Source: Thermoplasmata archaeon (GTDB taxonomy: Archaea; Thermoplasmatota; Thermoplasmata; RBG-16-68-12; JAGMCJ01). From it: a DNA stretch of 43,240 nucleotides. This document shows positions 1 through 43,240 of this stretch, piece by piece; the first letter of the stretch is position 1, and each line of letters opens with the position of its first letter. The translations under genes were made by a program, and so were the position numbers. The DNA is taken from NCBI GenBank assembly GCA_023136265.1, contig JAGLRN010000101.1:1-43240 (forward strand), in the 5' to 3' direction. The notes below the pieces were generated by a model, which ran no database searches, had not been told where the DNA came from, and saw nothing but the letters and a program-made list of their open reading frames with translations.

Positions 1-330
1 GAGGCGCCCATCTCTTTATTTTTTCGCGACATAGTCTTCTGCCGCCCGACGGGCTCGGAGATACTGTACAAGCAGATACGCGGTCGCGGGACGCGCTTGT
101 GCGCGGGGAAGAGATCATTCCTCATGCTCGACTTCGTGGGGAACAGCGTGCGCTTCAACGAGGGATACGTTCCCCCGAAGGAGGAGCCTCTTGACCCTGA
201 GCTGGGAGGTTCTCACCGCAGGGGAGGCGGTACGCAATGTCTGTCCCGTGGGCCTCGTATGTCTCGGTCATCCGCCCCTGCAATACGGCTGATGATATTC
301 ATTATGGTTCTCGCAAGGAGGAACGGATAA
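1..330 (+). CDS. C-terminal fragment of an SF2 DEAD/DEAH-type helicase, type I restriction R-subunit-like (5' truncated by window)
   Basis: Frame 1 is open from base 1 to the stop at 328-330. It encodes ...RDIVFCRPTGSEILYKQIRGRGTRLCAGKRSFLMLDFVGNSVRFN..., which resembles SF2 motif VI (QxxGRGTR) and the following HsdR-type FDFV segment. Confidence 0.55.
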   Translation, partial: EAPISLFFRDIVFCRPTGSEILYKQIRGRGTRLCAGKRSFLMLDFVGNSVRFNEGYVPPKEEPLDPELGGSHRRGGGTQCLSRGPRMSRSSAPAIRLMIFIMVLARRNG

Positions 331-374
331 AAGGCGGGAGGACGTTGGCCAATCGGAGAAGGGGAGGAGTGAGA

Positions 375-836
375 ATGGAGCTGTATCTCGTACGACACGC
401 TGACCCGAAGAGCGAGGCGGAGGACCCTGAGCGGTCCTTGTCGGAACTCGGGGAACGGCAAGCGGACAGGGTTGGCAGGTTCGCCCTCGATGCAGGAGTG
501 AGGGTGGATCAGATTCGACACAGCGGGAAGAAACGGGCAGAGGATACTGCCGGAATCATCGGGAGACATCTCTCCCCGCCAAAGGGCGTCGTCGCCGTCA
601 TTGGAATCGCGCCAATGGACGACGTTGTTCCCGTAGCGGAGACGCTCTCGAGCGAGGAGGACGATGTCATGCTTGTCGGCCACTTACCCTTCATGAACCG
701 CCTGGTCAGCCAACTCGTGTTCGGCATTCCTGACTGCGCCGCTGTTGACTTCCCCAAAGCGGGGATGGTCTGCCTCATCCGCGAAACCGGCGGATGGACC
801 ATCGACTGGTTCGTGAATCCCAGCGTTTTGTCTTAG
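375..836 (+). CDS. SixA-like histidine phosphatase (phosphoglycerate mutase superfamily)
   Basis: MELYLVRHADPKS (RHG-type motif) and VMLVGHLPFMNRL (second catalytic His). The ATG at 375 follows a GGGGAGGAG Shine-Dalgarno-like sequence. Confidence 0.8.
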   Translation: MELYLVRHADPKSEAEDPERSLSELGERQADRVGRFALDAGVRVDQIRHSGKKRAEDTAGIIGRHLSPPKGVVAVIGIAPMDDVVPVAETLSSEEDDVMLVGHLPFMNRLVSQLVFGIPDCAAVDFPKAGMVCLIRETGGWTIDWFVNPSVLS

Positions 837-852
837 AGTCCGTGTCCCGTTG

Positions 853-1917
853 TCAGCAAATCCTCGGTATCGGGTCACCAACGGGCATGTCGATAATCCT
901 CTTCCCGCCAACGAGCGTCTCCAGAACGACGCCCCTAACGTCCGAAGTCGCCTCGCCGACGATTGCAGCATCCTTCCCCTCCTCGAAGGACCTCAGGGCG
1001 TCGAGGACCGCCTCTGCTTTCTCCTTGACCACCGCCACAACGATCTTGCCTTCGTTGCCTATGTCCAGCGGGTCGATGCCCAGCATCTCACACGCGGAGT
1101 GGACCGCATCACGGATCGGGATGTCCGTTTCCCTCACGGCTATCCCCACGTTGGACTTCTCGGCCCATTCGTTCAGCGTGTTCGAGAACCCTCCGCGCGT
1201 CGGGTCCTTCATGGCGACGATGCCGCCCTCCTCCAGAGCCCCGCCGATCATCTTGTTCAGGGGAGCGACGTCGCTTTGAAGCTTCGATTCGAAGCCGTAC
1301 CCCTCGCGGAAGGAGAGCACCGTTATCCCGTGGTCGCCCAGGAAGCCCGAGACGATTATCACATCGCCCACGCGCACGTTCGAGTCCCTTATCCACTCTG
1401 AATCGAACTCCCTGTACCGCCTGACCTCCTCAATGTTGGAGTCCAGGTAGGGGCTCCTCTTCCCTATGCCGGAGGTGTTGACCACGATCTGATCGAGTGC
1501 GCCCTTCTCCATGACCTTGAGGTCGCCTGTCACGATGGGAACTCCCGCCTCCCTGCCCGTCCTGCCACTGCTCGCGATGAGGCGGTCGAAGTCCTCCAGC
1601 GGGAAGCCCTCCTCGACTATGAGGCCGCAGGAGAGTGCAAGAGGTTCAGCGCCGACCGCGGAGAGGTCGTTTATCGTTCCCGCTACCGCCAGGCTACCTA
1701 TGTCCCCGCCCGGGAAGAATATCGGCTTGACGACGTAGGAGTCCGTGCTCAAGACGATACCGTCTACGACAGCGGAGTCGTCGAGCTCCTCGAGCGCCAG
1801 CTCGATCCGCTTGTCGTCTACCGTTCCGCCGAGATGCTTGAGAATCCTGTCCTTGATGAGCGAGCTCATCACCGCCCCTCCGGCGCCGTGGGCCATCGTG
1901 ATCCTGTCAGTGGGCAT
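853..1917 (-). CDS. hypE: Hydrogenase expression/formation protein HypE (AIR synthase-like)
   Basis: MPTDRITMAHGAGGAVMSSLI, DPTRGG motif, and a C-terminal ...PIPRIC matching the conserved HypE C-terminal Cys. Confidence 0.9.
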   Translation of the reverse strand: MPTDRITMAHGAGGAVMSSLIKDRILKHLGGTVDDKRIELALEELDDSAVVDGIVLSTDSYVVKPIFFPGGDIGSLAVAGTINDLSAVGAEPLALSCGLIVEEGFPLEDFDRLIASSGRTGREAGVPIVTGDLKVMEKGALDQIVVNTSGIGKRSPYLDSNIEEVRRYREFDSEWIRDSNVRVGDVIIVSGFLGDHGITVLSFREGYGFESKLQSDVAPLNKMIGGALEEGGIVAMKDPTRGGFSNTLNEWAEKSNVGIAVRETDIPIRDAVHSACEMLGIDPLDIGNEGKIVVAVVKEKAEAVLDALRSFEEGKDAAIVGEATSDVRGVVLETLVGGKRIIDMPVGDPIPRIC

Positions 1918-1969
1918 GTCTCTCCCCAGGGGCGTTAGTCAATCGGGCTATTATACGCTTTCTGATGGC

Positions 1970-2281
1970 CTATCTGTACTTGGGTCTCAGGACCTTGCGC
2001 GGCATCTTCTTCCGAGGCCTTCGCACCAGTAGGGCGCTGTAGACCGCCGATACGAATCCCAGAATGATGAAAAGGACGCCCAGCACACCGAGTATGTTGC
2101 CCATATTGACGAACATCTCTCCCATCTCATCCCATTGTGCGTAACCGGAATCAGAGCCTCCGGACAGAACCTGTGTCATGATGAAGTAGAGCACGATCAA
2201 GATGACGCCGGCTGCAAAGAGTAGTATCGTGGCCGCGACGGCCCGCGCTCTCCGCCTCTCGGGGTCATCGTAGTAGGTCAT
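1970..2281 (-). CDS. Small two-TM membrane protein, hypothetical
   Basis: ORF with two hydrophobic segments (ATILLFAAGVILIVLYFIM; ILGVLGVLFIILGFVSAVYSALL) and a basic tail. Confidence 0.6.
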   Translation of the reverse strand: MTYYDDPERRRARAVAATILLFAAGVILIVLYFIMTQVLSGGSDSGYAQWDEMGEMFVNMGNILGVLGVLFIILGFVSAVYSALLVRRPRKKMPRKVLRPKYR

Positions 2282-2373
2282 CCCATCACGGTCGGTCGAG
2301 AATCGCCCATCTCGTAGTTAGTCCTTTCGCACTTATCACTTATATATATTCGCGGCAGCATCGTCAGGCGAGC

Positions 2374-3603
2374 ATGAGACACGTCATAATCGGTTGCGGT
2401 GCGGCGGGTGTGAGCGCCGCAGAGGCGATAAGGAAGCACGACAGGCAGTCCGAGGTCATGATTGTGGCCAAGCAGAAGCGGCCGCCGTACTCGCTCTGCT
2501 CTCTGCCAGCGGTTCTGGCAGGGGAGATTGATCCATCCAAGATAGTCCGATTCCCGCGCGGATACTTCGATGATATAGATGTGGATCTGAGGCTTGGGAA
2601 GGAAGTGACGAAGGTACTGCCGACAGATAGGCGTGTCGTCATCGACGGACGGAAGCTGAAGTACGACAGACTGCTCATCGCCCCGGGGTCCCTCCCTCTC
2701 GTCCCCCCGATTGATGGGATTGAGAAGCGCGGCGTCTTCACTCTCACGTCACTGGAAGACGTCAGACGAATCCAGAGATACATGAGGGACAAGAAGCACG
2801 CGGTCGTGATAGGTGCCGGTTTCATCGGCATCGAAGCTGCCACGGCACTCAGGAAGCGGGGGCTCGATATCACCGTGGTCGAGATGCTCGACTCCGTGCT
2901 CCCGAGAATGCTCGATTCTGACATTGGCGGGAGGCTGCAGGGGATCATGGAGGGCGAGGGCATCAGGTTTCGTCTTGGGTGCCAGGTCACGCGGATCATT
3001 GGCGCGAAGAAGGTCGAGGGCGTTGAGGTCGGCAAGAAGCGCCTCCCCTGCGAGATGGTCGTCATGGGAATCGGCGTCCGCCCGAACATCGAATTCCTGG
3101 CGGGGTCTGGCATCCGCAAGAACATGGGCATACTCGTGAACGAGCACATGAGGACGAGCAGGCGGGACGTCTACGCGGCGGGCGATCTCACCGAGTCCTT
3201 TGACCCTTTGCGGGGGAAGAGGATGATGAACGCGATATGGCCGAACGCCGTCCTTCAGGGCCGCATTGCGGGAGAGAACATGGCGGGTGTGGAGGCCGCA
3301 TTCAGCGGTTCGTTCACCGTGAACATCATCGACGTCTTTGGCGTCTCCGCGCTTTCCATGGGCATGGCTTCCTTTGAAGATAAGGACCTCAGCGAAGAGA
3401 AGTTCGTTACCGACCGAGCTGTGAAGAAAATGCTGCTGCGAGGCGGGAAGCTGGTGGGGATGCAGTTCGTTGGTACGCTCAGGAACTCGGGTTACATGAT
3501 GAGTCTGATGCGGAAGGGCGAGGATATATCCGAGCTGCAGGATGAGATACTGGATGATAGGTTCCTATCTCCCGTCTTCGCGGGGCCTCGAGTTCGAGAG
3601 TAA
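2374..3603 (+). CDS. FAD-dependent pyridine nucleotide-disulfide oxidoreductase (NADH oxidase/CoA-disulfide reductase-like)
   Basis: Two dinucleotide-binding motifs (VIIGCGAAGVSAAEA; VVIGAGFIGIEAATAL), VYAAGDLTE, and a Cys in YSLCSLPAVLAGE. TATATATA box about 30 nt upstream. Confidence 0.85.
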   Translation: MRHVIIGCGAAGVSAAEAIRKHDRQSEVMIVAKQKRPPYSLCSLPAVLAGEIDPSKIVRFPRGYFDDIDVDLRLGKEVTKVLPTDRRVVIDGRKLKYDRLLIAPGSLPLVPPIDGIEKRGVFTLTSLEDVRRIQRYMRDKKHAVVIGAGFIGIEAATALRKRGLDITVVEMLDSVLPRMLDSDIGGRLQGIMEGEGIRFRLGCQVTRIIGAKKVEGVEVGKKRLPCEMVVMGIGVRPNIEFLAGSGIRKNMGILVNEHMRTSRRDVYAAGDLTESFDPLRGKRMMNAIWPNAVLQGRIAGENMAGVEAAFSGSFTVNIIDVFGVSALSMGMASFEDKDLSEEKFVTDRAVKKMLLRGGKLVGMQFVGTLRNSGYMMSLMRKGEDISELQDEILDDRFLSPVFAGPRVRE

Positions 3604-3620
3604 CGTAGCCCCTGACCCCA

Positions 3621-4073
3621 TTAAGGTGTCCCGAGGATCCGCTCAACCATCTCTTTGCGTTTCAGCGCCATCTCCTTCGTCTCTTCCTCGTACACGAGCG
3701 CGTTCGTGGCGCAGTACTTCACGCACATCGGGTCGCCGTTGCAGAGGTCGCACTTCACGATGTCCTTCCCGTGGACCGTGATTGCGGAATACGGACACAT
3801 CGCCGCGCACAGGCGGCAGTGTATGCACCTGTCGTCATCGTGCTTGACCACCCCGTCCTCGACCGTGTAGGCGTTCTGATGGCAGACGTCCACGCAGACT
3901 GGCTCGTCGCACTGCAGGCAGAAGACTGCATACTCGTACCGCTTGAACTCGTCCCTGATGACCGTCACCGCCGACTTACGAGGATTGCACTCGCCGAACT
4001 TCACGAGGGAGCAGGCCATCGCGCACTCCCTGCATCCCGTGCACCTCTCGGGGTAGAAGTTCAGAACCTTCAC
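3621..4073 (-). CDS. 4Fe-4S dicluster/polyferredoxin subunit (HycB/AorA-like)
   Basis: Multiple cysteine clusters (CTGCRECAMAC, CLQCDEPVCVDVC, CIHCRLCAAMC, CDLCNGDPMCVKYC). 4-nt overlap with the upstream AOR gene. Confidence 0.85.
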   Translation of the reverse strand: MKVLNFYPERCTGCRECAMACSLVKFGECNPRKSAVTVIRDEFKRYEYAVFCLQCDEPVCVDVCHQNAYTVEDGVVKHDDDRCIHCRLCAAMCPYSAITVHGKDIVKCDLCNGDPMCVKYCATNALVYEEETKEMALKRKEMVERILGTP

Positions 4074-5908
4074 GGCAGCCCTCCCACGCTCTTGATCTCT
4101 TCCACCCGCGAGGGCGCCAGCATGCCTTTTTCGTCCCAGCCGCGCAGCTTGTAGTAGCGGCTGAGCATGGCGTCGAACTCATTCCTGTCTATGTGATGGC
4201 CCTTCGTCGGCCCCATCGGCATCGGATCGTCGAAGTACCGCTTGGGTAGCGTGTCGTCCTTCCTCGTCAACCCCTGCCGGATGTTGAACATCCTCTCGGT
4301 GTCGATGACGCGCTTGCCGACGGCTTCCATCTTCCTCCTTCCGTACTTCATCCCCGTCGCCGCTTCCAGCAGTGCTTCGAACCGCGGGTAGTCGAGGAAG
4401 TGCGGGCTGTTGAACCCGTGGCAGATGAACTTGCATATCCCCAGACAGTCGACGACGGCGAAGATGTTGTCCGAGAAGTAGACGGTCTTCTCCTTCCCAT
4501 CGTACGACGTCGGGTCTGGAGAGACGCCCTTCCCGTATATGCGCTCCTTCACTTCCTTTGGCAGCCGCAGGAAGATCTCCAGCGTGGGCCTGCTCCTCAG
4601 GTGGTCGGCTCCTCTGGACGCCGTCGCGATCCCCAGCGCGAAGGCCTTGATGTAGCGCACGTCGTGCGGGTCGCTCTGCGGGAGGTTCTTGACCGCTATC
4701 AGATAGTCCTCTGATTTCTTCCCGAACTTCTTGGCGGCCTGCGTGCTCTCTGCGAGTATGTCACCGAAGCCCTCCCGCCCAGCAATGTCGTGCAGGAGTG
4801 ATCTCGCCTGCTCGAAGTTCCCGAACTCCAGCTTCTCTCCGGTCATCTTCTCGTTGATGATCCCCAGCTCGAAGAGCTCGAACGCCCACGCGATAATGGT
4901 CCCCGCAGAGGACACATCTAGTCCGAGGTCGTTGGCGATGTTTTGCAGCTCAATCACCTGCTTCACGTCGTCTATCCCGACGTTCGCTCCGAGGAGCCCG
5001 ACGGACGTGTACTCCGGACCCTCCCCGCCAAGCTTGTTCCTGTGACGGCAGTGAACGATGCACGAGGAGCAGCCTATCATCTTCTCGACTTCCTTCTCGA
5101 TGTTCTCTGCGTTCAGGCTGTCCGACCACTGATTGAGCTGGCTGTTCTTTGTCCGTATCGCACCGAGCTCGTTGCTCACCTCGTAGAGGAGAGGCGTTCC
5201 GACGCTGCCGAGTATCGGCGTGAGCTTAGAGCCGAGGATGTAGTCCTCTACCTCCTTCACGACGTCGAGCAGCTTCTGCGGGTGCTTGATCTTCAATCCC
5301 ATCGTCCCGTAGGCGACGACGGCCTTCACGTTCTTGGAGCCCATGACGGCTCCGGTGCCGCATCTTCCCGCCGAGTTCTTCACACCCGTCCTCAGATTCG
5401 CGAAGCGCACGAGGTTCTCGCCCGCGGTGCCGCAGCACGCCACCTCCACGTCTCCGAGGTTCTTGCGAAACGAGACCTGAGCGTCGTTCGTGTTCATCCC
5501 CCAGTAGTCCCTCGCGTCTCGGATCTCGATGTCCCCGTCCTCGACGTAGACGTACCGGGGCTTCTTGGCCTTCCCCTTGAGAATGATGTGGTCGAATCCC
5601 GCGTAGCGCATCTCTGGGGCGAAGAACCCGCCGCAGTTGGAGTCGCCCAGGAACCCTGTCTCGGGGCTTTTGGTTGAAACGTTGAACCTTGAAGAGTTCG
5701 GAACGAGCGTCCCTGTGAGCAGTCCAGCCCCGAGAATGAGAACGTTGTTCGGGGACAGCGGGTCCACCCCTTTCCGAAGGAGCTTGTACAGAAGATAAGT
5801 GTTGATCCCCCTCCCGCCAAGGTATTTCGCCCGGATGTCCTTGGGCATGTCAACGATCTTGACGCTGTTCCTCGAGAGGTCCACTATTCCAATCTTTCTA
5901 TCGAGCAC
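4070..5908 (-). CDS. Aldehyde ferredoxin oxidoreductase family tungsten/molybdopterin enzyme
   Basis: Full-length AOR-like sequence: GGRGINTYLLYKLL, TGTLVPNSSRFNVSTKSPETGFLGDSNCGG, CSSCIVHC and a later Cys in DCLGICKFICHG. Confidence 0.92.
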   Translation of the reverse strand: MLDRKIGIVDLSRNSVKIVDMPKDIRAKYLGGRGINTYLLYKLLRKGVDPLSPNNVLILGAGLLTGTLVPNSSRFNVSTKSPETGFLGDSNCGGFFAPEMRYAGFDHIILKGKAKKPRYVYVEDGDIEIRDARDYWGMNTNDAQVSFRKNLGDVEVACCGTAGENLVRFANLRTGVKNSAGRCGTGAVMGSKNVKAVVAYGTMGLKIKHPQKLLDVVKEVEDYILGSKLTPILGSVGTPLLYEVSNELGAIRTKNSQLNQWSDSLNAENIEKEVEKMIGCSSCIVHCRHRNKLGGEGPEYTSVGLLGANVGIDDVKQVIELQNIANDLGLDVSSAGTIIAWAFELFELGIINEKMTGEKLEFGNFEQARSLLHDIAGREGFGDILAESTQAAKKFGKKSEDYLIAVKNLPQSDPHDVRYIKAFALGIATASRGADHLRSRPTLEIFLRLPKEVKERIYGKGVSPDPTSYDGKEKTVYFSDNIFAVVDCLGICKFICHGFNSPHFLDYPRFEALLEAATGMKYGRRKMEAVGKRVIDTERMFNIRQGLTRKDDTLPKRYFDDPMPMGPTKGHHIDRNEFDAMLSRYYKLRGWDEKGMLAPSRVEEIKSVGGLP

Positions 5909-5951
5909 CTGCTTCCCCTTTTTGGAGCCTATGCAAGCCGTCCATAAGAAA

Positions 5952-6239
5952 TTATCCGCCCGCCGCTGCTGCGAGCAGTGTCACCTCGTCTCCGTCCCTG
6001 ACAGTCTCTTTCATCGCGCTTTCCGTCAGCGGCCTTCCGTTGAGAATGACATTGATGGCGTAGTCGATGCTCCCGTCCTTTGCGAATATGGCCTCGCCGA
6101 GCTTCGGATACTTGTTTCCCGCCTCTTTGACGAGGCTCTCCACGCTGCCACCGGCGAATCCGATTGCTAGCTCCGATTCACCAACAGTCTGCCTCAAGGA
6201 ACTCAAAAGACGAAGCCTGACCTTCACATCTCGTTCCAT
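5952..6239 (-). CDS. MoaD/ThiS-family ubiquitin-like sulfur carrier
   Basis: MERDVKVRLRLLSSLRQTVGESEL...DGDEVTLLAAAAGG with the diagnostic C-terminal Gly-Gly. Adjacent to and co-directional with AOR. Confidence 0.85.
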   Translation of the reverse strand: MERDVKVRLRLLSSLRQTVGESELAIGFAGGSVESLVKEAGNKYPKLGEAIFAKDGSIDYAINVILNGRPLTESAMKETVRDGDEVTLLAAAAGG

Positions 6240-6341
6240 CCAGCGCCCGTATAAATAGATTGGCTTGCCAGAACACCTGGACACGTGGCCAAAGCGAGGA
6301 AATCTTTTTATGGCTCAGTCCGATGAACTGACGGAGTTCGG

Positions 6342-9300
6342 ATGCGAGTTGGCCTTGTCATAGGTGGAGCTGTCCTTTTCGCCCTCGGTGTCGTGTTTCT
6401 CTCTTTCTTTGGCATCATCTTCGTCATCATCGGTTTGCTGTTGCTCATTCTAGGGGCCTTCCTGCCCTCAGAGGAAACGGCGGCTGTCGAGCGGCAGAGG
6501 AGGCAAATGGAAAAGTTATCGTATCAGATCTTCAACCTAGAAGACACGCAGAGCAAGATGCTGGGACGTTTGTGGGCCAACGAGGAACTCCAAAGGGAGA
6601 TGCTTGGGCGGATATGGAGACTCGAGAAAGGCGAAAGGTTCGAGGGCGAGATCAAGGTCGAAGAGGAGGTTCCGTCAGAGGAGGAACCTGAGCCCGAATT
6701 CATCCCACGGCCGTTCCCGGCAGAGTTCTTCGAGGCTGTGCCCGAACCCGCCGTCGAGGAGGAAATGGTCGAGGAAGTGCCTGAGGAGGCGGAACGGGTT
6801 GCGGAGGAGCCCTTGGAGGCAATCGCGGAGCTCCCTGAGGAGGAAGAGCCGCGTCCTGGGATTTCCAAGCCGAGACCCGCTCCCGAAGGGGTCTCACGCA
6901 TCGAGATGGTCCTCGGCGAGAAGTGGTTCCTGTGGATTGGTGTGATCCTCCTCGCCATCGCATTCGCCTTCATCCTGGCCATCACGATCCCCACAATGAC
7001 TCCTGAACAGGTCGTCGGCCTCACCTTCGCGGTCGCCATTGGCATCGCGCTCCTCGGGGAGTACATCTACACGAAACAAGGTCTGCACACCTACGCGAAG
7101 GGTCTGGAGGTGGCCGCCTTCGCCATCGGGCACATCGGAGCCTGGGGTGGTGGTTTCTTCTTCCGGATTGAGGGGTTCCCGTGGCACTACATCCTCGGGG
7201 CGCTCCTGGCTCTCGAGGTCCTTGCCGTATTTCGATACCGCTCTCCACTTCTGGCGATCCAAATGGGTTTCCTCTATCTCGGCTGGATCGTGTGGTTGAG
7301 GTACCTCCAGACCCTCGAGGCCTTCGCCTTCGCGCTCCTCCTTTCCGTCGGCGCTGTGCTGGTGATAGTCATTGCGTACGCGCTGAAGGATGCCTTGGCG
7401 ACGCTTGTCCTGGCCTTCGCTTTCGACGGAGTGGCACTCCTATCCTTCAGTCTCGCGGCGCCCTACACCTACATTCCTGTCCTTGCCGTCGGGCTCATCA
7501 CGGTTGCAGTCGTGACGATGTTGCGCTGGGAGAAAATCCCGATGCCCCGACCAGAGGTCCGCATCACGGCATGGGCTGTCGGCATTATCCTCACATATTC
7601 GATACTCTTCGCGAATCTTCGAGCGATTGACGACCTCACGGTCCTGCTGACCTTTGCGACTCTGACTGCGGCCTTCGCAGCCTCGGAGATCCTGGCGCCC
7701 GATGACGAACTGACGCTGGTCTTCGCCGGGTTGATCGGCATCCTAACGTTCCCCACGTCTCTTCTGATGGTGAGGGGCGAATTCGCCCTCCTTGTGTATC
7801 CAGTCCTGCTCGGCGTCCTCGGTTTCGTGCGCCCTGTCAGAGGTCTTGCCTGGCTGTCAAACATCGTCTACGTCAGCCTCCTAGCCTTCGCAATCAGCCC
7901 CTCATTGATGGACCCGACTGTACAGTTGTCGATAGTGTGGGCGCTGATGTTCGGCACGCTTGCCCTGCATGCGTTTCTTCAGGAAAGGGCTGGCTACATC
8001 GGGGTGCCGGAAGAGGTTCCGACGGACTTCCACGTCCCGGTGTTCGTCCTGCTCCTAACGTACTTCACGTTGACGTCGTTCCCGGATCTGGTTCCTGAGG
8101 CTCTCTTCATGGTCGCCATGCCGCTGAGTTTCGTACTGAGCCGCAAGTGGAAGGAGATACCGCATCTCGCACTCGTGATGGCGGCGGTGACCTTTCCGGC
8201 TCCGTTGTTCCTGGGGAGGGGAGAGATCGCACTCTTCCTGTTTCCAGCGATGCTCGTGGGCTTGCATTTCTGGCGACCGACGAAAGGGCTCGCTTGGTTT
8301 GCCAACGCGATCTATATCAGCGCCATCGTCTTCGCCGTTTATCCATCATCGCTTGAGCCAATCACTCGATTTGGCATCGCATGGGGGTTCTTCTTCGCCA
8401 CCGTGGGTCTGCATCTCTTCCTTCAGCGGGAATCGGGCTACACGGGAGTACCCGAGGACTCCCCAACGGATCTCCAGGTTCCTCTGTTCGCGCTCATACT
8501 CACGGGACTCACAGCGGCTTGGTTCCCTGACCTTGCGGCTGAGACGGTCGTCGTGTACATGGTCGCCATGCCCCTGGCCTTCGTGCTGAGCCGAGATTGG
8601 CGGAAAACGTTTGCCCTGGTGGGCTTCATGGCCTTGCTTACCTTTCCCGCCCCCCTTTTCCTGGTGAGAGGGGAGTTCGCCCTGTTCCTGTTCCCCGCCA
8701 TGCTGCTTGGTCTGGCTATCCTCCGTCCTGCGAAAGGGCTCGCTTGGTTTCCCAATGTGACCTACCTGGCCCTGGTGATGTTCGCCTCGAAGACCGGCTT
8801 CGCCGATCCCGTGGCCCAGTTTGCCGTCGTTTGGACGGTATTCTTCGTTACGGTTGTAATGCACCTCTTCCTTCAGGAGACATCGGGCTATACCGATGTG
8901 TCGGAGCAAATCCCGACGGACATTCCGGCTCTCCTCTTCGCGGTCGTCCTCGCAGGCCTGACGGTGAGATGGTTCCCGTCTGTGGATGTCCTTTCCATAC
9001 CCTTGATGCTGTATGCAGCCGCTCTTCTATTGGCCATCCTCCTCAATCGTAGGGACCTCTTCGGCGCGAACTGGAAGATGGCGACAGTCATTGGTTCCGT
9101 CGCAGGATGCATGTTCCTTGCGCGAAATCTGGTTCTCGTGCGGATTGAGGACTTCGTGGTCACGTTTGACCCGATTGTTTCGGCGTTTCATCTGGCCGTG
9201 ATGCTGGCGCTCGGCTTCTTGGTCGCCTACCGAAGGCCCGTGGAGCGATTGGCGCTCGACATGCCGACCAAAAGGCCGTGGTACTTCTCGGCACCAACTC

Positions 9301-9890
9301 TGGCTCTGCTTGCGGGTCTCGTGGCCCAGAGCCCAGGTACATCCCTTTACTTCGTGGCTCTGCCCATCGCTGCGGCTGTTATCGCGTACTACTTGAACGA
9401 CGCATTGACATTCAACATCGCCTACCTCGCGATCGTTGGACAGAGCATCCTTGGGATCTCAATAGCTCTGGATTCCGTGGAAGGGGCTCTGATCTTCCTT
9501 CCGATAGTCATAGCGCCTATGATTGCCCTTGGCTTCATATTCGAGCTGTGGACAACCAGGCAGAACGTTGCCAAGCTAACCCAACTCGTGGGCGTGCTAG
9601 TCTGGTTCGTGGCGCCGCTGGTGACCTTCGGCACCGGTTTGGCAACGACAATCTCTTGGACTGTCATCGGCACCGTTGCCCTGGCCTGGGGGCTTGGAAG
9701 GAGGTTCGCCGCGCTCCGATATCTGGGCTTCCTCATGGTCTTCACGGTGCTCGGGAAGGTCTTCTTGTACGACATGGCGGGCTTGTCGGTCGAGTACAGG
9801 ATTCTCGGATTAATCATTCTCGCCATCGCGCTCCTCGGCATCTCCTACGGCTATGCGCGGTTCCGCAAGGGACATGCGGCGGACGGGTAG
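6342..9890 (+). CDS. Large multi-TM DUF2339-like membrane protein with internal triplicated TM module
   Basis: 1182 aa. N-terminal TM, acidic Glu/Pro-rich region, then LGEKWFLWIGVILLAIAFAFIL and many TM segments. Three internal repeats beginning (L/V)TFP(T/A)(S/P)L(L/F)(M/L)xRGE. Confidence 0.75.
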   Translation: MRVGLVIGGAVLFALGVVFLSFFGIIFVIIGLLLLILGAFLPSEETAAVERQRRQMEKLSYQIFNLEDTQSKMLGRLWANEELQREMLGRIWRLEKGERFEGEIKVEEEVPSEEEPEPEFIPRPFPAEFFEAVPEPAVEEEMVEEVPEEAERVAEEPLEAIAELPEEEEPRPGISKPRPAPEGVSRIEMVLGEKWFLWIGVILLAIAFAFILAITIPTMTPEQVVGLTFAVAIGIALLGEYIYTKQGLHTYAKGLEVAAFAIGHIGAWGGGFFFRIEGFPWHYILGALLALEVLAVFRYRSPLLAIQMGFLYLGWIVWLRYLQTLEAFAFALLLSVGAVLVIVIAYALKDALATLVLAFAFDGVALLSFSLAAPYTYIPVLAVGLITVAVVTMLRWEKIPMPRPEVRITAWAVGIILTYSILFANLRAIDDLTVLLTFATLTAAFAASEILAPDDELTLVFAGLIGILTFPTSLLMVRGEFALLVYPVLLGVLGFVRPVRGLAWLSNIVYVSLLAFAISPSLMDPTVQLSIVWALMFGTLALHAFLQERAGYIGVPEEVPTDFHVPVFVLLLTYFTLTSFPDLVPEALFMVAMPLSFVLSRKWKEIPHLALVMAAVTFPAPLFLGRGEIALFLFPAMLVGLHFWRPTKGLAWFANAIYISAIVFAVYPSSLEPITRFGIAWGFFFATVGLHLFLQRESGYTGVPEDSPTDLQVPLFALILTGLTAAWFPDLAAETVVVYMVAMPLAFVLSRDWRKTFALVGFMALLTFPAPLFLVRGEFALFLFPAMLLGLAILRPAKGLAWFPNVTYLALVMFASKTGFADPVAQFAVVWTVFFVTVVMHLFLQETSGYTDVSEQIPTDIPALLFAVVLAGLTVRWFPSVDVLSIPLMLYAAALLLAILLNRRDLFGANWKMATVIGSVAGCMFLARNLVLVRIEDFVVTFDPIVSAFHLAVMLALGFLVAYRRPVERLALDMPTKRPWYFSAPTLALLAGLVAQSPGTSLYFVALPIAAAVIAYYLNDALTFNIAYLAIVGQSILGISIALDSVEGALIFLPIVIAPMIALGFIFELWTTRQNVAKLTQLVGVLVWFVAPLVTFGTGLATTISWTVIGTVALAWGLGRRFAALRYLGFLMVFTVLGKVFLYDMAGLSVEYRILGLIILAIALLGISYGYARFRKGHAADG

Positions 9891-9947
9891 CCTCAGCAAC
9901 GGGCTAAGCTCTTTATAACGAGCAGCCATTCTCACGCGGGGAGGACG

Positions 9948-10973
9948 ATGAAAGCTGCTGTGTTCTATGAGAAGGGTCAGCCACTGAAGATCGAGGACGT
10001 TCCGATGCCCGAGGTCGACGATTGCGACCTGCTGGTCAAGGTCGCCGCCTGCGGGCTCTGCCGGACGGACCTGCACTACCTGCACGGGGTTCCGACGTTC
10101 AAGAAGCCGCCGATCATACTCGGCCACGAGATTAGCGGGACGGTCGAGGACATGGGTTCGGCGGTCGAGGGCGTCGAGAAGGGAGACAAGGTGCTCATCC
10201 CGCCGGTGTTCTCGTGTGGCGAGTGCATCATGTGCCGGACCGGGCGGGGAACGCTGTGCACGAATCAGGTGATGGTGGGCAACCACAGGGATGGAGGTTT
10301 TGCGGAGTACGTGGCATTTCCCGCCGCCTTTGCCTTCAAGCTCCCGGACGAGGTCCCGCTCCAGGAGGGCGCGATAATCTCGGATGCGATCTCCACGCCT
10401 TATCATGCGGTCGTCAACCGGGCGGAGGTCCAGGCGGGCGACAACGTCGCGATATTCGGCTGCGGTGGCGTCGGTCTCGCGACGGTCAAGATGGCGACTT
10501 TGGCGGGAGGGAATGTCATCGCAGTTGACATCTTCGACGAGAAGCTGGAGATGGCGAAGAAAGCGGGCGCGGTTGAAGTTATCAACGCAAAGAAGGAGGA
10601 GGACGTCGCCAAGCGGATTAGGCGGCTCACGGGCGTGGGCGCGGACATCGCGATGGAAGTGATAGGCAATCCCACGACGATAGAGCAGGCCTTCAACTCA
10701 GTACGCTGGGGAGGAAGAGTAGTCGTCGTCGGCTACACGCACAAGGACATCTCATTGAACGCTGGCAAGATCATGTTCCGCGAAATCGAAATCAAAGGGT
10801 CGCTCGGCTGCGGTCTTCAGGACTTTCCCAAGGTCATCGACCTGGTGAAGCACGGGAAGATGGACGTCAAGGAGCTCGTGACTCATAGGTTCAAGCTGGA
10901 CGAGATCAACGAGGGTTTCGCGCTCCTAGAGGCAGGCGACCCGAGTCTGATAAGAGCAATCGCCATACCATAG
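9948..10973 (+). CDS. Zinc-dependent alcohol dehydrogenase family protein (MDR superfamily)
   Basis: CGLCRTDLHYLHG, GHEISGTVEDMG, structural Zn cysteines CGECIMCRTGRGTLC, NAD-binding GCGGVGLATVKMA. TTTATAAC box upstream. Confidence 0.92.
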   Translation: MKAAVFYEKGQPLKIEDVPMPEVDDCDLLVKVAACGLCRTDLHYLHGVPTFKKPPIILGHEISGTVEDMGSAVEGVEKGDKVLIPPVFSCGECIMCRTGRGTLCTNQVMVGNHRDGGFAEYVAFPAAFAFKLPDEVPLQEGAIISDAISTPYHAVVNRAEVQAGDNVAIFGCGGVGLATVKMATLAGGNVIAVDIFDEKLEMAKKAGAVEVINAKKEEDVAKRIRRLTGVGADIAMEVIGNPTTIEQAFNSVRWGGRVVVVGYTHKDISLNAGKIMFREIEIKGSLGCGLQDFPKVIDLVKHGKMDVKELVTHRFKLDEINEGFALLEAGDPSLIRAIAIP

Positions 10974-11031
10974 TGGGATCAATCGGTGGAAAACGTATTA
11001 TAATCCTCCTGTTCTTGATTCGCCCAGTCAA

Positions 11032-11580
11032 ATGGTGAGAGTTATGACAAAGGTGAAGGTATTCAGATGCAGGATCTGTGGCGACCCCTACATAGGGACC
11101 GAGCCGCCCTCTCGTTGTCCTTTCTGCGGCGCGACGACTCAGTATTTCGTCGAGGCGGACAAGTGGGACCCGCAAGAGTTCGACGTCGAGCTGAGCGACC
11201 AGGCTCGCGAGGACCTGGAGGCGGCGTTGAAGCTGGAGCTGGGCAACACGTCGTTCTACACGTGCGCCGAGAACGTCGCCAAGAACAGCGGGGACGAGTA
11301 CGGTTTCGCCAAGTTCAAGTCGCTGAGGAAGGTGGAGAGCGAGCACGCGAGCGCGATATGCAAGTTCCTGAAGATCTCCAAGCCGCCGATTGAGGCTGGG
11401 ACCTGCAGCCAGGAGTTCAAGGAGAACACGCAGGAAGGCTGGGACAGGGAGGACCGCGCGATAAAGGCGTACTCCACATTCAGGGACAGGGCGACAGAGC
11501 CCAGGTTGAAGGAGTTCTTCGGCGCGCTTGTTGAGATCGAGACCGATCATCTGGACCTGCACGCGGAGAGCTTGGGTTAG
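11032..11580 (+). CDS. Rubrerythrin-like protein with N-terminal rubredoxin-type domain
   Basis: N-terminal CRICGDPY...CPFCG followed by a ferritin-like helical domain with E...ExxH patterns (KVESEHASAICKFL; EIETDHLDLHAE). ATTATAAT box upstream. The start may instead be 11044. Confidence 0.82.
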   Translation: MVRVMTKVKVFRCRICGDPYIGTEPPSRCPFCGATTQYFVEADKWDPQEFDVELSDQAREDLEAALKLELGNTSFYTCAENVAKNSGDEYGFAKFKSLRKVESEHASAICKFLKISKPPIEAGTCSQEFKENTQEGWDREDRAIKAYSTFRDRATEPRLKEFFGALVEIETDHLDLHAESLG

Positions 11581-11591
11581 CCAGAACAGCG

Positions 11592-12338
11592 CTACAGCGA
11601 GTTCCTCGCAACACCGAGCGGGTCGATTTCCCGCATGAGCTCCAGTTCCTCTTCAGTTGGAAGTCCCGTCTGAGGCACGTCATCGGGGGTTCTCAGCTCA
11701 AAACCCGTGTTCTGCACCACATCGTCCACCGAAACGCCCGGATGAACGGACTTCAACCGCATTCTCTCCTCATCGAAGTCCATCACGCAGATCGGCGTGA
11801 CGACAAGAGACGGCCCACCACCTGGGAAGTCCTTGCCATCGACGAAACCAGGCCCGCTAACGAAATCCACCTTCTGAACGAACGTCCGCGCGCTGTGGTT
11901 CATCGCGTAGACCGCGAACCTTCTCGCCCGCGAGAGGAAGGGCAGTCCGACGGAACCGGGACCGCGGAACTTGATCTCGCCAGGCCTACCGATGCCAATT
12001 AGATTGCAGTTCCCCCGCTCGTCAATCTGAAGGCCGCCGGCGAAGAAGATATCAATCTCCGTTCTCGCCTCGAAGTCTATGACGTCAGAGAGCGGTAGAA
12101 CACACTCGGCCTTCAGCAGCCGATCGTCGCAAGAGGACGCCGGAAGTGGCTCAAGTAGCGGGTTCACCGCCCCGCTCCCTCCCGTTATGTAGGAGAGATT
12201 CGGTGCGTGCGTCATCTGTGCTAGGCGAGAAGCGAGCATCGGGATCCCGCTGAAAGCACCCATAATCGCGACCTCACCGTCCTCGAGATGCTTCGAGAGG
12301 ACCGATGCCATCAGCTCAGCGGTCTTGACTTCTACCAT
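11592..12338 (-). CDS. CoA-transferase family subunit B (GctB/IpdB-like)
   Basis: MVEVKTAELMASVLSKHLEDGEVAIMGAFSGIPMLASRLAQMTHAPNLSYITGG...GGLQIDERGNCNLIGIG. Start overlaps the stop of subunit A. Confidence 0.82.
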   Translation of the reverse strand: MVEVKTAELMASVLSKHLEDGEVAIMGAFSGIPMLASRLAQMTHAPNLSYITGGSGAVNPLLEPLPASSCDDRLLKAECVLPLSDVIDFEARTEIDIFFAGGLQIDERGNCNLIGIGRPGEIKFRGPGSVGLPFLSRARRFAVYAMNHSARTFVQKVDFVSGPGFVDGKDFPGGGPSLVVTPICVMDFDEERMRLKSVHPGVSVDDVVQNTGFELRTPDDVPQTGLPTEEELELMREIDPLGVARNSL

Positions 12339-13228
12339 GGGACGCCCCCCTCCATAAGCTCCTTGGCTTTCTCGCGCCCGCCGATCACCTCTAGGTACTC
12401 CTCGTTGTCCTTCGGCCCGCGGACGTACTTCTCCAAGTACGCATCGAAGTCCTCCTTGCATGCCTTCAGGTATTCCTTCAGGTGGTCCTCGTCGTATCGA
12501 TAGTACCGATGCGACGATGTTGGATGACAACCGAACGGCGTGTTGACAACGGCATCCACGAGGAAAGCGGGAACATCGACGCGCATGGCATTCTCGAGCA
12601 TATATTCGTGCGGCACGACCTCCTCGACCTGAAGGATGACCTTGTCGCTCGCCTTAATCATGAGGAAGTCGTTGAACTTGCTGCCCTCGAATATCGCGTT
12701 CCCGTACTCGTCCGCCTTCTGGCAGTGAACCAGGGCGACATCTGGTTGCAGCGCAGGAAGGCACGCGACCTTCTCCCCGCCAAAGGGGTCCGACGTCCAC
12801 CTGTAGTCATCCTCGTTCATGGACGGCACGGATGTCGCCTCTAGGCCTCTCGGCAGCGGAATGAAGGGCATGGAGCTCGCCCCCGCTCGGAGCGTGTACG
12901 TGACGAACGCTTCATCGCACTCGCGGACCTTCAGCTTCCCGCTCTCTGCGAACTTCCTGAAGTTGGGAGCGAGTCCAAGGTGCTCCATTCCGACGTACGC
13001 GCAGTAGAGCTCGTCCACAAGACCCGCGCCGATGAGCATGTCCGCGTTCACGGAGCCAGAGGGGCTCGTGATCAGCCTTCCGATTCCGACTTTCTGCCGG
13101 ATGACCTCGCGAATGAGCGCCATCGTGTTGTTGTGCATGTGCATCCCGCCGATGGCGACGAAACATCCGTCCTTCATGAAGCGCTCGACCGTCTCTTTCG
13201 CATTCAAAACCTTCTCCGTTCTGGCCAT
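12332..13228 (-). CDS. CoA-transferase family subunit A (GctA/IpdA-like)
   Basis: MARTEKVLNAKETVERFMKDGCFVAIGGMHMHNNTMALIREVIR...LRAGASSMPFIPLPRG...VALVHCQKADEYGNA. Start placed at ATG 13228 rather than the longer ORF start. Confidence 0.82.
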   Translation of the reverse strand: MARTEKVLNAKETVERFMKDGCFVAIGGMHMHNNTMALIREVIRQKVGIGRLITSPSGSVNADMLIGAGLVDELYCAYVGMEHLGLAPNFRKFAESGKLKVRECDEAFVTYTLRAGASSMPFIPLPRGLEATSVPSMNEDDYRWTSDPFGGEKVACLPALQPDVALVHCQKADEYGNAIFEGSKFNDFLMIKASDKVILQVEEVVPHEYMLENAMRVDVPAFLVDAVVNTPFGCHPTSSHRYYRYDEDHLKEYLKACKEDFDAYLEKYVRGPKDNEEYLEVIGGREKAKELMEGGVPW

Positions 13229-13308
13229 TAACCTCCCCTCGCTAAGGATTAAATAGAGTCGCCGCATTAACGCGCTCCGCCTATTAAACTTTCTTTGAGA
13301 GGGATACA

Positions 13309-14052
13309 ATGGAGCTGGAAGGAAAGAACGCAATTGTGACCGGAGGGAGCCTTGGAATCGGGACCGCCATCGCGCTCAAGCTCGCCGAGGAAGGCGCGAA
13401 CGTTGCGATAAACTACAGGAAGCACGACGAAGAGGCAAAGGCGGTCGTCGCCGAGATCGAGAAGATGGGAAGGAAGGGCCTCGTCGTTCAGGCGGACGTC
13501 TCGAGCTTCGAGGACGCGCAGAACATGATCGAAAAGGTGGTCAAGGAGTTCGACGGGCTCGACATACTCGTGTGCAACGCTGGCATAAACTGGGACGGCG
13601 TGATCTGGAAGATGACGGAAGAACAGTGGGACCGCGTCATCGAGGTGAACCTCAAGGGGTACTTCAACTACATACGAGCCGCCGCGCCGATTTTCAAGGA
13701 GCAGGGCTCCGGCAAGATAGTCAACATCACCAGCATCAACGGCCTGAGGGGCAAGTTCGGCCAGACGAACTACTCGGCCTCGAAAGGAGGCATAATCGCG
13801 CTCACCAAGGCTCTGGCGAAGGAGCTCGGGCGGTCCAGCGTGAACGTCAACGCAGTCGCGCCGGGGATGATAGAAACGGAAATGATGTCGCAGATCCCGG
13901 AGAAGTTCCTGCAGATAGCAAGGGATGAGACCGTCTTCGGCCGGATCGGCAAGCCCGAGGACGTGGCGAACTGCGTCGTCTTCCTTTGCAGCGAGAAGTC
14001 CAAGCACACGACCGGAGAGGTCATTAAGGTAGACGGCGGTCAGTACATATGA
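13309..14052 (+). CDS. Short-chain dehydrogenase/reductase (FabG/acetoacetyl-CoA reductase-like)
   Basis: TGGSLGIGTAIALKLAEEG, NAGINWDG, YSASKGGIIALTKALAKELG catalytic Tyr-x3-Lys. Confidence 0.92.
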   Translation: MELEGKNAIVTGGSLGIGTAIALKLAEEGANVAINYRKHDEEAKAVVAEIEKMGRKGLVVQADVSSFEDAQNMIEKVVKEFDGLDILVCNAGINWDGVIWKMTEEQWDRVIEVNLKGYFNYIRAAAPIFKEQGSGKIVNITSINGLRGKFGQTNYSASKGGIIALTKALAKELGRSSVNVNAVAPGMIETEMMSQIPEKFLQIARDETVFGRIGKPEDVANCVVFLCSEKSKHTTGEVIKVDGGQYI

Positions 14053-14061
14053 GGTGACCAC

Positions 14062-15204
14062 ATGCGGACAGGCGTTATTGGGATAGGTCATGGCAAGTTC
14101 GGCAGGAGAGAGGTGACGGTACAGGAGCTCGCCTTCGAGCCCTTCAGGGAAGCCCTCGACGACTGCGGGTTGCACCAGAAGGACCTGGACGCGCTCATCG
14201 TCGGTTCTTCGCCGGAATATCACAGGCAGCGATCATTGTCAGGTGTCGTCGCTGAGTATCTGGGTATGAACCCCAAGCCGACGTTCCTCGTGGAGGCCGC
14301 CTGCGCGTCGAGCAGCGCCGCTCTCGCTACTGCCGACGCCTACATTCGGGCGGGGATTTATGACACCGTTGCCGTGCTCGGTGTGCAGAAGATGCTGGAG
14401 CTCTCCACGCCCGAGATACTTGCATTGATGGGCAGGGTCGGGGATGTTCAGTGGGAGTCCGGGTTCGGGACGACATTCCCCGGATACTACGCTATGTTCG
14501 CGCACAGGCACATGTACGAGTACGGCACGACGAGAGAGCAAATGGCTGCGGTCGCTGTGAAGAACCACCACTACGGTGCGAAGAACCCGAACGCGATGTT
14601 CCAGAAGGAGATCACTGCCGAGAAAGCGCTCGCTTCGCGGATGGTCGCTTCCCCGCTGACGCTCTACGACTGTTGCGCCAACGCGGACGGTGCGGCGTGC
14701 ATGATTGTGACGAACGAGGAGACCGCCAAGAAGGCGGATACCCCGATATGGATGGCAGGACTGGGCTCCGCAACTGCTCCGATGTCCGTCCTGAGGAGAG
14801 AGAAGCTCAGCGAGATCCCCAGTGCCATCGATGCGGCTCGGAACGCGTACAAGATGGCGGGAATCGAGCCCAAGGATGTCGACGTGGCCGATGTGCACGA
14901 CTGCTTCACGATCGCTGAGATCCTCGCTTACGAGGACCTCGGTTTCTGCGAGAAGGGCGGTGGTGGCAAGATGATCGAGGAGGGCGAGACGCACATTGGC
15001 GGGAGGATTCCCGTGAACGTCGACGGCGGGCTGAAGAGCAAGGGCCATCCGGTCGGCGCAACTGGTGTCTCCATGGCGGTCGAGGCCGTGAAGCAGCTTA
15101 GGGGTGAGGCGGGCGAGCGACAGGTCGACGGGGCCGAGGTCGCGCTGATGCACAACGTCGGCGGTATCGGACAGTATTGCTTCGTCAACATTCTCAGGAG
15201 GTGA
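14062..15204 (+). CDS. Thiolase (SCPx-like/archaeal acetyl-CoA acetyltransferase)
   Basis: Nucleophilic Cys in EAACASSSAAL, GGLKSKGHPVGATG, MHNVGGIGQYCFVNIL. Starts 9 nt after the SDR stop. Confidence 0.9.
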   Translation: MRTGVIGIGHGKFGRREVTVQELAFEPFREALDDCGLHQKDLDALIVGSSPEYHRQRSLSGVVAEYLGMNPKPTFLVEAACASSSAALATADAYIRAGIYDTVAVLGVQKMLELSTPEILALMGRVGDVQWESGFGTTFPGYYAMFAHRHMYEYGTTREQMAAVAVKNHHYGAKNPNAMFQKEITAEKALASRMVASPLTLYDCCANADGAACMIVTNEETAKKADTPIWMAGLGSATAPMSVLRREKLSEIPSAIDAARNAYKMAGIEPKDVDVADVHDCFTIAEILAYEDLGFCEKGGGGKMIEEGETHIGGRIPVNVDGGLKSKGHPVGATGVSMAVEAVKQLRGEAGERQVDGAEVALMHNVGGIGQYCFVNILRR

Positions 15205-15208
15205 TTTC

Positions 15209-15613
15209 TTGGGCAAACTAGGCAAGGTTGATTTCGTTCCTTTCTCGAAGGTCGATGGGATCGAGGAGAGGCTGAAGGAGGGCAAGATATCCGCCACAAG
15301 GTGCAAGAAGTGCAAGAACATCTATCTCCCGCCGAGGATGGACTGTCCCGAGTGCTTGGACGAGGAGATGGAGTGGGTGGATTGCGAGGGCAAGGGGACT
15401 CTCGTAACGTATACCACAATCCACGCCGCACCCGCTGGGTTCGAGGATGACGCCCCTTACACGATATGCTTGGTCGACGTCGAGGGTGGTGGACGGCTGG
15501 TCGGCTGGCTCGATGGAAAAGAGGAGGACCTCAAGATTGGTATGGGTGTGAGCGTCGGGATCAGGGACCTCCCAGAGGAGAGGATGATCTACTTCGTGAC
15601 GCCTGAGGAGTGA
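15209..15613 (+). CDS. DUF35 Zn-ribbon/OB-fold protein
   Basis: CKKCKNIYLPPRMDCPECLDEEMEWVDCEGKGTLVTYTTIHAAP. TTG start directly after GGAGGTGATTTC. Adjacent to its usual thiolase partner. Confidence 0.88.
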   Translation: MGKLGKVDFVPFSKVDGIEERLKEGKISATRCKKCKNIYLPPRMDCPECLDEEMEWVDCEGKGTLVTYTTIHAAPAGFEDDAPYTICLVDVEGGGRLVGWLDGKEEDLKIGMGVSVGIRDLPEERMIYFVTPEE

Positions 15614-15969
15614 GGGCTTGACCTGTTCGTGAGGCGGTTGAGCGGTTCGAATCTGTCTTCCAAGAACCTCAAAATGTCCTCAGATGTCTCCGTGGCGATT
15701 CCGTCCTTTCCAATGATGCGGTCGGCAGTCTCTAGGCCCAGGAGGACAGCCTCTGATGACCGAAAGAGTCTGGCTTTGATCCTGCTCCTGAACATCGAGT
15801 CAGTTGGGACTACTCCCAGAATGCAACCCTCATCATAGCTGGCTGAGATAATCTCGACTCCAGCTTCTCTCATCGCTTCCAGCGTTGCAGAATAGAGGGC
15901 TGGAAACGAAACATAGAAAGTCGAGTGTCTCTCATTTCTTCGCATTGACTCGAGATGATGCCCAATCAT
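15589..15969 (-). CDS. Hypothetical protein, 126 aa
   Basis: ORF with GGGAGGT RBS about 10 nt before ATG at 15969 and a perfect palindrome upstream. No family recognised. Confidence 0.55.
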   Translation of the reverse strand: MIGHHLESMRRNERHSTFYVSFPALYSATLEAMREAGVEIISASYDEGCILGVVPTDSMFRSRIKARLFRSSEAVLLGLETADRIIGKDGIATETSEDILRFLEDRFEPLNRLTNRSSPHSSGVTK

Positions 15970-15992
15970 CTGAACATAAACCTCCCCTGACT

Positions 15993-16010
15993 ATTATCAT
16001 CTATGATAAT
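15993..16010. promoter_or_regulatory. Palindrome ATTATCATCTATGATAAT, operator-like (TTATCA-N4-TGATAA family)
   Basis: Perfect 8-bp arms with a 2-nt centre, 24 nt upstream of the start at 15969. Confidence 0.6.
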
Positions 16011-16099
16011 GTCGCAACCGAGAACAAGCCCATGGCGTACATTGGACTTCTAGATGCTGAAGGGAAGTGAAGACTCTCGCGACCGGTAGAGAAGGAATT

Positions 16100-16693
16100 C
16101 TATGCTGTGGCCACCGAATCGTCCGCTTCAGTGTCTCGCTTCGGGTCCAAAGAGGCCGCGCGTCCTGCGATCAGCTCCGCTGTCTTTGCGAAGGCCCTCT
16201 CCACATTCTCTCCTGTCTTCGCACTCGTGAAGAGGTACGGAGCATCGTAAGCCGCCGCGAATTCCGCGAGGGCTCTTTCCTCGATTCTTGTCTGATCTCT
16301 CAGGTCTATCTTGTTTGCCAGTATCGTGATTGGAACCTCTCCACTCCCTGAGAACATGTTCTCGATCCATTCAGTCAAGTCGTCGAACGTGTCGGTCCGC
16401 GTGCAGTCGCAGACGGCGATTCCCCCATCCGCATCCTTGAAGTAAGATTCCGTAAACAGGTGCTTGAGGCTCTTCTGTCCCATTATATCCCAGACCATCA
16501 GAGTGGCCTTGACCTCCTGCCCCTTCCAGACAAGCGTGACCTCTTTCTTGGAGACGTTCGTGCCCAGCGTGTAGAGATAGCGCTCATCGAACTCACTGAA
16601 GACGAACCTCCTTATCAGACTGGTCTTTCCCACTCCACCATCGCCTATCAGGCAGACCTTGAGCTTGACTTCCCCGCGGAGGTTTGGTTCCAT
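16100..16693 (-). CDS. Ras/Rab-like small GTPase
   Basis: G1 GDGGVGKTS, G3 WDIMGQK, G4 NKID, G5 TSAKT. ATG at 16693 follows AGGAG; TTAAATAT box about 40 nt upstream. The track ORF starts at 16726. Confidence 0.92.
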   Translation of the reverse strand: MEPNLRGEVKLKVCLIGDGGVGKTSLIRRFVFSEFDERYLYTLGTNVSKKEVTLVWKGQEVKATLMVWDIMGQKSLKHLFTESYFKDADGGIAVCDCTRTDTFDDLTEWIENMFSGSGEVPITILANKIDLRDQTRIEERALAEFAAAYDAPYLFTSAKTGENVERAFAKTAELIAGRAASLDPKRDTEADDSVATA

Positions 16694-16846
16694 CTTCTGT
16701 CTCCTAGTTTCGTCCATCTGTAACATCCATATTTAAGGGGTCATCCCACATTATCAATTCCGATTCCACGGACCGTTCGTGGGTTGACTGGTGTCCTCTG
16801 GCCACACGAGTACGAGGGTGAACGCGTGTTGTCTCCAGCGTGGTTC

Positions 16847-18013
16847 TCACGATATCCTTGCCTCCTGTCGTCTGAACAGACGCTCCAATGCCATTGGCGC
16901 ATCCATTTCCTCCGTTCCAGGGGCCTCGATTACAGACACATCCTCAGGAAGCTCCATTCTGGTTTCTATCTCGTCCACTGGCATCGCGTCATCCAGTTGC
17001 CGCTTGGTCACGATCACGACAAGGCGGACATTTCGATGGCTGGAGGCGACTATCGCCCGCCCTCGTTCGATGTCCTGAGGGTTCGTGCTGTCGACGACAA
17101 GAAACACGCCACTCACCTCTCGACTGAACAGCTTGAACATGGCCGCGAAGCTCTCATCGGCAGGTTCACCAAGCACCTCGATGTCGATGTCCGAAACATC
17201 CAGCCTTCTCCTGTCTTTCCCTTCCCCGATGTGTCCTGTCTCGTCGACAACGGTTCGTGAGCACAGCGAGTGTACGAAATCGTTCTTGCCAGAGTCCTGG
17301 GATCCAATGACGAGGATTCTCGTGGGCTGTGTGGCCCTGCCCACAGGTTCCCTGATTGCGAACGGCACCCAGTCGCTTTCTGAGATCCCGAGCTCCCCTT
17401 TCTCGTGCACCTTCACGAGGTTCTGCAGCTCGTGACCTGCCGTTCTTGTCTCGAACTCCAGGACGCAATCTGCGGACTGCCTTATCCTGGCGAGCTCCCT
17501 ATCCTCCAGGGTCCAGTTCATGAACAATACCAGAGATGCGGTACCCGTGTCCTTTGAGGCCCCGCGCAAGAAATGCCAGAAGTCAATGACCGATTCCTTT
17601 GGGAACCTGTCGAGGAGGAATTCGAGGGAATCGATGACCACTCGACCTGGTCTCTCATTCTCGAGGGCCTCTCTGATGACGCTCTGGATGTGGTTTAGAT
17701 CGAGCACATCGCGAATGACGTACTTCTCCTCAGAGGGCACCATGATCTGACTGGAGACGGCGTCCACTATGATGAGACGGGACTGCTCAGTGACACCGTG
17801 GTTCCTGAACTGCGACCTCGCAAGGCTCGGGGACCTAAAGAAGTCCACGTAGACGCAGACCTCGCCGTGGGCCATTCCTGAGACCACGAATTGCTCGGCA
17901 AGCTCTCTCTTCTCGGTAGGGCTGTTGCTCAGCAGAAGGGACGATGAAGGTCTCGGAAACCCGCCTCCGAGCCATTCATCAACCGTTTCAATACCTGTTC
18001 TTGCCCTACTCAT
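16847..18013 (-). CDS. KaiC/RecA-like domain fused to a GTPase-like domain, both with degenerate nucleotide-binding motifs
   Basis: N-terminal TGIETVDEWLGGGFPRPSSSLLLSNSPTEKRELAEQF is KaiC-like without Walker A. Walker B-like GRVVIDSLEFLL. The second half has RILVIGSQDSGKNDF, GVFLVVDSTNP and VVIVTKRQ. Confidence 0.75.
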   Translation of the reverse strand: MSRARTGIETVDEWLGGGFPRPSSSLLLSNSPTEKRELAEQFVVSGMAHGEVCVYVDFFRSPSLARSQFRNHGVTEQSRLIIVDAVSSQIMVPSEEKYVIRDVLDLNHIQSVIREALENERPGRVVIDSLEFLLDRFPKESVIDFWHFLRGASKDTGTASLVLFMNWTLEDRELARIRQSADCVLEFETRTAGHELQNLVKVHEKGELGISESDWVPFAIREPVGRATQPTRILVIGSQDSGKNDFVHSLCSRTVVDETGHIGEGKDRRRLDVSDIDIEVLGEPADESFAAMFKLFSREVSGVFLVVDSTNPQDIERGRAIVASSHRNVRLVVIVTKRQLDDAMPVDEIETRMELPEDVSVIEAPGTEEMDAPMALERLFRRQEARIS

Positions 18014-18028
18014 GTTGACGTTCTCCTG

Positions 18029-18751
18029 TCAAAGCGATTCATCGGCGACTTCTCTCTCGCTCAGAAACTCCAGCCCAGGACCTCTCTCGGTCAGGACGAC
18101 ATCGAGGAACTCCCCGCCTATGTCGAACTGAACCCACTTCGGGCTCGTCGTTACTCCCTTTATGTGATGGATTCTCATCTCCCTCTGGAGGTTCGGTTTG
18201 AATCTCATCTCGATGACTCCGTCCGCCATCATCGCCAGAGTGTCTGTAGCCCCTTTCTCTGCACCATCGTGAAGCGCAAAGACGCCGAACCCCTGCCAAT
18301 TCCTTAGCTTCGACATGACTATCTGGAAGAATTTCATGAGCACGGAGGACGAATTGTGCAGGAACAGGGGTGACAGGGAGTAGAAGAAGAGGTCCGGTGA
18401 TCCTCCAAGCTGGTTGGCAGCCTTGGAAATGCTCATCCCTATCCCCTCTATGTTCGATAGACTCGTCACGTAGATGGTGCCTCTGGACGGAGTTCCCTCC
18501 CTTACGTTGCTCAGAGATAGGGTGACGCAGTCAATGAATACGAGGTCTTTGCCCTCACGCTCTCCAAGGTTGATGTTGAACTTGAGTGCCCGCTCCTTGA
18601 TCGCTTCTGGCGGGTAGTCCACGCAGACGATGACGACCTTCTTCCCTTCCTTGAGCGAGTGTCTGATCAGTTCGAGGGACCATTCGAGCTTTCCAACTCC
18701 AGGTGGACCCTTGAGCAGAAGTCCAGAGACGTCTGGGAATCTCTCCGTCAC
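18029..18751 (-). CDS. KaiC/RecA-superfamily ATPase-like protein
   Basis: GLLLKGPPGVGKLEWSLELIRHSLKEGKKVVIVCVDYPPEAIKERA, DLFFYSLSPLFL. GTG start overlaps the TGA of the upstream kinase. Confidence 0.75.
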   Translation of the reverse strand: MTERFPDVSGLLLKGPPGVGKLEWSLELIRHSLKEGKKVVIVCVDYPPEAIKERALKFNINLGEREGKDLVFIDCVTLSLSNVREGTPSRGTIYVTSLSNIEGIGMSISKAANQLGGSPDLFFYSLSPLFLHNSSSVLMKFFQIVMSKLRNWQGFGVFALHDGAEKGATDTLAMMADGVIEMRFKPNLQREMRIHHIKGVTTSPKWVQFDIGGEFLDVVLTERGPGLEFLSEREVADESL

Positions 18752-21700
18752 TGAATCACTCCCGTATCGTCATCCTGAGCTTGCCCCCCGTCCTTGGGCT
18801 CCTCGTTCTTCGCGGGGAACGTCAGAGTGATCGTCGTGCCTTCTCCCTCGGAGCTGGTCACATCTATGCTCCCTCTGTGTCTCTTCACTATCATTGACAC
18901 CACATACAGTCCCAGGCCCGTCCCCTTTCCCACATCCTTCGTCGTGAAGAATGGGTCGAATACTTGGGATAACTGCTCCTCAGGAATGCCAATTCCAGTG
19001 TCGGATATCTCGGCCTCGACAAGGTCTCCCTTGGCTCTCGTCGAGAGGACGATCCGCCCGCCATTCCCAAGGGCATCCACGCTGTTCTGGAGAAGGTTGA
19101 TGAATACCTGTTGAAGAGCATGGTGACTCCCCTCCACAGGAGGGATATCCCCGAGATCCGCCACGATGTCGATGTTCTGGGGTTTCTGTGTTATCCTGAT
19201 TGCCTCTAGAGACTCCTGAATGATATCGTTCAAGTCCATATCGATCATATTGAGGTCCATTCCTTCCCTTGAGTATCTCGAAAGCCATCGGACGATTTCA
19301 GATGCTCTTCCGGCTGCGTCCACTATCTTTCGGGCATGGTCCTTGATCAGCCTTGGATCGTCCTCGTCGAGAATCGCCTCTGCGTAGCCCGTCACTCCGG
19401 TGAGCGGGTTGTTCACCTCATGAGCAATCCCAGAGACCAGAGTGCCTATCCCAGCCAGTTTCTCGGACCTGATTAGCCTCTGCTCCGCTTTCTTGGCTTC
19501 AGTAATGTCCCTGACAATGCCCAGGATCATCTTTTCGCCACCCAACGTAATGGGGACCCAGCGAATCTCTGCCTGAACATGGTTCCCATCTTTTCGGATG
19601 AGAGTGGATTCCGCCAGACTGGTCTCTTTCCCTTCGACCTTTGGTCCGAGGACTTCCGCAAATCGACGGACCTCGCCCCCAGGCAGGATGCCCATTTCCC
19701 CGAAACGCTGGTCAAGCCATTCATCCTTCTCGAAACCAAGCATTTCCACGAAGCTCCTGTTCACATCGACAGTCGTGCCGTTCAAGTCCGTAAGTATGTA
19801 CCCGTCTGGAGCGTGCTCGAAAACCAACCTGAATCTCTCTTCCGAACTCTTGATTCGCTCTTCGGCCTTCTTCCTGTCTGTGATGTCATGGACCGTCCCG
19901 AGTAGCCTAACCGGCTGCCCCTTCGCGTTGGCGATCACCTCTACCTCTTCGTGGACGAAACGCATTTCCCCACTGGATAACACGATCCGGTGATCGATGC
20001 TGAAAGGCTTCTTCCTGTTCAAAGCCCCGTCAACCGACCTTTGAACGAGGTCGATGTCTTCGGGATGGACGAGATCCAGGAACGCCTCGTATGTCGCACC
20101 AAACTCCCGAGGACTCAGGCCGAAGATGCGGTAAATCTCGTCAGACCATGTCAACTCGTCTGCCTGCATATTCCAGTTCCAATTGCCCACGTGAGCGACT
20201 CGCTGAGCCTCAACAAGCATTTCCCTGCTTCGCTTCAGCTCCTCCGTCATACGCCTCCTCTGGAGGACCATCGAGGCCTGACTGGCGAATGTCTCGATCA
20301 GCTTCCTGTTCTTCAACCCGGTTCCTCTGCGCGTCATTATCACCACATGAGCGAAGACCGTCTCTCCCCTTTCCATGCCGATGGAGTAGATGTCGCCTAT
20401 CTTTGCCATCTTCATGAACATCTTGGACAGCCTCTTCGAGATTCGACCTTCCGTCAGTTCGTGGATCCCTTGGGATAGCTTCACCAACTCTCCACTTCCG
20501 AGTTGTTCATCCAGTTCTTGGAGGGTATTGAACTGCATCCCCACGATGTCCTTCCCTATCAGCTTGGTGATTGCACGACTCAGCTTGCCGAGTCCGACGA
20601 CCGAGCGCACCTCATGAAGGCCTGCAGTCTCGTCATAGGATGAGACAAGGATGATAGAGTTGCCGGTTATCTCGTTTAGTCGTTTCGCGATGTGCTCGTA
20701 GATGTCATCCTCCTGTGGAAAGGCGGTGAGCTCCAGAGCAGTCCCGTAAAGATACTGCAGGTTGAGCGCTTCTCGTTCGGCCTTCATCTCAGCCCTCTTG
20801 CGGGCAGTAACGTCATTGAGGAGATTCAGCGTCGCTGGTTTCCCTTCCCAGCGGAAGACCACTGCGTTGATCTCGACCCAAATGACGTTTCCACGTTTGC
20901 CGACGACTCTGAATGTGTAAAGGTCGGGAACATCCTTTCTCTTGATTCTCCGTTTGTGGCGGGCGAGCACCATCTCTCGGTCTTCTGGATGGATGAGTTC
21001 CTTGAAGGGCTTCGACGCCAATTCCTTCATGGTATACCCCGTGACCTCCGCGGCTCTGGGATTGGAGAACTTGAGCAGACCGTCCTGGACGACCACGATA
21101 CCCTCGTTGGCGTTCTCAACGAGCAACCTGTACTTCTCCTCGCTTTCACGCAGTGCCCGGCTCATCCTCTTCCGATCTGTGACGTCCCTTGCTATCGTCT
21201 GGAAGGCGTGAACCTTGCCGTCCTTCCTCATCGGGCTGATTCGAACCTCAGTTTCGTGTTCGGTACCGTTTCGATCGACCCAAGTCACTTCCAGCGGTCT
21301 TGGGATCTTTCCCCTCATGAGGGCTGCAAAAACCTTCAGGTACTTCGGGATGTCTCGCGTTCGCAGGGTTGGAAGCTTCGAGAAGTGGTGGCCAACGATC
21401 TCCTCCTTGGTGAAGCCCGTCGATTCCAAGAACGCACGGTTGCATGCCGTGACATTTCCTTTTATGTCTATCGTCGTCATGCCGTCGGGGGCCTGATTGA
21501 CCATTTCTCTGTACTTCTCCTCGGAATGCCTCAGCTCCTCTTCCAGCAGCTTGCGCTCCTCTTCGATTTCTAGAGTGTGCAATGCGGAAGCGATGTCGCC
21601 GACAACCTCTTCGAACAATACTTGCTCTTCCTTGTCTGTGACGAGGTCTCTGGGGGTAGAGACAGACATCAGGCCATAGAACTTTCCCCGGTGTTCTAAT

Positions 21701-22824
21701 CGTATGCTCATCGCTCCTCTGCCTTTGTACGCCTTTGATAGAGGGCAGTCTTTGCAGGTTCTGAAGGGATCATCTATCACTTCGATTCCCGATTTCTTCA
21801 TTGCACTTCGACCACAGGAGCTCAACTCCCCACGCTTCAGTCTTTTGAGCATGGGCTCGAAATCCTTGCCCAAACCGGACTCGGCGGCTGTAACGAGTTG
21901 TCCATCCTCATCTAGTAGGGCGATCCAGGCGTTATGATAGCCACGGGTCGCGATGAGGTTATCGCAAACTCCTTTGAGTAACTTGTCGCGATTCCTCTCC
22001 CTTGTGATGAGTTGGTTGACGCTACGGATGGCTTGCAGCACAAGGTTAAGGTGGTTGATCTTCTTCTTCGCCCACTTGCGCTCTGCAGTGTCAGTAATCG
22101 TTCCTGAGATCTCATCTCCATCAAGAGCTGCGCTCAGTAGCACGTTCTTCTCTTCTCCATTCTTGGATACTAACTCGACATCGAAATCGGTGACCTTCCC
22201 TTCTCTCTTGAGAATCGCAAGCATGATCTTTCTCTTTTCCGGATCTTTGTACCAAGCGAGAACGCCTTCATGAATCATATCCTCAGGGGAGTCGAATCCG
22301 AGGATTCTTGCCAGTGCACGATTCACGCAGAGAATCTCGCCCTTCAAGTTCGTGTTGAACATCCCAATGGGGGCATTCTCCAACATGTCTCTGTATCGCT
22401 TCTCTGACTTCTTCAAGGACTCTTCCAGCCTCTTGTTCTGGGTTATGTCGCGATTGACCACGATGGCCCCAATCGCTTCCCCCTCCGCGTCTCTCACTAA
22501 CGCAACCGACGCCAACCCACGAATCCTCTTGCCATCTTTTTTCCTCTGGATGACTTCCCCCCTCCAGTTATTATTCCGATAGAGACTGTCTAGGACATCC
22601 TTTCTCTCGTCGTTTGCATATTCCAGGCCTGTGACCTCACGCAGGTCTTTTCCAGTCACTTCTTCTGCACGCCAGCCGTACATCTCCTCAGCAGCCCTAT
22701 TCCATCCTGTGATGTTGAAGTCCGCATCAGTGCAAATGACGGCGTCTGAGATGTATACCCAGAGCTCGGTGTGGACAGCATCCTGTAACGACTCTTTTAC
22801 GGGGATGTTCTTGCCCACCGCCAT
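18748..22824 (-). CDS. Multi-sensor histidine kinase (about 6 PAS, 2 GAF, HisKA, HATPase)
   Basis: Repeated PAS S-box tails (RDITQNKRLEESL, ARDVTDRKRMSRAL, NDVTARKRAE, HDITDRKKAEERI, RDITEAKKAEQRL). H-box LVSGIAHEVNNPLTGVTGYAEAI. N/G boxes INLLQNSVDAL, EISDTGIGIPEEQL, GKGTGLGLYVVSMIV. Confidence 0.93.
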   Translation of the reverse strand: MAVGKNIPVKESLQDAVHTELWVYISDAVICTDADFNITGWNRAAEEMYGWRAEEVTGKDLREVTGLEYANDERKDVLDSLYRNNNWRGEVIQRKKDGKRIRGLASVALVRDAEGEAIGAIVVNRDITQNKRLEESLKKSEKRYRDMLENAPIGMFNTNLKGEILCVNRALARILGFDSPEDMIHEGVLAWYKDPEKRKIMLAILKREGKVTDFDVELVSKNGEEKNVLLSAALDGDEISGTITDTAERKWAKKKINHLNLVLQAIRSVNQLITRERNRDKLLKGVCDNLIATRGYHNAWIALLDEDGQLVTAAESGLGKDFEPMLKRLKRGELSSCGRSAMKKSGIEVIDDPFRTCKDCPLSKAYKGRGAMSIRLEHRGKFYGLMSVSTPRDLVTDKEEQVLFEEVVGDIASALHTLEIEEERKLLEEELRHSEEKYREMVNQAPDGMTTIDIKGNVTACNRAFLESTGFTKEEIVGHHFSKLPTLRTRDIPKYLKVFAALMRGKIPRPLEVTWVDRNGTEHETEVRISPMRKDGKVHAFQTIARDVTDRKRMSRALRESEEKYRLLVENANEGIVVVQDGLLKFSNPRAAEVTGYTMKELASKPFKELIHPEDREMVLARHKRRIKRKDVPDLYTFRVVGKRGNVIWVEINAVVFRWEGKPATLNLLNDVTARKRAEMKAEREALNLQYLYGTALELTAFPQEDDIYEHIAKRLNEITGNSIILVSSYDETAGLHEVRSVVGLGKLSRAITKLIGKDIVGMQFNTLQELDEQLGSGELVKLSQGIHELTEGRISKRLSKMFMKMAKIGDIYSIGMERGETVFAHVVIMTRRGTGLKNRKLIETFASQASMVLQRRRMTEELKRSREMLVEAQRVAHVGNWNWNMQADELTWSDEIYRIFGLSPREFGATYEAFLDLVHPEDIDLVQRSVDGALNRKKPFSIDHRIVLSSGEMRFVHEEVEVIANAKGQPVRLLGTVHDITDRKKAEERIKSSEERFRLVFEHAPDGYILTDLNGTTVDVNRSFVEMLGFEKDEWLDQRFGEMGILPGGEVRRFAEVLGPKVEGKETSLAESTLIRKDGNHVQAEIRWVPITLGGEKMILGIVRDITEAKKAEQRLIRSEKLAGIGTLVSGIAHEVNNPLTGVTGYAEAILDEDDPRLIKDHARKIVDAAGRASEIVRWLSRYSREGMDLNMIDMDLNDIIQESLEAIRITQKPQNIDIVADLGDIPPVEGSHHALQQVFINLLQNSVDALGNGGRIVLSTRAKGDLVEAEISDTGIGIPEEQLSQVFDPFFTTKDVGKGTGLGLYVVSMIVKRHRGSIDVTSSEGEGTTITLTFPAKNEEPKDGGQAQDDDTGVIQ

Positions 22825-22839
22825 GCTACATCATCTCAC

Positions 22840-23649
22840 TCACTGCGGCTCATCATCACGACGTTCCTCGATCAGGTCGCCAAACTCCCCCTCGATATCG
22901 CCGAGCTCATCAACGGAGCCAGACCATTTCAAGATTGAGTCGCCATATCTGTTCTCTATTCTCCTGACGGTCCTCCTCATCTCCCTTCTCATGGATCCGG
23001 TATCCTCACCTTCTCCGACGGCCACGAGGAAGAACCCCTCTCCCTCCTCCATTAGGATCTTTGAGTCGCCATGTTCAAAGGACTTCACTTCGTGATTGGG
23101 TTTGTGGAACGAATCTTCTATGAACATCCTGACCGCGGTGAGCATGGAGCCAAAGATGTCGGAATCAGACTCAGACCGGGGAGCGACGGCCTTGTGGTAA
23201 ATCAACTTCCCACCATCGGTCAGCAGATAGACTCCCGAGAGCTGGAACGATTCCCTTTCCCTTGCGGACTCGACCTCCCCGAGGGCTCTCTCGACCGTGG
23301 CTATCAGCTCCTTCTTCCCGACCGGCTTGGCAACGTAGTCACATGCGCCTCTCTTCATTGCGGCGACGCCGACCTCCACGTCTATATAGCCAGTGAGCAT
23401 GACCACAGGTAAGAAGCTGTAGTTCTGTTCAACGTAACTGAGGACCCCGAACCCATCAATCCCAGGCATCTTTATGTCAGTGATGATTAGCGAGATGTCA
23501 TGCGCCTTCAGGACCTCTATTGCGCCCTCCCCGTCGTGTGCCGTCACGACACGATAACCCGCCCGCTCGAGGTGGATGCGCAGCGTGTCTCTCACGAAAT
23601 CCTCGTCATCGACGACTAGAATCGTCCTTGAACCGCCAGCCTGTAACAT
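22840..23649 (-). CDS. Response regulator: REC domain plus C-terminal alpha/beta domain (possibly longin/roadblock-like)
   Basis: REC: ILVVDDEDFVRDTL, phospho-acceptor D in LIITDIKMPGIDGF, VVMLTGY, YVAKPVGKKEL. C-terminal SGVYLLTDGGKLIYHKAVAP...DIFGSMLTAVRMFIEDSF... Confidence 0.9.
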   Translation of the reverse strand: MLQAGGSRTILVVDDEDFVRDTLRIHLERAGYRVVTAHDGEGAIEVLKAHDISLIITDIKMPGIDGFGVLSYVEQNYSFLPVVMLTGYIDVEVGVAAMKRGACDYVAKPVGKKELIATVERALGEVESARERESFQLSGVYLLTDGGKLIYHKAVAPRSESDSDIFGSMLTAVRMFIEDSFHKPNHEVKSFEHGDSKILMEEGEGFFLVAVGEGEDTGSMRREMRRTVRRIENRYGDSILKWSGSVDELGDIEGEFGDLIEERRDDEPQ

Positions 23650-23698
23650 TTGCGTCCGTGATTTTCATCATCTGGCTTGGTTTAAGGATGTCGGCATC

Positions 23699-23716
23699 AT
23701 TATCAGATATGATATG
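23699..23716. promoter_or_regulatory. ATTATCAGATATGATATG, imperfect copy of the same motif
   Basis: One mismatch to TTATCA-N4-TGATAA. 50 nt upstream of the response-regulator operon start at 23649. Confidence 0.5.
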
Positions 23717-23801
23717 TAGCCCTCCAGTTCGCCCTGAGTATGGTCAATCCACATGTCACTTATCGCCAGGAGGACACGCTGACCCGAGCTAGCTCGTGTT
23801 C

Positions 23802-24188
23802 CTACTTGTACGCCTTGCACGAGTTGCAGTACCAGCGCTGCTGGTCCGGTATCCACATCAGAAGTCCTCCACAGCTCGTGCAGACATTGGCGGGCGGCAC
23901 TACTGGAATCGGTGCTAGTGGCATCGGTGCCACTGGAATCCGTGCTACCGGCCTCTTGGCCGGAATAACCATCATGAAGAGTATGGCAAGGAATATCAGG
24001 AAGAGGCCCACGCCGACCGTCACGATTCCCTGCTGCATGTACACGAACGAGGAACCGTAGTCGCCTTCCCGGAGCAGTGTCAGTATGATGCCCACGGGGA
24101 TCAACGCAATCCCGAGCAACATCAGCACGTACGCCATGAACCTCGACTCTCGGAACTCTGGCTCAGTCTTCTTCTTTGGAACGCTCAT
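23802..24188 (-). CDS. Two-TM membrane protein with C-terminal zinc ribbon
   Basis: MSVPKKKTEPEFRESRFMAYVLMLLGIALIPVGIIL...CTSCGGLLMWIPDQQRWYCNSCKAYK. Confidence 0.75.
   Translation of the reverse strand: MSVPKKKTEPEFRESRFMAYVLMLLGIALIPVGIILTLLREGDYGSSFVYMQQGIVTVGVGLFLIFLAILFMMVIPAKRPVARIPVAPMPLAPIPVVPPANVCTSCGGLLMWIPDQQRWYCNSCKAYK
23905..23949. repeat. Three imperfect 15-nt tandem units encoding a Pro-rich linker
   Basis: ggaatcggtgctagt / ggcatcggtgccact / ggaatccgtgctacc. They encode the ARIPVAPMPLAPIPV linker between the TM region and Zn ribbon. Confidence 0.8.
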
Positions 24189-24260
24189 TTGTTCCCTCCT
24201 CATCCCCTCATTCACCTAGGTGTTGATAAGCCTTTTGGGGACGACGACCGACCTCCGATG

Positions 24261-24794
24261 TCATCTGCCCATCTTCCACCAATACACGTACGCGAGATAG
24301 ACGAACGCGAGCAGAATGGTCCCGTGGGCGAAGATCTCCAGGGAAAGCACCTCGTCGGGGGGGAACATGACGGAAGGCAGGGGATAGAAGACCGGGCTGC
24401 CTCCGTGATACAGGATGTCCAGAAGGACGTGGCTTGTGGTGCCTATCAATATCGAGTATACTATGACTGGCAGGCTGCCTCGCTGCTCGAGGATGTCTAT
24501 TCCGGCGAACTTGTAGCCTCTCGGGTCGGAGGATGTGTTCTTGAAGTATCGAATCACTTTGGGCACGACGTATAGGGTAGCCACGAGGGCCAGGACGAAA
24601 TCGAACGTGAAGGCACCAATCAGCGAATGAGTGATGATCCTCACGGGTTCCTCATACGCGGGAAGAATGTAGACGAAAGGTATGAACAGGTCTGGAATGA
24701 CCGCGCCGACGCTGAGCCCGATGAAATCGAATCTTTTCGGCCTGAGGATGAACAGGGGCCAAACGAGGGCGCAATGGAACGCCGTAAAGGCCAT
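24261..24794 (-). CDS. DUF4184-like/membrane-bound hydrolase-like integral membrane protein
   Basis: MAFTAFHCALVWPLFILRPKRFDFIGLSVGAVIPDLF...THSLIGAFTFDFVL...SHVLLDILYHGG. ORF extends to 24848 but the start is likely 24794. Confidence 0.6.
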   Translation of the reverse strand: MAFTAFHCALVWPLFILRPKRFDFIGLSVGAVIPDLFIPFVYILPAYEEPVRIITHSLIGAFTFDFVLALVATLYVVPKVIRYFKNTSSDPRGYKFAGIDILEQRGSLPVIVYSILIGTTSHVLLDILYHGGSPVFYPLPSVMFPPDEVLSLEIFAHGTILLAFVYLAYVYWWKMGR

Positions 24795-25023
24795 GCGGAA
24801 TCCAATATCGGAGATTCCGAAGGCGTATTTGTATTGATGGGTGTGCAATTGCTCTCGTGCCTCGATTTTCGGGGCATCGTTGCTCGCTTATCGTGATATC
24901 AATCGTCTGAGCTTACATCTAGCCTATTCGGTCTGTGATTCCAAGAAAATACATGTCCGGGAAACCTTTTATTGGACCCCTCTCCGATTTATTATTAGTT
25001 CTCAGAAAAAGGAGAGGAAAAAA

Positions 25024-25284
25024 ATGAAGGCAATGATAGCATTTGGTGTGCTGGCCTTGCTCCTCGTTGTGGTATTGGCCTCGAGGAACATTGTAGCGGA
25101 CTGGGATTCCGACAGTGACGGCCTTCCAGACCTGTGGGAGCTGGAGTATTTCGGGGACCTAAGCTATGGGGCAGATGACGACCCGGACCTTGATGACTTC
25201 ACGAATCTGGAGGAATACGAAGCCGGAACAGATCCGACGGACGCAACGAGCAAGCCAAGACCGCCGACGGCCAGCTTGAATTAG
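25024..25284 (+). CDS. Small membrane-anchored or secreted Ca-binding-like protein
   Basis: N-terminal hydrophobic segment then DWDSDSDGLPDLWELEYFGDLSYGADDDPDLDDFTNLEEYEAGTDPT (thrombospondin-3/dockerin-like Asp loops). AAAGGAGAGG RBS. Confidence 0.75.
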   Translation: MKAMIAFGVLALLLVVVLASRNIVADWDSDSDGLPDLWELEYFGDLSYGADDDPDLDDFTNLEEYEAGTDPTDATSKPRPPTASLN

Positions 25285-25296
25285 GCAACGAACAGG

Positions 25297-27945
25297 TCAC
25301 ATAGTCTTTCTCGTGCCCTTCGGCTCCTGAAGACGATCCAGTGACGCCATGGGTTTGCCCACCTGCTCAGAGAGGGAGATGGCAGTCTCAAAACACATTC
25401 TTGCCTGGTCGACCATTCCCATCTCCCTATACAGCTCACCCGATCTCTTGAAGGAGTCCATGATGTCGGCTGGGGCGCCGTGCGTCTTGATTTGCTCGAG
25501 ATGTCTCTGTATACGGTTAGAAGCCTCGTCGCTTTCCCCTCGCGTGTAGCTAACGAAGGCCAGCGACAGCTCGACGAGCGCGCTATTCTTCTTCTCTTCC
25601 AGCCGATTGAATATCTCCATTGCACTGTCAAGATACCTCTCAGCCTTCGACAGATTGGGTTTCTCAATGTAGATGGATGCCGTGTTGAGCAGAAGGACCC
25701 CTTGGCTTCGCAGGTCTCCGATCCTCTGTGCGAATCTAATGGCACGATCGAAGTACTCGAGCGCCAGGTCATTCTTCTCGAGGTCGTAGAGTGAAATGCC
25801 CAGACCATTGTACAGATTGGGGAGTCTCAACACGTCGTGATTCCCCTCACATATCTCGACCGCCTGCTTCCACGCCTCCATCGCCTTCTCGTGCAGGTTC
25901 TGGAGCGAAAGAATCGTACCCTTCGCTGCAAGATAGTCTGACCTTTCCGATCTATCGAGGTGCTCGGATGTAGATTCGTCCATGAGGCTGAGGTACTCAT
26001 AGCCCCTATCGAAGTCTGTTTGATCCGCATACAGCATCGCCAGGTTCCTGAATACTCTGGTTGTCACCGAAACATCCGTCCGCTCATTGATTTCTTTCTC
26101 TGCTCTCTGGAAGATCTCCAGAGAATCCCTGCTCTGGCCTTGCTTCCTCATGATTTCCCCAATCTGCGAGGCTGCCTCGAGCGCAAGATCGGTATCTCCC
26201 TCTTTTGCGGAAATCCTCTCGGCTTCCTTGAAATCCTCAATGGCTTCCTTCCACCTCCCCGTAAGATTGAGCATCCTCCCCCTTAGAAGATGGATGTCCG
26301 TCACGAATGTACCCCAAGTATCTGAATCCTCCATTGCTTCGAGAATCTCAAGCAGGTCCTCTGAGAAGCCCTCGCTGACGAGGCTCTCTCCATGCAGTGT
26401 CATGAGCTCTGCGGCCCGCTCGAAAAGGCCTCCCTTCACAAGGTGGTATTGAGCCTCTAGGACCGATCCCGGGTCTGAGAAATCGGAGTAGTATTCACCA
26501 GCCCGGCGATGGTATTCAGACCTCTTGGGCTCCGAGAGCTGACCGTAGAAGAACTCCTTCAGGGCGTCGTGCATCACATACTTTTCGTCGGCGCACTCAG
26601 AAAGGAGGGACTGAGAGACCAGGGAGTCAATCATATAGTGGTCCAGCTTCTCTTCGGCAAAGAGCGCACTTGTACTCACTCGTTCTCGGAAGACTGAAGC
26701 GACTGATAGTATCGCTCTCTCTTTCTTGTTCAGCTTGAGGGAGATCTCTTGCCTGAGGAATCTCTTCACGTCGCCGGCAACGACCTGCGCAGAGGAGTCT
26801 ACGAGTTCCAGGAACAGGGGGTGACCTTCCGTTTTCTTGATGATCTCGTCGAACTCGGCCTTCGGGAGCTTGCGCGAGGACAGAAACTCCCTGCAATCCT
26901 TCGCACTGAGTCCGCCCAATTCCATCTCGACCACATGCTTCTTGATGCTCACGTCCCGGGTGTCGTAGAACGGCGGTATCTGCCTGCCCAGAACGATCAT
27001 CTTGAATCCATTGGAGGCTCCGAGGAATCCCTTGGCGGATTCCAAGAAGTTGAGTACGTTGCCCCTGGCGAACTGACAGTCGTCCAGGACAATCATCCCG
27101 TCCAGACCGCGCAGGCAGTCCTCCATAATGAGTCCTACCTCGTCCAGGTCTATCTCCTTGTTCGAATCCAAGTAGAACTTCAGGTCATTCCTTTCTAGTT
27201 CGCTGAGGACCTTGGAGAGGCTCAGAAGGAGGCCACGGAGCGTGGTCCAGTCCTTGAGCCGATAGTAGAACAGATTCGTCTTGCCCTTCGACTTCTTCAT
27301 GACCTTCGCCGCGAGCGTGCTCTTGCCGATGCCCGCGATTCCCCGAATTGTCAGAATGCGCTGTTCCTTGGAATTCAAGAAGCTCTTAACCAGCGTCAGC
27401 TCCTTCCGTCTGCCGAAAAACCTGTGGAGCATCGGAAGCCCAGATGCGACGAGCTTTCTCTTCTTCATCCTCTTCTTCCGGTATTCCGCCATGTCGAACG
27501 CTGACTTGCGGGTGTGAGTCAAGATGTCCAGGAGCGTGGACCCGTCCGCGAGAATGGTGGGAACCTCCCGAAGCCTGACCGTTCTCTTCCCACCAGGGGC
27601 GTTGAGCAGCTCTATCTGCTCGCCTCCTATCCCCGTCTCGATTTCCCGCGCGCGGTCCATTCCCCGGGACGTCAGGAAGTAGCATAACCTCCGTCTCTTC
27701 CCTCTCTGCACGTGCCTCAGCTCCCCGCTTATGAACCCGTTCTCCACGAGTCCGCCTATGACCTGCGACACCTGGCTTCTCCTTATCTCGAGGGCGTCTG
27801 CGATTCCTGACTGCGTGAGTGTGAGGGGCAGCTCCGCTTGATCGTAGATGCCGACATGGTTGTCCAGGAAGAGGACGATCCTCTCACTGATCTGCAGAAG
27901 GTACTTCTTCTTGTAGTACCTTTTGTTGTAGCCCTTCCTCACCAT
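25297..27945 (-). CDS. wHTH-STAND NTPase-TPR signalling/regulatory protein
   Basis: N-terminal MarR-like wHTH (LTQSGIADALEIRRSQVSQVIGGLVENGFISG), P-loop TIRGIAGIGKSTLAAKV, MIVLDDCQ, then many TPR-like repeats. Confidence 0.88.
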   Translation of the reverse strand: MVRKGYNKRYYKKKYLLQISERIVLFLDNHVGIYDQAELPLTLTQSGIADALEIRRSQVSQVIGGLVENGFISGELRHVQRGKRRRLCYFLTSRGMDRAREIETGIGGEQIELLNAPGGKRTVRLREVPTILADGSTLLDILTHTRKSAFDMAEYRKKRMKKRKLVASGLPMLHRFFGRRKELTLVKSFLNSKEQRILTIRGIAGIGKSTLAAKVMKKSKGKTNLFYYRLKDWTTLRGLLLSLSKVLSELERNDLKFYLDSNKEIDLDEVGLIMEDCLRGLDGMIVLDDCQFARGNVLNFLESAKGFLGASNGFKMIVLGRQIPPFYDTRDVSIKKHVVEMELGGLSAKDCREFLSSRKLPKAEFDEIIKKTEGHPLFLELVDSSAQVVAGDVKRFLRQEISLKLNKKERAILSVASVFRERVSTSALFAEEKLDHYMIDSLVSQSLLSECADEKYVMHDALKEFFYGQLSEPKRSEYHRRAGEYYSDFSDPGSVLEAQYHLVKGGLFERAAELMTLHGESLVSEGFSEDLLEILEAMEDSDTWGTFVTDIHLLRGRMLNLTGRWKEAIEDFKEAERISAKEGDTDLALEAASQIGEIMRKQGQSRDSLEIFQRAEKEINERTDVSVTTRVFRNLAMLYADQTDFDRGYEYLSLMDESTSEHLDRSERSDYLAAKGTILSLQNLHEKAMEAWKQAVEICEGNHDVLRLPNLYNGLGISLYDLEKNDLALEYFDRAIRFAQRIGDLRSQGVLLLNTASIYIEKPNLSKAERYLDSAMEIFNRLEEKKNSALVELSLAFVSYTRGESDEASNRIQRHLEQIKTHGAPADIMDSFKRSGELYREMGMVDQARMCFETAISLSEQVGKPMASLDRLQEPKGTRKTM

Positions 27946-28114
27946 CTCCCTTGCCCCTGCACGAGGATGATGCCCTCTGAGATATTAGGTTCTTTCGGAA
28001 AAACTACATGTAGACGCCATATAGTTATAAGGACCACAGGATTATCCCCAGAACAGCACCGCGTTTCCAGCCGGGTTCATTTGACAAGCGCGGGGGCGCT
28101 GCGGAGGACAGTCC

Positions 28115-29038
28115 TTGGACGGATCGGGACAGGATGGCAAGAAGGTCCTGCTAGATGGGATCTCCAAGAAGGAGGACCTCAAGGATGTGAGCCGTAGGGG
28201 GAGGATCGTCTTCGAGGTTGTCGTCAGCGGTCAGGACTCGAGGTTCAAGACGCTGTCCGATCTTCTGGAGACCCACGGCTGGATATGCGAAGAGAGCAGG
28301 GCGACTCTGAGCGTTCCGAAAGACTTCTTCTCCACCGGTGATGCTCGGGCGGTCGAGGCCGTTCGGGACGCGATAGTCAAGATGAAGTATCTTCTCAAGG
28401 TGGCTCATATGGACTACGACATGAGAGTGATCTCGGAAGCTCCGTCATCGGGAAAGGAGGAGAGTGTGGCGAAGCTCAAGGTGGGTCTCGTCGGAGATCC
28501 CAGGGTGGGGAAGACGAGCCTCATTCGGAGGTTCATCCTGGACCAGTTCGACGACAGATACGCGAAGACCATAGGAGCGAAGGTGTCCAAGAAGGAGATC
28601 CATCTCGCTCTGCCCCGGGGCAAGCATATGAGAGTTGACATGATGATCTGGGACGTCATGGGCGAGAAGAACGTCGCGGAGCTATACTTGCAGGCCCATT
28701 TCAAGGGGATGCAGGGGATACTTGCGGTCGCCGATGTGACGAGAGCGGACACGCTCAAGAGCATAGACGAATGGACCGCTTCGGTCCGCCAGGTGGCTGG
28801 CGAAGTTCCTGTCTACGTCCTCGTCAACAAGATGGACCTCGAGGACGAGTTCGACATGGAGCTGGCGGAGGTCTCGAAGTACAGCCGAGGCCTGGGCTCG
28901 CCCTTCGCGTTCACGAGCGCCAAGACGGGAAAGAATGTCGAGAAAGCGTTCATCGAGCTGGCGGACTGGATTCTGTCCCGGGGAAAACAGAAAATGGCCG
29001 TTGCTCCCAGAAGTGATGTCCCCCTTCGGGAACGATAG
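28115..29038 (+). CDS. Ras-like small GTPase with about 100-aa N-terminal extension
   Basis: G1 GDPRVGKTS, G3 WDVMGEK, G4 NKMD, G5 TSAKT. TTG start preceded by GGAGG. Confidence 0.88.
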   Translation: MDGSGQDGKKVLLDGISKKEDLKDVSRRGRIVFEVVVSGQDSRFKTLSDLLETHGWICEESRATLSVPKDFFSTGDARAVEAVRDAIVKMKYLLKVAHMDYDMRVISEAPSSGKEESVAKLKVGLVGDPRVGKTSLIRRFILDQFDDRYAKTIGAKVSKKEIHLALPRGKHMRVDMMIWDVMGEKNVAELYLQAHFKGMQGILAVADVTRADTLKSIDEWTASVRQVAGEVPVYVLVNKMDLEDEFDMELAEVSKYSRGLGSPFAFTSAKTGKNVEKAFIELADWILSRGKQKMAVAPRSDVPLRER

Positions 29039-29220
29039 TGCAGAGAGTCGTGTCATTATCCTGACGAAGGACATATAGAGCATCAAGTGGAAGGAAGAGT
29101 ATCACGAGCGAGATCAATTTCGAGAATCTGGAGCCCGTGAATGCTGCCCGACTCCACGCTCTTGGAGATGCACCCGAGGACGATGGGCGGACCAAGGTCG
29201 AGGCGTGGGCGGAACCGAAG

Positions 29221-30048
29221 CTATTGCGATGAGTAAAACGCCGAGACGACCAAAACCAGGAAGACGAGCGTGTAAAGGACCTCCATCACACCAATCTGCC
29301 GAACGGGTAACGGTCTCCTTACCCTCCTCCCCACCGCAGACCACGCCCTAAGAGCGCCCGGCAGAAGGGCCAGAGGGGAAAGAAGAAGAAGCATGCCCGC
29401 AAGGCCGAAAACGACCGCGATGCAAAGGGCAACGAGATGATACACAACTGACGTCCGACCCGCCTTGAGACGCTCTCGAAGCGGTCCCATGCTCGCGGCT
29501 CGCCGGCGCACCAGGTAGCGCACGTGGAAGACGCTCCCGCAGAAGAACAAAGCGCAGAGCACCCACACTGCAAAGGTGTGCACAGAGAAGATGCCTCGGG
29601 CGGTATACTCTGCCACTGGGGCGACAAGGGTCAGGCCCAGTACTCCAAGGAGCTCGCCGCCAGTTGTGTAATCCCTCTTCTGGCGCGCTATCATCAGTGA
29701 TGTCAACCCGACTGCGAGTAGGAGGACTCCGAAGAGGAGAAGTGACCATAGTCCGTATGCCAAAACAAGCAGACCTCCTGTGCCCAGAAGGACCAGTGCG
29801 TAAGAAGTCGTCCATATCAGCACTCCCCTCCTCCGTGTGTCCGTCTCAGGAAGCCGCAAATAGACTCCCACTGAATGGTGCGCCAGAAAGCCGAATACGA
29901 CCGAGCATAACAGGAGAGCGGTTCTGGGGTCGAGACTGCCTCCTACCCACGTGCCCAACACGAAGCAGGCGCTTAGGATTGACCAAGCGCCGTGTTGCTT
30001 CGAGACTGTGAGGGTGAGAATCCCGCGCATACCGCTACCCTTGGACAT
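29221..30048 (-). CDS. YwiC-like multi-TM membrane protein
   Basis: MRGILTLTVSKQHGAWSILSACFVLG (KQHGAW motif) followed by many TM segments. Confidence 0.65.
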   Translation of the reverse strand: MSKGSGMRGILTLTVSKQHGAWSILSACFVLGTWVGGSLDPRTALLLCSVVFGFLAHHSVGVYLRLPETDTRRRGVLIWTTSYALVLLGTGGLLVLAYGLWSLLLFGVLLLAVGLTSLMIARQKRDYTTGGELLGVLGLTLVAPVAEYTARGIFSVHTFAVWVLCALFFCGSVFHVRYLVRRRAASMGPLRERLKAGRTSVVYHLVALCIAVVFGLAGMLLLLSPLALLPGALRAWSAVGRRVRRPLPVRQIGVMEVLYTLVFLVLVVSAFYSSQ

Positions 30049-30157
30049 GGCTCAGACCTTTGAGAGTTACGAGGAGCTTGCCGATTGCTATGCCAATGAC
30101 GGTATTAATGCTTCTCAGGACGTGCTATCGCACACAGATATCGGACGCCTGCAAGTC

Positions 30158-30532
30158 CTATGGCGAAAGGAGCTTCTTAACACGCCGTACGAGGTCATCT
30201 GGGGTGAAGGGCTTCGTTATGTAGTCGTCCACCCCCAACTCGTTCAGGGCCCTCTCCCTGTCTCTTGGATGAGCCATGACTGTGAGCATCGCCACCGGGA
30301 TGTCCTTGGTTCTTGGGTTCTCCTTCAGCTTCTCGAAGACGATCCATCCGTTCATCCCCGGCATCCTGACGTCCAGCAGAACCAGGTCTGGGTCCACTTC
30401 CTCTATCGTGTCGAGACACTCGATGCCATCGTTTGCCTTGGAGACTTCGTATCCCTCCACCTCCAGTATCATTCCCACAAGATCGAGGACGTTCTTCTCG
30501 TCATCAACAACCATCACCTTCTGCCTAGACAT
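30158..30532 (-). CDS. Single-domain response regulator (CheY-like)
   Basis: MSRQKVMVVDDEKNVLDLV, LVLLDVRMPGMNG, VAMLTV, YITKPFTPDDLV. Overlaps the kinase stop by 8 nt. Confidence 0.92.
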   Translation of the reverse strand: MSRQKVMVVDDEKNVLDLVGMILEVEGYEVSKANDGIECLDTIEEVDPDLVLLDVRMPGMNGWIVFEKLKENPRTKDIPVAMLTVMAHPRDRERALNELGVDDYITKPFTPDDLVRRVKKLLSP

Positions 30533-33500
30533 CCGAATCCTCCTCGCCAAGAGGTAGTATGACACGGAAGACCGAGCCACTTCTGGGCTCGCTCTCCACC
30601 TCTATGCGCCCCTTATGGGCTTCCACAATCTCTTTGCATATCGCCAGACCGAGTCCCGCGCCCCTGTGTACCCGCGTGGATGAACTGTCCGCTTGATAGA
30701 ATCTATCAAAGATGTGTGGCATGTCCTCGGGGGAGATTCCTGTACCCGTGTCTGCCACTTCGACGGTAATATGCTGGTCGCTCGCGCTTGCCCTGATCTC
30801 AACCGAACCACCCGCTGACGTAAACTTGATGGCGTTGCTGAGGAGGTTGGAGAACAACTGGTGCAGCCTCGACTCATCTCCTCTGAGGGGACGTAAGCTA
30901 GACGGGAGACGTTTGGAGATCCGAATCTCCGTCTTCTTCAGTTCTGGAGTCATGGAAGAAACCAAGCTCTCGATAATCCGACCGATGGATACGGTCGCTG
31001 TTTCCATCTTTAGCCCCTCGACGTCTATGGTTATCAGGTCGAGGAAGTTGTCTATCAGAACCCTCAACCGCTCTGATTCCTCGACAATGACGTTCACGGA
31101 TTTCCTGTGGTTCTCAGGCAACTTTCCGGCCTTCCCTGAGAGCATGAACCTGGCGTACCCTTCGATGCTTGTGAGCGGGGTTCTGAGCTCGTGTGATATG
31201 TTGGAGATTAACCTGTTCTTGGTTTCCTCGACCTGCTTGAGCTCTGTGATGTCCGTGCCGATTGCGCTGAATCCGACGATCTTATCACCTCGCATGAGGG
31301 AGGTCGGAGTAGTACTTACTCGGACTTTGTGGCCATCCTTGCGTGTCACGGAGAATTCCAGATGTACCGCCTTTCCAGGATTCTCAGAGGCGCTCAGGAA
31401 CACTCCCACGACCTTCTCTCTGTCTTCAGGATGAATGAAGTCACCGAAGAATTCGCCAAGGAGCTCTTGTCTGGAGTACCCTATCATCCTGCAGAGCGCA
31501 TCGTTGACGTAGTTGAGCTTCCCTTCAATGTCGGTGGTCACAATCGCCGCTTCAGTGTTCTCAACGAGATTTCTGAACCTCTCTTCGGACGCTTTCGTCT
31601 TCTCTTCGGCTTCTTTGCGTTCTGTGATGTCGGTTGTCTGGAGGACCACGCCAGCGAAGTCCCCTTGCGCATCCTTGAGCGGTTCCCAGGAGCTCGAGGC
31701 ATACCACACTTCCCCATTCTTCCTCACTGCCTTGTACTCGAAGTCCCTGCCTCCAATTCCTTCGGAGAAGGTTCGGTCAAAGACCTCTTCTGCCTTCGGC
31801 TTGTCGTCCTCATGGACCCACGAGACGAATCCTCCCAGCAGTTCCTCAGGAGTGAGGCCTGTAATCTCTTCGGAATTCGGGCTGACATAAACGTTGTTAC
31901 CTTCTGTATCTGCTATTACGAGGACACTGGGAGCCCCCTCTACGATGCTTCTGAACCTTTCTTCTGATTGTCGCAGGTTCTCCTCAGCCTCCTTGCGTTC
32001 CTCCTCCTGTCTATCTCTCTGCAGTCTTGCGTTCAAGATTGGAGCTATGCCGCTGGCTATGTTCTCCAGCAACTCCACGTCCTTATTGTCGTAGTCCGTT
32101 GTCTTGTTGCTGACCAGCAAGTTTCCTATGACTTCGTTTCGATGGATGATGGGCACATCCAGAGCCCGGGTGACAGGAATGTGACCCTTTGGCACCTTGA
32201 AGCCTCCGTTGGAGCAAAGCGTCCTCTTCTCCATGAGAGCCCGGGCCCATATACCTCCCCACTTCTCTCGGGGAAAGACGATGTCTTTGTCCTTCATCTG
32301 GCATTGGTCCCAGATGTCTCTGGTCATGGAGGGGCAAACGATGGCTCCGTCTCGGCGGATGTATCCGAAGGTGCCGTACTTGCTATCCATGGCCTTCAGA
32401 ACCAGATCAAGCACTTCTCTGTACATTCTCTCGTCCGAGATGGTGAGGAAGATCTCATCGATTCTGTTTCTGATTTCCAACTCCTGCTTGTGCTCTCGCA
32501 GAGCCTCCTCGGCCTCGATCTTGGAAATGCCAAGAGCCAAGTCAGTCCCCACGTCATCGAGAAAGCCGATCTCATCCTTGTGAATGTCCCTTCCCGTTTC
32601 GACGCAGACGTGAATGAGTCCGATGACAAGTCCGCCACCAGTCATTATGGGAACGACAACAGATTGATGATCGACTCCGCAGTCGCAGTAATCGCATTCC
32701 CCGCACTCTTCCCTCGCACTACTGTGCAACACACTCGACTGCTCTTCAAGCACAGATCTAACACACTTCGGGGCGTCACCCTCGCCTGTCGGGCTGGCCT
32801 TCCACTGCCTTCGTTCGTGATTCCCACGGTGGGCGACAGGACGGAGCTCGTTCGTGTCCTTGTCCAGATAGGCAATAGATACGTCCATGTATCCTCTCGT
32901 GTCGGCCAACGAATGGCATACCCTCTCCAGAAGAATCTTCTTGTCCGTTTCGGACGTTGTGCAATGATTGATGTTCCTGATGGCTAGGAACAAAGAGTTC
33001 AGGTCTCTAAGCTGCCCTTCGGTCTCTCTGATCTTGTCCTTCGCCTCCCTGAGCTTGGTGACATTTCTGACAACGGCCATGACACCCACGACTCTATCAC
33101 CCGATCTGACGAGATTGGCTGAGTAGTCTATGTCTATCTCTTCTCCTTTCCTGTCCGTGATGTGGAGGGGCAGAAGAATCTTCTTTCCGGCAAGGACCTC
33201 GCTAGAACACTTCTCGAGTTCCGATATCTGCTCTGGAGACAACACACCGATGTCTGAAAGACGCCTCCCCACCAATTCATCACTTGAATCCCCGAATATC
33301 CGAACAGCGCTTTCATTGACGTTGAGGATTCTTCCGGACGTGTCCAAGAATAGAATCCCGTGACTTGCGTTGTCGAATAAACTCCTGAACTTCTCCTCGG
33401 ACTCGCTCAACCTATCACCACCACGAGAAACGACCATCGCAAGACTCGCTCTCGTAAGGTGCGTTCCCCCCATCCCCAAGAGTCCCGCAGCGTTTCGATG

Positions 33501-33597
33501 TGCTCAGGAAATCGTGCAACGACCCGGAAACCAGACGCCAGAAGGCACGAAATCCAGCCTCAGGACTAAGGAACTCGATCTGTCCGAGGAGGGACAT
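30525..33597 (-). CDS. PAS/GAF sensor histidine kinase, apparently interrupted by a 1-nt frameshift near 33474-33482 (intact ORF 30525-33479)
   Basis: PAS S-boxes, GAF domain, H-box LISNISHELRTPLTSIEGYARFML, HATPase VADTGTGISPEDMPHIFDRFYQ. Upstream frame 33597 (MSLLGQIEFLSPEAGFRAFWRLVSGSLHDFL...) has an RBS and reads into the kinase frame. Confidence 0.8.
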
Positions 33598-33838
33598 GGT
33601 CTCGCCCCCCTCCATTCCTAGATTCGCACCACGGTCCATCTGTGTCATTCTCCGCTCGGGCCAAGGCCAGACACTCTGTGTTCTTCTCATTGTTTCAACG
33701 CGATTGCATCGATTCCTCTTTAATCTTTGTCAAATACCTTTCGAACGAGGAGACTCTGCTTCCCGTGATTCGGAAGCAGGGAATCCACCGAAGTCTTGCC
33801 ATGGGTTCAGAAATGAATCTGAACCCAATGAGGCGTTC

Positions 33839-35800
33839 TCAAGAGCCTATCTTTGGAGCAGTCCTCTTTTGCGGAGAGTGGGCGTCCTGTCCGCTCTCCG
33901 CAGCGAGCGGTATCTCCAGCATCAGTCTCTCACTCTGCAGGAACATCACTGCCTCCTGTTTGTCAAGCCTGTAGAGGTCGACGAATTGTTTGTCGGGACC
34001 CAGGATGTTCTGGAACGTATAGCGTTTCAGGATGCCGTCGGAATGCAGCCTTTTCACACGCCTGTGGCATTCTGCCACCGGAATGCCCAAGTTCCTTGCT
34101 AGCTCGGTGACCGATCTGCTTCGCCTCCACAGGGCCATTAGGATGTTGCGGTCGGACCTATCGAGGTCCATCAGGTGCGACCGAATGGCATCGTGCCTTC
34201 CACGCCTCTCCCGCTTCTGGGTGGGTGGGACCTTGTGGTCTGGTTCAGAGGCCTCATCCCTCTCCCGCAACATATCAACAAGGTAGTGCTCAAATGCCTC
34301 CCGAAGGGCATTGTGGGCGACCCTTGAGAATCCAAGCGACTGGAGGATCGTCCCGGCCTCGAACCAGGCATCCGCCAGTTCGGGGTCGAGTTCCAGTGCC
34401 CTCTTCAGAGCTGCCAGCGCTCCAGGCCTGTCCCCGCACGTGCGGAGCGTCTTCCCCTCGTCAACCCACAATGATTCGTCCTCAGGGTTAAGCCTGGTGG
34501 CTCTCTCAATGCACTCTGTCGCGTCCTCACCTCTTCCCATCATCGAGTAAACCCGCCCCTTCTCCTTCCACGCCTTCCAATAGTCCCGGTCAGTTTCAAG
34601 GACTTTGTCGTAGTAGAGGAGTGCGACTTCAAGATCTCCAGCAAGGACACGCTCATTGGCCTTCTGCATGAGCTCCTCCTTGCTAACCGCTTCTGCCCTA
34701 GGACTCTCGAAAGCTGGGGTGATTGTCTTCTGAGAGGCTCCCTCAGGCCCCCTCTCACCTCTCTCCCTGGGCGCTGGTGACTCTGTCTTCTTGGGTGTCC
34801 TGCCTCTGAGGAGCGTCTCGATCTCCGCTTTCCTCTTCTTGCTCCACTTATGGTCGGGGTCGATTTTCAGCGCCTTTTCGAAGCAACCAGAGGCCTCCTC
34901 ATATCTGTCCATGATATAGAGCAGGGTTCCTTTGGAGTACCACGCATCCAGGAAGTTTGGGTCGGCCCCTGTTGCCTTGTCGTACAGCTCGAGGGCCTCC
35001 TCGGTGTTCCCGCTGTATCTCTGCATGTTCGCCGCCAGAAGGTAGTCCTCTCTGTGTGGCTCGTTATCTGAAAGCCGTTCGGAGGTCTCTCCGAGGCGCG
35101 AGTGGTCTCGATCGTCGGTTCCGCATGTTCCCGGTATCCTGGCATCTTCTGAGAGGATGGGGTCGATGTCGAGCTGCTTGCTCTCCTTCAGAGGCTCGTC
35201 GGATGCGCTGGCTAGAGTATGACTGTTGAGTTCCTTCAACGCCTCTCCCCTCCCATACCAGGCATCTGAGAAGTTCGGGTCGACCTCCATCGCCCTCTCA
35301 TAACATGTCAGGGCCTCTTTGTACTTCTTGAGCTTCAGGAGGGTCTCTCCTTTCTGGAACCATAGTCTCTCGTCTCTGCTGTCAAGCTCGGTTGCCCTTG
35401 TATAGCATTCGAGGGCCTCCTGAAACCGGCTCAATCGTATCAGCGCTTTCCCTTTGGCATCCCAGGCCTTCAGATGATAAGGATCGAGCCAGGTGACTCT
35501 CGCGAAAGCTTCAACAGCCTTCTCGTGCTCTCCCATCTTGGCCAGTAGCGAGCCCAGGCCAAACCAAAGGCTCTTATCATTCGGGTTCTTCTCGATTTCG
35601 CTCTCGTACCATTCCCGGGAACTCTTCTTCTTGACATCTTCAGGAACTGCTTCTCTGATCGCGACGAGAAACCGGGACAAGAAGCACAACCACTCAGACG
35701 AGAGTAGACGTATCTTGGGCTGCTCTGGAGAGTCAAACGGGGACATTCGCACCCACTTCTCCGTCAGACTCGAGGTCAACCTTCGCGCCTCTCGATTCAT
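33839..35800 (-). CDS. TPR-repeat protein with C-terminal winged-helix domain
   Basis: Many TPR units (e.g. AWDAKGKALIRLSRFQEALECYTRATELDS, AWYGRGEALKEL) and LDRSDRNILMALWRRSRSVTELARNLGIPVAECHRRVKRLHSDGILKRY. Confidence 0.88.
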   Translation of the reverse strand: MNREARRLTSSLTEKWVRMSPFDSPEQPKIRLLSSEWLCFLSRFLVAIREAVPEDVKKKSSREWYESEIEKNPNDKSLWFGLGSLLAKMGEHEKAVEAFARVTWLDPYHLKAWDAKGKALIRLSRFQEALECYTRATELDSRDERLWFQKGETLLKLKKYKEALTCYERAMEVDPNFSDAWYGRGEALKELNSHTLASASDEPLKESKQLDIDPILSEDARIPGTCGTDDRDHSRLGETSERLSDNEPHREDYLLAANMQRYSGNTEEALELYDKATGADPNFLDAWYSKGTLLYIMDRYEEASGCFEKALKIDPDHKWSKKRKAEIETLLRGRTPKKTESPAPRERGERGPEGASQKTITPAFESPRAEAVSKEELMQKANERVLAGDLEVALLYYDKVLETDRDYWKAWKEKGRVYSMMGRGEDATECIERATRLNPEDESLWVDEGKTLRTCGDRPGALAALKRALELDPELADAWFEAGTILQSLGFSRVAHNALREAFEHYLVDMLRERDEASEPDHKVPPTQKRERRGRHDAIRSHLMDLDRSDRNILMALWRRSRSVTELARNLGIPVAECHRRVKRLHSDGILKRYTFQNILGPDKQFVDLYRLDKQEAVMFLQSERLMLEIPLAAESGQDAHSPQKRTAPKIGS

Positions 35801-35895
35801 AAGCTCTCCTTGCAGAGAGAACTTCTGTGTGGCATGGGGACTTCTGAAGCATTCTGTTGTCCAATGGATAGCGGGGGAATAAAGTTTCTCTCGGT

Positions 35896-35913
35896 ATTAT
35901 CATCTATGGAAAT
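35896..35913. promoter_or_regulatory. ATTATCATCTATGGAAAT, imperfect copy of the same motif
   Basis: 16/18 identical to the 15993 site. Lies between the divergent TPR-wHTH and wHTH genes. Confidence 0.45.
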
Positions 35914-35978
35914 AGCGGCACAACCTACTTGTATCACATCCACATCGAAGACTAGATGTCGTATAGGGAGAAGAGACA

Positions 35979-36374
35979 ATGACGAGTCAGATCGCTGTTG
36001 CACACCGTCCAGAGTCCGATGAGAGCTATTCCACGGCACCGAAAGGGTTCCAGGGAATCGACACACTAGATGCAAGGATCCTGATGTTCACCCATGAGAG
36101 CCCTCGGAGGTTGCTGACTATTGCGACCATATTGGGGATTCCTCTCGGGGAGTGTTCCGGGAGAATCAAGAGGCTCATTCTCTTGAACTTGCTTGGATCG
36201 TTTCGGCTGTCCCTCAATCCGTCGAATCCTGAGAAGAAGAGGCTCATCTACGATTTTCACTACGCGAACACGAGGCTTGTCAGTATAGTCGTCAAAGGGA
36301 ACAGGCACCAGGTCCGAGTCTCTCTGGCTAAGTCTGGAGAGAATGTGCTTTTAACGCCTCGACTACCTCGATAG
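35979..36374 (+). CDS. Small winged-helix protein homologous to the C-terminus of the divergent TPR protein
   Basis: LDARILMFTHESPRRLLTIATILGIPLGECSGRIKRLILLNLLGSF aligns with the 33839-35800 C-terminus. Confidence 0.7.
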   Translation: MTSQIAVAHRPESDESYSTAPKGFQGIDTLDARILMFTHESPRRLLTIATILGIPLGECSGRIKRLILLNLLGSFRLSLNPSNPEKKRLIYDFHYANTRLVSIVVKGNRHQVRVSLAKSGENVLLTPRLPR

Positions 36375-36415
36375 AAAACGATCAACCTCGTCGATCTGCG
36401 AGGGGGCCTGGAATC

Positions 36416-37099
36416 TCAGTCGATGCCGACGGCCGTCTTTATAGTTGGATGGAATCCCGATGGCAATCTCGCACGCTCTTCGATTGCAGGCCAGTTCCTG
36501 CAGACGCGAGGAAGGAAGAAATCCTTTGTGTATATCCCCTTTGCACTTAGCGCCTGGACGAGCAGTGATCCATCCTGCTGCGTGACCTGAATGCATACAT
36601 CGGTCGAATCCTTGCACTGGGCGACCGTTACGTTGTCATGCGAATCCAATGTCAGGCAGAAGTAGCCCAGTGAGCCTCGATGCTCGAGGAAAGGAACGAG
36701 CTCCTTCAGTACGTATGCAGGAGCGGACTCCTCCGAGAACGTCTCTGAGAGCGGTGACAGAGGATCGAAGAAGACTTTGTCGAATCTCTCCATCCTTGAA
36801 AGGGCATCAAGGGTCCTCTTTGTCATCTCTATCTCGTTGTCGCAATCCCGGATATCGGCGATGTTGAGCACTTCTGCGGTTCTCGGTGACTCTTCAGAGA
36901 CCAGGGAAATCGCCCCCTTGAACGACACGTGGAGAATCGATTCGCCCTCTGATTCGACGGATGACGTCACCCATTCCGCGAAGTCCTGGTATATCCGAAG
37001 GTCTGAGACGAGAAGAAGAATGCTCCTAGTGCGAGCAGTCGTCGTCATAACAGAATCCTTCGGGCTCACCCTCTCTAGGTTTGGCTCCATTCTATCCAT
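36416..37099 (-). CDS. Hypothetical protein, possibly an inactive RecA/KaiC-like fold
   Basis: ILLLVSDLRIYQDFAEWVTSSVESEGESILHVSF...FDKVFFDPLSPLSETF resembles a RecA core without a P-loop. Confidence 0.5.
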   Translation of the reverse strand: MDRMEPNLERVSPKDSVMTTTARTRSILLLVSDLRIYQDFAEWVTSSVESEGESILHVSFKGAISLVSEESPRTAEVLNIADIRDCDNEIEMTKRTLDALSRMERFDKVFFDPLSPLSETFSEESAPAYVLKELVPFLEHRGSLGYFCLTLDSHDNVTVAQCKDSTDVCIQVTQQDGSLLVQALSAKGIYTKDFFLPRVCRNWPAIEERARLPSGFHPTIKTAVGID

Positions 37100-37357
37100 C
37101 TTTGTGCACCCCTATCCATGGCCTATGATGAAGGCCACAACACCTTCTGTCGCTGAGTGAGTGGCAAATAATCTATCACATATTTATGTGTTCCCCCCTT
37201 GCATTATCCGTTTTGCACATATGGCAGGCTGGAATTGGTCTTTCGACTAATCTCTTCCGCAAAAGGTACTGTCAACGGACAAAAGGCTTTCCATTATTGC
37301 GTCAAGTGGACACTCCGTCCCCGTAGATTCGTCAGAACGCTCGAGAACATGGAGGAG

Positions 37358-37386
37358 CAATCATTGACGGGCGCCCACAATGATTG
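37358..37386. promoter_or_regulatory. Perfect 9-bp inverted repeat CAATCATTG-N11-CAATGATTG
   Basis: Read directly. The loop ACGGGCGCCCA contains GGGCGCCC. Located 110 nt upstream of the wHTH gene start. Confidence 0.6.
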
Positions 37387-37496
37387 GCATCTTTCCGCAG
37401 TGTTCGATTCGTCAGAGGGACACTGATTGTCGCAATTGCATCACCATGGGATTTGTATCGCAACGGATAAATAGCCCCCCCTTCTTCCGATGCTTA

Positions 37497-38558
37497 ATGG
37501 TAAATGATGTGCCGAAGAGAAGTGATGCGAGGGTCATGCATGGACTCGTCCACTATCCGTTGATTACCGACAAGGATCTCGCTTCGAGACTCGGCATGAA
37601 GTCGCCGACGGTCACCGCTATCCGCCGGAAGCTTGTGGAGAACCGACTCCTGCGGTCAGTCGAGGTCCCAGACTTCGCGGCACTTGGATGCGAGGTCATT
37701 GTCGTTTCCTTGGGATCTCTTGTCTCGTACCCAAGCCTGGAAGAGCGGCTCACGAGCATCTCCGATGTTCTCGAGAGAGATGAGATCGTCCACGCCTTCA
37801 TGGAACCCGGTCAGGATTTCATGATTCAAATCTCCCCGAGTTACACGCAGGCTATGCGCAATATACATTCCATCGAGGAAAGATATCAGTCCCAGGGATT
37901 CATTGAGGAGCCCCTGCAAGTACTGGCGTTCCCTTTGGGAACATGCGAGGTCTATCGATACTTCGATTTCACTCCGCTCCTTGACGTCCTCTTCGAAGGC
38001 AAGGAAGGCGAGGAGGTCAGGAAGACCATCTTTCGAACAAGGTCCCTCAAGTTGGGGAGAAAGGAGTCTCTCGTGCTCTCCGGTCTTGTCGAAAGACCTG
38101 AGGCCAACGACACGGAGCATTCCAAGAGATTGAATATCTCTCGGATGACCGTGGGAAGGGCAAGGAGGAGGTTTCGGGAGGAGAGGATTCTGGAGAGGAT
38201 ATGCACACCAGACCTGTCAAGGATCGGCATCCGGCTAATCGTCGTCACCAGTGCCACGTTCCATCCAAGATCATCGGCAACGCTGAAGTACAATCTTCCC
38301 AGAATCATGAAGCTGCTCGGACCTGCCTTTTTCTGTGTATACGACCCCAGGAAGATAGTGGCGGTCAGCGCCTTCAGGGATTTCGAGGACTATAAGCGGA
38401 GGCTCCACGACCTCTCTGAAGCCTACAAGGAGCACGAGTACTTCTGGGATACGCCGAAGAGACTCCTCTTCTCTCTTGACCACTCATCTGTGGTGAAGGA
38501 CCACGACTATGGCCCGCTTGTTAGACAACTCCTGGCAATAGAGCCTCGGAATGGATAG
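37497..38558 (+). CDS. Tandem winged-helix (Lrp/AsnC-like) transcriptional regulator
   Basis: HTH 1: LITDKDLASRLGMKSPTVTAIRRKLVENRLLRSVEVPD. HTH 2: NDTEHSKRLNISRMTVGRARRRFREERILERICTPD. ATAAATA box about 27 nt upstream of ATG 37497. Confidence 0.82.
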   Translation: MVNDVPKRSDARVMHGLVHYPLITDKDLASRLGMKSPTVTAIRRKLVENRLLRSVEVPDFAALGCEVIVVSLGSLVSYPSLEERLTSISDVLERDEIVHAFMEPGQDFMIQISPSYTQAMRNIHSIEERYQSQGFIEEPLQVLAFPLGTCEVYRYFDFTPLLDVLFEGKEGEEVRKTIFRTRSLKLGRKESLVLSGLVERPEANDTEHSKRLNISRMTVGRARRRFREERILERICTPDLSRIGIRLIVVTSATFHPRSSATLKYNLPRIMKLLGPAFFCVYDPRKIVAVSAFRDFEDYKRRLHDLSEAYKEHEYFWDTPKRLLFSLDHSSVVKDHDYGPLVRQLLAIEPRNG

Positions 38559-38622
38559 CTCTAGGGACAATCGGCCACCAGGGTTGGGGACGAGTTCGAA
38601 TATCTCGGAATACCGCTCTCGC

Positions 38623-38976
38623 CTAGCGCCCGACCGAGGTCCTCCTTCTAAGGAAGTCGCCTAACGCAGTCAGGAATATGCCCATGGCCGCGAAGACGAA
38701 AGGGAAGATGTGCTTACCATCGAGGAGCGCAAGGGACACGATTGCGAGGACGTAGAAGGCGATCCCGAGTACAAGGACCTTTTCATTCGCATGCGACGAT
38801 TTCTGCTCTGCACGCCTTGCGTCCCGGTCAATCGCCTCGAAGACATTCTCCCCATTGAGGATTCCCACTCTCGTTCCCAGTTGTCTTGTTAGACCTTCCC
38901 CGCTGGGAGAATCCTCAGGGGCGTTCATTTCGCCGGTGGCCTTCCTCGTGCTCAGCTCGGGAGATCCTTTGACCAT
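38623..38976 (-). CDS. Small two-TM membrane protein, hypothetical
   Basis: KVLVLGIAFYVLAIVSLALL and IFPFVFAAMGIFLTALGDFL after a hydrophilic N-terminus. Confidence 0.6.
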   Translation of the reverse strand: MVKGSPELSTRKATGEMNAPEDSPSGEGLTRQLGTRVGILNGENVFEAIDRDARRAEQKSSHANEKVLVLGIAFYVLAIVSLALLDGKHIFPFVFAAMGIFLTALGDFLRRRTSVGR

Positions 38977-39401
38977 GCAATGTCACCTCAATTGATGATG
39001 GCCGCTCTCTCCACATACACAAAGAAGTTGCTTGACTGTAGGATGTTCCACGACTGAAAAAACGGGTGAGAGTGGCAAGACTTCATCCTGAATCCTAGAT
39101 GCCGTCTCGCCACTCTCGGAAGGGCAGAAGGTCGGGGAGATCCCGCAGAGGGGGGGCTCTGCGTCAATGGACCATCCCCTCTTCATCGAGACTACTGAGA
39201 CACCTTGGCGAAAAGACACTCCACTCTGTTCATCCAGGGGCCAAAAAGTCCATAGGTGGTCATGCAAGATGCGGGAGCAATCGGGGTAGATTCCTCGACG
39301 CCATGTCTTTGGCCAACGTGGTCCTCTTGTCATAGTCTCAAAGCCCACCTTTCTAGAAGCGTGCTTACTTGAGAATGGACCTATAAAATCGTTTCTCACA
39401 G

Positions 39402-39419
39402 GTTATCACCACGGATAAC
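39402..39419. promoter_or_regulatory. GTTATC-ACCACG-GATAAC palindrome (TTATCA-CCAC-GGATAA)
   Basis: Perfect 6-bp arms, one mismatch to TTATCA-N4-TGATAA, about 20 nt after a CTATAAAAT box. Confidence 0.5.
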
Positions 39420-39643
39420 AAGACATATCATGAACCGTGCGAAGTTGCAGGGATGATACACAGATGCGACTTCCGAGGCACCGGAACCTAACACATCGTG
39501 AGATGTGACGAAGAAGGTGGAGATTGCGGAGAAGGAACACCGCCTCTGTGTGAAAGGCGTCAGCTTTTCCTTCCCATCTTGGTCGGTGTGGTGCATATTG
39601 TACTGGCAAGTCCATGATTCCGAGCAAAACCCAGGTAGTGTGG

Positions 39644-39659
39644 TTATCAACGGTGATAA
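39644..39659. promoter_or_regulatory. TTATCA-ACGG-TGATAA palindrome
   Basis: Exact match to the consensus, 79 nt upstream of ATG 39738. Confidence 0.55.
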
Positions 39660-39737
39660 ACATCTAGGAAGGCTTATTAGATGCCAAGCTCGTTTTGTCG
39701 CCACGAAAACAGAAGGTGTCCATTTGGCAGTAGTGTC

Positions 39738-40403
39738 ATGTCCGAAGAGTTGAAGGTGCAAGAGTTGAGGCCTGAGGAAGTTGAGTTCAAGATCCTGAAG
39801 GGGCTTGCCGATGGGATGAGAACCCCTGGCCGGCTCTCTGACAACACGCAGATAGGGAGCTCGGTACTGGGCCCGACTCTGAAAAGGCTGATGAAGGAAC
39901 ACCTAGTCGAGCCATCCAGAATGGTCCATCCGAGGGGTCGCAAGGATTCGGCGATGATCATGTACAGGCTGACCCCTGCGGGACTCAAGAAGCTCAACTC
40001 TCGCCTTGACGATATGACAGAGACTAACGAACCCTCGGCGGAAGAGATACTCAGAGAGATTGAAGGTCTAGAACTGGATTTGCTCGATACAGATCCGTTA
40101 CTCACCGGCAGAGCTGAAGCTGAGGCCGATGAAAACTCAGACGGCAGAAGGGTTGGAAGATTCTACTGGCACACAGGACTGATCCTGATAGTCGTAGGTG
40201 TTGTGGGTTTCGTCGGGTTCTCCCTGCTTCACGACATCTTCGAGATACCAATTGCCGGTGAGGCCTTCGATGAATTCGGGAGCATCAACCAACTGGCGGT
40301 TCTGCTAGGAGTCATCTTACAGGCATTTGGGATAACGTTCCTGTTCCTCTCAGAATTCGCGCATAACACAGATCCACGCTTGCCTGATTCACAGACGTTC
40401 TAG
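39738..40403 (+). CDS. Membrane-associated winged-helix protein (wHTH plus two TM)
   Basis: N-terminal wHTH (VEFKILKGLADGMRTPGRLSDNTQIGSSVLGPTLKRLMKEHLVEPS...YRLTPAGLKKL) and TM segments LILIVVGVVGFVGFSLL and LAVLLGVILQAFGITFLFL. Confidence 0.75.
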   Translation: MSEELKVQELRPEEVEFKILKGLADGMRTPGRLSDNTQIGSSVLGPTLKRLMKEHLVEPSRMVHPRGRKDSAMIMYRLTPAGLKKLNSRLDDMTETNEPSAEEILREIEGLELDLLDTDPLLTGRAEAEADENSDGRRVGRFYWHTGLILIVVGVVGFVGFSLLHDIFEIPIAGEAFDEFGSINQLAVLLGVILQAFGITFLFLSEFAHNTDPRLPDSQTF

Positions 40404-40427
40404 AGGCTGGCTCGATTTCAGAGAAGG

Positions 40428-43240
40428 CTAGCTATCAGTAGCCTCTGAGCACTTCCTTTGCGTCCTCCTGGACCGAGTCAGTCTTCTCACAAACGGAACT
40501 AGTCCAGTCAACACTATCGGCAAGATGAGATGCTCAAACTCCGGTATTCTCTCGATGGCGATCTCGTAATCCAACGTCTCCTGCCTCCAAATCCACGGAA
40601 GCTCGCCATCGCCTGAACCGGAGTAGGTCGACGTGAGGTGTGTTTTCGTATTAGTGTCAGATGTCAGAGTGACTTCAGACCATGAGCTGCCACCCCAAAC
40701 CTTACAGTATATTTGGTTCCCTCTCATGTAGAATGCGTAAAGATTGTCGTTCGTTGTGAGAAGGCTGAGGGTCGGATAGAAATTGTACTGGCTGTTCGTC
40801 TCTGGATCGGACGAGCCATCCGTCCAGGATCCCGATGTCTCCCTGTACATATACTGGATGTAGCCACTCGAGTCCGAGTATATCAAATGAAGAGTCTGCG
40901 ATGAGTCCGCAACGACGGAGGGTCCCATCTTGTCCTTGGTTCCCGCGGTCGTGGCTATGCTGGCTTCGTTCGTGTCCCAGGAGGAAGTCCCTGCATCATA
41001 GCCTCTTCCCTCTATGTTGCCGTCGGCATACCAGACCACGTATATGTCTCCGCCAAGGAGCGGAGCGATTTGCGGGAACACGTAGTCGTTGGAGACGTCA
41101 CCGACGGTCCTCAGAACGGTTCTCGTGTCCCAGGCGGAGACGTCGTCCGTGTTAGTAGACCCGACTCCCGCGATGTTGTAGTTCGTTTCCTGACAGGAGG
41201 AAACGATCCATATGTAGCCTGTTGAGCTTCGCGAAATGAAGGCCACCTTGCTGTCCAGGTTGCTCCCCGAGACCGTGACCGTGTACTCGCTGCCCCAGGA
41301 GATGCTCGCTCCTGAGATCGTTCCTTTCCTCGTTATCACGGTCGCGTCACTGGCAGAGGTGTCGCCAACGATGTATATGGTGGAGTTGTCGCTATCGAGC
41401 CACACAGAAGCGTAGTTGACTCCTGAGGTGGAGAACGCCGAAACCGCGCTGTTGGACCAGCTTTCGCCCGAGGAGCTGTACTCGTACATAGTCTTCCCCT
41501 CGTCACCGTCGTAATAGAACGCCCAGAAGTACGTACCATCGTACACGATTTTTCTCTGGTGCGAATAGGCCGTGCTGCTAGCGGATGACGTCGTGCTCTC
41601 AATTACGTATATGCTCCTGGATTCCGTCCTCGTTGACCATGTCGTGTTGCTCCAGGCCTTATCGTGGTTGCGCGCCCAATCCGTGGTCTGGAAGAAAACT
41701 CTGGAGCTGTTGAGCTCTCCTAGGCGGGCCGCAGAAACGGAGACCTCTAGCTCTCGATCGCCAACTTCAGCCTCCACGGAACCGACGTTCTTCCAACGTC
41801 CAGTGTCCCATTCGAAGAGTTCCTTCGCGATTATCTTGCCACCGATTCCGGTGAGTTTCACCAGATAGTTGGCCCTCAGCCCGCCGACAGGATATCCTTG
41901 CGAGACCGAGGAATTCGTGTCAATGTAAACGAGTGCAACGTCTTCTCCAGCCACTCTGGGAATCCTTGAAGGTGGAGAGGGTTCGCCAGGCTCACCTGGG
42001 GAAACCTTCACCCTCTTCTCAGGAGTGAATAGCCCTCCAAGGATTTCACCCTTCACGGACAAGTACGCGAATACGTTCTGGTTGGAGAGATTCGTCGAAT
42101 AGCCGTTCATGTCCACGTTGGGGTTCTCCGTCAATTGCGTGTCAACGTCAACCAAAATCTCGTCTTGCCAATCACCGAAAAAGCCGTCGACGCGTTTCTC
42201 TGACGGTTTGGTCACGGCATAGGTCCTCTGTCCCTTTCCCAGTATCGTGACGGTAGCGTCCGCGTCCACGGATGCCAGGGAGACCTCAACGAATTCCCCT
42301 GGCACAATGGTCTGCGGATTGACCGATACGTACTTCCTGACCGTTGTGTCGGCGGGAACCACGAAGGGATCGATGGGATGCAGGGAGAAGTTCCCGACCT
42401 TGCGAAAGTTCAGGCCCTCGACCTCGATGTCCGACCCGAAGGCCCTGAGCCTCAGCTCGAGTATGTACGGCGTCGACATGTCCAGAACTCCTCTGCCCAG
42501 CAGACCAGTCTGGACCACTCGTAGGGCCCCGAATCGAGGGCCAAAGGGCACCTGGGACCAGGACGACGCGCCATCGTAGTTGTCCATACTGATTCTAACC
42601 TGGAAGTTCTCTGATATCGCTTCAATCTGGTCGGGAAAGAGCTGGACCTCCATACCGTTCTCCGCCACTGCCGCTCCGCAGCTCCCGATGGATCGCCATG
42701 CGCTCCAGTTGTGCGGGTCGGTCCCTTGAAACGTGGCAACTCTAGTGTAGCTTACCGAGCCTTCTGATCCTGCAATCTGGACCAGTCTCTCGGCACCGAT
42801 GTCCTGTGCCCGGTAGCCAGTTTGCGAATCCCCGTCCATGTCGATGAAGATGTAGACGGAGTCCAAACCGTCGGGGTCTTCGAGAATCGTTCCCCTTGCA
42901 CCAACGTAGATGGAGACGTAGCCATTCTCACTCAAGAGGGCGAACTCCCTGATGTCGACATCTTGGTCCGATGTCGAGGAGCCTTGGGAGTACGCGGGCA
43001 CTCCGCTCCAGTCTGAGAACTTACCATCTATCTTGATTGAGGTCGCCGGGCCCGGCGGGGATTCCGGGATCAGTACCGTGATTGAGGCGAACAGAACCAC
43101 AAGAGAGATGATGATGGTGGAGGACCTCCGCATGACTCCCTTCCTCTGGAGGCCCCTGCCGTTGGGCAGCGTTCCTTTTATGAAGCCGTTGGTGCGACCG
43201 TTCGTGCGGCCATTCACCCTGCCATTCACTCGGCCGTTGA
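40428..43240 (-). CDS. Surface/secreted protein with N-terminal NGR(V/T) repeats, TM segment and CBM9/DOMON-like domains (5' end runs off window)
   Basis: NGRVNGRVNGRTNGRTNGFIKG...TIIISLVVLFASITVLI...ATSIKIDGKFSDWSGVPAYSQ and a second KRVDGFFGDWQDEILVDVD. The frame stays open to the window edge upstream of GTG 43229. Confidence 0.8.
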   Translation of the reverse strand, partial: NGRVNGRVNGRTNGRTNGFIKGTLPNGRGLQRKGVMRRSSTIIISLVVLFASITVLIPESPPGPATSIKIDGKFSDWSGVPAYSQGSSTSDQDVDIREFALLSENGYVSIYVGARGTILEDPDGLDSVYIFIDMDGDSQTGYRAQDIGAERLVQIAGSEGSVSYTRVATFQGTDPHNWSAWRSIGSCGAAVAENGMEVQLFPDQIEAISENFQVRISMDNYDGASSWSQVPFGPRFGALRVVQTGLLGRGVLDMSTPYILELRLRAFGSDIEVEGLNFRKVGNFSLHPIDPFVVPADTTVRKYVSVNPQTIVPGEFVEVSLASVDADATVTILGKGQRTYAVTKPSEKRVDGFFGDWQDEILVDVDTQLTENPNVDMNGYSTNLSNQNVFAYLSVKGEILGGLFTPEKRVKVSPGEPGEPSPPSRIPRVAGEDVALVYIDTNSSVSQGYPVGGLRANYLVKLTGIGGKIIAKELFEWDTGRWKNVGSVEAEVGDRELEVSVSAARLGELNSSRVFFQTTDWARNHDKAWSNTTWSTRTESRSIYVIESTTSSASSTAYSHQRKIVYDGTYFWAFYYDGDEGKTMYEYSSSGESWSNSAVSAFSTSGVNYASVWLDSDNSTIYIVGDTSASDATVITRKGTISGASISWGSEYTVTVSGSNLDSKVAFISRSSTGYIWIVSSCQETNYNIAGVGSTNTDDVSAWDTRTVLRTVGDVSNDYVFPQIAPLLGGDIYVVWYADGNIEGRGYDAGTSSWDTNEASIATTAGTKDKMGPSVVADSSQTLHLIYSDSSGYIQYMYRETSGSWTDGSSDPETNSQYNFYPTLSLLTTNDNLYAFYMRGNQIYCKVWGGSSWSEVTLTSDTNTKTHLTSTYSGSGDGELPWIWRQETLDYEIAIERIPEFEHLILPIVLTGLVPFVRRLTRSRRTQRKCSEATDS

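Follow-up and report, generated by a model that had tools for sequence, protein, structure and literature searches.

A five-gene run on one strand

What joins a sensor kinase, a response regulator, two KaiC-like proteins and a Ras-like GTPase whose genes follow one another on a single strand? The question arises from a 43,240-nucleotide stretch of a Thermoplasmata archaeon genome (here the window; contig C4 of the 1.8-Mb home genome, G000), whose initial annotation had linked the five products into one pathway. The reading that we prefer, and to which we give an even chance, is a two-component-gated small-GTPase module, in which the kinase would act through the response regulator on the GTPase, and the GTPase would work with a pair made of a KaiC-like protein and a KaiC/pseudo-GTPase fusion.

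The five open reading frames lie on the minus strand in the order that had been claimed, and order and strand recur in relatives. They encode a response regulator with a receiver (REC) and a longin domain (269 aa, 22840-23649), a sensor histidine kinase (1358 aa, 18748-22824), a KaiC-like protein (240 aa, 18029-18751), the KaiC-GTPase fusion (388 aa, 16847-18013) and a stand-alone Ras-like GTPase (197 aa, 16100-16693). Fifteen nucleotides separate the response regulator from the kinase, the KaiC-like gene begins with a GTG that overlaps the kinase stop codon (4-nt overlap), another 15 nt precede the fusion and 153 nt lie between fusion and GTPase; the description of one transcription-unit-like run is supported. 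In the kinase, Pfam recognized six PAS stretches, GAF, HisKA and HATPase_c, with intact motifs (AHEVNNPL, NLLQNSVDA, DTGIGI and GTGLGL), i.e., the H, N and G boxes are kept. All six PAS stretches annotated at first were recovered, but only one of the two GAF domains scored above the Pfam cut-off.

The GTPase (PF00071, E 7.6e-34) has every G motif intact: G1 (GDGGVGKT), G3 with its catalytic Gln (WDIMGQ), G4 (NKID) and G5 (TSAK). We place its start at the ATG at 16693 and not at 16726, because in the sister species (G004) the upstream ATG is replaced by ATA, while the TATA-like box, the AGGAG and the second ATG are all kept. The promoter-like element and ribosome site already noted for this gene (16701-16736, minus strand; TTAAATA at 16730-16736 and AGGAG at 16701-16705) are conserved in G004, and with a promoter-like site of its own the gene may be expressed by itself. 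The fusion-GTPase spacer (16731-16850, minus strand) differs from that of G004 at 2 positions in 120 nt and is more conserved than synonymous sites. An RNA element considered for this spacer was rejected (fold z-score 0.09, no Rfam match).

Conservation of the run within the order

The closest named relatives of the window, judged by identity over the response regulator, are two further "Thermoplasmata archaeon" bins (L039, JAGMCJ010000114, 92%; L040, JAGLME010000025, 57%). All genomes compared are draft bins, and absences in G002, G003, G010 and G018 may be gaps; gene maps were anchored by homology, longest-ORF maps being unreliable for the high-GC genomes of family f4. All five genes are present in G004 with the order and strand of the window, the first four in G001 up to the contig end, and response regulator and kinase in G002 before the end of a short contig. 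Between G000 and G004, dN/dS ranged from 0.09 to 0.32 across the five genes. The run is confirmed as real, with its order kept in other genomes of the genus.

Beyond the genus (f1), the stable core is the KaiC-like gene plus the fusion. One full-length fusion ortholog is found in most genomes of families f1 to f4, a single one, cut by the contig end, in f5, and none in f6; of the 28 fusion loci in the order, 27 have the KaiC-like gene in front of the fusion, and the remaining one lies at a contig end. The stand-alone GTPase is joined only in f1 and f2, where it follows the fusion by 34 to 153 nt in all six loci with sequence left (none in f3, f4 or f5), and the GTPases in this position form one clade (96/83). 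The complete five-gene unit is a genus-level feature of f1: REC-longin and kinase are joined to the run in every f1 genome whose contig reaches that far (G000, G001 and G004). In f2, REC-longin is a divergent neighbor of the run in one genome (G014), whereas in two others (G005 and G016) it is part of a kinase cluster located away from the KaiC pair. REC-longin was also found with no detected fusion in G002 and a fusion with no REC-longin in G010, both genomes being incomplete. Linkage of the five genes is thus conserved in part, in the genus but not in G005 and G016; the scattering of homologs that would have spoken against one linked pathway is partial.

This pattern bears on the alternative that two pathways share one run, with REC-longin and the kinase serving another of the roughly 15 GTPases of the genome, or a partner that is not a GTPase, and KaiC-like protein, fusion and GTPase working separately. 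The two f2 genomes with a displaced REC-longin speak for it, as do the promoter-like site of the GTPase and the stability of the KaiC pair without the kinase across the order. On the other hand, REC-longin is confined to f1 and f2, the same clade in which the fusion is degenerate, the genes are joined in every f1 genome that can be read and neighboring in G014, and the short gaps and the overlap run uninterrupted from response regulator to fusion. We regard two separate pathways as unlikely, and prefer the single two-component-gated module.

The response regulator carries a longin domain

The initial annotation had described the first gene as a receiver followed by a C-terminal domain. The receiver stands (PF00072, residues 10-119, E 1.5e-28), and D14, D15, D58, T86 and K108 are invariant in five REC-longin orthologs, i.e., the acidic pocket, Asp58, Thr86 and Lys108 are kept. 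The C-terminal domain can now be named. Residues 131-261 (window 22867-23259, minus strand) belong, by sequence family and predicted fold, to the longin domains. The match to PF19036 (Fuz_longin_1, residues 141-236, E 9.7e-6), the first longin of FUZ, MON1 and HPS1, lies just over the cut-off; it recurs over the C-terminal 130 residues in all four aligned members, for which no other curated Pfam family rose above chance. An AF2 model of the domain built from three sequences (pLDDT 73, pTM 0.72) has the elements E-E-H-E-E-E-H-H, the bb-a-bbb-a-a topology of a longin fold (bb-a-bbb-a(-a)) with no N-terminal helix. Foldseek searches of the PDB with this model returned AP-sigma and mu subunits, the VAMP7 longin, LAMTOR, an Asgard Roadblock2, Mon1-Ccz1:Ypt7 and MglB, throughout with probability 1.00 (E 3.5e-6 to 6e-4), whereas profile searches against PDB sequences gave no believable relative. 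A full-length REC-longin model (three sequences, pLDDT 48) was set aside.

In eukaryotes, longin is a fold that contacts small GTPases; longin folds also act as cargo or SNARE domains. The expectation that a small-GTPase switch is involved is supported, but control need not pass through RecA-fold scaffolds alone, as had been supposed, since the response regulator itself carries a longin of the GTPase-regulator type.

Every one of the 37 genomes of this non-Asgard order has relatives of the longin domain (3 to 16 each), and the order has 8 to 21 Ras-like GTPases per genome (the home genome has 14 besides that of the run). With the REC-longins excluded, ten genomes gave 43 longin domains, of which 14 have a Ras-like GTPase gene no more than 5 kb away, where chance would give 2.4. 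Such a count was never attained in 200,000 random placements, a statistic that overstates independence between kin genomes although its direction is clear. Most copies sit in large multi-domain proteins. In the home genome, an AAA/STAND-TPR open reading frame (L174:1828-5425, contig C94) has a longin inserted after the P-loop region and overlaps the start of a Ras-like GTPase open reading frame; at L175:9062-14338 (contig C99), two Ras-like GTPase genes are directly followed by a 1162-aa protein with a C-terminal longin and no Pfam match, which looks like a surface sensor; and two large surface-type proteins (L176 and L178) carry further relatives. Bacterial REC proteins with longin-like matches were also screened, and searches of their loci for longin and GTPase gave nothing.

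Could the longin be only a dimerization or localization module, comparable to MEDS-, DUF835- or Roadblock-like output domains, leaving the nucleotide state unregulated and making REC-longin an effector or adaptor read by the KaiC-like proteins? The best Foldseek matches include cargo and SNARE longins (AP-sigma and VAMP7), and besides the multi-domain setting of most copies, 29 of the 43 have no GTPase gene within 5 kb. The sequence family match, in contrast, is to the FUZ/MON1/HPS1 longin, and longins lie near GTPase genes clearly more often than chance predicts. We consider this alternative improbable; the preferred module, with a longin acting on the GTPase, accommodates the family match and the clustering.

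An exchange within an old KaiC-GTPase module

Both KaiC-family proteins of the run lack the ATPase motifs, in agreement with their description as defective. The KaiC-like protein (PF06745, E 3.4e-11), companion of the fusion, has neither a working Walker A nor a working Walker B; its orthologs in the order share GPPGVGK(L/F)E and FY(S/T).S.LFLHN. At the place of the GxxxxGK[ST] of active KaiC, the window proteins read GPPGVGKLE (KaiC-like) and SNSPTEKRE (fusion). The fusion combines this KaiC half (residues 1-227; PF06745, E 1.7e-14) with a degenerate small GTPase half (residues 228-388; PF00025 Arf, E 1.1e-5). The fusion as first annotated is borne out, with the GTPase-like half decayed in this clade and intact elsewhere.

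The KaiC-GTPase fusion is old and phylum-wide. A search of 390 sampled genomes for fusions outside the order gave 39 profile matches, of which four belong to the order itself or to its class, and its neighbors were compared in about 50 orthologous loci. In f3, f4 and f5 the fused GTPase is intact (GPF(N/A/S)AGKST, GTT, GTPGQERF and NK(S/T/A)D, with strong Pfam Arf/Ras scores), and a Roadblock gene lies beside it in 22 of 22 loci. The usual arrangement there is two Roadblock/LC7 genes directly downstream of the fusion, followed by KaiC-family genes; a single Roadblock was detected in genus g9 (where the contig ends early) and one in f5. Both other families of the class have a Roadblock in or near the fusion locus (1.1 kb away in G050), and in other classes 17 of 20 loci have a Roadblock gene (PF03259) beside it, with a KaiC-family neighbor too. 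The comparison with MglA/MglB/Frz made at the outset is apt, since the fusions of most relatives adjoin MglB-type Roadblock genes.

In f1 and f2, the fused GTPase has lost the G1, G3 and mostly the G4 residues. The window protein has GSQDSGKND, EVLGEPADESF and VTKRQ in place of the GPFNAGKST, GTPGQERF and NKSD of f3/f4, while that of G014 keeps GKT and NKQD. The f1 and f2 fusions form one clade (support 100/100) on a long stem, and none of their seven loci, the window included, has an adjoining Roadblock. The window thus retains a fusion beside a KaiC-like gene and lacks both an intact fused GTPase and an adjacent Roadblock. Selection still acts on the decayed half (dN/dS 0.30 in the f1 pair and 0.10 in the f2 pair), which is therefore not junk.

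These sequences indicate that the module lost its in-built GTPase and its Roadblock neighbors and acquired a free GTPase together with a receiver-borne longin regulator. The ancestral set of KaiC-like protein, KaiC-GTPase fusion and Roadblocks would have undergone decay of the fused GTPase and disappearance of the adjacent Roadblocks, with the arrival of a separate GTPase and of REC-longin. The best hint of a causal tie among these four changes is that the replacement is positionally exact; the exchange happened once, so they cannot be tested as correlated events. The same changes would also suit an obligate heterodimer (Rag- or SRX/SR-beta-like) of degenerate fusion half and free GTPase, the latter having taken over as the catalytic half and the kinase link being secondary, and purifying selection on the decayed half, the free GTPase adjoining the fusion in every f1/f2 locus with sequence left, and G014 as an intermediate state all agree with it, but such a putative dimer is compatible with the preferred module and not exclusive of it, and as a rival we find it very improbable.

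Some relatives of the module have other neighbors. In f3/f4, the run of KaiC-like gene, fusion and two Roadblocks extends into three KaiC-family genes (L132:5172-9770, minus strand, G017; L133:12160-15858, plus strand, G006), one of which is fused to TPRs in f4. A distant family of the same class (L137:7849-10886, G050) combines free and fused GTPase in one row of genes, made up of a Ras-like GTPase, a V4R-domain gene, an intact fusion and a KaiC gene (GPPKTGKS).

A putative phosphorylation-gated GTPase switch

The wiring of the preferred module we infer as follows. The PAS/GAF kinase, with a cytosolic input, would phosphorylate the receiver of REC-longin at Asp58, in line with established two-component biochemistry. 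Phosphorylation would expose or dimerize the longin domain, which would bind the stand-alone GTPase and change its nucleotide state, a step suggested by fold, family and gene clustering. For the direction of regulation, GEF-like action is slightly preferred because the sole family match in Pfam is to the FUZ/MON1/HPS1 longin. The GTPase would work with the KaiC-like protein and the fusion as an ATPase-dead scaffold, and GTP binding would alter the docking partner of this scaffold. Counting against this reading, REC-longin could serve any of the 14 further Ras-like GTPases of the genome.

As to the output, a type IV pilus or archaellum-like motor is our best guess, a tentative one, because relatives of the module lie in Tad/type IV pilus loci, the window fusion gives an ArlH score (E 2.5e-10) well short of the cut-off of that model, and a TadC pair is present on another contig of the home genome. 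The pilus link comes from other classes and not from the window locus: two loci (L279 and L271) have, all on one strand, a VirB11/TadA-like ATPase, TadC, TadC, Roadblock, fusion and KaiC, and three more have a TadA-like gene nearby, the ATPase being named by its sequence (GGTASGKTT...) and its place before the TadC genes and not by a family search.

A more far-reaching proposal, which we consider less likely than not, is that REC-longin unites in one polypeptide a receiver and an exchange factor that acts on a Ras-like GTPase under the control of phosphorylation, so that a prokaryotic histidine kinase would lead directly to a GTPase regulated by a longin. It would have arisen when an old archaeal KaiC module exchanged its fused GTPase and Roadblocks for a longin regulator and a free GTPase; longin and Roadblock control of small GTPases would then be interchangeable in non-Asgard archaea.

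Relation to known systems

One parallel is offered by the conservons (CvnA-D) of Actinomycetota, which are operons with a histidine kinase, a Roadblock-fold regulator and a small Ras-like GTPase (PMC4316618; PMC13343842). The window likewise unites a histidine kinase (18748-22824), a Roadblock-fold-type regulator and a small Ras-superfamily GTPase (16100-16693) in one operon. In contrast, its regulator is a longin fused to REC, its kinase is rich in PAS/GAF domains and keeps its catalytic motifs, and in place of CvnC there are two KaiC-like proteins. An MglB-type Roadblock/LC7 gene (CvnB) is absent from the window locus and the other f1/f2 loci, which have the longin domain instead, and no match to CvnC (DUF742) turned up when the five genes and their neighbors were scanned against Pfam.

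In Myxococcus, MglA, MglB and RomR-RomX bring together a small GTPase, a Roadblock regulator and a response regulator in a GEF complex that acts on type IV pili (PMC9481161, PMC6785124). The window shares the combination of small GTPase, regulator and response regulator, but here REC and GTPase-regulator fold are in one polypeptide, the regulator is a longin and not a Roadblock, the partners are KaiC-like, and the pilus connection is confined to relatives from other classes. The Roadblock partner expected of an MglA-MglB pair is missing at the window and stands beside the fusion in f3, f4, f5 and most other classes.

Archaeal KaiC-family proteins with lost ATPase motifs (iKaiC) beside two-component genes, including a REC-iKaiC fusion, have been described (PMC5847659). 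Motif loss and two-component neighbors are common to both, while the GTPase and the longin set the window apart; neither is mentioned in the main text of that archaeal two-component census. Among the thaumarchaeal NitrOD domains, NitrOD3 is a Roadblock/LC7-related output domain of response regulators (PMC5847659), so that both systems have REC with a Roadblock/longin-type output, although NitrOD3 is Roadblock-related and no GTPase is mentioned with it in the census text. The FUZ/MON1/HPS1 RabGEF longins resemble the window domain through the PF19036 match and through the fold match to Mon1-Ccz1 bound to Ypt7, but RabGEFs are paired longin subunits that catalyze Rab exchange, whereas a single longin on a bacterial-type receiver is predicted here.

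A literature search, with the 2017 KaiC-hub work outside its range, found no description of Roadblock plus KaiC in archaea or of Thermoplasmatota GTPases; part of the KaiC-GTPase fusion family may already be catalogued. The logic of GTPase, Roadblock-fold regulator and two-component system is known from conservons and MglA/MglB/RomR, whereas the parts, the fusion and the exchange appear to be new. Most discussion of longin and Roadblock control of Ras-like GTPases has concerned eukaryotes and Asgard archaea (PMC10933270); the archaeal order considered here lies outside Asgard and has several longin domains per genome, one of which is attached to a two-component receiver. The phylum-wide operon of KaiC-GTPase, Roadblock and KaiC gives the KaiC hubs, whose partners are mostly obscure, a concrete output in a small GTPase beside a Roadblock. 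The natural intermediates (intact fusion, half-decayed in G014, decayed in f1) make the rewiring testable.

Other genes around the run

A 126-aa gene with no Pfam match (15589-15969, minus strand) lies 130 nt past the GTPase on the same strand, has 92% identity in G004 and could be a sixth member of the run. Upstream of the operon, in the window as in G004, there is an 882-aa HTH-STAND-TPR protein (25297-27945, minus strand), distant relatives of which are found ca. 7 kb from the fusion in f2. Farther out, a second Ras-like GTPase gene (28421-29038, plus strand, within an open reading frame at 28115-29038; PF00071, E 8e-31) belongs to another clade than the GTPase of the operon.
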